From an uncultured Bacteroidota bacterium (lineage in GTDB: Bacteria; Bacteroidota; Rhodothermia; Rhodothermales; Salinibacteraceae): a DNA stretch of 64,000 nucleotides. The stretch is taken from positions 1-64,000 of the forward strand of contig CAJXKO010000003.1 of the NCBI GenBank assembly GCA_913055845.1. Reading direction: 5' to 3'. Made by a program: the position numbers and the translations under genes. The notes beneath the pieces are model-generated. The model was given only the letters and a program-made list of their open reading frames with translations. It did not search any database and was not told the origin of the DNA. Within the stretch, counting starts at the first letter, position 1; every line of letters begins with the position of its first letter. Shown here piece by piece: positions 1-64,000 of the stretch.

Positions 1-2
1 AC

Positions 3-206
3 CATGTCATTGATGCCATTCCGGTGCAGGACGATCCATCCACAGTTCCGTTCCCCGATCTGTATGATGCCATGTCGGCGGATAAGAAAAATCAGGGCGA
101 TACGATTCGGTTTGTCCTTCTGGAAGAGCTTGGCCACGCCTATGTGACGGGAGACGTAACGGAAGCCGAAGCGGAGCAGGCCTGGGCCTTCGCATGTTCC
201 TCCTGA
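3..206 (+). CDS. aroB: 3-dehydroquinate synthase, C-terminal fragment (5' end outside window)
   Basis: Open frame runs from the window edge (HVIDAIPVQDDPSTVPFPDLYDAMSADKKNQGDTIRFVLLEELGHAYV...). The MSADKKN...IRFVLL block is typical of the AroB C-terminus. Confidence 0.8.
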   Translation, partial: HVIDAIPVQDDPSTVPFPDLYDAMSADKKNQGDTIRFVLLEELGHAYVTGDVTEAEAEQAWAFACSS

Positions 207-300
207 AACGCCGCCCCGATTCAGTCGTGTGAGCAGAGCGTGACTGGATTGATCCACCCGCTCCGGAGGCGCACTTCCCTGTCCGCTACGGTCCGCTCCT

Positions 301-3300
301 GTGCCTGAGCCCCCATCGTCTCGTCGGTCCTCTACCCAACCCCTCTGGCGGTCGCTACGAGTCGCCCTTATCGTGGTGCTCGTCGGCATTGCAATCATCG
401 TAGGGCTTACCCGCACCAAGGCGGGCCGAGACGCCATTCGCCAGCAGGTAGAAACCGCCTTTAACCAGCGGTACGAGGGGCAATTGTCGATTGGGACACT
501 CCGTGGAACTCTTATCGACGATGTTGTAGCGACCAACGTCGAACTCCGAACTCCCTCGGGCGAGCGCGTGGCAGTCGTGGATTCGATTCGTGCCGTCCCG
601 CGCTGGGCCAACCTCCTCACCGCGGAGTTGTCTATGCGCACCCTTATGGTTTACCGCCCCCAGGTCTTCTTGCGGCGCGATTCCAGTGGCACCTGGAACG
701 CGAGACGAGCCCTCGACCGCACAGCCCCGTCGTCCACGACCGCTCAACCCTTTGATCTCACATTTACGAGGCTCGAGGTGCGAGAGGGGACACTGTCCAC
801 AGAACGCGAGGGTACGCCCCCGGACATCGTCGAGGAGGGTTGGCTGTTCGATTATACCCGCACGCAGATTCAGGACTTTTCCCTCCAAGCATCTGCACGA
901 CGGAACGGCCCGAACAGCGTGCTCGACATCAGTGCCGCCTCCTTCAACCTGCCAGGCGCCCCCCTACAACCCTCTTTGTCGCAAGGACTACTCCGACGTA
1001 CTGCCACAGGCTGGTCGCTCGACGATCTTGACCTCACTCTCGGCACCACGCGTCTCCGCGGACGTGCCTCGCTCCAGACCACGTCATCGGACCCCAATGA
1101 CAACTCCTTCTCACTAATTCTCGACCGGAGCCGCATCGATCATGGCGAATTGAAGCACCTCATTCCGCGACTTCCGTTCGCAGATGTCGTCACATTAGAG
1201 GGTGAACTTGGCGGCACCCTTGCTCGGCTTCAGGCCGATGATGTAACGGTGACCCACAATGCTTCCTTTGCAACCCTCGACGGCACAATCGCCCGACAGC
1301 CCGAGACGTTCGCCCTGGACCTACAGTTGCGCGAGAGTGAGATCTCACTGGGGGACGTGGAGGACGTCTGGCCCGGACTTTCAACAGTCCGTCCCGCCAC
1401 CGAGGTCGGGCCGCTCAACGTAGAGGGCACGCTTCAGGGCACGGCAGCGCGACCTCGTCCGAGTCGACGCGGACTCGACTTTCGCACCACCCTTACGGTC
1501 CAGAGTCAACACGGGGCCATACAGGGCTCCCTGAACGTGGCACGGACCGGGGCCGCCCCGCTTCAATACGATGCGTCCATACGCACCGATAGCCTCAACT
1601 TAGCACCTTTCACCGGTCGACCGGAGCTCACCAGTCGCCTGAGCGGACAATTGGATGCGCGCGGTAAGGGTCTGCAGGGAGACACGCTGAGCGGATCCTT
1701 AGACCTGTCGCTGTCCCCTTCCATCCTGGCTGGGCGCCCCCTAGGGTCCGCAGACGGACAAGCCACGTTCACCCACCGCTCGGCCGAGGGCCAGCTCTTC
1801 GTACGCCAAGAGAACGGCGGGTCCGTCCGCGCCGAGGGCTCCGTCGACCGGATGCGCAACCGGCCCATCTATACGGCCGTAGTCTCGAGTTCAGACCTAA
1901 ATCTATCGTCCCTCACCGACGGCCTCCCTCGCACCGAACTCAACGGCCGACTCACGCTTCGCGCCGCCGGGACAGACTGGCAGTCCCTGACGGGCACGCT
2001 CGTGGCAGACGTTGACACATCGAATATATACAGAAGCGATAGCACTGTCGGACTTCCTTCCCACTCGGCGACCGTCCGGCTTTCCGGTCGGAGATCCGAC
2101 CGCCCACGCTTCACTCTCTCAGGTACGGTGGGGACCCTAACGGTAGACGGCAACGCATTGGGCCCTCCGCTCTGGAACGCAGTTCGGACCTGGACCGGCG
2201 CATTCCGAGACGCTTACCGAGAGGAACGTAACAAGCCCGCCCCGTCCAGCCCCATTCCGCCCCCCCGTACGCCGTCCACGTCGGAGGCCGCATCTGCCCT
2301 CTCCCTAACCAGTCGAGATCGTCCAGCAGACGAACTCATGAGGGCGCAGGCGACGCTGCGCGTGCGACAGCCCAGAATTCTGCATGCGTGGTGGGCTGCT
2401 TTTCCGAAACGAACCGAGGACCTTACCGCCGAAGCGCGCCTTTCGCTCAGCACGGACAGCCTCCGAGCCACTGGGCAATTCTCGGCGACCCGTCTCAGCG
2501 GAAGCACGTATGAGACGCGCCAGCTTGACGCCCATTACACTTTGGCAAGTCAGCGGGGAGCGCCCCTGGCCCAATCGACGCAGGCGACCGCCACGGTTTC
2601 GGCTCGGCGTGTCGTCTCCGGATCCCTTCCCATCCAGCAACTCACCGGCTCGCTCGAGTATGGGGGACGTCGGGGTACCCTCCGGCTTACGGCCGACAGC
2701 CTGGGTATCGCAGACTCCGTGCGACTCGCGAGCGAGTTGCGAATCACCCCCCGGACGAACGAAATGCGCGTACACGACCTGTCGATCAACGTGAACGGGG
2801 CAACGTGGAGCAATCCTTCGTCAGGGGCAATCCGAACTTACGCCGGTCAAGTTGTCGTCACCCCCTTTCGGCTAGAACGGCCACACCCACAGACGCCTTC
2901 GTTGCAGAAACTCGAGATTGGAGGAACGCTTTCGTCCGCCCCAACCGATACGCTTACGGTGGAAGCAACCAACGTGTATCTCCCTCCCTTCTCGCAAGCC
3001 CTCGGGAAAACCCTCCTCATCGGGGGCAACTTAGGAGGGCGGCTGGATCTGCAGGGGGGACTGGGCCGCCCTACCCTCACGACCGATCTCTCCGTTCGCC
3101 GACTGTCGTACGACCGGCGCATCCTGGGCGACGCACACCTCCGCACCACGTACTCTGCAGGGTCGCCGACATTGTCTCTTGACGGCTCTCTGCGGGCAGA
3201 AGACATCTCCGTAGACAGCCTGGCTGGTCCGTCCTTGGTTCCCGGTACGCCCCAAAGCGTAGACCCCAACCGGTTGTCCCTCTCGGGAAAAATCCGACTG

Positions 3301-5103
3301 CCTTCGTGGGCCCGGTCCTCCGCCCCCCCGCCATCCACGAGCGACGCCCTGGACCTTTCGGTGGACATCGAACGAGCTGATCTCTTCTTCTTCCGCTACA
3401 TCTTCGAGGAACGGGTGTCGAGGGTTCAAGGATACACCACGGGCGACCTCCACATTGGCGGCCATGTTCGGGATCCTGTCTTTGACGCCAATCTCAGAAT
3501 CGTCAACGGAGGGGTTACCCTGCCGCTGTTTGGGCTGCAGTACGAGGTGGAGGGCCCCGTGATGGTCGACAAGCAGGGCATTCATCCGCGCGGACTGGCC
3601 GTGCGCGACGAAGAGGGGACTGGCACCATTGAAGGAAGCGTTCTGTTCAACGATTATCAGTATTTCTCCTTCGACTTGTCCGCCGACCTCGACGGGATTA
3701 CGGTTATTAACGTGTCCCAGGCCAAGGACCTCCCCTTCTACGGGTACATTCGCGCGACCGGGCCTCTCCATCTAACGGGTCCCCTTTCGGACGCTACCCT
3801 TCGGTCGAACGCAGCCCGCACCACCCCCGACAGCGAGTTGTTCATCCCGGTGACTGGAGAGACCGTGCAGGAAGACACTGGCTTCATTGTTTTCGCCGAT
3901 TCGACGGGCCGCGCACCAGATATTCCGACCTTTACCCGTCGGCAGAACATTCTCGGCGACCGACCCGAAGGGGTCCCCACCTTCGTGGAAGGCCTCAACC
4001 TCGACTTTAACGTGACGGCGCCCGAGGAGTCGACGGTCAACCTCGTGTTCGACCCCATTGTCGGCGACGTGGTGACCGTCGTGGGCTCCGGTCGCGTACA
4101 GCTCCAGCGCAAAGAGGGAGACTTTTCGGTCTACGGCAACTTCCGGGCCACCAGCGGCACCTACTTATTTACCGCCGGGGAGGTCTTCGTACGCCGGTTC
4201 TCCATCGCAGAGGGAACTATCACCTGGGACGGAGATCCCACCAATGCACAACTCGACCTTGATGCCGAGTACCGCACCCGCGCCTCCCCGACCGGACTCC
4301 CCGGCTTCCAGAATGCCCGCGGGCGCATTCCTGTCACTGTCCTGCTCGACATCACAGGCCGGGTAACCACCCCGCGCGTGGACCTCGGGCTCTCCCTCAC
4401 CCGCAGCGAAGAGCGTAACCTCGTAGGCTCCGAGTCGCTCGACGCCATCCTCAACCAGCCGGCCCGCACTACCGAATACGCCACGAGCGTTTTGTTGACG
4501 AACACGTTCCTCCTGACCACCGAATCGATTACCCAACGCGGACGCGGCGGCGAGACCGACAACAGCCTCACAACCGCCGGCAACCAACTGGCGTTTAATA
4601 GTGTCTCCCAACTCGTCTCCAGTCAGCTTAATCGCTACCTCGGCCAGGCCCTTCCGAATGTGGACCTCAACTTCGGGGTTCAGGGAGAAGACCCAGACGA
4701 TCTCGATCTCATCTACGGCGTGGCCCTTCGGTTGCTCAATGAACGTCTTGTCATCCGGGGCGAGGGAGTCTATACGAGCGACACAGAAGAACGACAAGTC
4801 GAAGGCCCACAGGGAGAGTTCGTCCTGGAGGTCCGGCTCAGTTCCAGGGTCAGCGCGAAAGTCTTCTACCGCCGCGACGGTGACGAACTGACTCGCAACC
4901 AGTCGTTGATGAGCAGCCGGGGAGCCGGGGTCTCGTACCAGACCCAGTTCTCGACCTGGCGGTCTCTCTTTCAGCGTCTTTTCGGGTGGTTGCTTCCGTC
5001 CAACGATCCCCCGACCGAAGAGGACGCGCCACCGCCCCAGCCGGTGGCCGAAGAGTCGCCTGCGCCAACAGACTCCACTGCGGCGCGCACGAATCCCCAG
5101 TAG
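301..5103 (+). CDS. TamB/DUF490-like translocation and assembly module protein
   Basis: 1600 aa with an N-terminal TM segment (VALIVVLVGIAIIVGL), long repetitive beta-rich body, and a C-terminal region like TamB (VDLGLSLTRSEERNLVGSESLDAILN...). GTG start at 301. Confidence 0.8.
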   Translation: MPEPPSSRRSSTQPLWRSLRVALIVVLVGIAIIVGLTRTKAGRDAIRQQVETAFNQRYEGQLSIGTLRGTLIDDVVATNVELRTPSGERVAVVDSIRAVPRWANLLTAELSMRTLMVYRPQVFLRRDSSGTWNARRALDRTAPSSTTAQPFDLTFTRLEVREGTLSTEREGTPPDIVEEGWLFDYTRTQIQDFSLQASARRNGPNSVLDISAASFNLPGAPLQPSLSQGLLRRTATGWSLDDLDLTLGTTRLRGRASLQTTSSDPNDNSFSLILDRSRIDHGELKHLIPRLPFADVVTLEGELGGTLARLQADDVTVTHNASFATLDGTIARQPETFALDLQLRESEISLGDVEDVWPGLSTVRPATEVGPLNVEGTLQGTAARPRPSRRGLDFRTTLTVQSQHGAIQGSLNVARTGAAPLQYDASIRTDSLNLAPFTGRPELTSRLSGQLDARGKGLQGDTLSGSLDLSLSPSILAGRPLGSADGQATFTHRSAEGQLFVRQENGGSVRAEGSVDRMRNRPIYTAVVSSSDLNLSSLTDGLPRTELNGRLTLRAAGTDWQSLTGTLVADVDTSNIYRSDSTVGLPSHSATVRLSGRRSDRPRFTLSGTVGTLTVDGNALGPPLWNAVRTWTGAFRDAYREERNKPAPSSPIPPPRTPSTSEAASALSLTSRDRPADELMRAQATLRVRQPRILHAWWAAFPKRTEDLTAEARLSLSTDSLRATGQFSATRLSGSTYETRQLDAHYTLASQRGAPLAQSTQATATVSARRVVSGSLPIQQLTGSLEYGGRRGTLRLTADSLGIADSVRLASELRITPRTNEMRVHDLSINVNGATWSNPSSGAIRTYAGQVVVTPFRLERPHPQTPSLQKLEIGGTLSSAPTDTLTVEATNVYLPPFSQALGKTLLIGGNLGGRLDLQGGLGRPTLTTDLSVRRLSYDRRILGDAHLRTTYSAGSPTLSLDGSLRAEDISVDSLAGPSLVPGTPQSVDPNRLSLSGKIRLPSWARSSAPPPSTSDALDLSVDIERADLFFFRYIFEERVSRVQGYTTGDLHIGGHVRDPVFDANLRIVNGGVTLPLFGLQYEVEGPVMVDKQGIHPRGLAVRDEEGTGTIEGSVLFNDYQYFSFDLSADLDGITVINVSQAKDLPFYGYIRATGPLHLTGPLSDATLRSNAARTTPDSELFIPVTGETVQEDTGFIVFADSTGRAPDIPTFTRRQNILGDRPEGVPTFVEGLNLDFNVTAPEESTVNLVFDPIVGDVVTVVGSGRVQLQRKEGDFSVYGNFRATSGTYLFTAGEVFVRRFSIAEGTITWDGDPTNAQLDLDAEYRTRASPTGLPGFQNARGRIPVTVLLDITGRVTTPRVDLGLSLTRSEERNLVGSESLDAILNQPARTTEYATSVLLTNTFLLTTESITQRGRGGETDNSLTTAGNQLAFNSVSQLVSSQLNRYLGQALPNVDLNFGVQGEDPDDLDLIYGVALRLLNERLVIRGEGVYTSDTEERQVEGPQGEFVLEVRLSSRVSAKVFYRRDGDELTRNQSLMSSRGAGVSYQTQFSTWRSLFQRLFGWLLPSNDPPTEEDAPPPQPVAEESPAPTDSTAARTNPQ

Positions 5104-5145
5104 CCACGTGGCTCGGCGGTCGGGCCCGTGTGACTTTTTCATGCG

Positions 5146-7383
5146 GTGCGAACGTCCGCCGTAAAGCGGGCGTTGCTTTCTGTTGATGCGTCTCTTCACT
5201 ACCTGCCTTCACGACCCGACGCCGACGCCATTACGAAGACGCAAGCCAACAGTCTCCGCCAGGACATCCTCGAATTTCTTCGCGAACACCCAAATACAGC
5301 CCATCGATCCCACGAGATCTCGGAGGGATTGGGCATCGAAGACAACGAGACCTACCTCCAATTCTGTGACGTCCTCGCCGAGATGACGGCCCAGAAGCTA
5401 GTAAAACGGGAGGGCCGGAAGTACAAGGCCAAGGGTGAAACCCGACATCGGACGGGAATTCTGAGTTGTCACCCCCAGGGCTACGGCTTCGTACAGGCCG
5501 TAGATAGCGAGGAGGAGTTCTTTATTCGGGAGCCCCACATGGGAGAGGCCCTACACGGCGACCTCGTGCGGGTGGCCGTTGCGGCCCGTCCCGCCGACGC
5601 CGGCAAAGGCAAAAAGCGGGAATGCGAAGTGCTAGAGATTGTGGAGCGGCGCTGCACCCAGGTGGTGGGCACCTTCCACCAGCGGGCGGACGTGGCCTTC
5701 GTGGAGCCGGACGACCAGCGTATCCTCCAGGATGTCTACGTGGCGCCCGACGCTGTTGGAGGCGCGAAGGACGGCGAGAAGGTAGTGGTGTCCATCGACC
5801 GATTCGACGATCGCAAGGCCTCGCCCGAGGGCCGAATCCTTCGGGTCATTGGCTCCGCGGATGACCCCAAGGTGCGGGTCCTGTCGCTCGCGATGAGCAT
5901 GAACGTGAAGGCCGACTTCCCGGACGAGGTGGAGGTGGAGGCGGAGGAGATTCCAGTCGCTATTCCGGACGCTGAGATTGAGCGCCGTCGCGATCTGCGC
6001 GAGAAGCCGATCTTTACGATTGATCCGGTCGACGCGAAGGATTTCGATGACGCCATCCACATTGAGCGGCTGGACAATAGCAACTACGAGGTAGGCGTTC
6101 ACATCGCCGACGTAAGCCACTACGTCCAGCCCGACTCGGCAATCGACGAGGAGGCACTGGAGCGTGCTACAAGCGTGTATCTCGTGGACCGCACCATCCC
6201 GATGCTACCGGAAAAGCTTTCGAACAAGGTTTGCTCGCTGCGCCCCCACGAGGACAAGTTGGCCTTCTCCATTTTGATGGAGGTCAATCCGCAGGGCGAC
6301 GTGGTGGACTACGAGATCTGCGAAAGTGTTATCCACTCTAAGGAGCGCCTCACCTACGACCGAGCCCAGGATTACATCGAAGGTGGATATCCCGACGACA
6401 AAATGGCATCGGAGGTGGTGCAGGCCAATCGGCTCACCAAAACCCTTACTAGGCGCCGGATGCAAGAAGGCGCCATCGACTTTGGATCCGACGAAGTCAA
6501 TGTGATCCTCGATGAGGATGGGACCCCCACCAATATTATCCGGAAGGAGCGCACGCGGGCCAACCGGCTCGTTGAGGAACTCATGCTGCTGGCCAACCGG
6601 ACGGTTGCTCAGCACATCGCCGATCCCACCCATTTGAAGCGTCACCGCACGAACGGTGAAGACGAACCGCTTCCCTTTATCTACCGGGTGCACGACACAC
6701 CGGACGGGGAGCAGATCCGTCAACTCGCCGAGTACGTCCGCGTGTTCGGTCACGAACTTCCCTTGACCGACGGCAACGTTCAATCCTCCGATCTAGGCGA
6801 CCTAATTGATGCAGTACAGGACCAACCCGAAGAGCAGGTAATCGTGCGGGCGGCGCTACAGGCCATGTCGAAGGCCAAATACGCCGTTGGCAACATTGGC
6901 CACTACGGCCTGGGGTTCAATCACTACACTCACTTCACGAGTCCCATCCGCCGCTACCCGGACCTCATTGTGCACCGCCTCCTCAAGCGCTATGCGCGTG
7001 GGGAGGGGCCGGCCGACGTGGAGGAGCTCGCGGCCCGCTGTGAACATTGCTCCGAGCAGGAGCGCAACGCCGAGGAGGCCGAGCGAGAATCGGTGAAGCT
7101 CAAGCAGGTGGAGTACGTGAAGAACCACGTGGGCGATACCTTCGACGGCGTCGTAAGTGGCGTTACCAAGTTCGGCGTGTTTGTGGAGATCACCGACCTA
7201 CTCGTAGAAGGCCTCGTCCACGTCCGCGAGATGGACGACTACTACACCTACGACGAGTCGACCTATACCCTACGAGGAGAGAGCAACGGAAAAACCTATC
7301 GTCCGGGCGACTCAGTTACCGTGAAGGTGGCAAGCGTGAGTGTTGAGGACCGGGAGATCGATCTCCTGTTTGAAGAGGACTAG
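5146..7383 (+). CDS. rnr: Ribonuclease R
   Basis: 745 aa. RNB active-site block (FTIDPVDAKDFDDAIHIERL), cold-shock domain, C-terminal S1 domain (GDTFDGVVSGVTKFGVFVEI). Exact start uncertain. Confidence 0.92.
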   Translation: MRTSAVKRALLSVDASLHYLPSRPDADAITKTQANSLRQDILEFLREHPNTAHRSHEISEGLGIEDNETYLQFCDVLAEMTAQKLVKREGRKYKAKGETRHRTGILSCHPQGYGFVQAVDSEEEFFIREPHMGEALHGDLVRVAVAARPADAGKGKKRECEVLEIVERRCTQVVGTFHQRADVAFVEPDDQRILQDVYVAPDAVGGAKDGEKVVVSIDRFDDRKASPEGRILRVIGSADDPKVRVLSLAMSMNVKADFPDEVEVEAEEIPVAIPDAEIERRRDLREKPIFTIDPVDAKDFDDAIHIERLDNSNYEVGVHIADVSHYVQPDSAIDEEALERATSVYLVDRTIPMLPEKLSNKVCSLRPHEDKLAFSILMEVNPQGDVVDYEICESVIHSKERLTYDRAQDYIEGGYPDDKMASEVVQANRLTKTLTRRRMQEGAIDFGSDEVNVILDEDGTPTNIIRKERTRANRLVEELMLLANRTVAQHIADPTHLKRHRTNGEDEPLPFIYRVHDTPDGEQIRQLAEYVRVFGHELPLTDGNVQSSDLGDLIDAVQDQPEEQVIVRAALQAMSKAKYAVGNIGHYGLGFNHYTHFTSPIRRYPDLIVHRLLKRYARGEGPADVEELAARCEHCSEQERNAEEAERESVKLKQVEYVKNHVGDTFDGVVSGVTKFGVFVEITDLLVEGLVHVREMDDYYTYDESTYTLRGESNGKTYRPGDSVTVKVASVSVEDREIDLLFEED

Positions 7384-7427
7384 TCCTTTCCCTCGGTGAG
7401 ACTTGATTGGCGTCTGAAGCACCTCCG

Positions 7428-8693
7428 TTACACCGCCGGCGTGACGGAATGGTCGTCGGGGACATCCTCTGCGAAGTCGTGCACCAGGAGCCCGCTCCGC
7501 AGTTTGGGCTCGAACCATGTGGATTTGGGCGGCATCAGGCTGCCCTCGTCCGACACCGCCGCGAGCTCTTCGATACTCGTGGGATACATGCTAATCGCCA
7601 ACTCCGCATCGCCCTGATCCACCCGGACTTCCAGCGCTTCTGTTCCGCGGATGCCTCCTACGAAATCAATGTTTGGGTCCCGACGCTGATCAGTAATGCC
7701 CAGGTGCGGCTCGAGAAGATGCACGCTCAGACGTGACACGTCGAGGCTGTCTACCACTCGATTGCCAGCCGGCGGCGGCAACACCAACCGGTGCCAGTTT
7801 CCCTGCACGTAGAGACAGACCTGGCCTTTCTCCTCCGGCACTGGTTCGTCGACGCCTCTCTCCAACGTGAAGTGAGTCTCCAGGCGGTCCAAAAAGTCGA
7901 CCGGGGACATAGGTAGTTCCCGAACGACCCGATTATAGGCCATAATGTGCATGTGGCTCATCGGGAAGAGAACCGCCGTGAACATCTCATACCCCGGGAT
8001 GTCCGTCCCCCGACTTCCTCCCTCGTGTCGCAGTTCGGCCGCTGCCCGGCTGGCTGCCTTGCACCGGTGATGACCGTCCGCAATGTATAGGTGCTCTACC
8101 GCACGGAAGGCTTGAACAAGCAGATCGGGCGCATCGCTCTTCCAGACAGTATGGCGCACCCCGTCGTCCGCTTCAAAGTCATATAGGGGCTGCTCTTCCT
8201 GTATGCGCGCTACGTGCGCGGCTATGGCCTCCTCATCCCGGTACGTAAGCATCACCGGCTCGGAGTGAGCCCGCTGCGCCAGCACGTGACGCGTACGGTC
8301 CTCCTCTTTGTCAGGACGCGTCTCCTCGTGCTTCACGATGGTGCCGTCGTCGTACTCACGGACCGGCACGCAGCCGAGCACGCCGGTCTGCGCCCGCCCG
8401 TTCGTCACCAGCCGGTACACATACACCGATGGCGTCGACTCCCGAATTGTATAATCGGCCTCCACAAACTGTCGCAGGTTGATGGCCCCCTGCTTGTACA
8501 CCGCGTCGTCGTACTCGTCGGTTCCGGGGGGGAGGTCGATCTCGGGCCGAGCGACATGCAAAAAGCTGCGGGGGCGATCGTCGGCCTCTCCTCGGGCCTC
8601 TGTGCGGTCCACGACGTCGTACGGCACAGAAGCAATTTCTTCGGCGTGCTGAGGAAGGGGGCGCACGGCCCGAAACGGAAGAAGAGTGGCCAT
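7428..8693 (-). CDS. DUF1015 family protein
   Basis: MATLLPFRAVRPLPQHAEEIASVPYDVVDRTEA... and YIADGHHRCKAA match the DUF1015 pattern. ATG at 8693 chosen over the longer ORF start. Confidence 0.85.
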   Translation of the reverse strand: MATLLPFRAVRPLPQHAEEIASVPYDVVDRTEARGEADDRPRSFLHVARPEIDLPPGTDEYDDAVYKQGAINLRQFVEADYTIRESTPSVYVYRLVTNGRAQTGVLGCVPVREYDDGTIVKHEETRPDKEEDRTRHVLAQRAHSEPVMLTYRDEEAIAAHVARIQEEQPLYDFEADDGVRHTVWKSDAPDLLVQAFRAVEHLYIADGHHRCKAASRAAAELRHEGGSRGTDIPGYEMFTAVLFPMSHMHIMAYNRVVRELPMSPVDFLDRLETHFTLERGVDEPVPEEKGQVCLYVQGNWHRLVLPPPAGNRVVDSLDVSRLSVHLLEPHLGITDQRRDPNIDFVGGIRGTEALEVRVDQGDAELAISMYPTSIEELAAVSDEGSLMPPKSTWFEPKLRSGLLVHDFAEDVPDDHSVTPAV

Positions 8694-8904
8694 CGGAGGG
8701 CGTATGCTGATCGGAAAAAAGACTGACCGCAAAGGAATACCAAGTATAGCATTTAGCGCCCGAAGACGCACACAGAACCCCTGTCTGCACCAGGTCTATA
8801 ACCTGATTCCACAACGTCAGGACTCCAAGGCTCTCCCTAACCCCGACCGCATAGCCCCTCACCGCTCATCCCGCCTCCCAGTTCCACCATTCTCTACTTC
8901 TCCA

Positions 8905-9279
8905 ATGAACGTGACCGCCCAGAAGACTTACCGCGATGAGGAGATCATCCTCGACTACCACAAATACGTAGAATGCACCTTCCAGGACTGCACAATCGTC
9001 TATCACGGCGACGGCCCCACCGCCGCGGACGAGTGCAAGTTCCAGGACTGCCGGTTTGACTTTCGGGAATCGGCCTCGTCCACCTTCAACACTTTACGGT
9101 CCTTTTTGCACGGCGGCCTCGAGGAGGTGGCCGTCGATGTGCTCGCCAGCATCGTAGCCCCGGACGAAGAGACCTCCCCCCTGCGGGTCCTGGAGCAAGA
9201 AGGCAACGCGCGCTTAATGCTGGATCTCGGCCGCGTGGACCCGAACGACTTCAGCGGAAATGGACAGCCTGCCCCCTGA
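8905..9279 (+). CDS. Small hypothetical protein with two ECxFQDC repeats
   Basis: MNVTAQKTYRDEEIILDYHKYVECTFQDCTIVYHG...ECKFQDCRFDF. In-frame ATG at 8905, following a pyrimidine-rich leader. Confidence 0.7.
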   Translation: MNVTAQKTYRDEEIILDYHKYVECTFQDCTIVYHGDGPTAADECKFQDCRFDFRESASSTFNTLRSFLHGGLEEVAVDVLASIVAPDEETSPLRVLEQEGNARLMLDLGRVDPNDFSGNGQPAP

Positions 9280-9319
9280 CGTCCTCCTATTGTCATCGCC
9301 CCTCCCCCACGGTATCTCT

Positions 9320-10081
9320 TCAGAACTGCATCCGAAGGACGAGGGGCGGTGCCCGCAGCCTCGATGTGCCCGGTGAAGCCTGAAGGCGCGCTGGAGTGAG
9401 TGCGCGGCGAAGCTCATGGACTAGTACGGCGATGCCTGCCCCAAGCAAGCTCCCCGCAAGGATGTCACTCGGGTAGTGTACTCCGAGGTGGAGACGACTT
9501 AACGCCACACTTGTGGCCCACACGGCCCCGGGCCCAATCACGTACCACCGCGAATATGATAGGCTCCAAGAGGTCACCAGTGCTGCCGAGAGTCCCGCGT
9601 GTCCGGAGGGAAAGGAGAGCCACGCTTCTCCCGGGGACGGGTGGCGCTCGACCCGGGCCTTGAGGGGATGGGTGACGTACGGGCGTGGCCGTCCGATGAG
9701 GTGCTTCAGGCCCGTGATGAGTCCGTAGGAGAAGCTCTGCGTCAGTGTGAGGCGGTACGCAGAGGCCGCCAGCTGGGCCTCTTGAGTGACCCCAGCACCG
9801 ATCCAAGCAGCCGGTACGGCCCCATAGAAGGCGGGACGGGCTGAGGCATGGGCCGCCCGTAGCGGAGCGGTGATACCCGGCTGAGACGCGCAATAGATGA
9901 GGGAAAGCCCTCGGGCATCCAGCGAGCCCTCCTCTGGTCCCGTCGTGCAAAAATGCCTCCCGGTCGAAACCGCTGAGGACGCCGACGCTGGAGCGGACTG
10001 TGCCGTGGCTTCCCCCCCACCGCACCAAACAACGACGAGGAGCAGCAGCCCCCCCTGAATACGGCGCCCCAGTGTAGCCAC
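9320..10081 (-). CDS. PAP2-family phosphatase (type 2 phosphatidic acid phosphatase)
   Basis: KHLIGRPRPYV...SFPSGHAGLSAAL...SRLHLGVHYPSDILAG carries the three PAP2 motifs. The N-terminal extension of the ORF overlaps recA, so a GTG start at 10081 is more likely. Confidence 0.85.
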   Translation of the reverse strand: MATLGRRIQGGLLLLVVVWCGGGEATAQSAPASASSAVSTGRHFCTTGPEEGSLDARGLSLIYCASQPGITAPLRAAHASARPAFYGAVPAAWIGAGVTQEAQLAASAYRLTLTQSFSYGLITGLKHLIGRPRPYVTHPLKARVERHPSPGEAWLSFPSGHAGLSAALVTSWSLSYSRWYVIGPGAVWATSVALSRLHLGVHYPSDILAGSLLGAGIAVLVHELRRALTPARLQASPGTSRLRAPPLVLRMQF

Positions 10082-10085
10082 GATG

Positions 10086-11156
10086 CTATACGTCTTCGGT
10101 GGTGGCTTCGACCTCTTCCTCTTCTCCCTCTTCGCTCCCCTCCTCTTCCCCCTCCGACGACAAGCCGATTTCCTTCCGAATGGCCGACTTGATTTCTTCA
10201 AGTTGCTCCGGGTTCTCCTCCAGCCACTCTTTCGTATTCTCACGGCCCTGCGCGATGGTCTCGTCGTCGTAGGAGTACCACGAGCCGCGCTTCTCCAAGA
10301 TGTCGTATTCGGTCCCAAGGTCAATGATCTCCCCCAGCGAGGAGATGCCCTCGCCGTAAATCAAGTCGAATTCTGCCTCCTGAAACGGCGGCGCCACCTT
10401 GTTCTTCTTGACCTTGACTCGGGTGCGGTTGCCTACGACGTCCTGCCCGTCCTTCACGGCGCCGATGCGACGTATGTCCATGCGAACCGAGGAGTAAAAC
10501 TTCAGGGCGCGCCCCCCAGACGTCGTTTCCGGATTGCCAAACATCACGCCAATCTTCATCCGGATCTGGTTGATGAAAATGAGAACGGTCTTCGTCCGGT
10601 TGATGGTGCCGGCCAACTTGCGGAGTGCCTGGCTCATGAGACGCGCCTGGAGGCCCACGTGGGTGTCGCCCATATCGCCCTCCAGTTCCGCCTGTGGCAC
10701 CAGAGCCGAGACCGAGTCGATCGCAATTACGTCCAGGGCGCCGCTTCGCACCAGCGTATCTGCGATGTTGAGGGCCTGTTCGCCCGTGTCCGGCTGCGAG
10801 ATCAGCAACTCGTCAGTGTCCACTCCCAACTGCTCCGCGTAGTTGGGATCGAAGGCATGCTCAGCGTCAATGAACGCACACGTGCCGCCCTTCTTCTGCG
10901 CTTCCGCCACGATGTGAGCCGCCAGCGTTGTCTTGCCGGACGACTCCGGGCCAAAAATTTCGATGATGCGGCCGCGGGGCACACCCCCCACCCCCAGCGC
11001 GTTATCGAGGGCAAGCGACCCGGTGGGAATCGCCTCGACCTGTTGGTGCGGGTCGTCACTCAGGCGCATGATCGACCCTTCTCCGTGCTCCCGCTGAATC
11101 TGTTCCACAGCAAGGTCGAGGGCTTTCTCCTTCGCTTCTCCGTCTTTGTCTGACAT
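10086..11156 (-). CDS. recA: Recombinase RecA
   Basis: Walker [54 protein letters not shown]. Acidic C-terminal tail. Confidence 0.98.
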
Positions 11157-11353
11157 ATCGTAGCTGGCGCGACTAAATCAAAAAGAGTTTGCAGACCGCT
11201 GCCCCGCGGGCAAACGCATCTCCGGAGCAATGACGCTCGGTAGACACGGACGCGCCGCGGATCTAACGTGACGTTGAGACACCTTACCAACCGCAGGACT
11301 GAACGAGGGACGCATCGGGTTGGTCCCTACTATTCGCCGTATACACATGCATT

Positions 11354-11365
11354 GAACATGTATTC
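11354..11365 (-). promoter_or_regulatory. Possible SOS/LexA-like operator upstream of recA (gaacatgtattc)
   Basis: 7 of 8 matches to GAAC-N4-GTTC, about 200 nt upstream of the recA start, inside a wider imperfect palindrome (ATACaCATG...CATGTAT). Confidence 0.25.
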
Positions 11366-11444
11366 TGACGATGCAATGAGCTGTCCGTTCCGAACCGGGG
11401 CACGCACCGCACGACTGGGGACAGATTCTTCAGGGACTCCGAGA

Positions 11445-12353
11445 CTACTGAACTAGCTTATCGTACTCAGAGGAATGAGACGGGTCCATTTGAACGAGCA
11501 GACTGTGTGCCTGGCTCGCCCGATCGCTGTCCGAAAAGAACGCGGTGAGTTCCTGGTATTTGGTCTGAAAAAAGACGTTGAGCGCAAAAGAGCGCGAGAG
11601 CCGCTGATTCAGGGACTGGAGAGTTTCCAGAACCCCCATCATGTGTTTTCGGGCCGTTTCCGTCCCCCGCACAAATCGGTCAAGTCCTTTCCGGTGGTAG
11701 TTGTAGTACACTCGGCGTAACGGCTCGTGACGCTGAGCAAGCAGGTTGGACAGAAGTTGCACCCGGTTCTGCTGCGTTCCTACGGACGACCAGCCGGGGT
11801 CTCCACTTCCCTCCGCCTGGTTAGCCACGGTCCGCGCCTGCTCAAAATAGGGAGTTCCCCCCAGCGGACTAAAGGTATCACGGTCATAGCCGAGGATCAG
11901 GTAGGCATAAAAGTCGAGTACCGACGTGAGGGAGTTGTAGCGGTTGATGTCGTAGCTGAGCGAGGAGCCACGGCTGTAATCGAATTGCCACTCCGAATCA
12001 TTGATGCGTGCGACGACGGACGACTGGGACGTGCCGTAAATGGGGCGCCGCAAAGTGACGACGAGCCGGGCACGGAATTCCGAGATGCTTAGGGACTCAA
12101 GCACGACGACCTGCATCGAGCAGGAGATTCGCTCATGCCGAAGATATTCATCGTCCGTCCAGGAGCGGGTGTTCATGTACTCCCGAATTTTTCGCTCCAG
12201 GTTCCCCAAGAACGAGAGCTCCGAGTCCGCCCCACCGATCTGTGAGACATCGACCTGTACCCGACAATCCAATTCCTGCCCCGCCGCCGAGGGAACGACA
12301 AGGACGAGAAGCAAAAGGCCCAGAAGCCAGGACGAAGGGGACGACTCATCCAC
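11445..12353 (-). CDS. porD: DUF4835 family / type IX secretion system protein PorD
   Basis: Signal peptide followed by QELDCRVQVDVSQIGG...EYMNTRSWTDDEY...FRARLVVTLRRPIYG...DFYAYLILGYDRDTFSPLGGTPYFEQA, characteristic of DUF4835/PorD. GTG start at 12353 preferred because it precedes the signal peptide. Confidence 0.82.
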   Translation of the reverse strand: MDESSPSSWLLGLLLLVLVVPSAAGQELDCRVQVDVSQIGGADSELSFLGNLERKIREYMNTRSWTDDEYLRHERISCSMQVVVLESLSISEFRARLVVTLRRPIYGTSQSSVVARINDSEWQFDYSRGSSLSYDINRYNSLTSVLDFYAYLILGYDRDTFSPLGGTPYFEQARTVANQAEGSGDPGWSSVGTQQNRVQLLSNLLAQRHEPLRRVYYNYHRKGLDRFVRGTETARKHMMGVLETLQSLNQRLSRSFALNVFFQTKYQELTAFFSDSDRASQAHSLLVQMDPSHSSEYDKLVQ

Positions 12354-12499
12354 AGTCAAGGGAGAAAACGGTGAGTGCCACAAGACAGCACGTTGCAACC
12401 TTCGATTCGGGCGAGAGGTTTCCCATTCCGTTTGATTCTTTTCAAATCGCAGATTATTATTTGTGTCCATCTCCTTAACGCACCGTCTTAGCGTTCCGT

Positions 12500-13333
12500 A
12501 TGCGCGCGCTGCTGAGACTCGTTCTCACCGGCCTCGTGTTGTTGCTGATGGGGGCCGGGCCGGGGTACTGCCAGTCGGGATACGACCTGTACGGAAGCCC
12601 CCGCGCCGCGGGGCTTGGGTACGCCTCCACAGCTCTCACATCTGGAGCGGGCGTACACACGAATCCGGCGTCTAGTGCCCTCCGCCAGCAGTGGAGCTTC
12701 TCGTTTTTCGCCCGCGAAAGCTACGGACTCGCTGCGTTTCGCTACGGGGCGGCCCACGGAACGTGGCCCACAAGCTGGGGGACGGTATCCGGCGGCGCAA
12801 GCACATTCGGCGGGGACGAGTACCGCGAACTCCACTACAGTCTTGGGTATGCGCGAGGTCTCCAATTCGGGACCTCGCGAACCGTCTACGTGGGCCTGAC
12901 AGGGCGGTATTACCATACCCGAATTGATGGATACGGGAGCGCCGGTGCCATCGGTCTACACCTCGGGCTTTTGCTCCCTCTCCTGCCTTCACTGTACCTG
13001 GGCGCCCATGCGACGAACGTGAATGCCCCGACCCTTACGGACGGGGAGGCCCTGCCCCAGACGTTATCGGTAGGGCTTCAGTACCGCGTAGGACCACGGG
13101 TCCGAATTTTGACCGATGTATTTAAAGACCTCTCGTTTCCAGTCTCCGTCCGGTCCGGGATAGAGGTGCGTCCCATCTCGATGCTTGCTCTCCGTGCCGG
13201 GGTAACCACCGCTCCCGTCCGCTTTACTGGTGGCGTTGGCATTCGCCTCGGGCGGCTTCGAGCACACGTGGCCGCGGAGCAGCATCAGGAACTGGGCTGG
13301 TCCCCCTCCGCCTCTCTTGAACTTCGCTGGTAA
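12500..13333 (+). CDS. PorV/PorQ-like outer-membrane beta-barrel protein
   Basis: Signal peptide, then YDLYGSPRAAGLGYASTALTSGAGVHTNPASSALRQQWSFSFFARESYG, a PorV/PorQ/FadL-like N-terminus. Aromatic C-terminus (LELRW). Confidence 0.65.
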   Translation: MRALLRLVLTGLVLLLMGAGPGYCQSGYDLYGSPRAAGLGYASTALTSGAGVHTNPASSALRQQWSFSFFARESYGLAAFRYGAAHGTWPTSWGTVSGGASTFGGDEYRELHYSLGYARGLQFGTSRTVYVGLTGRYYHTRIDGYGSAGAIGLHLGLLLPLLPSLYLGAHATNVNAPTLTDGEALPQTLSVGLQYRVGPRVRILTDVFKDLSFPVSVRSGIEVRPISMLALRAGVTTAPVRFTGGVGIRLGRLRAHVAAEQHQELGWSPSASLELRW

Positions 13334-13346
13334 CACTCTCGCTACC

Positions 13347-15476
13347 ATGGTACGGCCCTGGATACGGCGCGCGGGTGCCTGTTTGGTCGCGCGCGCAGTC
13401 CAAATCAGCCTCCTAACCATCCTGCTCGGGGGATGCATGGGGAGCTACGCCCAAACCAGCGATTCAGTGGCCGTCGACACGACCGTACTCCGTCCTCGAT
13501 TGGAACGCGTGCTAGACGCCTTTGGGGGCGCAGATCAAACCACCGCACAGGCGGCGGAACGCTTCACGGCCCTCGCTAAGTCCCCGCTCGACCTGAACAA
13601 CGCTTCGGCCGGCGATCTGTCGGTTCTTCCGGGACTCTCGGGCAGCGACGCCTACCGGATCGTCCAGCACCGAAGAAAGCAGGGGCCCTACCAGGCCTGG
13701 ACGGAGGTCCGTGAAGTGAGCGGAATTACACAGACCACGGTTGGAGCAATCCGTCCGTTTTTGACCTTGACCCCTCCCGATCCAGGCATCTTTCCTGGCT
13801 TCGACACGGTCATCTCAAACCTGGATTTCAGCTTGATTCAGCGGTATTCCCGAGATCTCGATTTGGGACGTGGGTATCGAACCGGTCGATTCTTGGGGGC
13901 ACCAGGCCGCCTCACCACACGGCTGCGGTTGGAGCATCGGCGTCGCCTGCAGCTGGCCATGACGCTCGACAAAGATCCGGGCGAGCCGCTCCGGTGGTCG
14001 CCCTCGACGGACACCTACGGGTTTGACCACATTTCGGGAAGCCTCACGTTGCGCGATCTTGGCCCCATCGAAACGTTGGTGTTGGGAGATTTTACGGGCC
14101 AGTTTGGCCAAGGGATCGCGCTGTGGCAGGGGCTCCGGTTCGGTAAGGGACGTGATCCGGTTTCGCCTGCCCTCCAAACGGGCCGTGGGGTCGTCCCGTA
14201 TCATTCGGCGTCGGAGGCCAACTTTTTTCGGGGCATCGCGGCCACCATCTCTTTGCCCGCTGGGCTTTCTCTCACGGCCTTTGCGTCGCATCGGCACCGC
14301 GATGCGTCTCTCGATTCGTCGGCGGCCCCATCAGGCCCCTCGTCATCCTCCATTCCGGTTCGTACCGTTTCCGTGGGGGGACAGCACCGGACCCCGTCGG
14401 AAATTGCCCGCAAGGGAACCTTCGGAGAAAGGACGATGGGAAGTGCTCTCGAGTACCGCGCCTCCATTCTGCACGTGGGCATGGTCGGGTACCGGGCCCG
14501 TTTCGATCGCCCACTCCGGCCCGGAGACCGGCCCAGCAGACGCTACCGGGTTGATGGTCGTGGAACGTCGATGGTTAGTGCGTACGCGACGGCCTTCCTG
14601 GACGACTACACCTTGTTTGGAGAAGTAGCGCGGACGCCAAGCGGGACATATGGCGGCCTCTTTGGCGCGGCCCTGAACGCCAACTCCATCGCCGATGCCA
14701 TCCTGCTAGGCCGCTGGTATCCGCCACAGTTTGCGGGACTCTACGGCGGGGCATTCGGGAACGGAAGCCGCCCGCAAAACGAAATTGGAATCTACACCGG
14801 CCTCAACCTTCAGATCGCACGGGACTGGACACTGGGGGTGTACTTCGACCAGTTTCGCGCTCCGTGGCTCCGGTTCAATATCCCCCGCCCCACTACTGGT
14901 TGGGAAACACGGGCGGTCCTCGACTACGAACCTCGTCCGTGGCTATCCACCTATCTTCAGGTCCGCACCCAAAGCCAGGAAGAAGCAACCGAACAGCAGG
15001 GACCCGGCGGACGGTTGCTCGAAGCCGTGCAGCGCGAACGACGCTCTTCCCTTCGCTGGCACACCGAGTACACATTCAGCGACGCCCTCACCGCCCGCAC
15101 TCGCATTGAGCTTTCAAGACGCACCACCCCCGCATCCAGCGCGTCGGGCGTCTTTCTCTCGCAAGGCCTGCGCTGGACCCCGCACCCTCGAGTACAACTC
15201 GATGCCCAACTCGCATTTTTTGACACCGACGGATTCGCGGCCCGAATTTACGCGTATGAGCGAGACCTTTTGTACAGCTTTTCTGTGCCGGTTTTCTTTG
15301 ACCGGGGACGACGCTCCTATGTGCTGATCCGCTACGAACCCGTTCCGTCCCTCACAATTGAGGCCAAGTACGGAATTACGACCTACGACAACCGCTCACG
15401 GATCGGCTCAGGGCTCAACGAATTTCAGGGATCTAGTCGGCGAGAGATTCGGGCTCAGATCCGGTGGACGCTTTAA
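13347..15476 (+). CDS. ComEA-type helix-hairpin-helix domain fused to a predicted outer-membrane barrel
   Basis: N-terminal signal/lipobox-like LLTILLGGCMG. HhH: PLDLNNASAGDLSVLPGLSGSDAYRIVQHRRKQGPYQAWTEVREVSGI. About 550 aa of amphipathic beta strands follow, ending IRWTL. ATG at 13347. Confidence 0.75.
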   Translation: MVRPWIRRAGACLVARAVQISLLTILLGGCMGSYAQTSDSVAVDTTVLRPRLERVLDAFGGADQTTAQAAERFTALAKSPLDLNNASAGDLSVLPGLSGSDAYRIVQHRRKQGPYQAWTEVREVSGITQTTVGAIRPFLTLTPPDPGIFPGFDTVISNLDFSLIQRYSRDLDLGRGYRTGRFLGAPGRLTTRLRLEHRRRLQLAMTLDKDPGEPLRWSPSTDTYGFDHISGSLTLRDLGPIETLVLGDFTGQFGQGIALWQGLRFGKGRDPVSPALQTGRGVVPYHSASEANFFRGIAATISLPAGLSLTAFASHRHRDASLDSSAAPSGPSSSSIPVRTVSVGGQHRTPSEIARKGTFGERTMGSALEYRASILHVGMVGYRARFDRPLRPGDRPSRRYRVDGRGTSMVSAYATAFLDDYTLFGEVARTPSGTYGGLFGAALNANSIADAILLGRWYPPQFAGLYGGAFGNGSRPQNEIGIYTGLNLQIARDWTLGVYFDQFRAPWLRFNIPRPTTGWETRAVLDYEPRPWLSTYLQVRTQSQEEATEQQGPGGRLLEAVQRERRSSLRWHTEYTFSDALTARTRIELSRRTTPASSASGVFLSQGLRWTPHPRVQLDAQLAFFDTDGFAARIYAYERDLLYSFSVPVFFDRGRRSYVLIRYEPVPSLTIEAKYGITTYDNRSRIGSGLNEFQGSSRREIRAQIRWTL

Positions 15477-15664
15477 CCCTTGGTGCGGGCCTTTTTGCAA
15501 CGTGGCATGGTGATTGATAATACCATAGGGCCCACGGATCCTCGACTCCACGTGTCCATTCGCGTGGTGAGGCTGTGGGGATCTTTCCCTGATGGACATA
15601 TGCGTCTCAGGGAGCGCCCATTGGCCTTTTGCATTCCGGTTGTCCCCCACCTATGTACGAACCT

Positions 15665-16048
15665 ATGAGCAACTCGGAGAGCCCGCGCATCCTCGCCGTT
15701 GAGGACAACTCAGAAACCCAACTTCTGCTTGAGCATCTGCTGAAGGGATCCTACGATGTCGAGGTCGTACCCGGCGTCGAGGATGCACTCGAGGCCATCG
15801 ACACCGGTTCGTTCGATGTCTTGTTGCTCGATATCAACCTGAGCGAGGACCAAACCGGTACGGATCTTCTCCATCTCATTCGAGACCGCGATGGAATGGC
15901 GGGGGTCCCGGCAGTTGCCCTCACGGCTTACGCCATGCCAGGCGACCGGGAAGACTTTTTGGAAGAAGGGTTCAACGAGTATGTAAGTAAACCCTTCACC
16001 CGAACGGATCTCACGGAAGCCATTGAAAACACCCTCAACCCGGCGTGA
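15665..16048 (+). CDS. Single-domain response regulator (CheY-like receiver)
   Basis: ILAVEDNSETQLLLEHLL...FDVLLLDINLSEDQTGTDLL...VPAVALTAYAMPGD...FNEYVSKPF: receiver acid pair, phospho-Asp and Lys present. Confidence 0.92.
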   Translation: MSNSESPRILAVEDNSETQLLLEHLLKGSYDVEVVPGVEDALEAIDTGSFDVLLLDINLSEDQTGTDLLHLIRDRDGMAGVPAVALTAYAMPGDREDFLEEGFNEYVSKPFTRTDLTEAIENTLNPA

Positions 16049-16095
16049 TTTCGCCATCGGTCATGGATCGTGCACGGGTGGACCTGTGTGCACCC

Positions 16096-16476
16096 TCAGT
16101 TCACACACGTGGCCTTCAAGGTATCGCGGCGACTCGAAAGGACCGACTCCCACTCAGATTCCGCTACGGGTTCCTCTCCCTTAAAGTACTCCCACTCCTC
16201 GACGCTCTCATCGGAGACGACGACGGAGTTCGACATGTAGGCCACGCGTTTGAGCACGGGAGACGTTCCCATTTGGTGCACAAATGTAATCGTGCACTTT
16301 CCGTCCGCGGTTTTCTGCTTCACTGACAACCAGTTGTCCCCACATACCTGACAGCTGTAGAAGCGAGACTCCTGTTCTTCCCCGGGCAGGTTATCGATCA
16401 CGTCTTCATCGTCGAGCACAACCTGCATCGGTTGCAGGCTTTCACACCCGCACGTTTTGCAGTGAAGCGTTTCCAT
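16096..16476 (-). CDS. Zinc-ribbon hypothetical protein
   Basis: METLHCKTCGCESLQ...FYSCQVCGDNWLSVK: paired CxxC motifs. ATG at 16476. Confidence 0.7.
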   Translation of the reverse strand: METLHCKTCGCESLQPMQVVLDDEDVIDNLPGEEQESRFYSCQVCGDNWLSVKQKTADGKCTITFVHQMGTSPVLKRVAYMSNSVVVSDESVEEWEYFKGEEPVAESEWESVLSSRRDTLKATCVN

Positions 16477-16564
16477 ATGTGATGTTGAAGGTTGGTGTGG
16501 GAATTCCTCGGTTCTTGCACGCCTACATCCTGACGAAGTTCGTACAGGGGGTCTCAAACGGACC

Positions 16565-19498
16565 TTACCGCCACACCACATCAGCGTCCTGTGGCCCCAG
16601 TCGAAACGCAACCCCGAACCGAAGGTCAAAATCGAGCACATAGAAAAATCGGAACTGCAGCCCAATACCGCCACCGACGGAGGTTCGGAACTCCGAGGCG
16701 CTTCCCACAGGTGAAAGGGTCTCCCCAAACCCGTAGCTGTACAGGGCTTTGGCGTAAAACGGCACGAGGGTGGAGCCATCGTCGATGTACCACAACGGCT
16801 GCGTAACCTCTGCGCCAAGCCGTACAAAGGAACCGGACCCGAGAACCGTGTTCTCGTAGCCCCGGGGGAGGAACTGGCGGGTACTGAGAACGGACCCCAC
16901 GTTCTGCGAGAGGACTCCGGCACCGATCCGGACGCCGGTATGACTACGGAGCGCTAAGGGCAGATACACGTCCGCGCTGGCACGGACCGCCCGGCGCGCC
17001 GACACGCCGTCGGTCCATGCATCAAGCTCGGCGGTAGTTCGAAAAATTAGCCCTTGGTTGGGCACGAGGTCGCGGGGATTTTGCTGCACCCGATACCCGA
17101 AGACGCCTTGCGGCGTGAGGGTCACACGGTCGCGCCACTGCCGGAGCCCTGCGGCCCTCGACGGCGGCAAGGCGTCGAGAGGTGACCCGAAGAAACGAGT
17201 CTGGCGATACTCCGCACGCATTCGCACGGCGGCGACCGTCTGGTAGACATTGGATTGGAGCCGTACGGGCAGACGGGTCCCCAGCGCAACCCCTCGCTCC
17301 TCAAACCCCACCCGTCCCGGACGGGCCCCCTCGGGGGTTTGCAGCGTGATCGGAATCGTTTCCGGTGTATTGAACGCCGTCAGGGACGGTCGCAGGCGCC
17401 AGCGCCCGGACCGCACGGTGGCCGCCCCCCAGAGCCGTCCGTCTTGCCAGTACGTCGTGCCTTGATACTGCCAGCGCCCCAACGGGTCGTTGCCCGTCAC
17501 CCCCAGTCCCACGCCCAACCCAAGTTGTTCGTATTGCGTCCCTTGGGGGCGGTCCCACTCGTCGACATCAAACGCGATCGTGGGATGCACAGCACGCGGT
17601 GCGAGGTGCTTCCAAGCCTGATAGGGCGAGCTTTCGACGAACTTTTTTTCATCCTGCGCCGACGTGCGTGTTCGCGCCGGAGGCCTAGGGGACTCGTCCC
17701 CAATTATTACCCGCGACGAATCGACCGTGGGGGCAGACTCGGGACGAAACGGAATCCGGACGAGTTCGTGGCGCTCGTGTTGGTATTCAACGAACACGAC
17801 CGACGAACGGTCGGGGGACAGCGCCGGCTCAAGGGCCCCAAACGGGACGTTCGTCAGTCGATGCACGTCGTTCGTTTCCGTATCGAACGCGAAGACGTTC
17901 GGCGTCCCGGTGAGGTCGGCGGAGAATAGCAAATAACGGCCTTTGGGCCCCCAGCACACGTCGTAAATGATTGTGTTCTCGAGGCCGAGCCAGTGCCGGA
18001 GCCGGTCGCCCTCACGGCGCTCAGGATCCACCCGGTAAAGACGCTGGGTGCCCTCCACGTTTAGCAGCACTGCAACCCTCCGTCCGTCAGGTGACGGGGC
18101 AATTTGCTTGAAACGGGCCGCCTCGAAGTCCGTGCGCCGGCGGACTTCGGGAGACTCCACGACTGCCCACTGGCTGAAGGCCCCGTCGTTTTGGATGGCC
18201 CAGACGGATCCGTTGGGGGCCTCTACGGGACCAAATACCCGTCCCCCGTCGGTGAGCCGCGTCGCCCTTCCAGTGGTCAGGTCTACGCGCTCAGCCTCCG
18301 CCACGTCCTGCGTGGGCACCCAGGAATCTGGGACGTAGCGGGCGGCATAGAGGGCACTCGTGTCCCGCCCCAAGCTGTACGTGTAGTCCTCCGTAAGGGA
18401 CTGCACACGAATCAGCGAGCGCTTCCCCGTCTTCACATTGATCCGGTAAAAGCCACGGCGCACGTCGTAGCCATGCAGGTAGGCGACCACTGTGGTGTCG
18501 TCGAGCCAGTAGGGACGCCGGTAGTTCCGCCCCGTCTTGGCGGCGACGGCCTCCCTATCGGTAAAGGGCCTGCGACGATTCAACTCCCGCTGATACCGAG
18601 TGCGCAACGTTCGGCGGAGGGAATCGTCGAGCGCTCCGGGCCACTGCCCGAGCCCTACCCGGAGCCCAATCCCGGCCCCCAGAAGCGGAATTCGATTGTG
18701 TAGCGCCATGGCCTCCTGAAAAAACGCGGTACTCGTTGAGTCTCCTCGTTCGGCCCACGCCTCGAAAGCGTGCGCGCCCCCGATGTAGAAGCGGTTGGTC
18801 GGCTGCGTGTAGCGGGGCGGCTCCAACATTTGCGTGAGGGACCACGGATCGTCCGAGAGCATGGCCGCCCGCATCTTCATGGTGAAAAGAGGCGCGTTAA
18901 GGCGTCCGGCGTTGTCCCCAAGCCGGCTCTCGCGGTACACCGCCACTCCCTCCACGAGCCCACGTGGCACGGTCAGGTTTCCGGCTCGCACCACGTCCGG
19001 CGCAAAAGGGCGTACGATCCCCCCCAGCCCAAAGCCCGGATCGATCTCGCTGTGCATGGCGTGGACGAGTTCGTGGGGCCCCACAATGGCGGGCCAGGAT
19101 GACGACCGGGCTACGAGCGCGTCATCCCGGAGACTTGACGCTTCAATCTCTTGCTTGAACGGAAAGGGCGTGACAAACCCATTGGACCGGTCGGAGAAGC
19201 CATCTACGACCACTGGCATATCGATGGGACGGGACGTGAGCCCCACGAGACGATCTGTTTCCATCCGGTTCTGGCGCAGGGCCCGCCGGATACGCCAGGC
19301 GGCCGCTTCGGTACTCTCCTGGTAAATGAGATCAAAGTACTCCCCTTCAACGGTGCGATACTCGGCGTCGATGGGTCGGTAGGTGATTGGGTATAAGTCA
19401 GTCCCGAGTTGAGTTACGCCCTGTCCCTGCCCGGTGTGGGGTCCAAGGAGGAAGAGAAGGGCCCCCACAAGAACGAGGCCTTGGAGCGTCGACTTCAT
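16565..19498 (-). CDS. Secreted HExxH peptidase (MA-like) with TolB-type propeller and C-terminal outer-membrane barrel
   Basis: Signal peptide at MKSTLQGLVLVGALLFLL; GPHELVHAMHSEID contains HELVH; propeller-like repeats (RLTDGGRVFGPVEA, LTNVPFGALEPALSPDRSSVVF); BamA/surface-antigen-like end (GGGIGLQFRFFYVLDFDLRFGVAFRLGP). Confidence 0.72.
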   Translation of the reverse strand: MKSTLQGLVLVGALLFLLGPHTGQGQGVTQLGTDLYPITYRPIDAEYRTVEGEYFDLIYQESTEAAAWRIRRALRQNRMETDRLVGLTSRPIDMPVVVDGFSDRSNGFVTPFPFKQEIEASSLRDDALVARSSSWPAIVGPHELVHAMHSEIDPGFGLGGIVRPFAPDVVRAGNLTVPRGLVEGVAVYRESRLGDNAGRLNAPLFTMKMRAAMLSDDPWSLTQMLEPPRYTQPTNRFYIGGAHAFEAWAERGDSTSTAFFQEAMALHNRIPLLGAGIGLRVGLGQWPGALDDSLRRTLRTRYQRELNRRRPFTDREAVAAKTGRNYRRPYWLDDTTVVAYLHGYDVRRGFYRINVKTGKRSLIRVQSLTEDYTYSLGRDTSALYAARYVPDSWVPTQDVAEAERVDLTTGRATRLTDGGRVFGPVEAPNGSVWAIQNDGAFSQWAVVESPEVRRRTDFEAARFKQIAPSPDGRRVAVLLNVEGTQRLYRVDPERREGDRLRHWLGLENTIIYDVCWGPKGRYLLFSADLTGTPNVFAFDTETNDVHRLTNVPFGALEPALSPDRSSVVFVEYQHERHELVRIPFRPESAPTVDSSRVIIGDESPRPPARTRTSAQDEKKFVESSPYQAWKHLAPRAVHPTIAFDVDEWDRPQGTQYEQLGLGVGLGVTGNDPLGRWQYQGTTYWQDGRLWGAATVRSGRWRLRPSLTAFNTPETIPITLQTPEGARPGRVGFEERGVALGTRLPVRLQSNVYQTVAAVRMRAEYRQTRFFGSPLDALPPSRAAGLRQWRDRVTLTPQGVFGYRVQQNPRDLVPNQGLIFRTTAELDAWTDGVSARRAVRASADVYLPLALRSHTGVRIGAGVLSQNVGSVLSTRQFLPRGYENTVLGSGSFVRLGAEVTQPLWYIDDGSTLVPFYAKALYSYGFGETLSPVGSASEFRTSVGGGIGLQFRFFYVLDFDLRFGVAFRLGPQDADVVWR

Positions 19499-19701
19499 AG
19501 GAGACATCAGTTGTCCAAAAAAGTGACTGCTTTTCTTGACATCACTCCACATCGTCTCGGAAGCGGACGGACGTCTTCCTTCAGCACGAAACCTCTAGAC
19601 TGTTCCCGCTTCCATCACTACCAGTCCTGTTTCGATTCCATCGCGCCCCTCCTCTCTACCCCCTTTCCGGCGTCCTGCAATTCCCAGCGCCTCTCTGCCC
19701 C

Positions 19702-20346
19702 ATGATTCACACCCTCGAAGTCCGTTGGTTCGGTACACCCCCGCTTCCCCCAGCTCTCCACGAGTGGTTCCAGACTCTAGGCGAGGTGCAGACCACGTCC
19801 CAAACTCATTTGTACCTGCCCGCAGAGGACCCGGCGCTGAACGTGAAGGTGCGAGATGGCCAGCTTCAGATCAAGCGCCAACTGGGCGGTCCTTTCCGAA
19901 AGGCCTTTGGCACGCAGGCAGACGGCCACTGCGAGCAGTGGGGAAAATGGAGCTTCGACCTCGCCGCGGAGCGGTCTGTGCTCTGGGATGATGATCCCTC
20001 AAACCTATGGGTAGCTGTTCAGAAAACCCGTCACCAACTGAAGATTCCCGCCGCCGACCAACCATCGCTTACCGACGCACTTCCGACCACTCCGCCTGCA
20101 CTGGTCGCGGCAGAACTCACAACCCTGCAGGTCCAAGACACCTCGGCGTGGACCTTCTGCGTCGAGGCGGAAGGACCCGTCGAAAGCCTCGTGGAGACCT
20201 TGCTCACCGCCGCTCCCCAACTGCTAAATGATACCCTTCCCTTTTCCCTTTCCCCCGATGAGTCGTACGGATATGTCCGGTGGCTGCAGCAATTGCCAAC
20301 AGTCCATACTCGCCCCGCCTCCGAGATCCAAATTCCGTCCCTTTAG
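19702..20346 (+). CDS. Hypothetical protein
   Basis: 214 aa ORF with ATG after a pyrimidine-rich leader, and a terminator hairpin just downstream. Confidence 0.65.
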   Translation: MIHTLEVRWFGTPPLPPALHEWFQTLGEVQTTSQTHLYLPAEDPALNVKVRDGQLQIKRQLGGPFRKAFGTQADGHCEQWGKWSFDLAAERSVLWDDDPSNLWVAVQKTRHQLKIPAADQPSLTDALPTTPPALVAAELTTLQVQDTSAWTFCVEAEGPVESLVETLLTAAPQLLNDTLPFSLSPDESYGYVRWLQQLPTVHTRPASEIQIPSL

Positions 20347-20369
20347 GCAGGCGGGCATCCCTAAACAAG

Positions 20370-20402
20370 AAAACGCCCTCCAGTGGAGCTAGAGGGCGTT
20401 TT
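20370..20402. terminator. Rho-independent terminator, probably bidirectional
   Basis: aaaacgccctc-cagtggagcta-gagggcgtttt: perfect 11-bp inverted repeat with T-runs on both strands. Confidence 0.85.
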
Positions 20403-20417
20403 GAGTGGTATTTGAGG

Positions 20418-20487
20418 CGGTGGAAGAGGGATTCGAACCTCCGGGTTTCGAGACCGGTGTATTCAACCAGGCTCTACCCATCGGGCC
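20418..20487 (-). pseudogene. Degenerate tRNA-Ser copy lacking most of the variable arm
   Basis: Reverse complement shares AGAGCCTGGTTGAATrCACCGGTCTCGAAA and GGTTCGAATCCCTC with the intact tRNA-Ser at 22194-22282. About 19 nt of variable arm is missing and the acceptor stem no longer pairs. Confidence 0.75.
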
Positions 20488-20542
20488 GAATCTACTCCAC
20501 GGCAAACGATCCACATATCCAGTGATTCTGTGTCTCGCCATG

Positions 20543-21898
20543 CTACTGAGCAACACTGATACGTCTCGTACGGGTGAAGCCGTCTCCATGGACACGCAAG
20601 AGGTACACGCCGCTTGACAACGAGGACGCATCAATCCTCACTCGTTGGGAGTGCCCGCCCGACACGCGCCCCGCGAAAAGCCGGTTTATTTGACGACCAA
20701 GCACATCGTACAGAGTGACAGTTACGTCCCCGCTCTCGCGCGGCGTAAACCGCAGCGTGGCTGTTGATTGGACGGGATTCGGGGCGACCTTTTCAATGCT
20801 GACTGTCTCTTTGGGACGCACTTTAGTTTTGACAACGCTGCTCAAAGTCGTGCTCCCATCCAGATCCTCCTGTAGCAGACGAAAGCGGTGAGTGCCTGCC
20901 GAAAGGTCCTCGACGGTAAATGAGTAATTCTGCGATTCTGCGGTGGTGCCAGTTCCGTCCACCCAACCAACTTGTTCAAAGTTGCTGGAACCTACGGCAT
21001 GTTGGACTGAAAAGCCCGCATTGTTTACTTCGGTGGCTGTCACCCAATTCAGAACGGCGTTACCGCCATCGGTACGGGCCTCGAAGGAGGCAAGCTCGAC
21101 CGGGAGCACCTGCGCTCCGGTTGCCTGCTTCCCAGTCACGGCCGTCCAGTCTTCCGAGTTGCTGTAGAGGGTTTTTTCTCCATCATCGGGAATGAGAGTT
21201 GCCGATACGGTGTCCGGCATGAACCCGTAGATGGCAAAAAACTGAAATTGATCGTCCTCAGAGGTTCCCAGTTGGTCGTGTGGAATGGCGAACTCGAATC
21301 CGGTGTCGTCAACCGTGGTTACGTCGGAGGTATCATCGTAGGCGTATCTACCAGGAGCATCCCCCGTTGACGGCGTGCCGTCCAATGATTCGAGTATAGT
21401 GTCTCCGACATCTTTCACCTTTCCATCGCTGGTACTGTCCCCAGCCGCGTATCCCGCGTAGTCGGCGATGCTAGCAAAGGCCTGTGGAGACTCCGCGTCA
21501 CCTGTGATCCGTACACCAAAATCCGTCTCCATGTCCATCTGCATACTATCGACGAAGGCAAACGGCGAACTGGAGTTTGATCCAGTCGGAAGGGGAGTAC
21601 CAGCCGCGACACCATCTACGCTGGCAGAGTTGATAAATACAACCATTTCGGGGGTATCGGCTCCGGTGTCATTTTCCACCTTTCCTTCAACAGCCACATA
21701 GAGAGAGTCTGGTCCCGCGTAGGCCTTAAGTCCCACCACGCCTCCAGTGTATGAGCCCCCAGGTTCAGGGGGCGACGTGCCCACAAGCAGATATTCACTA
21801 TCGGTCGTCTGACCGTCAACGGTAGGCTGAGCCTCTACGACGGAGGGGGCGCTAAGAAGAATTGCTACAGTTAAGAGGAGAGCCGTAACATTTCTCAT
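20543..21898 (-). CDS. Secreted protein with type IX secretion (type A) C-terminal sorting domain
   Basis: Signal peptide MRNVTALLLTVAILLSAPSVVEA; C-terminus VSIEKVAPNPVQSTATLRFTPRESGDVTVTLYDVLGRQINRLF...GVYLLRVHGDGFTRTRRISVAQ is a typical T9SS CTD. Confidence 0.88.
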   Translation of the reverse strand: MRNVTALLLTVAILLSAPSVVEAQPTVDGQTTDSEYLLVGTSPPEPGGSYTGGVVGLKAYAGPDSLYVAVEGKVENDTGADTPEMVVFINSASVDGVAAGTPLPTGSNSSSPFAFVDSMQMDMETDFGVRITGDAESPQAFASIADYAGYAAGDSTSDGKVKDVGDTILESLDGTPSTGDAPGRYAYDDTSDVTTVDDTGFEFAIPHDQLGTSEDDQFQFFAIYGFMPDTVSATLIPDDGEKTLYSNSEDWTAVTGKQATGAQVLPVELASFEARTDGGNAVLNWVTATEVNNAGFSVQHAVGSSNFEQVGWVDGTGTTAESQNYSFTVEDLSAGTHRFRLLQEDLDGSTTLSSVVKTKVRPKETVSIEKVAPNPVQSTATLRFTPRESGDVTVTLYDVLGRQINRLFAGRVSGGHSQRVRIDASSLSSGVYLLRVHGDGFTRTRRISVAQ

Positions 21899-21999
21899 AA
21901 ATAAATGATTTCGGGGTTTATGGGAGAAAAATAGAAGCAAAGTAGTAGTGTCACTATCGAGCCGTGAATGCAAAGGGGCCGAGGTTCTCTGTCTACCCC

Positions 22000-22021
22000 A
22001 AACCGATACATCAATCGGTTT
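22000..22021. promoter_or_regulatory. Perfect 8-bp inverted repeat upstream of the T9SS cargo gene
   Basis: AAACCGAT-acatca-ATCGGTTT, about 100 nt upstream of the 21898 start. Confidence 0.35.
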
Positions 22022-22156
22022 CTCTCAGCACTCCCCCACGAGAGACTGAATCAATTATCCGAGGGGAACTCATACCTGCATCCGTCGCTGGGTCACGCTC
22101 CTCGCTACCTAGTCGTCCTCCGCCCGCCCATCACAAAAAGTAGCCCAAAAACATAA

Positions 22157-22190
22157 AAACCCCCTCTCAGGAATGCTGAGAAGGGGTCTT
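22157..22190 (-). terminator. Rho-independent terminator of tRNA-Ser
   Basis: Minus strand: accccttctcag-cattc-ctgagagggggttttta; stem followed by a T-run, just downstream of the tRNA 3' end. Confidence 0.8.
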
Positions 22191-22193
22191 CAG

Positions 22194-22282
22194 CGGTGGG
22201 GGAGGGATTCGAACCCCCGGGACCCGTGAGGGCCCTCCGGTTTTCGAGACCGGTGCATTCAACCAGGCTCTGCCACCCCACC
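22194..22282 (-). tRNA. tRNA-Ser (anticodon CGA)
   Basis: Reverse complement GGTGGGGTGGCAGAGCCTGGTTGAATGCACCGGTCTCGAAAACCGGAGGGCCCTCACGGGTCCCGGGGGTTCGAATCCCTCCCCCACCG. 7-bp acceptor stem, CTCGAAA anticodon loop, long variable arm, TTCGAAT loop. Confidence 0.93.
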
Positions 22283-22373
22283 AGAAGTCACGCAGCGATG
22301 GCTCCACAAGTATGTGCGAAGATCACCTACATGCCCCTTCACGACTCGTTCCTGAATGCCGGCGGGACCGGCC

Positions 22374-22394
22374 TCAAAAAGGCCGTGAAGGCCT
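22374..22394 (-). terminator. Possible terminator immediately after alaS
   Basis: Minus strand AGGCCTTCACGGCCTTTTTG: short GC stem with T-run directly after the alaS stop. Confidence 0.5.
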
Positions 22395-25287
22395 AGGCCC
22401 CTTCCCTCAGTGCCGACGCGACGATGGACGGTACTGCGTTGAGCACAGCGTCCAACTTTTCGGTGTCGCGTCCTCCGGCCGAGGCCAGTGCGGGACGCCC
22501 GCCCCCACCCCCACCCAACCGCTCACCGAGATCGCCAACAATAGCCCCAGCCTGCAGGTCGCGCTCCGAAAGGACGTCGTCGGCCACGGTAGCCACGACG
22601 TAGGCCTTTTCCCCCTCCTCCCCGAGACTGCCCAGTACGCCCACAGCCCCCTCGCCCAATTTGTCGCGGAGCTGCTGCCCAAGCGCCTGCAGGTCGTCCA
22701 TGCTGGCCCGGTCAAGACGACCCGTCACCACGGTGACGCCATTGACGGTCGTGGCATTCTCGGCAATGAAGGTGTCGAGTCGGTCCGCGAGTTGGGCGCG
22801 TCGGAGCTGTTCTACTTCATCCTGTAGCTGGTCGCGCTCACGCTGCAACTCGGCAACCGCATCTGGCAGCGAGTCGGGACGGGACCGAAATTGTCGGCGT
22901 GCCCGGTTCAATTGATCGAGTTCGGTCTCAACATGCTTCAACGCAGCGTCGCCCGCCACCGCCTCCACACGGCGCACGCCCGAGGCGACAGAGCCTTCTG
23001 AGAGGAACCGAAAAAGCCCAATCTCACCGGTGGCGCTGACGTGCGTCCCGCCGCAGAGCTCCATCGAGAAATCAGGGTCAAAGGCAATGACGCGAACTCG
23101 ATCGTCGTATTGCTCGTCAAATAGGGCAATTGCGCCACGGTCGAGGGCCTCGTCGATGGGCACGTCACGGTGCTCCTGTTTCGGGATGTTGCGCTGAATC
23201 GCAGCGTTCACGCGTCGCTCGATGTCGCGTAGCGTATCTGCCTCCAACGCATCGAAGTGGCTGAAATCGAACCGGAGCCGATCAGGCGCCACGAGTGATC
23301 CTTTCTGTTGCACGTGGTCGCCCAGCGTGTCACGAAGTACCGCGTGCATCAGGTGAGTAGCTGTATGGTGAGCGCGGATGCGACGACGGCGATCCGTGTC
23401 CACGCGGGCCTCTACCGGTGCGTCCAGCGCATCTGGCAGCGTGTCGATGGTATGGGCGATGCGTTCGCCCTCGTATTGCGTGTCGAGCACCCGGACCTCC
23501 TGGTCGCCGATGCGCAATGTGCCGGTATCTCCTACCTGCCCCCCCGCCTCTGCGTAGAAGGGGGTCTGACTGAGCTCCACCTCATACTGACGACCGCCAT
23601 CGGTTTCTACCACGCGCAATGCCCGGATTTCTGCATCCTCCACGCGCTCCTGATCATACCCAACAAACTCAGAGGCTTCCCCCTCCGTGATAGCCTGCCA
23701 CGCGTGCACATCACTCTGGTCAACTGCAAAGTCCGATGCTGCCCGGGCCCGACGTTGTTGCCGCTCCATGAGCGTCTCGTAGCCCTCCATGTCCACCTGC
23801 AGGTTCCGCTCCCGAGCCATCAACTCCGTGAGGTCGATCGGGAAGCCGTAGGTGTCGTGCAGGAGAAAGGCTACCTCGCCCGGAAGAGCACCATCGCGGG
23901 CCGTGCGAGCAAAGTCGCGGAGTATCTGTCCTCGATCTTCGGTGTCGACGTACGCCTTTTCCAGCAAGTCCATTGCCCGTCGGTCCTGCTGGAGCTCTCC
24001 GAGGAGCCGATCCGTGACCTCGCCGTCTTTCTCGCGAAAACTGGTCACGTGCGGCGCCACGCGCTCGAAGAACTCGATTCCCGTTCCCAGCGTCTCCAGA
24101 AAGCTCTCCTCCTCCGACTGGATGGCCTCCTCGATAAACTCCTGCTGCTCCACGAGCCCATCGAACTGTCCCCCCATTTTCTCGATGAGGGGATCGACGA
24201 GACGGTAGAGAAATGGCTCCTCGAGAGCGAGCGTCTGGTAGCCGTACCGGACGGCGCGGCGCAGGATGCGACGGATGACGTACCCCCGGCCCTCATTGCT
24301 CGGCATGACACCATCGGAAATGGCAAAGGCGATGGCCCGGATGTGGTCGGCCACTACGCGGAGAGCGATGCGGACACGCTCACGCTCCTCCGCATCGTCG
24401 ATCTGAAGATTGTCGTACCCCTGCACGTCGTCTCGGGGCGAGAGGGCGGCAATGGCCCGCAGGAGCGGAGCGAAAAGGTCGGTATCGTACGTCGATTCTT
24501 TGCCCTGCAGGACCGCCACCATGCGCTCGAAGCCCATGCCCGTGTCCACGTGCTGGTCGTCCAGCGGCTCCAGGGTGCCGTCGGACTGTGCGTTGTACTG
24601 GATAAAAACCAGGTTCCAGAGCTCCATCACCTGAGGATGGTCCTCATTTACGAGGGCGTAGCCAGGCGTTTTCACCCGGTCGGCCTCGGGCCGCAGGTCT
24701 ACGTGGATTTCGGAGCACGGCCCACAGGGCCCAGTGTCGCCCATCATCCAAAAGTTTTCCTTAGAGGGCTCGTAGAGAACACGCTCGTCGGGAAGTGGCG
24801 TGTGCTTACGCCAGAGATCGTAGGCCTCCTCGTCCCTGCCCACCCCGAAGTCCTCATCTCCCTCGTGGACCGTGGCGTAAAGCCGATCCGGGGCCAATCC
24901 CCACCGCTCCACCAGCAGTTCCCACGCCCACTGAATGGCCTCCGCCTTAAAGTAGTCGCCGAAGCTCCAATTGCCGAGCATCTCGAAGAAGGTGTGGTGG
25001 TAAGTGTCGTGCCCCACCTCTTCCAGGTCGTTGTGCTTGCCGGACACCCGCAGGCACTTTTGAGTGTCCACCGCCCGCATGTAGGGACGCTGGCCAGCCC
25101 CCAGGAACACGTCTTTAAACTGGTTCATGCCAGCGTTTGTGAACAGGAGCGTGCTGTCGCCCTCCGGGACGAGCGAGGCGCTAGGAACGATTTCGTGGCC
25201 CTTGTCCTCAAAGAACTGCAGAAAGTCTCGCCGAAGCTCTTCAGAGGTACGGGGGGCATCGGTGGTAGATTGGAGATGCGGGTTCAT
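22393..25287 (-). CDS. alaS: Alanyl-tRNA synthetase
   Basis: RRDFLQFFEDKGHEIVPSASLVPEGDSTLLFTNAGMNQFKDVFLG; second half contains HHTATHLMHAVLR and CGGTHVSATGEIG. Confidence 0.98.
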   Translation of the reverse strand: MNPHLQSTTDAPRTSEELRRDFLQFFEDKGHEIVPSASLVPEGDSTLLFTNAGMNQFKDVFLGAGQRPYMRAVDTQKCLRVSGKHNDLEEVGHDTYHHTFFEMLGNWSFGDYFKAEAIQWAWELLVERWGLAPDRLYATVHEGDEDFGVGRDEEAYDLWRKHTPLPDERVLYEPSKENFWMMGDTGPCGPCSEIHVDLRPEADRVKTPGYALVNEDHPQVMELWNLVFIQYNAQSDGTLEPLDDQHVDTGMGFERMVAVLQGKESTYDTDLFAPLLRAIAALSPRDDVQGYDNLQIDDAEERERVRIALRVVADHIRAIAFAISDGVMPSNEGRGYVIRRILRRAVRYGYQTLALEEPFLYRLVDPLIEKMGGQFDGLVEQQEFIEEAIQSEEESFLETLGTGIEFFERVAPHVTSFREKDGEVTDRLLGELQQDRRAMDLLEKAYVDTEDRGQILRDFARTARDGALPGEVAFLLHDTYGFPIDLTELMARERNLQVDMEGYETLMERQQRRARAASDFAVDQSDVHAWQAITEGEASEFVGYDQERVEDAEIRALRVVETDGGRQYEVELSQTPFYAEAGGQVGDTGTLRIGDQEVRVLDTQYEGERIAHTIDTLPDALDAPVEARVDTDRRRRIRAHHTATHLMHAVLRDTLGDHVQQKGSLVAPDRLRFDFSHFDALEADTLRDIERRVNAAIQRNIPKQEHRDVPIDEALDRGAIALFDEQYDDRVRVIAFDPDFSMELCGGTHVSATGEIGLFRFLSEGSVASGVRRVEAVAGDAALKHVETELDQLNRARRQFRSRPDSLPDAVAELQRERDQLQDEVEQLRRAQLADRLDTFIAENATTVNGVTVVTGRLDRASMDDLQALGQQLRDKLGEGAVGVLGSLGEEGEKAYVVATVADDVLSERDLQAGAIVGDLGERLGGGGGGRPALASAGGRDTEKLDAVLNAVPSIVASALREGA

Positions 25288-25439
25288 CGACGCGGTCAAG
25301 AGTCAGTTCTCGGTGAGCGTGGTTGTATCGTGGAGCGTGGAATAGGACTCTTCGTGTACGGCTGAGTGCAACGAGGATTCCGACACCGGGAGACTGGAGG
25401 GGGCGGCGCCGGACCTCCTGCCCCCGGACGCTGTGAGTC

Positions 25440-26066
25440 TCAGCACTGATCGCTGGGCGTGCCGTTCGAGACAAACCGGTTATCGGCCAGGTACCAGCGC
25501 CACGGCCGCTTCACGCCGCTGGAGATGCCGATTCGGGACGACTGCGCAACCTCTTCTTCCTTTATAACCTGCCCTTCAGCGAAATACACTGGTGGGGCCG
25601 TGAGCCGTGCCCCGTGGAGACCCTCTGCAATATCGAAGGCTTCTGTCAGCTTGCCCGGACCATTGGTAAGCTCCACATCTCGCGGACGTTCACGGCGGTT
25701 CTGCATGAAGGACTCCCCGGACACCGGCTCGACCGCTCGGATGAGCACAGCGCCCGCGGTGCCTTCTGGCTCGGTTACGACATTGAGGAGCCAGTGGACA
25801 CCATAAATGAGATAGACGTAGGCGGTCCCCGGCGGCGCAAACAGATCGCGGCCGCGCCCTTGTCCGGTCACGGCACCGGTCTCCGGGTCCGTCGCCAGAT
25901 GCGCGGCGTGGCAGGCCGGATCGTCTTCGGTGTAGGCCTCCGTCTCCACGATGCGTCCGACCAGTTGTCCGGCCTCGGGGTGCTCGTGGATGAGGAGCCC
26001 CCCAAGCAAGTCTTGCGCGACTGGGAGCGTCGGGCGATCAAAAAACGAGGACGGAAGTGGCTTCAT
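25440..26066 (-). CDS. DNA-3-methyladenine glycosylase (AAG/MPG family)
   Basis: FFDRPTLPVAQDLLGGLLIHE...GRIVETEAYTEDDPACHA...GTAYVYLIYGVHWLLNVVTEPEG...LTNGPGKLTEAF. Confidence 0.95.
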   Translation of the reverse strand: MKPLPSSFFDRPTLPVAQDLLGGLLIHEHPEAGQLVGRIVETEAYTEDDPACHAAHLATDPETGAVTGQGRGRDLFAPPGTAYVYLIYGVHWLLNVVTEPEGTAGAVLIRAVEPVSGESFMQNRRERPRDVELTNGPGKLTEAFDIAEGLHGARLTAPPVYFAEGQVIKEEEVAQSSRIGISSGVKRPWRWYLADNRFVSNGTPSDQC

Positions 26067-26135
26067 CGAAGGCGAACAGTTTGGTAGGCAGGCCAGTAGG
26101 TCGAGTGTTCACTGATCTTGGGAAGCTTGTCGTCC

Positions 26136-27065
26136 ATGTCTTCCTCTCCCTCCCCGGCCGCAACCGCGATGGACGCGGTCTTCGAGGCCGACACATTCCA
26201 AACCCTGACCCTGAACCTCCCCGAGGCGCACGTCACGCTGCGCCCCCACGACGAGGCCGATCGGGTGCATGTTCGCGGGGGGATCCCCGACGCCGCCCCG
26301 GAACAGGCGCAACGGGCCTTCGACCGCACAAACATCGCCGCGCGCCAATCGGGCGATCGCCTGCTTGTTCACGGTGAGGGACCTTCAGCCACCGTAGAGG
26401 ACTGGCGGTGGCGCCAGCGCGGCCTCACGGCGGTCCATCTACTTGTCCATCTGCCGCCCGAGTTGGCCGTAGATGCCTCTCTGCCCGGTGGGTCCGTGGA
26501 CGCCTCCGGACTTGCCGGCGTCCTCGACCTGACGGTACACGGCGGGTCGGTCCACACTGCAAACCTGCAGGGACCTCTGCGGATCCAGGGCAGCGGCGGG
26601 GCGCTCACGGTGTCGAACAGCAGTGGGCCCGTGGCCCTTGACTGGGCCGGTGGGGAGGTCACGTTGAGCGGCACTCGCGACGAGGTTGCACTCCGGGCAC
26701 GGGCCGCCCCGACCACTCTTTCTGATGCCCAGGCCCCCGTAGACCTCGCCGTGCACGGCGCCCCACTTTCCTTGCAGGACGTAAACGGTCCCTGCGACGC
26801 GATGGTGCACGGCGCGTCCCTAACCTACCGCGGCGCCCCGCAATGGGACACGACGCTCCGGGTCGCGGGCGGTCCGCTCTACGCGTACCTCCCAGCCGCC
26901 CACGAAGCATCCGTGTCTCTCTCGGGCAGTCAGGTGGCGCTAGACGACGCCTTTGAGTTTGCGGGCACCCAGACAGATGGGCACGCCACCGGCACCCTAC
27001 AGGGAGGCGGCGTTTCTCTCACCTTCCAGGCTGTACAAGGCCTGGTTGCCTGCCGCGCCCAATAG
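26136..27065 (+). CDS. DUF4097-like putative adhesin
   Basis: Repetitive beta-helix-like region (VDASGLAGVLDLTVHGGSVHTANLQGPLRIQGSGGALTVSNSSGPVALDWAGGEVTLSG). Confidence 0.6.
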   Translation: MSSSPSPAATAMDAVFEADTFQTLTLNLPEAHVTLRPHDEADRVHVRGGIPDAAPEQAQRAFDRTNIAARQSGDRLLVHGEGPSATVEDWRWRQRGLTAVHLLVHLPPELAVDASLPGGSVDASGLAGVLDLTVHGGSVHTANLQGPLRIQGSGGALTVSNSSGPVALDWAGGEVTLSGTRDEVALRARAAPTTLSDAQAPVDLAVHGAPLSLQDVNGPCDAMVHGASLTYRGAPQWDTTLRVAGGPLYAYLPAAHEASVSLSGSQVALDDAFEFAGTQTDGHATGTLQGGGVSLTFQAVQGLVACRAQ

Positions 27066-27073
27066 CACCCGCG

Positions 27074-28261
27074 CTAGGTCCGCTCAATGGCAAGGGCCAC
27101 GCCTCCACCCGTGCCGTGGCAAATTGAGGCGAGCCCCAGCGTGCCGTCGTGCTGGTGCAGGGCGTGCAGGAGCGTAACAGTGATGCGGGTGCCCGATGCC
27201 CCGATGGGGTGGCCGAGCGCAATGGCCCCACCGTGCACGTTCAGTTGATCGTACGGGACGTCTAGCTCGCGGTGGAAAAGAATGTTGTTGATGGCGAAGG
27301 CCTCGTTGTTCTCGAAGAGGTCATAGTCGCCAATCTCAGTACTCGTAGCGTCGAGCACATCGCGGACCGCCGGAATAGGGGCCTCCGGAAACCGCCACGA
27401 CTCGCGCGCCGACCAGCCGCCGCGATGCACCTTGGCAAGCGGCGTAAGGCCGTGCGCCTCGATGGCGTCCGCACTGGCCAACAGCATCGCTGCCGCCCCG
27501 TCGGAAATCTGGCTGCTGTTTCCTGCCGTCAAGACGCCGTCTTTCGTAAACGCGGGGCTCAACTTGGAGAGGCCCTCGGCGGTCGTCCCCGGCCGAATGC
27601 CTTCATCCTCCGCCAGCGTTTCAGGGCCCGATCGGTCTTCGTACTCGACGGGGGCAATCTCGTCGTCGAATCGTCCCTCGTCGGTGGCCGTGGCGGCCCG
27701 CTGCTGCGACGTGGCGGCAATCTCATCAAGCGCGTCGCGGGGGATGCCGTGCTCTTCACAGAGTCGCTCGGTCTGCTCACCCATGGCTTCCCCGCTCATC
27801 GGATCGCTGAGGCCGTCCCGCTGCATGATGTCTTGTACCTGCTCCCCTCCCGGCGAAAGTGTGTACCCCCACCGCGCCCCGGAATCAAGATAGTACCCGG
27901 CGTCGGACATCGCCTCGACGCCCCCCGCCAGGATAAGGTCTGCCTCGCCGGCCTTAATCATCGTCGCGCCGTTCATAATCGACATCATGCTGGATGCGCA
28001 CACCATGTCCACAGCGTAGCCGTCCACGTGCTCGGGAATGCCGGCCTGTAGGGCCGCCTGCCGTGGCACGAGTTGACCGTGCCCGGCGCGCAGGACGTTG
28101 CCGAAAATGTAGAGATCCAGTCCCCCACCGTCCACGTCGGCACGGTCGAGGGCCGCCCGCATGGCAGGCGCCGCGAGGTCCACAGGCGAGTGGTCCTTCA
28201 GGGCACCGCCGAAGCGGCCAATAGGGGTACGAACGGCGGAGGCAATGTAGACGTCACGCAT
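27074..28261 (-). CDS. Acetyl-CoA C-acyltransferase (thiolase)
   Basis: RDVYIASAVRTPIGRFGGALK; VDMVCASSMMSIMNG; NVHGGAIALGHPIGASGTRI; ICHGTGGGVALAIE. Confidence 0.96.
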   Translation of the reverse strand: MRDVYIASAVRTPIGRFGGALKDHSPVDLAAPAMRAALDRADVDGGGLDLYIFGNVLRAGHGQLVPRQAALQAGIPEHVDGYAVDMVCASSMMSIMNGATMIKAGEADLILAGGVEAMSDAGYYLDSGARWGYTLSPGGEQVQDIMQRDGLSDPMSGEAMGEQTERLCEEHGIPRDALDEIAATSQQRAATATDEGRFDDEIAPVEYEDRSGPETLAEDEGIRPGTTAEGLSKLSPAFTKDGVLTAGNSSQISDGAAAMLLASADAIEAHGLTPLAKVHRGGWSARESWRFPEAPIPAVRDVLDATSTEIGDYDLFENNEAFAINNILFHRELDVPYDQLNVHGGAIALGHPIGASGTRITVTLLHALHQHDGTLGLASICHGTGGGVALAIERT

Positions 28262-28317
28262 GAGGAACTGGGGAGTGGTGGAACAGAAATCGGTTGGGAG
28301 AGCAAAAGGCCGCTCCG

Positions 28318-30414
28318 TTAGGGAGCCCGCAACTGCTCTCGGAGGCGTGCGGGATCCGTGGTGGGCGCCTCACACTGGAAGTCCCGACACACGTAAGCGG
28401 CGGCCCCTTCATTCAGCGGGGGCTGCGCGGCTGTAAACGGAGCCAGTTCAGTAATCTCAGGGGCGTCGCCGGGCGGTCGATGCAGAGTGACAGTGGTCGG
28501 CGAGTAGGCGTCGCGCATCACCTCGATTAAGGCGGTTGTGTCGTCGGCGTCAGCAGCGCCCGCCACAACAACCTCGCGGGGGCGTCCCAGCGCCCAATGA
28601 AGCCCCATGAGGAGCGCCGTAAATCCGGTTGGACGGCTGTGGACGTCCGCCCCCGTCCAACGGCTCAGCGCCGCAGCCTTGTCCTCATAGGCCGTTCGTC
28701 CCGTAAAACGCGCCAGCCGCAGCAGATTCATGAGCTGCACGGAGTTGCCAGACGGCCGAGCCCCATCGCTTGCCTCCTTGGGGCGTACAATAAGGGTCTC
28801 CCCGTCGTCCGGGGTCAGGTAGAAGCCCCCAGCATCCGCGTCCCAAAATCGGTCAAGGCATGCGTCCATGTGATCGCGGGCGGCGCGGAGCCAGCGGGGG
28901 TCAAAGGTTGTCTCGTAGAGTTCCAGCAGGCCCCAGGTCAGGTACGCATAGTCGTCAAGCGTGGCCCGAATGCCTGCTTCCCCATTACGGTAGCGATGCA
29001 GCAGGCGTCCCTTCGCATTGTGCATTGTGTCCGCCAGGAACTCGGCGGCGTCGACGGCAACTCTCTCGTATTCGGGCTCATCGAAGGCGCGCGCTGCGGT
29101 GGCGAGGGACGCCACCATGAGGCCGTTCCAGTCGGTGAGCACCTTGTCGTCCAGACCAGGACGGGGTCGGTCGTCCCGGGCGCCAAACAACGCGTTGCGG
29201 GCGGTGTCCAGACGCTCGCGGAGGACCTCTTCATCCATGCCGCGCCGTTCCGCCTCCTCGGCCAAGGAACGGTCGAGGTGGAGCACGTTTTTGCCCGTTC
29301 GTTTCCCGGTGCTTTCGTCCTGGTAATTGCCCTCCGGACTCATGTTGTAGACGTCAATCGCGAGCTCCGCGAGGTCCGGCTCAAGCAGATCGCGGACTTC
29401 GTTGGTCGACCACACGTAAAACGCGCCCTCCTCCATCTCACCCTCCTCGTTCTCACTGTCGGCGTCCTCGGCCGAGTAGAAGCCGCCCTCCGGCGCCCGC
29501 AGGTCTCGTAACACATACGTGAGCGTCTCGCGGGCCGTCGTTTCGTAGCGGGCTTCTCCGGTAACCTGGAAGGCCTCCGTGTACGCCAGGACGTGCATCG
29601 CCTGGTCGTAGAGCATCTTCTCAAAGTGCGGCAGGGTCCACTGCGGGTCGGTGGAGTAGCGGTGGAAGCCGTAGCCTACCTGGTCAAAGAGGCCGCCGAG
29701 GCGCATTTGGTCGAGCGTCTCGGTAACCATGCCTAGTGCTCGCCCCTCGCCGGTGCGGTGCCAGTGGCGCAGGAGAAAAAGCAAATTGTGCGGGGCAGGA
29801 AACTTCGGCGCTGACCCGAAGCCCCCGTGCGTTCGGTCAAATTGGCGGGCGAGCTGCCGGGCTGCCTCATCAAGGAGCTCAGGGCCGGGCGCATCCCCGT
29901 CCTCTTGTCCCTCCATGGAGCGGCGCAGCAAATCGGTCACCTCCTCGGCGTCGTCAAGCAGCTTGTCACGGTCGTTTTGCCAGAGCGACCGTACGCGTGG
30001 AAGCAGGTCCATGAGCCCCGTCTGCTGGAAGCGACCCTCTTTGGGCAGGTATGTCGCTGCGAAAAAGGGCTTGCGGTCCGGCGTGAGGAGTACCGTGAGC
30101 GGCCAGCCCCCCTGTCCCCGCATCATCTGGCATACGTCCATGTAGATGCTGTCCACGTCGGGCCGCTCCTCACGATCCACTTTGATGGCGACGTAACCGT
30201 CATTGAGTAGGGCAGCCACCTCCTCATCCTCGAAGGACTCCCGCTCCATGACATGGCACCAGTGGCACGTGGAGTACCCGATCGACAGAAAAATCGGTTT
30301 ATCCTCGGCCCGCGCCTTCGCAAAGGCCTTCTCGCCCCACGGGTACCAGTCCACAGGATTGTCCTGGTGCTGACGGAGGTAGGGACTCTGCTCGTCGGCG
30401 AGGCGGTTGGGCAT
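28318..30414 (-). CDS. Thioredoxin-domain protein, DUF255/YyaL (SPATA20-like) family
   Basis: [34 protein letters not shown]...[24 protein letters not shown]. Confidence 0.95.
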
Positions 30415-30499
30415 GGCACTGGAGAGAATGGGACTGGCGAACACGGATCAGGCCGCGCGGCTCCAAGACGATTCCTCACACATCACGAGGCACGCAGCA

Positions 30500-33085
30500 C
30501 TACAAAATTTGGCCAAGGTGGACAGCATTGAGGAAGAGGCCATTGGTGCCGTACCAGAACGCACGGAAATTGGGATTGTCCATGAACAAGATCACCTGTC
30601 CTCCACCCACCTCGTGGGCCTCTATAGAAGCGGCGCCCTGGGCCTTCTCGGCCTGCTCCTCCGAGAGGTAGCCGCTTAGGCGGGGACTGTCCGCATCGTA
30701 GGTACCCACGCTGGCGCCTGGCTCATCGCTCGGGGCGTAGAACCCGGTGCCCACCCGAAAGACCGGCACTGTCTCATCGTAGCCATAGGCGACGGGGTGC
30801 GTGGTGTCGAGATGCGTTTCGAAGATGGAGCCCCCAATCCCATGCGCACCATAGGCGTTGGGGAGATTGGCGTACGGCTGATCTTGTACCAGCGAGTCGA
30901 CATCCAGGGAGCGCTCTTCCAGGTCCACCAGCCCGTGCTCGATGGGCCACTCTACGGCGTCCTCGATGCCGATGAGCGTTCCTCCGTTCTCGATCCACTC
31001 CGTGACTTTCTCCTCCGGCAGGTCCTCGAAGCTGCCGCCCGCAAGGACCATCGTGTTGTAACGGTCCAGATCGGCGTACTGCACATCTCCGAGATCTACG
31101 AGCGAAACCGGCACGTTCATGCGCTCACTCAGCAGGTGCCACACCTCCCCGGCGTTGTAGGCGCTGGTGCCACTGTAGCGCGAGCCGCCGCCCGTGCCGG
31201 TGATAATCGCCACCTTCGGCGGATTCAGAATGGGGGAGTTGCGACTGCCGAGGTCCGGCCCCTGCGGCGTCAGACCGCGGTCCACGGCATAGACGTCCAC
31301 GTAGTCCTGCGCCGCAATGCGCTGAACCACCTGATGCACCGTGTCGGCCGGCACACCGCGCTGCTGCACCTGAATGACGACGGCCCCGCGGCCAAACTCC
31401 TGCGTGGTGCCCCCCACGCGCGCCGCGAACGGATCGGTCATGACACGGGGGCGGATGTCATTGTTGTGGAGGCGCTGCACGGCTCGTGGCGAAAAGTAAC
31501 GGCCCCATGGGAGGACGTAGGTATAATCCGAACGGCCGCCCACGACCTCTCCACTCTGGTAGCCAGGATCCTGAAGCTGCGAGCCGCGATCGGGCGCGTC
31601 GGTCACGGCGGCGTGGTCGACGCCAAACGCGAGGGGCAGCGACCAGGTGGACACGTCGTAGAAGATAGAGTCGGGGTACGCAGAGGTTCGTTCCATGGCC
31701 GCCTTTACGAAGCGGCCCTGCGGCTGGTCGAGCGGCACCATGTAGGCCTCACCCGGCCGAAAGATTTGGCCGTTGGCCTGCACCTGTTCATTGAGATCAA
31801 ACATACGCACGTCGTGACGGGCCAGGGTTTGCGCCAGGGCGTGGGCGCGGGCCGGCGTGGTCGACCGATCCACGAGGTACGCCTCCGTCTCGGTGTTCTG
31901 GAGCGCCTCGTCCCGATTGGCGAAGAAGTCGCGCTGGTAGGTGAGCAGATCCATCCGCATTTCCACCACGCCCTCGAGAGTGGAGAGCGACGTGAGGAAT
32001 TGGTTGCGGACGGTGAAGGCGTACGTCATCACGCCCTTCTCCGTCTCGTGCTTCAGGGCGCGGGAGGAGGCCTGCTCGAAGAGAATGCCCACCGTCCCGT
32101 TTACGTCGGGGTACGTGGACCCCTTCCCGTAGTAGAAGTCGTCGAAGGTTTCGCGGGTGTAGAAAAGCGACCCGACCCGCTCCAGGTAGTCGGCGTGGAA
32201 CGTGGCCATCTCACCGGTCAGTTCCTGATTCCGGGCGGGAGTGTTCGGGTTGGTGCGACTGGGAACGCCGGGCTGGAAAAAGTAGGTTGCTTCCTTCCCC
32301 ATCTCGTGGAAGTCGGTGAGAAACTGCGGCTTCCAGCGGTGAAAGTACTCCAGGCGCCCCTGCGACGAGGGGTGCTGGGCCGGAAGCCAGTCGCGGTTCA
32401 GGTCGAACCAGTAGTGGTTGGTGCGCCCGCTGGGCCAGGACTGGTTGTGCTCACGGTCCTGGGGGTCGGCCGTGGGCGTGCCGCCCCGGTTGCCGTTCAC
32501 CCAATCGACGAAGCGGTCGCGCCCGTCGGGGTTAAACATCGGATCGATAAGTGTGACGGTGTTCTGAAGCATCGCGCTCACGTCGGGCCCACTTCCAGCC
32601 GCCAGGTGGTAGAGCAGCAGCATCGCTGCCTCCGTGCCGCTCGCCTCGTCGCCATGGATGCTGTAGCCCATCAGAACCACCGCGGGCCGATCCTCCAGTT
32701 CGGCGTCCGACACCTGCCCCGGGGCAATGGTGGTCTGCCGATTGGCTCGACGAATTTGCTCAAGGTTGTCGTGGTTGCCCGTGCTCGTGACGACGGCGTG
32801 GATGAGACGGCGCCCTTCGTAGGTACGCCCGTGCCCACGGAGATCCACCCGATCGCTGACCTCAGCAACCGCCTCGAAGTACCGCACCACCTGAGCAGGG
32901 CGCGTGTGACGAGTACCAATCTCGTGGCCTATCACTTCGGTGGGCGTCGGAATCGCATCGTCATACCCCTCCGTCCCCGGCACCGGAGTGTCAATGGAAA
33001 GCGGCAAATCTTGCGCAGCCGCCGGCAAGGCGAGCCCGCAGCACAGTAGCACTGCAATAAGAGGCGAGGAGAGGCGGGAAAGCAT
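30500..33085 (-). CDS. M14 family zinc carboxypeptidase, secreted
   Basis: Signal peptide; GYSIHGDEASGTEAAMLLLYHLA; IDPMFNPDGRDRFVDWVN; FDLNRDWLPAQHPSSQGR; LTDFHEMG. Confidence 0.9.
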   Translation of the reverse strand: MLSRLSSPLIAVLLCCGLALPAAAQDLPLSIDTPVPGTEGYDDAIPTPTEVIGHEIGTRHTRPAQVVRYFEAVAEVSDRVDLRGHGRTYEGRRLIHAVVTSTGNHDNLEQIRRANRQTTIAPGQVSDAELEDRPAVVLMGYSIHGDEASGTEAAMLLLYHLAAGSGPDVSAMLQNTVTLIDPMFNPDGRDRFVDWVNGNRGGTPTADPQDREHNQSWPSGRTNHYWFDLNRDWLPAQHPSSQGRLEYFHRWKPQFLTDFHEMGKEATYFFQPGVPSRTNPNTPARNQELTGEMATFHADYLERVGSLFYTRETFDDFYYGKGSTYPDVNGTVGILFEQASSRALKHETEKGVMTYAFTVRNQFLTSLSTLEGVVEMRMDLLTYQRDFFANRDEALQNTETEAYLVDRSTTPARAHALAQTLARHDVRMFDLNEQVQANGQIFRPGEAYMVPLDQPQGRFVKAAMERTSAYPDSIFYDVSTWSLPLAFGVDHAAVTDAPDRGSQLQDPGYQSGEVVGGRSDYTYVLPWGRYFSPRAVQRLHNNDIRPRVMTDPFAARVGGTTQEFGRGAVVIQVQQRGVPADTVHQVVQRIAAQDYVDVYAVDRGLTPQGPDLGSRNSPILNPPKVAIITGTGGGSRYSGTSAYNAGEVWHLLSERMNVPVSLVDLGDVQYADLDRYNTMVLAGGSFEDLPEEKVTEWIENGGTLIGIEDAVEWPIEHGLVDLEERSLDVDSLVQDQPYANLPNAYGAHGIGGSIFETHLDTTHPVAYGYDETVPVFRVGTGFYAPSDEPGASVGTYDADSPRLSGYLSEEQAEKAQGAASIEAHEVGGGQVILFMDNPNFRAFWYGTNGLFLNAVHLGQIL

Positions 33086-33201
33086 AGGGGTGAGACAACT
33101 GTGAACAGAGAACGCAGCGGGACGACCCGCTCAAAAACCGCTTTCAGTATACGAAATTGCCCCGGCAGGTGAAATGACAGCACCGTGAAGATCGCCCAAG
33201 C

Positions 33202-36200
33202 CTACTCGGCTGCCGTTGCCCCTGCCGCCGGCTCCACCACCACCGTCCCGGTCGCGGTGTGGCCCCGCGTCTCCGGCTGGTACATCATCTCTGCCTCCGC
33301 GGGCGGGTGCTCGAACGTGCCGGCCGTCGTGGCGCGGGCGACGTAGCTATAGGTGTGCTCCCCCTGTTCCAGGTAGTCGGCGAAGAGCACCACGCGATCG
33401 TCCTGCATCTCGGTGTGTGTGAAGGAGCCCCACCACCGATCCGAGCCGGTGTCCGCCTCGTCGAGCACACCCTCCGCGCTGGTTACAAATGCCTCGTTGA
33501 CCGGCTCCAATCCCGCGGGGAGCGCATCGTCGACCACCACGTAGGTGCGGCTCGTGGGCGAGGTGAGGCGCAGGGTCACCTTCACGAGTTGGCCGGACTC
33601 TAAGGTGATCGTCTCGTTGCCGGTTGACAGCGGCGCCCCGACGGCCTTTCCCCGACTGTCGAGCCGCTGCATCGTGCGCTCGACCCGGAGTCCCTGGTTG
33701 AGGGCATCCTGCGGCGCGCTCGTGTAGGTCGCGAGCCGGGCCGAGTAGTAGAGGTCCCCCGTGCCGCTTTTCGTCATGGCGAGGGGCAGCTCGCGGCCCT
33801 GAAGGCCTTCGGGGAAGGCGTCGGCCCCAATCGTCGTGCCGGTCGTGCGCAGACTGCGCCCCCGGAAGGTGTCGTCCAGGATCGTCTTGCCTGCCAGCTG
33901 GACGGACGCCGCGAAGTCGGGCGTCTCTTCCTCGTAGGCATCGACGTAGCGCTGAAAGGCCGTTACCACCGCGGCGTTGTCCTGCGTCGACGACCAGTGG
34001 CCCTGCTGGCGCCGGTCCATCAGGTAGCGGATCATGCGCTGGGCGAGCGGGCGGAAGTCGTCGGACGGCGTGGCCTCCAGGAGCGCCGTGAGGCCGAACG
34101 CAGTGGAGCGCACGTCGCTGCTGAAGATCCAGCCGTAGTCGTCGTCTTCGGACGCCTGCAGGTAGGCAGTCGTCGCCTCCACCCGGATCCGCTGCCGTAG
34201 CTGCTGGACCAGCCGCGCCTGGACGTCGGGGAGATCGGGCTGGTCGGTGATGAGGAGGGTGCGGAGAAGGTGACTTTGCCCCTCCACGCTCGTCGGCGGA
34301 TTTCCGGCGAGCCAGTTGATCTCGCTCTCCAGCACCTCGCCGTGCCGGGCGAGCGCAAACAGCATGAACGCCCGCGTGTCGCGCCACACGTCCTCGTCGT
34401 AGTAATCGGGCCGGTCGCTCCGATTGCGCACCATGTTCGCCACCGCATCGATCGCGTTCTGGGTGAGCGGCTGCGGCACGTCGTACCCCGCAGCGTCCGT
34501 CTCGGCCAGCGCCATCAGTGTGTAGGCGGTGACGTACGGGTTGACGTGTGAGCCGCCTTCCCAGAGGCTGAAGCCGTCGCCCGTCCAGTACGACTGCAGC
34601 GAGCCCATCCAGTCCCGGACTACCTGATCGCGGTTCTTGTCTTCGAACGCCTCCAGGTCGAACGCGTCGAGGAGCGCCCCGCCCGCCACGAGGGGCCGGA
34701 CGCGGGAGGTGGTCTGCTCCAGGCAGCCGTACGGGTACTCGAAGAGGTACTGCACGGCGCCATCGAGTCCCACGAGTGCCGTGCTGGCGAGGGTCACGTC
34801 GAACTGCCCGAGGCCGGGCACGCGCTGCTCGGGAAGCTGGAGGGCCTCCCGGGCAGTGTCCTGTGTGGAGGCAAACGTGGCGCTCGCACGCTTGGTGGTG
34901 GGCCGCTTCACCGGAAGCGAGGTCGACAGCGCGTCCGTCTCACCGTTCAGCCGGGCACGGAAGGTGACGCGGGCCGTGTCCGCCGTGGGCGCCGTCCAGT
35001 CGAATCGCACCTCCCGTGTGGCGCCGGCTCTCAGCTGCACGGTCTGGGTCGAATCGTTTCGCAGCGTCAATCCTTCGGTGGAGGCCGAAACGGTGGCCGT
35101 GCCGGCCTCGTCCGACCGGTTCGTGACGAGGACGCCGGCGGAGAACCGGTCGCCGATCCGGGCGAAGCGGGGGAGCGCGGGCGTCTGCACCAGCGGCTTG
35201 GTCACGACGATGTCGGTCTGTTCCGCGCCGAAGGTGTGATTTTCCGTGAGGGCCGACGCCATGAGGCGGAAGGTCGTGAGGCTCTGCGGGAGCTCGAACG
35301 TAATCGACGCCTCGCCATCGTCGTCGGTTTGCACCGCAGGGGCCCAGTGTGCCAGTGGGCGGAAGTCCTCTCGCACCTCCGACTTCTGCATCGTGCCGCC
35401 CCCGCCCACGTCCTCGGCCTTCTGCCCGTAGCTGCGCTGTTCTACGAGCGCGCCCCGCGTTTCGGCGGTGGTGACGCCGAGCGGGCGCGAGCCGTAGAAG
35501 GTGTTGAACGGATCGGGCAGGCGGTAGCCGATGAGGTCGAGCACCCCCGCATCCGCCGCGCTGAACGCAATCTCGCCCGGCACCCCGTCCCCCGCGGCGT
35601 TCGTGAGCTGGAGATCCACCGTCACCTCCTCCCCGGGCCGATACTGTTCCTGATCGGCCTCCAGGTCGACACGCAGGTGCTTCTGATCGGGGTCGACCGA
35701 GAGGCTCGCGTAGCCGATCTTGAAGCTGGGCGCGCCGGGGTCGCTTCCGGCCTTTGGCGGCGCGGTGCGGCCCTTCAGCAGAATCACACTCACGTGGATA
35801 TTCGGGAGGTAGCTGTCTTTGATCGGGACCTCAACCATCGGCGTGCTCCCCTCCAGCGTCGTCACGCGACTCTGCAAAATCCCCTCCCGCTCCACCGTGA
35901 TGAGCGCGGTGGCCTCCTCGTAGGGCGACTGTACCATGAGGCGGGCGGTCTCGCCGGGGGCGTAATCGGTCTTCTCGGGGACGAGGTCGATCCGGTCGTC
36001 GTTGTCGCGCTGCCACGCGACGTACCCCTCGCCCGAGGCGTACAGGTAGGTCTCGGTGCGAATCGCGTTGCCGCGCACGTCCTGACTCGTGGCGCGGAGG
36101 CGGTACTGCCCACCTGCGGGGACGATCATGCGGAGGCGGCTCGCCTGTCCCGGCTTCGTCGTGACGGACGCTGAGCGAACGACCTCTTCCGTGCGCTCAC

Positions 36201-38919
36201 TGCGCCAGCGGAGACGCCCGTCGGCCCCCACCTCGCGGACACTGTTCCACTGAATCCGCACCAGCTCCACGGACACATCCCTGTCGGCGACGGGGGCACC
36301 GTTCGGGTCCACCGTCACCACGTCGACGCTCAGCGTGCTGTCCTGCGTGAGGTCCATGAACGAGGTGCTCGGTTTGAGGCCGACGTAGAAGCGGCCCGGG
36401 TGGAGGGTCGCGGTCGTGCGGTCGGAGATCTGCTGCTCGGAGGGAGCGGTGACGGTCCCGCGCCAGGTGAGCCACGCCGGGGCACCCTGTGGGTTGCCGG
36501 GGAGGCGCGTCCGCGGGGCCTCGGCGCTGCTCGTGCTGTCGAGGGTGGTCTCATGGCGGAGGAGCGTCTCGCCGAGGTAGTCGGTGTCGATGGGACCGAA
36601 GCGGTAGCCGCTGTAGCCGGGCGGCGAATAGGATCCGTTGTCTCGCTCCAGCTCGATCGTTGCGGGCTGTCCCTCCATCCCTGCCCCGAACAGGTATCGG
36701 GCCGACACACGCCCCTCGAAGAAGTCCCCCGCCACGTATTCGTCGCGGGCGGACCGGGCGGTGACCTCGAAAGTGGCGCGGCGGAAGGCATTCACCTGGA
36801 AGGAGCCGGTGGTGATGCCTTCCCGCTCGTATTGCCGCTCAGCGGTGAGCGTCTCGTCGCCGGCGTATCCGACCCGGACCCGATAGTCGCCAAGAGAGGC
36901 ATTCTGCGGGACGGACCAGTCGAGGTCGAACGTGCCGAGATCGCTGGGCTGGAGGCGGCGGTCGAGGACGAGTTCGTCGCGTGGGCTGCGAGCCACCACC
37001 CTCACGCTGTCCTCAATCGACTGCCACCCGTCGTCCGTCTTGCTCCGCAGCATGCCCTTCAGGTGAACGGTTTCGCCGGTCTTGTAGAGGCCGCGGTCGG
37101 AGAAGATGGTGCCCGTCTCCGTCACCGCGTCCGGCCGCCACGAGTAGTTCACGTCGAACCGGTACGGCTCCGTCCCGTCGTCGTAGCGACTGCTGGTGAA
37201 GGCCACGTCCCCCTCGTGCTCCACGATGGCGTATTGGGCCGGCGCGTCGTACTCGTTGGGCTTCTCCATCCCGAGCACGTGCCAGCCGGGCGTTTGCACG
37301 CGGCCCTCGGCGTCGGTCTCCCCCGTCCAGTGGACCCGGTTGCTGTCGCCGCGGAGGGTGACCGTCGCATCCTTGACCGGCTCTCCCGTGGCTAGTTCAC
37401 TCACGACAATCACGTTCTGGTGTGGGCTGAATTTGCCGGTGATGCCGAGATTGGTCACCTGCGCGAGTGCCCGGAGGTCGCCTTCGCGGTCGTCCTCGTG
37501 GAGCGGCGGCCGAATCAGGCGCACGCCCACGATGCCCGTACCGGCCTCCCCCGTCAGTATCGAGTCGAGGCGGAGCGGGACGGTCTGCAGCGTGTTGCGC
37601 TCGATGGGCATCTCGACGGTGCGGCGGGCTGTGACGGGCGCACGCGTGAGGGCATCGTCGGGGCGATTGTAGTTGTGGCGCTGATCGTAGGTCGCAAGTG
37701 CAGGCACGATCTCGTCCGCGGAGAGCCGCTCCATGCCGAGCCGCACCGATTCGACATTCGTCACCTGCAAGGGCACCACCGGGTGCTGGTCGGCTTCGAT
37801 GACCATCATGCCCCGGTCCATGTGGAAGTGCGGCTCGTAGGGCCCCGTCCGAAATGAGCGCCGCGCAACCGACAGCGTCTGCCCGAACTGATCCTTCAGA
37901 TTCCGAATCGTCAGCGTGTATTCCGTCTCTGGCTCCAGCTTTACGGGCAGCGTGTGTTGCACATCTTCGTTCGCCTCCCGGGCGTTCGCTCCCGCCGACC
38001 ACTCCACCGCCGGCTCAAACGAAAGCGCCTCCCGCAAATCGCCAAAGCGAACCGGCGTGCTGAAGTGCAGGCTGATGTCGCGGTCCGGCGCGTACGGCCC
38101 GTCGTCAAAATATCGTCGGAATTGGGCGATGCGAGTTAGCTCCGGCTCGGGCCACACCCGGAACCCCAAACTCCGCTCCGCCCCGAGCCCGAGTTCATAG
38201 CCTTTGCTGGGGAGCCCTTCCTTCAGCGTCACCGTGTACGATCCCCCTTGCTCCAGCCTCTCGGCAGGCACCACGACCAGCGTGCTATCTCCATCGTTGG
38301 TGACGGAGCGCACTAGAAAACTCGCCTCCACGAAGTCCCGCGCCGTTTCGGCCGCCACGGGCAGGCTGAACGAGAGGCGAACCGAGTCGTCGGGCGCGGC
38401 AAACTCGGCCCCGTCCGCGGGCGAGGATTTTACGAGTTGCGGGCGTGGGGTCTGGAAGGTCCAGGTGTACGACTCCGAGAGCGTGTTGCCGTCGAGATCC
38501 GAGACGGTCGGCGCCAGCGTGACGGTGTACTCCGTGGCGGGTCGCAGGGGCTCGGACGGCTGGTAAACGAGCGTCTGCGTCCCCTCCCACCGCAGCGATC
38601 CCGGCACGGCGGGCTCGATCGTGAGGGCGTCCTCGGGCGGTGGTGTTGCCTCACCGAGCGGCACCATCGGGCGGCTGAAGGTGACCGAGATCGGCTGCCG
38701 CTCCTGCAGCGTCTGCAGTTGTCCGCCCGGCGTGGCGCTGAGGATGCGGAGCGGCCCCTCCAGCGTTGGCACGTAGTTCTGCGCCTGCTCGGGGGCATTG
38801 AGCGCGACCTGCTCCACGGCTACCTCGTCGCCGGACGGGGCGGGCGCGCCTCCGCCGCAGGCGGCGACGAGGGTGGTGAGAATGATGAGCGTGATGGCCT
38901 GGAGGAGGCGGGTGGGCAT
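33202..38919 (-). CDS. Alpha-2-macroglobulin family lipoprotein with thioester motif
   Basis: Lipobox LVAACGGG; MG domains (IFSDRGLYKTGETVHLKGMLR); thioester block YPYGCLEQTTSRVRPL; next to pbpC, as commonly seen. Confidence 0.93.
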   Translation of the reverse strand: MPTRLLQAITLIILTTLVAACGGGAPAPSGDEVAVEQVALNAPEQAQNYVPTLEGPLRILSATPGGQLQTLQERQPISVTFSRPMVPLGEATPPPEDALTIEPAVPGSLRWEGTQTLVYQPSEPLRPATEYTVTLAPTVSDLDGNTLSESYTWTFQTPRPQLVKSSPADGAEFAAPDDSVRLSFSLPVAAETARDFVEASFLVRSVTNDGDSTLVVVPAERLEQGGSYTVTLKEGLPSKGYELGLGAERSLGFRVWPEPELTRIAQFRRYFDDGPYAPDRDISLHFSTPVRFGDLREALSFEPAVEWSAGANAREANEDVQHTLPVKLEPETEYTLTIRNLKDQFGQTLSVARRSFRTGPYEPHFHMDRGMMVIEADQHPVVPLQVTNVESVRLGMERLSADEIVPALATYDQRHNYNRPDDALTRAPVTARRTVEMPIERNTLQTVPLRLDSILTGEAGTGIVGVRLIRPPLHEDDREGDLRALAQVTNLGITGKFSPHQNVIVVSELATGEPVKDATVTLRGDSNRVHWTGETDAEGRVQTPGWHVLGMEKPNEYDAPAQYAIVEHEGDVAFTSSRYDDGTEPYRFDVNYSWRPDAVTETGTIFSDRGLYKTGETVHLKGMLRSKTDDGWQSIEDSVRVVARSPRDELVLDRRLQPSDLGTFDLDWSVPQNASLGDYRVRVGYAGDETLTAERQYEREGITTGSFQVNAFRRATFEVTARSARDEYVAGDFFEGRVSARYLFGAGMEGQPATIELERDNGSYSPPGYSGYRFGPIDTDYLGETLLRHETTLDSTSSAEAPRTRLPGNPQGAPAWLTWRGTVTAPSEQQISDRTTATLHPGRFYVGLKPSTSFMDLTQDSTLSVDVVTVDPNGAPVADRDVSVELVRIQWNSVREVGADGRLRWRSERTEEVVRSASVTTKPGQASRLRMIVPAGGQYRLRATSQDVRGNAIRTETYLYASGEGYVAWQRDNDDRIDLVPEKTDYAPGETARLMVQSPYEEATALITVEREGILQSRVTTLEGSTPMVEVPIKDSYLPNIHVSVILLKGRTAPPKAGSDPGAPSFKIGYASLSVDPDQKHLRVDLEADQEQYRPGEEVTVDLQLTNAAGDGVPGEIAFSAADAGVLDLIGYRLPDPFNTFYGSRPLGVTTAETRGALVEQRSYGQKAEDVGGGGTMQKSEVREDFRPLAHWAPAVQTDDDGEASITFELPQSLTTFRLMASALTENHTFGAEQTDIVVTKPLVQTPALPRFARIGDRFSAGVLVTNRSDEAGTATVSASTEGLTLRNDSTQTVQLRAGATREVRFDWTAPTADTARVTFRARLNGETDALSTSLPVKRPTTKRASATFASTQDTAREALQLPEQRVPGLGQFDVTLASTALVGLDGAVQYLFEYPYGCLEQTTSRVRPLVAGGALLDAFDLEAFEDKNRDQVVRDWMGSLQSYWTGDGFSLWEGGSHVNPYVTAYTLMALAETDAAGYDVPQPLTQNAIDAVANMVRNRSDRPDYYDEDVWRDTRAFMLFALARHGEVLESEINWLAGNPPTSVEGQSHLLRTLLITDQPDLPDVQARLVQQLRQRIRVEATTAYLQASEDDDYGWIFSSDVRSTAFGLTALLEATPSDDFRPLAQRMIRYLMDRRQQGHWSSTQDNAAVVTAFQRYVDAYEEETPDFAASVQLAGKTILDDTFRGRSLRTTGTTIGADAFPEGLQGRELPLAMTKSGTGDLYYSARLATYTSAPQDALNQGLRVERTMQRLDSRGKAVGAPLSTGNETITLESGQLVKVTLRLTSPTSRTYVVVDDALPAGLEPVNEAFVTSAEGVLDEADTGSDRWWGSFTHTEMQDDRVVLFADYLEQGEHTYSYVARATTAGTFEHPPAEAEMMYQPETRGHTATGTVVVEPAAGATAAE

Positions 38920-39002
38920 GGAGGCGAAAAGCACTGCCGGGAGAAAGAAGGAGTCTGTGTTGTGTCGTTTGCTACACTTTTCGGATTGGTCTCTCCGTAA
39001 CT

Positions 39003-39052
39003 CGTGAGGCGTGAAACGTGAGGTTGGGTTATCTCACGCATTACGCCTCACG
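39003..39052. repeat. Imperfect palindromic repeat (REP/MITE-like)
   Basis: cgtgaggcgtgaaacgtgag - 10-nt loop - ctcacgcattacgcctcacg; arms pair at 17 of 20 positions. Confidence 0.7.
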
Positions 39053-39068
39053 CTTCACAACGCAACAC

Positions 39069-41489
39069 TCACCGTTCGGCGGGCCGACCGCTCGTTTTCG
39101 AAGCGGAGACAACTCGAATTTGAACTGCCGGACTACGAACAGCCTGCCCATCGCGTCGCGCCCGCAGCTCGATGCGATGCGTCCCGGGCTGCAGCTGCCA
39201 CGTCGCCCGCCCGGCGCCGGAGGCGTGTCGCTCCCCGTTCACAACCCAGTGCACATCCCGAAAGGCGTCCGGCGCCGTGCCCTTCAGGGAGAGCCGCTGA
39301 TAGCGGTCGCGCAGGACCGGGTCGACGTAGAAGAGCGCTTCGTCTGCGGGGTAGCGGATGCGGAGGCGATCCGTGACCTGGAGACTCCCCGGCGCAGCGG
39401 TTGGCGCCTGGGACGCGGTGTGTGGCGCTTCCGGCGGCAGAGGCATGTCGTGCTCGCGCATCCAGGCGTGGTAGCGCTCGGAGTACACTGCGTAGCGCTT
39501 CTGCTTCATGTAGCGTGATGCCGTGCCGGGAGCGGCGCGGTGGCCGGTTCGCTCGTCAATAGCCACGACGCGGTGGACCGTGCAGGTGTCCGTCGGGACC
39601 GTCCCAGACAGAAACAGCTCGCGCTGGGGCGCCGGGCAGTGGGCGCCGGGGCGCGTGCCGCTGGCGGGGCACACCTGTGCGGTCCGGAGCCCGAGCGGAC
39701 GCTCGAAGGTGCCCCCGCTCCCCAGCGTACGCATGATGCTGTGGAAGAGGGGCGCGGCCCCCGCGACGCCGCTCATCCGGTCCATCGGCGTCCCGTCGAA
39801 GTTGCCCGCCCACACCGCCACCGTGTGCCGCGGCGTGTATCCGACGGTCCAGCTGTCGCGGTAGTCCTTCGAGGTGCCCGTCTTGACCGCCACCGGGAAC
39901 GGCAGTTCGAGCGGCCCGCCCCGCCCGAAACCCGGCGCCCGAGCGGCCGGATCATCCAGAATGTCCGTGATCAGGTGGGAGACGCCCTGTGAGAGTCCGG
40001 TCTGTTTCGGGGTCGGGAGGTCGGCGTGTAGGGTGTCCCCCTCTGCGGTGCGGGCCCAGCGCACGGCGTGGACCGGGGGTAAGGTCCCTCCCCGCGCCAG
40101 CCCGGCGTACGCCCGGGCCAGTTCAATCGGCTGCACCTCCCCGTTCCCTAGCGTAAGGCCGACGCCGTAGTACGAGGGGGCGCGGTCGAGCGACGCAAAG
40201 CCGAACTCGTGCAGCGTCTCCAGAATCTTGGCAGGCCCAAATTCCCGCGCTAGCCGCACGGCAGGCACGTTGAAGCTAGAGGCGAGGGCCTGGCGGAGAG
40301 GCGTGGGGCCGTGGTACGTTTCGTCGTAGTTTTCCGGAGTGAAGGCGCCGCTCGCTTCCGGCACGTTCAACTCAATGTCGGCCAACACCGAGGCGGGCGT
40401 GTAGCGGCGTGAGACGAGCGCATGAGCGTAGGTGAACGGCTTCAGCGCACTGCCCGGTTGCCGCAGCATGCGCACCCCGTCGTTCTGGCCGCCGTGCCGG
40501 GCGTCCCAGAAGTCCGCACTCCCCACGTAGGCCCGAATCGCCCCGGTGCGGTTGTCGAGCACCACCGCCGCCGCGTTCGTCAGCGTCTCCTGCCGGAACG
40601 TCTGCACGTGCCCTTCCACAAGATCGGCAACCGTCCGCTGCAACTGCGGGTCGAGGGTGGTCCGGATCTCAGCAAGCGGCGACCCGGACTCGGGATGGCG
40701 GTGCTGGAGCACCCAGCGCGTGAGGTGCGGCGCGCGGAAGACGGGGTCCGGTTCCTGTACGTCGATCGGCACCGCGGCGAGGTGCTTGCGCTCAGAGGCC
40801 GAAAGAACTCCGGCGTCCTGCATGGCGCGGAGGACGCGGTGCTGGCGCTGCTCGGCACGCTCGGGATGGCGGAACGGGTTGTAGCGACTCGGAGCCCGGG
40901 GGAGCCCCACGAGGTAGGCGGATTGGGCGGGCGTGAGGTCACGGGCCGACTTGCCGAAGTAGCCCTGGGCAGCGGCCTCGATGCCGTGGAGACGATTGCC
41001 AAAGGAGACCCGGTTAAACCAGAGCGACAGAATCTCTCGCTTCGACCGCCGCACCTCTAGCCGGAGCGCGAGGTGCATCTCCACGAGCTTGTTCCAGATT
41101 GTCGGCGACGGAGTGCCACGGAGTTGCTCCGCCACCTGCATCGTGACGGTGGAGCCGCCGCTCACGATGCGGCCGTGTCGCAGGTTGCTCCAGAGCGCCC
41201 GCCCTAGTGCGATCGGGTCAATGCCCGGATGCGAGTAGTACCGCCGGTCCTCGATCGCGGTCAACCCCTGGGCCACACTCTCCGGAAGCTCGTCCACGGC
41301 GATCGGTTCACTTCGCCCCTGCGGATGGGCACGGCGCAGCAGGGTCCGATGTTGAGCCGTGACCTCCAGACTGGCGCGAGGGGCTTCAGGAGAAACAGAC
41401 TCCGGTAGAGGCCAGCACAGGGAGAGCCCCCCCCCTAGCAGCACCAGGACAATCGCTCCGGCAATGGGATGCCTAGCAAGAACAGACAC
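39069..41489 (-). CDS. pbpC: Penicillin-binding protein 1C
   Basis: Transglycosylase block AIEDRRYYSHPGIDPIALGRALWSNLRHGRIVSGGSTVTMQVAEQL; transpeptidase RQPGSALKPFTYAHAL, VKTGTSKDYRDSWTVGYTP; C-terminal BiPBP-like domain. Confidence 0.95.
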   Translation of the reverse strand: MSVLARHPIAGAIVLVLLGGGLSLCWPLPESVSPEAPRASLEVTAQHRTLLRRAHPQGRSEPIAVDELPESVAQGLTAIEDRRYYSHPGIDPIALGRALWSNLRHGRIVSGGSTVTMQVAEQLRGTPSPTIWNKLVEMHLALRLEVRRSKREILSLWFNRVSFGNRLHGIEAAAQGYFGKSARDLTPAQSAYLVGLPRAPSRYNPFRHPERAEQRQHRVLRAMQDAGVLSASERKHLAAVPIDVQEPDPVFRAPHLTRWVLQHRHPESGSPLAEIRTTLDPQLQRTVADLVEGHVQTFRQETLTNAAAVVLDNRTGAIRAYVGSADFWDARHGGQNDGVRMLRQPGSALKPFTYAHALVSRRYTPASVLADIELNVPEASGAFTPENYDETYHGPTPLRQALASSFNVPAVRLAREFGPAKILETLHEFGFASLDRAPSYYGVGLTLGNGEVQPIELARAYAGLARGGTLPPVHAVRWARTAEGDTLHADLPTPKQTGLSQGVSHLITDILDDPAARAPGFGRGGPLELPFPVAVKTGTSKDYRDSWTVGYTPRHTVAVWAGNFDGTPMDRMSGVAGAAPLFHSIMRTLGSGGTFERPLGLRTAQVCPASGTRPGAHCPAPQRELFLSGTVPTDTCTVHRVVAIDERTGHRAAPGTASRYMKQKRYAVYSERYHAWMREHDMPLPPEAPHTASQAPTAAPGSLQVTDRLRIRYPADEALFYVDPVLRDRYQRLSLKGTAPDAFRDVHWVVNGERHASGAGRATWQLQPGTHRIELRARRDGQAVRSPAVQIRVVSASKTSGRPAER

Positions 41490-41617
41490 GTTTTACGAAT
41501 CGGACGGCAGACGGAAAGGACGGGCCGAATAAGCTAACCAAAACGTCAGGCGATTTGAAGCAGTGTCCCCCAACTGGGTCCGCCCTCCCTTCTGGGGCAC
41601 GCATGGGCCTTTCCTGC

Positions 41618-42955
41618 CTACCGCCTGGGACGCACGAGACCCACGTGCACGTCCATGACGTTCGTGTGGGTAGGCCCTGTCCGCAACAGCTGACCAATCG
41701 CATCGAACAGCCGATAGGCGTTGTTCTCCGAGAGATGCTGTTCCGGATCGCATCCTTCCCTGCGGGCTTTCTCGATCGTCTCCGGCGTCGCCCAGGCTCC
41801 CGCCGCGTCCGTGGGCCCATCGATGCCATCGGTTCCCCCACTCAGCAGTACGGCTGGGGACTGTACCTTGTCCAACACGAGCGCGGCACCGAGCGCCACC
41901 TCTTGGTTACGCCCTCCCTTCCCCTTCCCGGTCACTGTAACGGTCGGCTCTCCCCCCCAGAGCCAACACGTCGGCACGGTGGGGTCAGCCTTAAGCAACC
42001 TGTTGGCGTGATGCGTGCCAACCGCCCGGGCCTCCCCTTCGACGTCCTCGGTCACCCCACGCACCACGTAGCCATGAGCTTCTGCTGCCGCCTTGGCCGA
42101 ATCAAGCGCCGTGCGGTTGGTGCCAAGCAACGTGTTTTTGGTCCTCTCGAAGCATGCGTCGTCCGACCCTGGGGTCTCAGGGTGTCCCCCTCGTGCGCCT
42201 TCCGCAAGGTGGGAGCGGAGAGGACTGGGAATGTCATGCCACAGTCCATGGGTGTACAGCACCTGCATAGCGTCCGGGTACGTGGTGGGATCTGGGACGG
42301 TTGGTCCACTTGCAATAACGGACATATCGTCCCCAACGACGTCCGACACCACGAGGCTGCCTACATCGGCCGGGGAAGCCGCCCGGGCAAGTTGTCCTCC
42401 GCCCACCTGCGTCAGGTGTTTGCGGACCGCGTTCATCTGGTGCACCTTGACGCCGCCAGTTAACATGCGGTGGTAAGTCGTCTTCAGATCGGCCAACTCT
42501 AGGCCGGGAGCTGGAAGCGTACTGAGCGCCGTTCCGCCCCCTGACACCAGGACGAGCACTAGTTCGTCGGGCCCTGCCGCTTCGGCCTGCGCCATGATAC
42601 GCCGGGCCGCGTGTATGCTTTCTTGCGACGGCAACGGATGTCCTCCTTCCCGCACCTCGATGACCGTCGGCCTCGACAGGTCTTTAGGGAAGGTGTCTGG
42701 ATAACCCTCCGGCACCACCACACATCCCTGCACGCGGGACACCCCGAGACGGCGTTCCACTTCGCCGGCCATTGCGAGAGCCGCCTTGCCCATGCCCAAC
42801 ACCCGGATGACGTCGTACGCATCGGGAGGCGCCGGGGCCCAGATCGACGCGTCCCTTTGCGACAGGAGGGCCGGGGCCTGTACGCGTTCTACCGCCGCCG
42901 AAAACAAAGATTTTGCATCCTCAACCAGGGAGTTCTGGACGGACCTCTGCGTCAT
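41618..42955 (-). CDS. Glycerate 2-kinase (MOFRL family)
   Basis: IRVLGMGKAALAMAGEVERRLG; VLVSGGGTALSTLPAPGL; VVSDVVGDDMSVIASGPTVPDPTTY; LSGGTDGIDGPTDAAGAWA. Confidence 0.93.
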   Translation of the reverse strand: MTQRSVQNSLVEDAKSLFSAAVERVQAPALLSQRDASIWAPAPPDAYDVIRVLGMGKAALAMAGEVERRLGVSRVQGCVVVPEGYPDTFPKDLSRPTVIEVREGGHPLPSQESIHAARRIMAQAEAAGPDELVLVLVSGGGTALSTLPAPGLELADLKTTYHRMLTGGVKVHQMNAVRKHLTQVGGGQLARAASPADVGSLVVSDVVGDDMSVIASGPTVPDPTTYPDAMQVLYTHGLWHDIPSPLRSHLAEGARGGHPETPGSDDACFERTKNTLLGTNRTALDSAKAAAEAHGYVVRGVTEDVEGEARAVGTHHANRLLKADPTVPTCWLWGGEPTVTVTGKGKGGRNQEVALGAALVLDKVQSPAVLLSGGTDGIDGPTDAAGAWATPETIEKARREGCDPEQHLSENNAYRLFDAIGQLLRTGPTHTNVMDVHVGLVRPRR

Positions 42956-43132
42956 GATGCCGAATTTCTCGGACTGTGTTTGAGGGAGATACTGGACATC
43001 GAAAATCCCCGCGGTCTCTTCAGCCCTCGCAATAGCTTTGAACCATCGACCAACCGCTTGGGTGTAGGGAACTGCGTACGACCTCAGATGTGCAGTCTCC
43101 GACGCATTTTTTCAACCGGTTCGCCGCACATC

Positions 43133-43813
43133 ATGGAGGATCCTTCGCCAAATGGGGCGCCTGCCGTAGACGCTGAATCAATCGGACGTCTGCATGTCCT
43201 CACCGATTTTCATCTTCAGCAGGACCATTCTCACGCTGATCTTGCCCGGTTGGCCATCCGGGGCGGGGCCGATACGATTCAGTTCCGCCAGAAACATGGG
43301 GGCATTCAGAATCAGATCGTGGAAGCCCGGCACGTGGCTTCGGTCTGTGCCGACGCCTCCATACCCCTCATTGTCGACGATCGTCCCGACATCGCCCAGA
43401 CGGTTCACGCCACTGGGGTCCACCTCGGGCAGAGAGACTTTCCGATAGACGCTGCCCGATCGGTCCTCGGCCCGGACCGCATCATCGGAGCCACCGCTAC
43501 CAAACCCCACCAGGCCTCGGCGGCGTACGAACTGGGGGCGGACTATATCGGGTTCGGACCGGTCTTTCCCACAACCTCAAAGCGAAATCCAAAGTCGGTG
43601 AAGGGACCCGAGGGACTGGCAAAAACGTGCGAGGCGGTCCCCATTCCAGTTATCGCCATCGGGGGCATTACGAACGATCGCGTTCGGGCGGCCCTTGAGG
43701 CCGGCGCGCACGGAGTCGCCGTGCTCTCGGCCGTGGCGACGGCAAGCGATCCGGAGCGCGCGACTGCTCGCTTTCGGGCCGCCATCGACGGCGTATTGCG
43801 GGAATCTGAATGA
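43133..43813 (+). CDS. thiE: Thiamine-phosphate synthase
   Basis: GADTIQFRQK; IPLIVDDRPDIAQTVHATGVHLGQRD; GADYIGFGPVFPTTSK; IPVIAIGGIT. ATG at 43133; the longer upstream ORF is antisense to the kinase gene. Confidence 0.92.
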   Translation: MEDPSPNGAPAVDAESIGRLHVLTDFHLQQDHSHADLARLAIRGGADTIQFRQKHGGIQNQIVEARHVASVCADASIPLIVDDRPDIAQTVHATGVHLGQRDFPIDAARSVLGPDRIIGATATKPHQASAAYELGADYIGFGPVFPTTSKRNPKSVKGPEGLAKTCEAVPIPVIAIGGITNDRVRAALEAGAHGVAVLSAVATASDPERATARFRAAIDGVLRESE

Positions 43814-43821
43814 CGCCTCTT

Positions 43822-44553
43822 TCACCCCTCCGTTTCCTCGTAGATCGCGGACACGAGCCCATCGGGCGAGGGGGTGTCGGCAACGGCCTCGACCCCATGT
43901 CCGGCGTCCTCCAGGGCCCCTCCCGTCGTAGGTCCGATTGCGGCCAGGCGATACGTATCAAGGGCCACCGTCCCGGATGCCTCTACAGCGTCGATCCCTG
44001 ACGGACTGAAGAAAACGAGCCACGCAGACCCGTCGGAGGAGGGCAGCGTCAGGTCCGTTCGAGGATGGGTTTCGTAGACGACCATCTCCTCAAACGGAAT
44101 GTCCGCGTCCCGGAGACGGCGGGGTATTGTGTCGCGGCGCCGGTTTCCACAGAGGAAAAGCAGTGGGGCCGTGGGCGCATCGTCGATGATTCGCGCCGCC
44201 AGTGCATCTGCTGAGCCAGCGTCCGCCCCCTTGGGATCCAGCCCTACGTCCCGAATCCGTCCAGCCGTCTTGGGACCCACGGCGTAGACCGGAGCGCCAC
44301 GCCAGGCCTGGGCCAGTGCCTCTTGCTCCTCGAAAGCACGCCCAAGCGCTGCCGCTACACGCGGGCTCGTGGCAACCACTCCCTCATAGTCCGCCCGGCG
44401 GGTAAGGCGGTCCGTAAAGGCGTCCTGCCGGGGAAACGCAAAAGAAAGAACCGGCTCACAGACGGCCCGGAGGCCAACCTCGTCGAAGGCAGCGAGATAC
44501 CCATCCGGCGGATCCGCCGATCGTAAGAGAATCGCGTCGGGAAGGTCAACCAT
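43822..44553 (-). CDS. hemD: Uroporphyrinogen-III synthase
   Basis: DAILLRSADPPDGYLAAFDEVGLRAVCEPVLSF; YEGVVATSPRVAAAL; DGSAWLVFFSPSGIDAV; AAIGPTTGGALEDAGH; directly downstream of hemC. Start uncertain. Confidence 0.88.
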   Translation of the reverse strand: MVDLPDAILLRSADPPDGYLAAFDEVGLRAVCEPVLSFAFPRQDAFTDRLTRRADYEGVVATSPRVAAALGRAFEEQEALAQAWRGAPVYAVGPKTAGRIRDVGLDPKGADAGSADALAARIIDDAPTAPLLFLCGNRRRDTIPRRLRDADIPFEEMVVYETHPRTDLTLPSSDGSAWLVFFSPSGIDAVEASGTVALDTYRLAAIGPTTGGALEDAGHGVEAVADTPSPDGLVSAIYEETEG

Positions 44554-44721
44554 TGAGGCGTTCGTCGATATGGAGGCTGGAGTCGCGGATGGGAAAAGCC
44601 GTAACGGGAGTGCCCCTGACGAGGAATCCCTTTCCTCAGCGAAGTCTTTCAGAACCCAAGGCGTGCGATCACCGACCAAAAAACCCTTGGTGAACCGCCG
44701 CCCCAAGATCAGCGGAAAACT

Positions 44722-45693
44722 TCACGGCTGAAACGGCGACCCGGTTGGCTTCTGGCGCCGATCCCCAAGCACCTCGTCGAGGATGTGGTCACCTCCGGCC
44801 CCCAGCAGATCACGCGCGAGTTCGCGCCCCATCTCTTCGCCTTCCGCCGGAGCGCAGCGGCGCTGATCGCGGTAGTACTCGTCTCCGTCGAGGGCCGCGA
44901 TACAGGCATCGAGAACGAGCGCATCATCCTCCAAGTGCGCCCAGGCGCCAAGAGGCACTTGGCACCCGCCCCCCACTTCTCGCAGAAAAGCCCGTTCAGC
45001 CCTGGTGGCGTAGCCGCTGGCGGCGTGGTGAAGCACGTCGTGCAGAAGGGTTTTTACCTCGCTGCTGCCCTCCCGACAGGCAATCCCGAGAGCCCCCTGT
45101 CCCACCGCCGGAACCATGAGATCGGGATCAATGCGGTCTCGGATGTGCATCGAGAGGCCGAGTCGTACAAGGCCGGCCACCGCAAGCACCATTCCCGTCC
45201 AGTCACTCTGTCGGAGCTTGTCAAGGCGCGTATCCACGTTTCCGCGCACGGGGACCACGTCAAGATCCGACCGCCACGCGAGCAGTTGAGCAGTACGACG
45301 GAGCGAAGCCGTGGCTACGGTGGCTTCCTCCGGCAGGTCGTGCACGTGTCCGTCGAATGACGGATGCGCGACGAACGCATCGCGGGGATCTTCTCGTTCC
45401 CCAGTGGCAGCGAGAACGATGCCCGATGGTACGCGCGACGGGATGTCCTTCAATGAATGCACGGCCAGGTCCACATCCCCCTGGAGCAGGGCGCGGTCCA
45501 GTTCCTTCGTAAAGACCGCCTCGTCCCCGATCTCCGAGATCGGCGTGTCGGTCGATTCGTCGCCCCGTGTCGTAATCGTAGTTAGGCGCACCCGGTAGCC
45601 GGCGGCCTCCAACCGAGATCGAACCCCGTTGGCCTGTCGAAGGGCCAGGTCGCTTCCTCGCGTGCCAAGAACGAGCGGTTCCGGGATGGACAT
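44722..45693 (-). CDS. hemC: Hydroxymethylbilane synthase
   Basis: LVLGTRGSDLALRQANGV; VFTKELDRALLQGDVDLAVHSLKDIPS; TASLRRTAQLLAWRSDLDVVPVRGNVDTRLDKL. Confidence 0.97.
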   Translation of the reverse strand: MSIPEPLVLGTRGSDLALRQANGVRSRLEAAGYRVRLTTITTRGDESTDTPISEIGDEAVFTKELDRALLQGDVDLAVHSLKDIPSRVPSGIVLAATGEREDPRDAFVAHPSFDGHVHDLPEEATVATASLRRTAQLLAWRSDLDVVPVRGNVDTRLDKLRQSDWTGMVLAVAGLVRLGLSMHIRDRIDPDLMVPAVGQGALGIACREGSSEVKTLLHDVLHHAASGYATRAERAFLREVGGGCQVPLGAWAHLEDDALVLDACIAALDGDEYYRDQRRCAPAEGEEMGRELARDLLGAGGDHILDEVLGDRRQKPTGSPFQP

Positions 45694-45784
45694 CGCAGAA
45701 TCAGAATCATTCGTAGGAGACGCCGCTGCGCGGTCCCTAGGCGGACGGCTTCAAAAACACCTGCGTGGTGGGGGCAGGAGGTCG

Positions 45785-47233
45785 TCACTCTGCATTCTCA
45801 GGGTCCTCAGTCCGCTCCGTCGACGACGAGCGATCGGACATGCGAAGCGCATGCTGGACGTTTTTTGTCTCTGCATCCTCGGGACCTGAGTCATGGGTAA
45901 GGTACGGACAGCGCGAGGGCGCGTCCCCCAGATTGGGTCGTCCCGAGTCGGATGCGCGGGGGAGAGACCGGGCCGCCTCTTGCTCATTCGAGGGCGCGAA
46001 GAGGGCATGAAGAAGCTCGATGCCCTGCACAAAGTCAATACTTTCCGGGTCGACATTTTTTAGGCGGACGATGGGAACCGCCAAGAGTTTTTGCATAATG
46101 GACTCCGTGAGGCGGTCCACCTCCTCCCGGTCCATGTCGGTACGATGGGCGTGGCGGTCCACCTCCTGTTCTCGAATCGTGTCGAAGGTGCTGCGAATGG
46201 CCTGGATCGCAGGCTGGAGGGCCTGCTGGTGGAAGAACCAGGTCACGAAGTCTTCGAGCAACTCCTCGCAGATCGACTCCGCTTCCGGAACAGCGGTCGC
46301 GCGGCGGTCGCGCACCTCCTCGGTCCACGACTGTAGGTCGTCGAGGTCGTAGACACGGTAGCCCGGACGGTCGGCCACGGTGGGATCCACGTTGCGGGGC
46401 ATGGCCACGTCGACGACGAGGGTGGTACCGGCATCCGGGACGGGAAGAGAGGCAGACGTGAGGATTGGATCTGGAGCACCGGTGGCCACCAGGGCAAGGT
46501 CGGCCGAGGCCACGGCATCGTGCCGGTTCGCCCAAGCACGCGTGCACCCGCCGTACGAGTGGGCCACCTCCTGGGCGCGCTCCGGCGAACGGTTGACCAC
46601 AGTGACCGACCGAGGCGCTTCGTCGGCAAGAGCCTCCAGGGCGAGCTGTCCCATCTTGCCCGCCCCAACCAGCACGACGTCCGTTTCGGAAAGCGACGAC
46701 GCATCGGTATGGGCCGCAAGGTCCTGCCGCGCCATTTCCACGGCGGCCGTTGAGACCGACGCGGCCCCACGGTCGAGCCCCGTTTCGGAGGAGACGCGCT
46801 TGGCGGCCCGGAATGCGGTGTGGAAGAGCCGATGCATCACGGAGTGCAATGCCCCGGCATCCACCGCCCGTTCGTAGGCCGCCTTCACCTGCGCAAAAAT
46901 CTGCCGCTCTCCAAGAACCACGGAGCGCAGCCCGCTGGTCACCTGCAGCAGGTGTCGAACAGCAGCCTCGTCCCGCACGCGAAATGCCGCCTCGGCCGGC
47001 CACTGCCTGCTGGCAGCCTGACCCAGTAGCGCCTGCATCTGACGCACATCCGCCTCGGTGCCGTACAAATAAGCCTCGGTGCGATTACAGGTTGACAGCA
47101 CCACCGTCTCAGCGTCGGCACTCAGGCTCAGGTTTGCGTAGAGGGCCTCCTGGTCGTCTGCATCGAGCGCATAGTTTTCGGTACGCTCCAGCGAGGCGCA
47201 CTCATGGTTGAGACCGACGGCAAAAAACCGCAT
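45785..47233 (-). CDS. hemA: Glutamyl-tRNA reductase
   Basis: MRFFAVGLNHECASLERTENYAL; VVLSTCNRTEAYLYG; SVVLGERQIFAQVKAAYERA; VVLVGAGKMGQLALEAL. Confidence 0.96.
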   Translation of the reverse strand: MRFFAVGLNHECASLERTENYALDADDQEALYANLSLSADAETVVLSTCNRTEAYLYGTEADVRQMQALLGQAASRQWPAEAAFRVRDEAAVRHLLQVTSGLRSVVLGERQIFAQVKAAYERAVDAGALHSVMHRLFHTAFRAAKRVSSETGLDRGAASVSTAAVEMARQDLAAHTDASSLSETDVVLVGAGKMGQLALEALADEAPRSVTVVNRSPERAQEVAHSYGGCTRAWANRHDAVASADLALVATGAPDPILTSASLPVPDAGTTLVVDVAMPRNVDPTVADRPGYRVYDLDDLQSWTEEVRDRRATAVPEAESICEELLEDFVTWFFHQQALQPAIQAIRSTFDTIREQEVDRHAHRTDMDREEVDRLTESIMQKLLAVPIVRLKNVDPESIDFVQGIELLHALFAPSNEQEAARSLPRASDSGRPNLGDAPSRCPYLTHDSGPEDAETKNVQHALRMSDRSSSTERTEDPENAE

Positions 47234-47346
47234 AGAGGCAATCAAAGTCCGCGAGCACGTGATTCGGAATTGATACAACGCCTTGGCTGATCTGTTCGCC
47301 TACAGGGGGTTGAATAAGGCGTCAACGCGGGCGTCGATGGAAACTG

Positions 47347-48069
47347 TTAGGGGGTGGCGGAGGACGCAAACCCGGGCGAAAGGGCATCGAGCATCTGCAG
47401 AACGATCTGAGAGGAGGACCGCGCAGCATCCTGAAGGAAAGACTCAAAGTCAATGTCCGACGTTCCGTCGGCCCGGTCCGAAATGGCCCGTACCACCAGG
47501 TAGGGAACCTCGTTTACCGTACAGACCTGCCCCACGGCCGCCCCTTCCATTTCGACACAGTGGCCGTGCAGGTCCTCCTGAATCTGCCGCCGGTGTCGGT
47601 CGTCCTCTACAAACCGGTCCCCCGTGAGGATGCGTCCTTCGACGATGTTGTGCTCGGGGAGGGAGGCCTCCAGGGCGTAACGGCGAAGCATGGGATCCGT
47701 CTCGAAAAATCGGTGGTGGGTGAATGGGACCTGGCCACGGGGCAGTCCCATGAAATTTACCACCAGGTCGTGCTGTACACAGTCGGTTCCCACCACAATG
47801 TCGCCGATGTCGAGGGATGGGACGAGGGCACCCGCCGATCCCGTACAGAGCACGGCCGTGGCCTCAAAAGCATCGATTAGAAGCTGCGTGCAGAGAGCCG
47901 CATTGACCTTTCCCACTCCCGCCTTTACCAGCACGAGGTCGTGCCCGCCCCATGCAGCCTCGTGGACCGTGAGCCCCGCCCGCTGGACGGACCGCTGAAT
48001 CTCACAGCGATCAAGATACAGTTCCATCTCAATGTCCATTGCGGACATGATGCCCACGGACATAGCCAC
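47347..48069 (-). CDS. mtnN: 5'-methylthioadenosine/S-adenosylhomocysteine nucleosidase family
   Basis: VGIMSAMDIEMELYLD; LVLVKAGVGKVNAALCTQLLI; CTGSAGALVPSLDIGDIVVG; GHCVEMEGAAVGQVC; VRAISDRADGTSDIDFESF. Confidence 0.88.
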   Translation of the reverse strand: MAMSVGIMSAMDIEMELYLDRCEIQRSVQRAGLTVHEAAWGGHDLVLVKAGVGKVNAALCTQLLIDAFEATAVLCTGSAGALVPSLDIGDIVVGTDCVQHDLVVNFMGLPRGQVPFTHHRFFETDPMLRRYALEASLPEHNIVEGRILTGDRFVEDDRHRRQIQEDLHGHCVEMEGAAVGQVCTVNEVPYLVVRAISDRADGTSDIDFESFLQDAARSSSQIVLQMLDALSPGFASSATP

Positions 48070-48140
48070 ATTAGCCTCAATGAAAGCATCACTTGAAATC
48101 TCCGCGACAACCGGGCGGGCTTCGTGACTAGCGACGGACT

Positions 48141-50285
<2,145 letters not shown>

Positions 50286-50427
50286 CAGAAAAGATGAGGC
50301 TTAATAGAAACGATTTTTAAACTGGGGACACTCGGGACGCAAAATCCCGCCCAGCATCCCGAAGCCCCACCGAAGCCCCGTTTAGAAACGGATAGGAATT
50401 CCTCAAGCCGCCTCCCGCCCAGTTCCC

Positions 50428-50754
50428 TTAGTTGAAGCTCACACCATCGAGTGGGTCGCCTTCTTTTTTTCGGAGGGCTTCCTCAGCGAACCAGGCCTCT
50501 TTCACCTCCTGAGTGGTGTCCGGTAGGTCTTCGTGGGGCTTCTCGTAGCCCTCGATGTCTTTGAGCCAGACGAGGGTCTTGGTACGCATGGTGCCGTCCT
50601 TCGCCTCGAACTCGACACTTTCCTCGCGGGCCGCGCAGGTCCCTTCCGCCTCGTCGTAAACGCCGCCCAGTTTGGGGTGGCGCAGCAGGATGCGGACGCG
50701 TTCGCCGTAATTGAAGCGGCTGTCCTCAAAGTCGGCCTCGCTGTAAGTAGCCAC
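50428..50754 (-). CDS. Hypothetical protein
   Basis: 108 aa ORF (MATYSEADFEDSRFNYGERVRILLRHPKLGGVYDEAEGTC...), strongly acidic, between metG and divergent hisB. Confidence 0.6.
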   Translation of the reverse strand: MATYSEADFEDSRFNYGERVRILLRHPKLGGVYDEAEGTCAAREESVEFEAKDGTMRTKTLVWLKDIEGYEKPHEDLPDTTQEVKEAWFAEEALRKKEGDPLDGVSFN

Positions 50755-50925
50755 GATTCGTGGGGATCCTTCGTCAAGAACACGTTCAGCCGCAAGACCG
50801 CGGCACTTTGTCTACGGGGGAGTATAAAAACCAAATGGCACTTGTGCGTGTTCGAGCGTCGTGAGCCGCTCGTGAAAAGCGGCATTCCGTTCCAATCTCC
50901 CTCCGTCTCCCGCCTTCGCTCCGCC

Positions 50926-51534
50926 ATGTCCGATCCATCATTTCCCCCCCGCACGGCTACCGTTGAGCGCACAACGGCTGAAACAGAGGTCTCGATCGAA
51001 TTGACCCTCGACGGCAACGGCACATACGACGTGGAAACCGGGGTCGGGTTCTTCGACCACATGCTGAATCTCTTCGCCAAGCATGGCGGACTGGACCTCA
51101 CGGTGCGGTGCGACGGGGATCTGGTCGTCGACGAGCACCACACTGTAGAGGACGTGGCCATTGGGTTGGGCCAGGCGCTGCGACGCGCCCTTGGGGACAA
51201 GGCTCACATCGCCCGGTACGGCCACGCCTACGTGCCGATGGACGATGCCCTGGCCCGCGCCGTCATTGACCTCTCCGGACGCAGCTACGCCCGGCTAGAT
51301 GCCTCGTTTGGGCGGGAACAGGTGGGCGACCTCTCCACCGAAATGGTGCAGCACCTCTGGCGCTCGCTGGCCGCACACGCCCGCTGCAACCTCCACCTGA
51401 CGGTCCTGCACGGCCACAACGCCCACCACAAAATCGAGGCCCTCTTCAAGGCCGCCGCTCGGGCCCTCCGCACCGCCGTGGCCCGCCGTGCCGATCACGC
51501 CGAGGTCGCCTCCACGAAAGGCACCCTTTCGTAG
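50926..51534 (+). CDS. hisB: Imidazoleglycerol-phosphate dehydratase
   Basis: RTATVERTTAETEVSIELTLDG; TGVGFFDHMLNLFAKHGG; VDEHHTVEDVAIGLGQAL; LHGHNAHHKIEALFKAAARAL. ATG at 50926. Confidence 0.97.
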   Translation: MSDPSFPPRTATVERTTAETEVSIELTLDGNGTYDVETGVGFFDHMLNLFAKHGGLDLTVRCDGDLVVDEHHTVEDVAIGLGQALRRALGDKAHIARYGHAYVPMDDALARAVIDLSGRSYARLDASFGREQVGDLSTEMVQHLWRSLAAHARCNLHLTVLHGHNAHHKIEALFKAAARALRTAVARRADHAEVASTKGTLS

Positions 51535-51633
51535 GGTGAGACGTTCGGGAAGGGATTTCCCCTCCACACACCCGCCATGCACGACCGTCTCCCCCGCTGA
51601 GTTCTTCATCCACAACCCCCAGCCTACCTCCCT

Positions 51634-52452
51634 ATGCTTTCTGACGAAACGGTGGCCGTTATCGGGGCCGGCAACATTGGACGAGCCCTCATCGGGGGCA
51701 TGATCGGCAGTGACCTGATCGCCCCCGAACACGTGATCGCCACTCGACGCACGGCCTCGGCCCTTGCGGACATGGCCGAGGAGTTTCCAGGCCTCCGCAC
51801 CACGACCGACAATGTGGAGGCGGTGCGAGACGCCTCCATCATTTTGCTCACCATCAAGCCTCAGAGTCGGGCGGAGGTCATCACAAATCTCCGCGATCAC
51901 GTCGAGCGCGACGTGCTTGTCATTAGCGTCCTGGCAGGCATTACAAGCGAGCGGCTCCAGCTCGGTTTCGGTCAGGACCAGCCGGTGATCCGGGCCATGC
52001 CCAACACCCCGGCCCTCGTGGACGCCGGGGCCACTGCCCTTTCCGCCGGGACGTACGCGACGGAAGAGCACGTGGCAAAGGCACAGTCCATTTTCGAGGC
52101 CGTCGGCGATGCGGTGGTCGTCTCTGAAGAATACATGGACGCCGTGACCGGTCTGTCTGGCAGCGGCCCAGCCTACGTGTACATGTTCATTGAGGCCCTC
52201 ACGGATGCGGGCGTGAAGCAGGGACTCTCGCGCTCCGACGCCGCCGACCTGGCTGCGCAGACCGTCTACGGCGCCGCTAAACTCGCCATTGATACGGGCA
52301 AACACCCGGCCATTCTGCGCGATGAAGTGACCACACCCGGCGGAACGGCCATCGCGGCCGTTTCATCACTCGAAGAACACGGCCTCCGCACGATGCTCAT
52401 CAACGCCGTGGGCACCGCTACGCAGCGCTCAAAGGAACTGAACGAGGAGTAA
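51634..52452 (+). CDS. proC: Pyrroline-5-carboxylate reductase
   Basis: VAVIGAGNIGRALIGGMI; VIRAMPNTPALVDAGATAL; GLSGSGPAYVYMFIEALTDAGV; EVTTPGGTAIAAVSSLEEHGLRTMLINAV. Confidence 0.97.
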   Translation: MLSDETVAVIGAGNIGRALIGGMIGSDLIAPEHVIATRRTASALADMAEEFPGLRTTTDNVEAVRDASIILLTIKPQSRAEVITNLRDHVERDVLVISVLAGITSERLQLGFGQDQPVIRAMPNTPALVDAGATALSAGTYATEEHVAKAQSIFEAVGDAVVVSEEYMDAVTGLSGSGPAYVYMFIEALTDAGVKQGLSRSDAADLAAQTVYGAAKLAIDTGKHPAILRDEVTTPGGTAIAAVSSLEEHGLRTMLINAVGTATQRSKELNEE

Positions 52453-52512
52453 AGCAGCGTCCCCCGTGATTTTTCGTGCGTTCCTCGCCTTCCCTTCCAT
52501 CCTCTTCCGCCT

Positions 52513-53160
52513 ATGATCACGATCATCGACTACGGCATCGGCAACCTCCGCTCCATCGAGAAGGCGTTCGAGACGGTCGGCGTCACGGTCCGCCGCACGG
52601 ACGACCCGCACGCGATCACCGACGCCGAGCGGTTGGTGCTCCCAGGCGTGGGAGCCTTCCGGGCGTGCATCGACGAGATTCGGGAGCGCGACCTGGAGGC
52701 CCCGATCCACGACGCGATCGATCGAGACATTCCCTTCTTAGGGGTCTGCGTGGGGATGCAATTGCTTTTCGAGACTGGGTACGAGAAGGGTGAGCACGAG
52801 GGCCTCGGCGTGCTGCCGGGCCATGTGGCGCATTTTCGGGCGGTGGACGCCGAGATGCCGGAGGACCTCTCGGTGCCTCACATGGGATGGAACACGATCG
52901 AGCCGACCCGCTCTCACCCAATCCTGGAGGGCCTGGGAGAGACGCCGCATGTGTACTTTGTACACTCGTATCATCCTGTAGCCGCGGCGGCGAGCGATGT
53001 GCTGGCGACTACCACCTATGGTCACTCATTCCCGTCGGTCGTGCAACGGAGGAACGTGTTTGGGGTGCAGTTCCACCCGGAGAAGTCTCAGGCCGCCGGG
53101 CTGGGCCTGCTGGAAAACTTCGCCACCCTTCCTATCGAGGCCGACGAACCGGCGGCGTAA
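52513..53160 (+). CDS. hisH: Imidazole glycerol phosphate synthase, glutaminase subunit
   Basis: MITIIDYGIGNLRSIEKAFE; LVLPGVGAFRACI; FLGVCVGMQLLFE; HMGWNTIE; GVQFHPEKSQAAGLGLLENF. Confidence 0.97.
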   Translation: MITIIDYGIGNLRSIEKAFETVGVTVRRTDDPHAITDAERLVLPGVGAFRACIDEIRERDLEAPIHDAIDRDIPFLGVCVGMQLLFETGYEKGEHEGLGVLPGHVAHFRAVDAEMPEDLSVPHMGWNTIEPTRSHPILEGLGETPHVYFVHSYHPVAAAASDVLATTTYGHSFPSVVQRRNVFGVQFHPEKSQAAGLGLLENFATLPIEADEPAA

Positions 53161-53186
53161 CACGATCTGTCCGCTCCCCTTCTCCC

Positions 53187-53603
53187 TTATAGGTCAACCG
53201 TTTCGCTGGAGATGTCTCCGGGGGTGCGGTCCGCCCCGCGCCCCACGGCTCCCCACCAGAACACGACCACTTGATTCTCCGTCTCGTCCATTGGCACCTC
53301 GCGCAGGGGCACAGTCCACTCGCTGCCGGGCGTTACGCTCGGGGCCGTAAGGGTGGGCCGCCACAGAATGCGGGCCAGGACTGATCGTCCGTACTGTGCG
53401 GTCCAGACGGTATCGGGACCCTGATTCTTGACAACAATCATGCTGTCTGAGCGGTCCACTTGAACCCGAACAGACTGACCGTACGAGCCTCCATCGGTCA
53501 GTCCTGAACAGGCCGTGCCACCAAGCAGGCCGAGTAAAAGCAGCGGGAAGATGAACGGCGCGCCATGGAGCAGGGGAGGCCACCAACATTTGTGGGCGAA
53601 CAT
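53187..53603 (-). CDS. Hypothetical lipoprotein
   Basis: Hydrophobic leader FPLLLLGLLGGTAC with lipobox-like end; 138 aa. Confidence 0.6.
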   Translation of the reverse strand: MFAHKCWWPPLLHGAPFIFPLLLLGLLGGTACSGLTDGGSYGQSVRVQVDRSDSMIVVKNQGPDTVWTAQYGRSVLARILWRPTLTAPSVTPGSEWTVPLREVPMDETENQVVVFWWGAVGRGADRTPGDISSETVDL

Positions 53604-53715
53604 GGCGAGAGGTCATTTCGGAGAGAGTGACTCGCCTGGGATACACCTGGCCGGACCCGAACACCCAATGACGGACCTGTGGCGTCGAGATCGAAAGAAC
53701 GCCCAGCCCCCAACA

Positions 53716-53749
53716 GAAAAAGCCCGCCCCGGCAAGGGGCGGGCTTTCG
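53716..53749 (-). terminator. Rho-independent terminator downstream of the cold-shock gene
   Basis: Minus strand aagcccgcccc-ttgcc-ggggcgggctttttc: 11-bp stem with T-run. Confidence 0.88.
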
Positions 53750-53781
53750 ATCTTCCATCTGCCAGAAGGGCGTCCGGCGCG

Positions 53782-53991
53782 TTACCCAACCGGTGAGGCA
53801 TTGAGGGCGCTCAGGCCCTTGTCGGTTCGCTCGGTTTCAAAGGCCATTTGCTGCCCATCTTGCAGGTCATCGCCCCGGGTGGAGCCGGTAATGTTACTGA
53901 CGTGAAGGAAGACGTCCTCGCCACCCTCTTCGGGCTCGATGAAGCCAAATCCCTTCTCGCTGTCAAACCACTTAATCGTTCCGCGTTGCAT
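53782..53991 (-). CDS. Cold-shock domain protein
   Basis: MQRGTIKWFDSEKGFGFIEPEEGGEDVFLHVSNI (RNP1/RNP2). ATG at 53991. Confidence 0.95.
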   Translation of the reverse strand: MQRGTIKWFDSEKGFGFIEPEEGGEDVFLHVSNITGSTRGDDLQDGQQMAFETERTDKGLSALNASPVG

Positions 53992-54276
53992 AGTGTGTTC
54001 TACTTGGTGTTGGTTGGTGCGCTCCCCCGATGCAGCGTGAACGACAAAGAGGTTTCCCGGCGCGACGACGCAACGACAGAGGCGCAAAGTACTGTAGAGT
54101 TGATAATTCCACACGCCCCATACTCGCACAGTTCCTCTCCGGGATTGGGGACGGATTATTTTCATGGAGTCCGCGTCTCTCTTCCGATCGCAGGGCCCGC
54201 CATGCGACGAACCTCCGTCCCCGATGAGCAATATGAGAACCTGTGATTCGTCCTCGCTTCCCTGCCCCGTATCTCT

Positions 54277-55050
54277 ATGCTCATTATTCCCGCCATCGAC
54301 ATCCGTGACGGCCGGTGCGTGCGCCTGCACCAGGGGTCATACGACGACGAAACTGTTTACTTCGACGACCCGGTCAAGATGGCGAAGCTGTGGCGTGTGC
54401 AAAACGCTCAGACACTGCACGTGGTGGACCTTGATGCGGCGCGCGGGGAAGGAGCCCACAACCGGGACGTCATTGGCCAGATGTGCGACGCCCTCGATAT
54501 TCCAATCCAGTTGGGCGGCGGCATCCGGTCGATGGAGCAGATTGAGGCGGCACTGGACAGGGGTGTGTACCGGGTCATCCTGGGGACCGCGGCCGTGCGG
54601 TCGCCCGACCTCGTAGCACAGGCGATTGACGAATTCGGCGCTCAGCGGGTGGTCGTAGGCCTCGACGCTCGTGACGGGGAGGTGCGGGTGCAGGGCTGGA
54701 CGGAAGGCTCGGGCCTTGACGCCGTGGAGTTCGCCCGGGACATGGAAGCGCGCGGTGTGCGCCGCTTCATCTACACCGATATTAGCCGCGACGGGACGCT
54801 CGAAGGCCCCAATATTGCGGCCTACCGCACGCTGGGCCAACAGTTGTCGGCGGCTAAGATTACGGCCTCGGGCGGTGTGGGCGAGCACAACGATCTTCTC
54901 GATGTTCAAACCCTCGAGCCCTACGGCGTCGACTCGGTCATTGTGGGCACGGCGCTCTACGAGAACCGCTTCCCCTGCCAGCAGTTTTGGGCGTGGCAGG
55001 ACAAGGAAAACGTGGACCTCGACACGTTTTCGACAGCGTCCCTCCGCTGA
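54277..55050 (+). CDS. hisA: Phosphoribosylformimino-5-aminoimidazole carboxamide ribotide isomerase
   Basis: [67 protein letters not shown]. Confidence 0.97.
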
Positions 55051-55106
55051 TTTCGGGACCGCTGGTGCCCGCCTGTTCTCCTTATCCCCTTCCTCTCTCC
55101 AACACC

Positions 55107-55910
55107 ATGCCCCTCGCCAAACGCATCATCCCCTGCCTTGATGTCGACGAAGGACGCGTCGTAAAGGGCATCAACTTCGTGGACATTCGCGACGCGGGCG
55201 ATCCGGTGGAGCAGGCCCAGACCTACGACGCGGCCGGGGCCGACGAGCTGGTGTTCTTGGACATCACTGCCACCCACGAGGAGCGCGACATCATGCACGA
55301 CGTGGTGCGCCGCACGGCGGATCAGGTGTTCATTCCTCTCACCGTAGGCGGCGGCCTCCGCTCGGTCGACGATATGCGAGCGATGTTGCACGCGGGGGCC
55401 GACAAGGTGGCCATCAACTCCGCCGCGGTGAAGGACCCGAGCCTTATTGCCCGCGGCGCCGACGCTTTTGGCAACCAGTGCATCGTGGTGGCCATCGATG
55501 CGAAACGGCGCGAGGACGAGGGGGGGTGGGAGGTCGTGATTCATGGCGGCCGCAAGCACACGGGCCGCGACGCGGTGCAGTGGGCCGCGGAGGCCGAAGC
55601 GCGGGGGGCGGGCGAGATTCTGCTCACCTCCATGGATCGGGACGGGACCAAGGACGGCTACGACCTCGACCTGCTACGGGCCGTCACCGACGCGGTGCAG
55701 ATTCCGGTCATTGCCTCCGGCGGGGCAGGTACACTCGAACACCTACGCGAGGGGCTGGTGCAGGGCCGCGCCAGCGCCGTTCTCGCGGCGTCGATCTTTC
55801 ATTTCCGCGAATACACCGTGGGCGAGGCGAAGGAGTACCTCCGCGACGCTGGACTCCCGGTTCGCCCACCCTCCGAAGAATGGACCAGTCGCCATGTCGC
55901 CACCGAGTGA
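55107..55910 (+). CDS. hisF: Imidazole glycerol phosphate synthase, cyclase subunit
   Basis: [74 protein letters not shown] at 55107. Confidence 0.97.
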
Positions 55911-56211
55911 TCGATCCACCACCCAGGCGCGCCTGCTCAAGACTGCCGCCGTGGTGTTTGCCGCCATTGGGGGTTCAATGGCGGCCTGGGGACTCGACAA
56001 GTGGGTTCGCTACCCCGAGGCCCGTGCGAGTCAGTTTGGATTCGACGCCCCTATCTGGCCGGCCTTTACGCTGTTCGTAGTGTTCGCCACCGGGGTCGGC
56101 GTACTGCTACTTTGGTCGGCCGCCGGGCGTGTGGAAGACGGGGAAGATCTCTTCGCACAACGGCACCGGCGTCACCCGTCGAACACCGAGGACGAACCAG
56201 ACTCCGGCTAA
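55894..56211 (+). CDS. Small membrane protein with two predicted TM segments, overlapping the hisF 3' end
   Basis: TM segments [18 protein letters not shown] and [24 protein letters not shown] at 55894 lies 17 nt inside hisF. Confidence 0.65.
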
Positions 56212-56243
56212 TCCCGCACCCACAGCGAGCAGGTATCTCTCCA

Positions 56244-56726
56244 TTACGAATCGGCACGCGATGTCTTGGAGTGTGCCGCGAGCAACGCCTCTATGAGTGC
56301 CCGCGCCTGGTCGTAGATGCCCGGCTCCTCACTGGCCCGCGGCCCGGCCACGTTTAGCACCTGAATGTCGTTTTCGCTGCCCCAGGCCCGAATCATCGGT
56401 ACCGGGACGGGGTCGCTGGGGCGAACGTGCAGCACCGGACGTTCCTGGGCCTCCGCTTCGCTTCGGGTGTGGGCCGTGCCGCCAGTCAGCGGGGCCGGCG
56501 CAATGATGAGCGTCCCGTCGCTGTCGCGGACGTTCCAGGCGGTGCGCTGCGCGTACTCGTCGGACGGCGTCTCGCGGAGAGGGTACTGCTCGGGAATGGG
56601 ACCGTCTTCGGCGCGCCGGCCTCGCGGGCACCATCCCCCCACGGGCACGTCGTAATGACGGGCTGCGTCGAGTGCGGCGCGATCCACCCCAGTCTGGCCA
56701 CCAGAGATGATTTTTTGGAGATGCAT
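56244..56726 (-). CDS. Putative molybdenum carrier / YpsA-like Rossmann-fold protein
   Basis: KIISGGQTGVDRAALDAARHYDVPVGGWCPRGRRAEDGPIPEQYPLRET; NVRDSDGTLIIAPAPLTGGTAHT. Confidence 0.85.
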   Translation of the reverse strand: MHLQKIISGGQTGVDRAALDAARHYDVPVGGWCPRGRRAEDGPIPEQYPLRETPSDEYAQRTAWNVRDSDGTLIIAPAPLTGGTAHTRSEAEAQERPVLHVRPSDPVPVPMIRAWGSENDIQVLNVAGPRASEEPGIYDQARALIEALLAAHSKTSRADS

Positions 56727-56825
56727 GGCAAAAACGTGTCGGGAAGGGTCCGGCGGATCTCCTGAACCTTCCCTGTCGCCTCCGGTTTCCCTCAGGCGCT
56801 GACGCTCAGCAGCCCTCGGTTCCCC

Positions 56826-57365
56826 ATGCGGCTCTTCACAGCGCTCGATCCGCCCGACGATCTTCGTACCGCCCTATCTACCCTCCAGAACGCCCCGTCA
56901 TTGCCAATGCGGTGGACCAACCCTGATCAGTTTCACGTCACCCTCCGTTTTATTGGCGACGTGGACCTTCCCCAGGCCCGCCGATTTGAGGACACCCTGC
57001 GGGCCATCAACGGACCTAGGGGATGGTGCGTCCCCTACGGCCTCGACGTGTTGCCGTCCCGCCGCACCCCTCGCGTGCTAATGGTGGGTCTGGAACCCAC
57101 CGACTCGATCATCGCCCTTCACGACGCGGTGAGTGATGCCCTCGAGGCCGAAGACCTTGCCCCCGAAGACCGAGACTATCGTCCCCACATTACCCTTGGA
57201 CGACTGGACAACCCGGACCCCGAAGCAGTTCACGCCTTCCTTCAGACGCACGACGAAATATCGCTGCCTGCGTTCCGGGCCGATCAGATTGTACTGTACG
57301 AAAGCACCTTGACACCCAATGGCGCCCGACACGAGCCCCGGGCCACCTATCCGCTCAGCGCGTGA
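56826..57365 (+). CDS. thpR: RNA 2',3'-cyclic phosphodiesterase
   Basis: MRLFTALDPPDDLRTAL; FHVTLRFIGDV and PHITLGRL form the two HxT motifs. Confidence 0.93.
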   Translation: MRLFTALDPPDDLRTALSTLQNAPSLPMRWTNPDQFHVTLRFIGDVDLPQARRFEDTLRAINGPRGWCVPYGLDVLPSRRTPRVLMVGLEPTDSIIALHDAVSDALEAEDLAPEDRDYRPHITLGRLDNPDPEAVHAFLQTHDEISLPAFRADQIVLYESTLTPNGARHEPRATYPLSA

Positions 57366-57478
57366 GGTGATGGCCATGCACGTCAAATTTTTATGCCCCG
57401 ATCGTGCCACCACCATAATTCGCTGCGTCCGTCGTTACGTTCATGCCGCGTCACGCTCCCACCATTCACCACTCACCA

Positions 57479-58126
57479 ATGCTCCGTCGCCTCTTTTTCC
57501 TTGGGCTTCTCGTGGGACTGGGACTTGCCACTCCCACAAAGGCCCAGGACGCGCCGTCGTTGGACGCACTGCAAGCCCGGTACGACCGTCTGACTAGCCT
57601 CCGCGCCACCTTCACACAGGTTAGCGCGTCGGAGTTTGCCAGCGACTCCACCCGCATGAACGGCCGCGTACTGCTGGCTGGTAATCAGTACCGTGTCGAG
57701 ACGCCCTCTCAGACCGTCGTGGCCAACGATACGACCACGTGGATCTACTCCCCAGCCGACAGCCAGGTAGTGGTCAACGACGCGGACACAGACGCGTCGA
57801 CCCTAACACCACAGACATTCCTCGCCACCGCGTCGACGAAATATGACGTAGCCGAGACCCGCTCAGTACAGCGCCGGGGCATTCCCCATCACGTTTTCGC
57901 CCTCACTGCAACCACCGAGGCCGCCCGCTTCCGCCAAGCCACTCTCTGGGTGCGACAGTCCGATCAGATCGTGACACGGCTCCGCGCCACCGACCGCAAC
58001 GGCTCTACCTTAGACCTCCGCCTGAACAACATCACGGTAAATCCGACATTCGAGGGGTCGCCGTTCACCTTCTCAGCGCCCCCTGAAATCGAAGTGGTCG
58101 ACCTACGCCAGACCGCGTCGCAGTAG
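57479..58126 (+). CDS. lolA: Outer-membrane lipoprotein carrier protein
   Basis: Signal peptide; LDALQARYDRLTSLRATFTQVSASEF; NGRVLLAGNQYRVETPSQTVVANDTTTWIYSPADSQVVVND. Confidence 0.88.
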   Translation: MLRRLFFLGLLVGLGLATPTKAQDAPSLDALQARYDRLTSLRATFTQVSASEFASDSTRMNGRVLLAGNQYRVETPSQTVVANDTTTWIYSPADSQVVVNDADTDASTLTPQTFLATASTKYDVAETRSVQRRGIPHHVFALTATTEAARFRQATLWVRQSDQIVTRLRATDRNGSTLDLRLNNITVNPTFEGSPFTFSAPPEIEVVDLRQTASQ

Positions 58127-58130
58127 CGTT

Positions 58131-59345
58131 TTGCCTTCTACACTCAGCCCCACACGCCTGGTGACTCGACGCCGACTCTTTCAAATTGGCAGTTTCGTCC
58201 TGGCCGGCGCACTGCTCGGCTTGGCTTTATACGGCGTCGATCTCAGTAACATTTGGGCTGCGTTCTCGGAGGCCGACTACCGCTATCTCCTGCCGTTGAT
58301 CGCCTTGATTCTTGGCAGCAACCTTCTGCGGGCCTGGCGATGGCAAATCCTGGTGGAGGCGCTCCCCCCACCCAAGGGCTGTGAAGACGACCGGCTTTCC
58401 ACGGGGCGCATGTTGGAGGCGTCGTTCTCCTCCGTCATGATCGGATACATGGTCAACTACGCCGCCCCCCGGATGGGCGAGGTCGCCCGCACGGCCAACC
58501 TCTCGGCCCGGACCGACTACCGATTTAGTAGCCTGTTTGGGACGGTGGTGTCGGAGCGAATTTTTGATACGGCCGTCCTGGGCGTTGCACTGTTGAGCAC
58601 CGTGGGCCTACTCTTCCAGCGTCTCGACGTGCTTCAAACGCAGTTCTTTGCGCCGGCCTGGGCCCGTCTGCAATCCATCCCGACCGGATGGGTGGTGGGC
58701 GTTGTCGTAGGCATAGTGCTGGTGGGCACGGTGTTCTTCCTGGGCGTTCGGGGACTCCTGCGACGCGAGGATTCGTGGCTGGGTCGGACGTGGAGAAACC
58801 GCCTCAAGCCCGCCCTCCTGTCATTCAACGAAGGGATGGGAACACTTCTCCACTCCCCGCGGCGGATCGGGATCTTCGTGTCGACAGTGGGGATGTGGGG
58901 CGGGTATCTACTCATGGCCTACCTTCCTTTCCGCATGCTCCACCTGGCAGAGCCCTACGGCATCGGCATCCTCGATGCGTGGGCGCTCATGGCCATCGGT
59001 GCCCTGGGCATCCTGGTGCCGTCCCCCGGGGGCATCGGCTCGTACCACTACATCACCGAGCAGGCACTGGTCCACCTCTACGGCGTGCCGGCGGCCGAAG
59101 CGCTCACCTATGCCGTGCTCACCCACGGGGCACAGCTCGTCTTTTACACCCTGTCCGGCGGCGTGGCCGTGCTATATCAGGGTGCGGGCCTGCGTCCCCT
59201 CCTGGCGTTTTTGGACGACGACGCCTCCTCGGAGCCCTCATCTAAGAGCGCGCCCGCCGCCGCGGCAGACACGACAAAGACGCCGGACGAGGCCTCGTCC
59301 GCCCCAGTCCGGGCGGACCGGGACGGCCTGCCGACGAACGAATGA
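58131..59345 (+). CDS. Lysylphosphatidylglycerol synthase TM region / UPF0104 family flippase-like membrane protein
   Basis: LGSNLLRAWRWQILVEAL; MLEASFSSVMIGYMVNYAAPRMGEVARTANLS; GILVPSPGGIGSYHYI. Exact start uncertain. Confidence 0.87.
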   Translation: MPSTLSPTRLVTRRRLFQIGSFVLAGALLGLALYGVDLSNIWAAFSEADYRYLLPLIALILGSNLLRAWRWQILVEALPPPKGCEDDRLSTGRMLEASFSSVMIGYMVNYAAPRMGEVARTANLSARTDYRFSSLFGTVVSERIFDTAVLGVALLSTVGLLFQRLDVLQTQFFAPAWARLQSIPTGWVVGVVVGIVLVGTVFFLGVRGLLRREDSWLGRTWRNRLKPALLSFNEGMGTLLHSPRRIGIFVSTVGMWGGYLLMAYLPFRMLHLAEPYGIGILDAWALMAIGALGILVPSPGGIGSYHYITEQALVHLYGVPAAEALTYAVLTHGAQLVFYTLSGGVAVLYQGAGLRPLLAFLDDDASSEPSSKSAPAAAADTTKTPDEASSAPVRADRDGLPTNE

Positions 59346-59474
59346 GCCAGGCTGATAGCCCCCCCAACCTTGACACTTTTCGCATAATATTGCTGGCAGG
59401 GCACCCCACATTTTCCTTGTTTGAGGGATGCACTTTCGCGTCGCTACATCCTGCTCATATCCCCTCAGATACCC

Positions 59475-60419
59475 ATGAAAGTAACTGTAATTGGCGCCGG
59501 CAACGTGGGCGCGACCGTCGCGGACTGTGTCGCCCAGAAAGACATGGTCCACGAGGTCGTGATGGTCGACATCAAGGAAGGCATGCCGCAGGGCAAGGGC
59601 CTCGACATGATGGAGTCGAGCCCGGTCCACGGCTTCGACACCACCGTGACCGGCACGAACGACTACGGCCCAACCGAAGACTCGGAGGTCTGCATCATTA
59701 CCGCCGGCCTGCCGCGCAGTCCCGGCATGAGCCGCGACGACCTGCTGGCGAAAAACACGGAGATCGTGGGCGGCGTGACGGAGCAGTTCGTCGACGGCAG
59801 CCCGGACAGCACCATCATTGTGGTGGCCAACCCACTTGACGTGATGACCTACGTCGCGTACGAGGCTAGCGGCTTTCCCTCAAATCGCGTAATGGGCATG
59901 GCCGGCGTCCTCGACACGGCGCGCTACCGGTCCTTCATCGCCGAGGAACTGGATGTGTCGGTGCGCGACATCCAGGCGCTCCTCATGGGCGGCCACGGCG
60001 ACACAATGGTGCCCCTCCCGCGCTACACGACCATCGGCGGCATCCCGCTCCCGCAGTGGCTCGACGACGACACGATCCACGACATCGTGGAGCGGACCAA
60101 GGGCGGCGGTGGCGAGATCGTTGACCTGATGGGCACCTCGGCCTGGTACGCCCCTGGCGCGGCGGCGGCCGAAATGACGGAGGCCATCATCAAGGACAAC
60201 AAGCGCATCCTCCCCGCCGCGGCGTACTGCGACGGCGAGTACGGCGTGGAAGACCTCTTCATCGGCGTGCCCGTGAAGCTGGGGGCCGACGGGGTCGAGG
60301 AGATCATTGAGGTGGAGCTGACCGAGGACGAGCAGGCGCAGTTTGAAACCTCCGCTGAGCACGTCCACAGCAACCTCGAGGATCTGGAACGCCTCCGCGA
60401 CGCCGGCAAAATTGGGTAA
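59475..60419 (+). CDS. mdh: Malate dehydrogenase (LDH-like family)
   Basis: MKVTVIGAGNVGATVADCVAQKD; VCIITAGLPRSPGMSRDDLLAKN; VVANPLDVMTYVAYEASGFPSNRVMGMAGVLDTARYRSFIAEEL; GGHGDTMVPLPRY. Confidence 0.97.
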   Translation: MKVTVIGAGNVGATVADCVAQKDMVHEVVMVDIKEGMPQGKGLDMMESSPVHGFDTTVTGTNDYGPTEDSEVCIITAGLPRSPGMSRDDLLAKNTEIVGGVTEQFVDGSPDSTIIVVANPLDVMTYVAYEASGFPSNRVMGMAGVLDTARYRSFIAEELDVSVRDIQALLMGGHGDTMVPLPRYTTIGGIPLPQWLDDDTIHDIVERTKGGGGEIVDLMGTSAWYAPGAAAAEMTEAIIKDNKRILPAAAYCDGEYGVEDLFIGVPVKLGADGVEEIIEVELTEDEQAQFETSAEHVHSNLEDLERLRDAGKIG

Positions 60420-60481
60420 TGCTCCCATGGGGGGCGGGATGAAGGGATGGGCGCGATGCGTCCCTCCCTCTCCTACGCCCC

Positions 60482-61459
60482 CTACCCCGAAAAGACATCG
60501 CGGAGCGGATCGGCCGGTTCACGATGGTCCTCAGGATGGTTGTCGTCGTGACGACGGGGCTCTAGGTGGGCCGTCACGTGTACCTCGTCGTCCGGAAAGA
60601 GGGCATCCACCTGGTCCTCCACGTCGTGAGAGCGGGCGTGGGCCTCTTCGATGGTCATGTCGCCCGGAAACATGAGGTGGTATTCCACCCACACTTGGTC
60701 GCCGGAGCGACGGTGCCGCACCTGATGAAATTCTGCGATGGTTCCATCTGTCTTCGCGTTGGCTAGCTCATCGAGCAATGCCTGCGTGGCGTCCGGGTCG
60801 GCCTCGTCCATGAGCCCGTAGACCGAGCGACGGAGCAGACTGGTGGCGGTCCAAAGAATGTTGACGGCCACGAGAAGCCCTACGACGGGGTCTAGCCAGG
60901 CGATACCGGTGCCCCAGACGAGCCCTACTCCCACGAGCACGCCAAGGCTCGTCCACATGTCCGTCATCACATGCTGCCCGTTCGACACCAGGACGAGGCT
61001 GTTGGTGCGACGCCCGGTGCGAATGAGGTAGCGCCCCAGGGCAAAGTTCACAACTGTGAGACCGCCAAGCAGGAAAAGCCCAGTGTCGAGATCACGCAAT
61101 TGGGTTCCCGTCATCAGGTCGTGTACCGCCATCCACGCAATGCCCACAGCGGCTGCGAGGATGAGAGCGCCCTCTACGGCGGAGGCAAAGTACGCGACTT
61201 TTCCGTGGCCGTACGGATGCTCTGGGTCCGGGGGCGTGGTTGCGTACCAGAGACTGAAGCCCGCAAAGCCGGTAGCAAAGAGGTGAATGACCGATTCCGC
61301 TGCGTCGGAGTAGATGGCGGTGCTGCCCGTGAGGACGGCCGCCGTGAGCTTGCCCACTAGCATTAGGACCGATACGAGCAGGCTTGCCGTCATGGCCCGA
61401 CGCGCGGCCCCCCGGGTCGCGGGGGTGGCATCGTTCTGGGACGTGGGGGTCCTGGTCAT
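60482..61459 (-). CDS. Cation diffusion facilitator family transporter
   Basis: GSTAIYSDAAESVIHLFATGFAGFSLWYATTPPDPEHPYGHGKVAYFASAVEGALI, then C-terminal cytosolic domain. ATG at 61459. Confidence 0.94.
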   Translation of the reverse strand: MTRTPTSQNDATPATRGAARRAMTASLLVSVLMLVGKLTAAVLTGSTAIYSDAAESVIHLFATGFAGFSLWYATTPPDPEHPYGHGKVAYFASAVEGALILAAAVGIAWMAVHDLMTGTQLRDLDTGLFLLGGLTVVNFALGRYLIRTGRRTNSLVLVSNGQHVMTDMWTSLGVLVGVGLVWGTGIAWLDPVVGLLVAVNILWTATSLLRRSVYGLMDEADPDATQALLDELANAKTDGTIAEFHQVRHRRSGDQVWVEYHLMFPGDMTIEEAHARSHDVEDQVDALFPDDEVHVTAHLEPRRHDDNHPEDHREPADPLRDVFSG

Positions 61460-61576
61460 GGTAGAAGGTCCAACATCGGACGCCGGGCTCAGGTTCGCCC
61501 TTTGCCCTGATTTTGCCTCGCCGTTCGCCCCGGCGAATTGTCCCGCACGTTTCCTTCGCACCCCATCGTACAGCTC

Positions 61577-62737
61577 ATGCACGTCGAACACATCGGCCTG
61601 GCCGTCGACGAGGTCGCGACCGTAGTAGAGACCTTCGAGAAGCTTCTTGGGAGAGAGCCCTATAAGTCTGAAACGGTGTCCTCCCAACAGGTTCGTACGC
61701 ACTTCCTGGACGCAGAGACCACGAAGCTGGAGTTTCTGGAGGCACTGGGGGCCGAGTCTCCGATCCAGAAATTCTTGGACCGTCGAGGCGAGGGCCTCCA
61801 CCACGTAGCCTTCGCGGTGTCGGACCTGGAGGCCACCATGGCGCGGCTGCGAGACGCGGGCTTCGAACTGCTGAGCGAGACCCCACAGACTGGGGCCGAC
61901 GACAAGGCGGTTGTCTTCGTGCACCCCCAACAGACCCATGGCGTGCTCGTGGAGTTTTGTGCGTCGCAGACGCCCGACTGGTCCCCCACCCGTATCCCCC
62001 GACACAACGACCACTTGTCGGTTTACGAACGGGGGCCAGACAACTGTCCGCCGCTGCTGGTGCTGCACGGCGCCGCCGGTACCACGCGCCACGAGATGGC
62101 GCCTCTCATTCGGCGGCTAGAATCCTCCTTCCACGTGGTGGGGGTCGACCTGAGCGGGCACGGGGCATCGGCGATGCCGGACGGGGCATTTGCCCTCGAC
62201 CTCTTCGCAGCGGACGTCCGCACTGTGTTGGATGCGCTCGATCTTCGCGATGCGCACGTCTTTGGCTTCTCCCTCGGGGGCGGCGTGGCCCTGCACCTGG
62301 CAGCCGAGACCCCGGACCGGGTGCGACGCTTGGCTGTCCTCCAGACCACAGTGGACTGGACGGAGGCCCAGGCCGCGCAAATGAAACAACGCCTGGCCCT
62401 TGACACCCTCAAGGAACAGGCCCCAGGCCGGGCCGAACAGCTGCACTCCCGACATGCAAATACGGCCCGCCTCCTGCGTCGCCTCCAGGCCTTTGTGGAC
62501 ACGCTTCCGGCCGCCTCTGCGACCCTGGCGGACGCGTTTCCGACCCTCACCGCACCCACGCTCGTCGCGGCGATGGACCGAGACCCCCTGTTTGAACTCG
62601 ACGATGCGCTCGCGCTTCATCGGCGTCTCGACAACGCACGCCTCACCATCCTCCCCGGTACGCGACACAACTTCGCCCAGGTGCCGCTGCCGTCCCTTAC
62701 CCCGCTGCTCACCCGCCACTACCTCGACGCCGAGTGA
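61577..62737 (+). CDS. Methylmalonyl-CoA epimerase-like (VOC) domain fused to alpha/beta hydrolase domain
   Basis: N-term MHVEHIGLAVDEVATVVETFEKLLGREPYKSETVSSQQVRTHFLDAETTKLEFLEAL...RGEGLHHVAFAVSDLEATMARLRDAGFELL; C-term PPLLVLHGAAGTTRHEMAPLIRRLESSFHVVGVDLSGHGAS...VFGFSLGGGVALHLA...PGTRHNF. One uninterrupted frame. Confidence 0.9.
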   Translation: MHVEHIGLAVDEVATVVETFEKLLGREPYKSETVSSQQVRTHFLDAETTKLEFLEALGAESPIQKFLDRRGEGLHHVAFAVSDLEATMARLRDAGFELLSETPQTGADDKAVVFVHPQQTHGVLVEFCASQTPDWSPTRIPRHNDHLSVYERGPDNCPPLLVLHGAAGTTRHEMAPLIRRLESSFHVVGVDLSGHGASAMPDGAFALDLFAADVRTVLDALDLRDAHVFGFSLGGGVALHLAAETPDRVRRLAVLQTTVDWTEAQAAQMKQRLALDTLKEQAPGRAEQLHSRHANTARLLRRLQAFVDTLPAASATLADAFPTLTAPTLVAAMDRDPLFELDDALALHRRLDNARLTILPGTRHNFAQVPLPSLTPLLTRHYLDAE

Positions 62738-62777
62738 TTCCTCCACCACGACCATTTTTCCCGCACCAAGCCCCGCT

Positions 62778-63779
62778 ATGGCTCTTCCTTCCCATCGATA
62801 TCTCGGCGACACCGGTGTCAAAGTGTCCCCCTTGTGCATGGGTACCATGACCTTCGGCAACCCTGCAGATCCCGACACCTCGGCGGCACTCTTTCGGCGC
62901 TGTCGGGAGGCCGGCATCAACGTGTTCGACTGCGCAGACGTGTACGCAAATGGCCGCTCCGAGGAGATTCTCGGCGACCTCGTGGCCGACTGTCGGGATG
63001 AAGTCGTGCTTACCACCAAGGCGTACTTCCCCACCGGCGATGATCCCAATGCCCGCGGGGCAAGCCGCTACCACCTGGTGCGGGCCGTGGAAAACAGCCT
63101 ACGGCGGCTCGGCACCGATCGGATCGACGTGCTGTTCGTGCACCGCTTCGACGCGAAGACGGCCCTCGACGAAACCCTCCGCGCCCTTGACGACCTAGTG
63201 CGGCAGGGCAAAGTGCTCTACCTGGGCGCCTCCAACTTCGCGGCGTGGCAGGCCATGAAGGCACTCGGTCGGCAACGGGCCGAAGGATGGACGCCATTCC
63301 ACGTGCTCCAGCCCATGTACAACCTGACGAAGCGACAGGCGGAGGTTGAGCTACTGCCCCTGGCCGCGAGTGAAAACCTCGGGGTGCTGTCGTATAGTCC
63401 CCTGGGCGGCGGCCTGCTTACCGGCAAGTACGGCGTGGGCCACCGCCCTGACGACGGACGGCTCGTGGAGAACCCCATGTACCAAACCCGCTACGGCGCT
63501 AAGGTCCACTACGAGGTGGCCGATCGGTTTGCGACCTTCGCAAGCGATCACGGATACGACCCTGTGGCGCTGGCGGTAGCTTGGGTGGCGCATCACCCCA
63601 CCGTTACGGCCCCCATCATCGGCGCCCGGACGCCCGAGCAACTCGCAGACTCGCTTGGCGCGCTGGAGATTGATATGTCCGAGGATCTTCGGGCTGCAAT
63701 CAGCGATCTTGCCCCCACCCCGCCCCCGGCTACCGACCGAGTAGAAGAGCGCTCAGAGCACACCTACGGCGCTCGATAA
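62778..63779 (+). CDS. Aldo/keto reductase
   Basis: RYLGDTGVKVSPLCMGTMTFG; NVFDCADVYANGRSEEILGD; LTTKAYF; GASNFAAWQ; YSPLGGGLLTGKY. ATG at 62778. Confidence 0.95.
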   Translation: MALPSHRYLGDTGVKVSPLCMGTMTFGNPADPDTSAALFRRCREAGINVFDCADVYANGRSEEILGDLVADCRDEVVLTTKAYFPTGDDPNARGASRYHLVRAVENSLRRLGTDRIDVLFVHRFDAKTALDETLRALDDLVRQGKVLYLGASNFAAWQAMKALGRQRAEGWTPFHVLQPMYNLTKRQAEVELLPLAASENLGVLSYSPLGGGLLTGKYGVGHRPDDGRLVENPMYQTRYGAKVHYEVADRFATFASDHGYDPVALAVAWVAHHPTVTAPIIGARTPEQLADSLGALEIDMSEDLRAAISDLAPTPPPATDRVEERSEHTYGAR

Positions 63780-63807
63780 CCCCCATCTTCCCCCTTCCCT
63801 AAACACC

Positions 63808-64000
63808 ATGACCTACTACACGCCCCAGGACGGCACGTGGACCCCGTCCGACACCGCCCCCGACACCCCGCCGTATATCATGATCGATGCGGACTCCCCA
63901 ACGGTGCATTTGGTGGGCCCGGACACTGTCCACGATCTCTCCGGCGCACCGGCCCGGACCGCAGTGGAAACGGTGCATACCGTCACTATTGCCTCCTCGT
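63808..64000 (+). CDS. N-terminal fragment of an unidentified protein (3' end outside window)
   Basis: ATG at 63808 after the pyrimidine-rich leader cttcccccttccctaaacacc; open to the window edge (MTYYTPQDGTWTPSDTAPDTPPYIMIDADSPTVHLVGPD...). Confidence 0.55.
   Translation, partial: MTYYTPQDGTWTPSDTAPDTPPYIMIDADSPTVHLVGPDTVHDLSGAPARTAVETVHTVTIASS

Follow-up and report, generated by a model that had tools for sequence, protein, structure and literature searches.

A secreted-protein gene between an intact and a degenerate tRNA-Ser(CGA) as the probable remnant of a genomic island

tRNA-gene islands and the locus beside alaS

Islands that occupy tRNA genes, as catalogued by Islander, have ends that are marked by a regenerated target and by a displaced fragment of that target (PMC4383910). 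Partial tRNA genes have also been described as traces of integrated elements, mostly in archaea, where they fooled tRNA finders (PMC9897764). In Salinibacter ruber, every genomic island attributed to horizontal gene transfer is described as having tRNAs, repeats, XerD or a phage-related recombinase at its flanks, and most of these islands are given as 22-45 kb in length (PMC6060240).

Here we describe a locus within a 64-kb stretch of DNA (64,000 nucleotides, referred to as the window) in which an intact tRNA-Ser(CGA) and a degenerate copy of it bracket one gene for a secreted protein. Like the Islander islands, the locus has an intact tRNA at one end, a same-strand remnant at the other end and an accessory gene of low G+C content between them, and relatives of this genome carry integrase islands at the same tRNA. 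It differs from those islands in having no integrase and a single gene left, and in that its tRNA remnant is nearly full-length, with a deletion, an insertion and a terminator, rather than a clean 3' fragment. Because both end-marks are present whereas no integrase was found inside, we call the locus a remnant of a known kind and not an island. As in the cases of PMC9897764, a non-canonical partial tRNA would be the trace of an integration, although neither ARAGORN nor Rfam recognizes the copy in the window as a tRNA.

With respect to the islands of S. ruber, the interval is a 1.8-kb remnant, far below the size reported for most of them, and its tRNA-Ser(CGA) site is not named in the consulted passages of PMC6060240. 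The islands of the group studied here are, like those described in that text, flanked by tRNAs and equipped with a tyrosine recombinase, and two of them (in genomes G010 and G001) include type I restriction-modification genes. We take one of the relatives (G003) to be the S. ruber type strain, DSM 13855; the genus name Salinibacter, and with it the shared genus, rests on this assignment.

The duplicated tRNA, its terminator and the gene between the copies

The sole tRNA called by ARAGORN in the window is a tRNA-Ser(CGA) at 22193-22282 on the reverse strand, and Rfam places an RF00005 match of 55.8 bits at 22194-22282, in agreement with the intact gene reported in a preliminary description of this DNA. 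This near, alaS-side copy, which would be the regenerated target end, is the sole intact CGA copy found in a search of the whole genome. It is followed by an intrinsic terminator (22154-22192, reverse strand).

The same description had placed a degenerate copy in the same orientation at 20418-20487. The copy is real, but extends from 20418 to about 20501 (reverse strand). In the whole-genome search, nucleotides 9-49 of the tRNA match it with 93% identity at 20438-20478 (41 bp with 3 mismatches, E 7.8e-11) and nucleotides 68-90 with 91% identity at 20417-20439, so that the displaced segment includes the 3' end of the tRNA. Self-comparison of the window gives a 126-nt gapped match between 20363-20478 and 22149-22274 (E 4e-9) that covers both terminators and is the stronger of just two direct repeats at E<0.01. 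Since the match takes in tRNA and terminator sequence at either locus, the duplicated unit is the tRNA together with its terminator. The other direct repeat joins 54677-54797 and 55528-55648 (123 nt, 66% identity). Each copy has its own terminator, as had been noted, that of the degenerate copy being at 20370-20402 (reverse strand); their distances from the tRNA end, previously described as similar, are about 1 nt and about 15 nt. We also considered whether the far hairpin could be the terminator of the neighbouring gene on that side (ORF214) and rejected this, as ORF214 in the relatives is, read by eye, not followed by such a hairpin; the far hairpin thus belongs with the tRNA copy.

The degenerate copy does not have the properties of a functional tRNA-Ser: it gives no tRNA match with ARAGORN or Rfam in the window, and its long variable arm is deleted. 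The deletion, seen earlier as about 19 nt between short similar runs, comprises 20 nt between CCGG microrepeats. On the 5'/D-arm side, about 16 nt are inserted at 20476-20491, a feature absent from the preliminary description. The acceptor stem (GTGGAG/TTCCAC) has not lost its pairing as previously thought, since six positions can still pair, including one compensatory change from G-C to A-U and one G-U. This compensatory change may mean that the copy was functional for a time or that it came from a diverged source.

The insertion is nearly complementary to the T-arm of the degenerate copy itself (12 of 17 positions) and allows a rod fold; between 0.7 and 2.3% of shuffled sequences fit as well, in a test made after the fit had been seen. 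It is possible that the insertion was templated by a fold-back. A function of the degenerate copy as a structured RNA was considered on the basis of the rod fold (z -2.75) and rejected, the fit of insertion and T-arm having been tested post hoc, and we regard this fit as a curiosity.

The single gene between the two tRNA-Ser copies (20543-21898, reverse strand) encodes a protein of 451 amino acids whose first 24 residues, read by eye, resemble a signal peptide. Residues 371-448 (20555-20788, reverse strand) form a T9SS type A C-terminal sorting domain, already recognized in the preliminary description and confirmed here by TIGR04183 (42.4 bits, cutoff 23) and PF18962 (40.2 bits, cutoff 27). 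The gene has a G+C content of 55.6% (58% at third codon positions, GC3), lower than the 63% of the window and the GC3 of 74% in alaS, which fits an accessory gene. Rather than being conserved in all relatives, its N-terminal half was detected in none of 12 further genomes from the genus, some of them incomplete. The 27 genomes searched within the family contain two copies of this half in the present genome and one match of 38% identity in another genus, and 114 genomes of the order add three further weak matches. Searches of named genomes, viral contigs and plasmids gave no full-length relative, and the PDB gave no convincing relative for the N-terminal half; a structure model was too poor for use (mean pLDDT of 54).

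The spacer between the terminator of the intact tRNA and this gene (21899-22153, reverse strand) has about 50% G+C and no integrase remnant. It contains a perfect 8-bp inverted repeat, AAACCGAT-ACATCA-ATCGGTTT, at 22000-22021, before the T9SS gene, a place that corresponds to that of the repeats before the integrases of relatives. The integrase starts in G010, G001 and contig C5 of G004 (loci L074, L078 and L232) are each preceded by an inverted repeat of their own and a further half-site, and these inverted repeats differ between elements (one example is ATTGCTC-GATTT-GAGCAAT).

An island hotspot at tRNA-Ser(CGA) in the genus

In comparisons of relatives, the tRNA-Ser(CGA) next to alaS emerges as a hotspot for islands throughout the genus. 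The near flank is alaS (22393-25299, reverse strand), and a conserved protein of 214 amino acids (ORF214; 19702-20346, forward strand) stands on the far side in much of the genus. In seven congeners, both flanks are found on a single contig with this interval between them. Across the genus, the distance from alaS and its tRNA to ORF214 lies between about 2 and 32 kb, the spacings in relatives being about 2.8, 3.5, 3.7, 7.6, 7.8, 25 and 32 kb. In G011, the ORF214 homologue is followed by tRNA-Thr(TGT) on a contig other than that of alaS and tRNA-Ser (L081, G011:C84), so the hotspot may not have a constant far flank throughout the genus.

One island at this site is carried by G010, which has an intact tRNA-Ser(CGA) at either end of 25.5 kb of DNA, the two tRNA genes being in direct orientation. 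A tyrosine integrase (PF00589) directly follows the near tRNA, and type I restriction-modification and SOS-polymerase genes come after it; a 172-bp stretch comprising flank, tRNA and terminator recurs 25.5 kb apart with 85% identity. G003 aligns with G010 on both flanks and is without the insert. An island of 21.6 kb occupies tRNA-Ser(CGA) in G001, with an integrase 66% identical to that of G010, whereas its counterpart in G012 lacks the insert. A third island of this integrase family, of 10.7 kb, is found in G004 at tRNA-Ser(UGA). G003 has a decayed integrase start right after its tRNA-Ser(CGA) (L072, about 590-950 on the tRNA strand), which is the remnant of an older island. All relatives hold other content where tRNA, terminator and ORF214 would meet, and in none is the site exactly empty. 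A low-stringency search of the relatives' loci revealed no tRNA-Ser scars beyond those of the relatives already listed, and the integrase family has no match on viral contigs.

The islands of G001 and G004 turn the usual arrangement around: it is the integrase-side tRNA copy that is cut, at nucleotide 50/51 (G001:C57:151574-151623 and G004:C5:252327-252377), and the complete tRNA stands at the far end. In these two islands, the 5' half of the functional tRNA and its promoter would come from the island. A whole tRNA at the end away from the integrase is seldom met in bacteria (PMC8371274).

Origin of the interval and a second footprint at parE

In our view, the interval is probably what erosion has left of a genomic island inserted at tRNA-Ser(CGA), an arrangement that G010 shows in intact form. 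A tyrosine integrase would have brought about recombination between the chromosomal tRNA and an island that had a tRNA-Ser copy and terminator of its own, with one tRNA-Ser remaining at either end. The alaS-side copy, on the native promoter, would have stayed functional, whereas the far copy, being redundant, would have decayed. The integrase and most of the cargo would have been deleted and one gene for a T9SS-secreted protein left, whose transcript now probably ends at the terminator of the displaced tRNA. Several parts of this reading have direct support, namely the duplicated unit of tRNA and terminator, the dead far copy, the accessory gene of low G+C content and the integrase islands adjacent to tRNA-Ser in relatives. 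That the T9SS gene was island cargo and that decay took the proposed order are inferred. An integrase of this family as the agent of the insertion is suggested by analogy with the relatives, since none of the three related integrases matches the interval, which, in line with the absence of an integrase noted before, has no recognizable remnant of one.

The duplication of tRNA plus terminator argues for an island remnant, as it recalls the 172-bp repeat of G010, and so does a paralog of the T9SS gene in a similarly built footprint, described below. Other observations speak against it: the interval has no integrase or recognizable remnant of one, the genomes with intact islands are without the N-terminal half of the T9SS protein, full-length relatives were found neither on the plasmids nor on the viral contigs searched, no relative has an exactly empty site, and the dead copy bears a compensatory change in its acceptor stem. 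Should the interval be an eroded island, a secreted-protein gene can be left in the chromosome by an island that has erased itself.

The sole close homologue of the T9SS gene in this genome is on contig C6 (69% identity), between parE and tRNA-Lys, together with dinB and a putative broken GDPD lipoprotein gene, a fragment that has no Pfam match and is assigned to GDPD by reading. The gap between parE and tRNA-Lys is about 100-370 bp in most relatives, about 0.9 kb in G001 and G012 and 3.4 kb in G011. In this genome, 4.37 kb are inserted after parE, with a 91% identical duplicate of the final 54 bp of parE at the far end (L151, G000:C6:66736-66789 and 71102-71155). From the far copy, sequence at about the ancestral spacing can be aligned up to tRNA-Lys, which identifies this copy as the displaced host end. 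The two footprints, of 1.8 kb at tRNA-Ser and of 4.37 kb at parE, are therefore alike in that the paralog is the next gene after the intact target, a decayed duplicate of the target's end closes the stretch and no integrase lies inside. With two cases, this pairing may have a common cause or be a coincidence.

The preliminary description, in which neither the hotspot nor the parE footprint appears, had left two readings side by side, an integration scar and a tandem duplication that captured a gene. The first is favoured by the hotspot, the tyrosine integrases and the direct tRNA-Ser repeats of the relatives, and the second is less likely. It would have tRNA-Ser and its terminator duplicated locally by slippage or unequal exchange, with the T9SS gene inserted later by homologous or illegitimate recombination and no integrase involved. 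The presence of the terminator in the duplicated unit, the failure to find an integrase remnant in the interval and the compensatory change in the dead acceptor stem, as a second working gene might have, are all in its favour. However, it explains neither the integrase islands with end-to-end tRNA-Ser repeats at the same site in relatives nor the bracketing of the paralog by a duplicated gene end, and we regard it as unlikely.

A more speculative reading, which we also regard as unlikely, is that this T9SS cargo family moves as an integrase-less cassette to unrelated gene ends (tRNA-Ser and parE), duplicates the end each time and is mobilized in trans by the integrases of resident islands. If one gene family were indeed repeatedly delivered to gene ends without an integrase of its own, this would be a testable route for the spread of secreted proteins, and the parE footprint matters more if it is part of such a pattern; otherwise, the locus in the window is routine genome evolution.

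Both footprints might instead stem from an insertion without any integrase that copied the 3' end of the target, through template switching or through a cassette acquired from a relative by homologous transfer. It would agree with this that the two T9SS paralogs lie at target genes unrelated to each other, in footprints that both lack an integrase. So would the decayed parE end, which differs from the near end at 5 of 54 positions and from the end of the nearest relative, G005, at 10, indicating that the duplication is recent and local, and which was found in no other of the 60 genomes searched. Nevertheless, site-specific islands leave exactly such traces, in which 54 to over 80 bp are duplicated and the near copy is intact and the far copy decayed, and a direct sign of template switching is absent, which makes this origin improbable. 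An assembly artefact is very improbable: the draft genome is in 172 contigs, yet the two tRNA copies, with 3 mismatches in 41 bp, are too different to collapse or be misjoined easily, the same flanks share one contig in seven congeners, and the contig is 94 kb long.

Elsewhere in this genome, on contig C63, a direct repeat of 587 bp with 99% identity is located at genes with T9SS tails, its copies being 3.5 kb apart (G000:C63, L192 6991-7577 and 10514-11100). It may represent a recent duplication, gene conversion or an effect of assembly.
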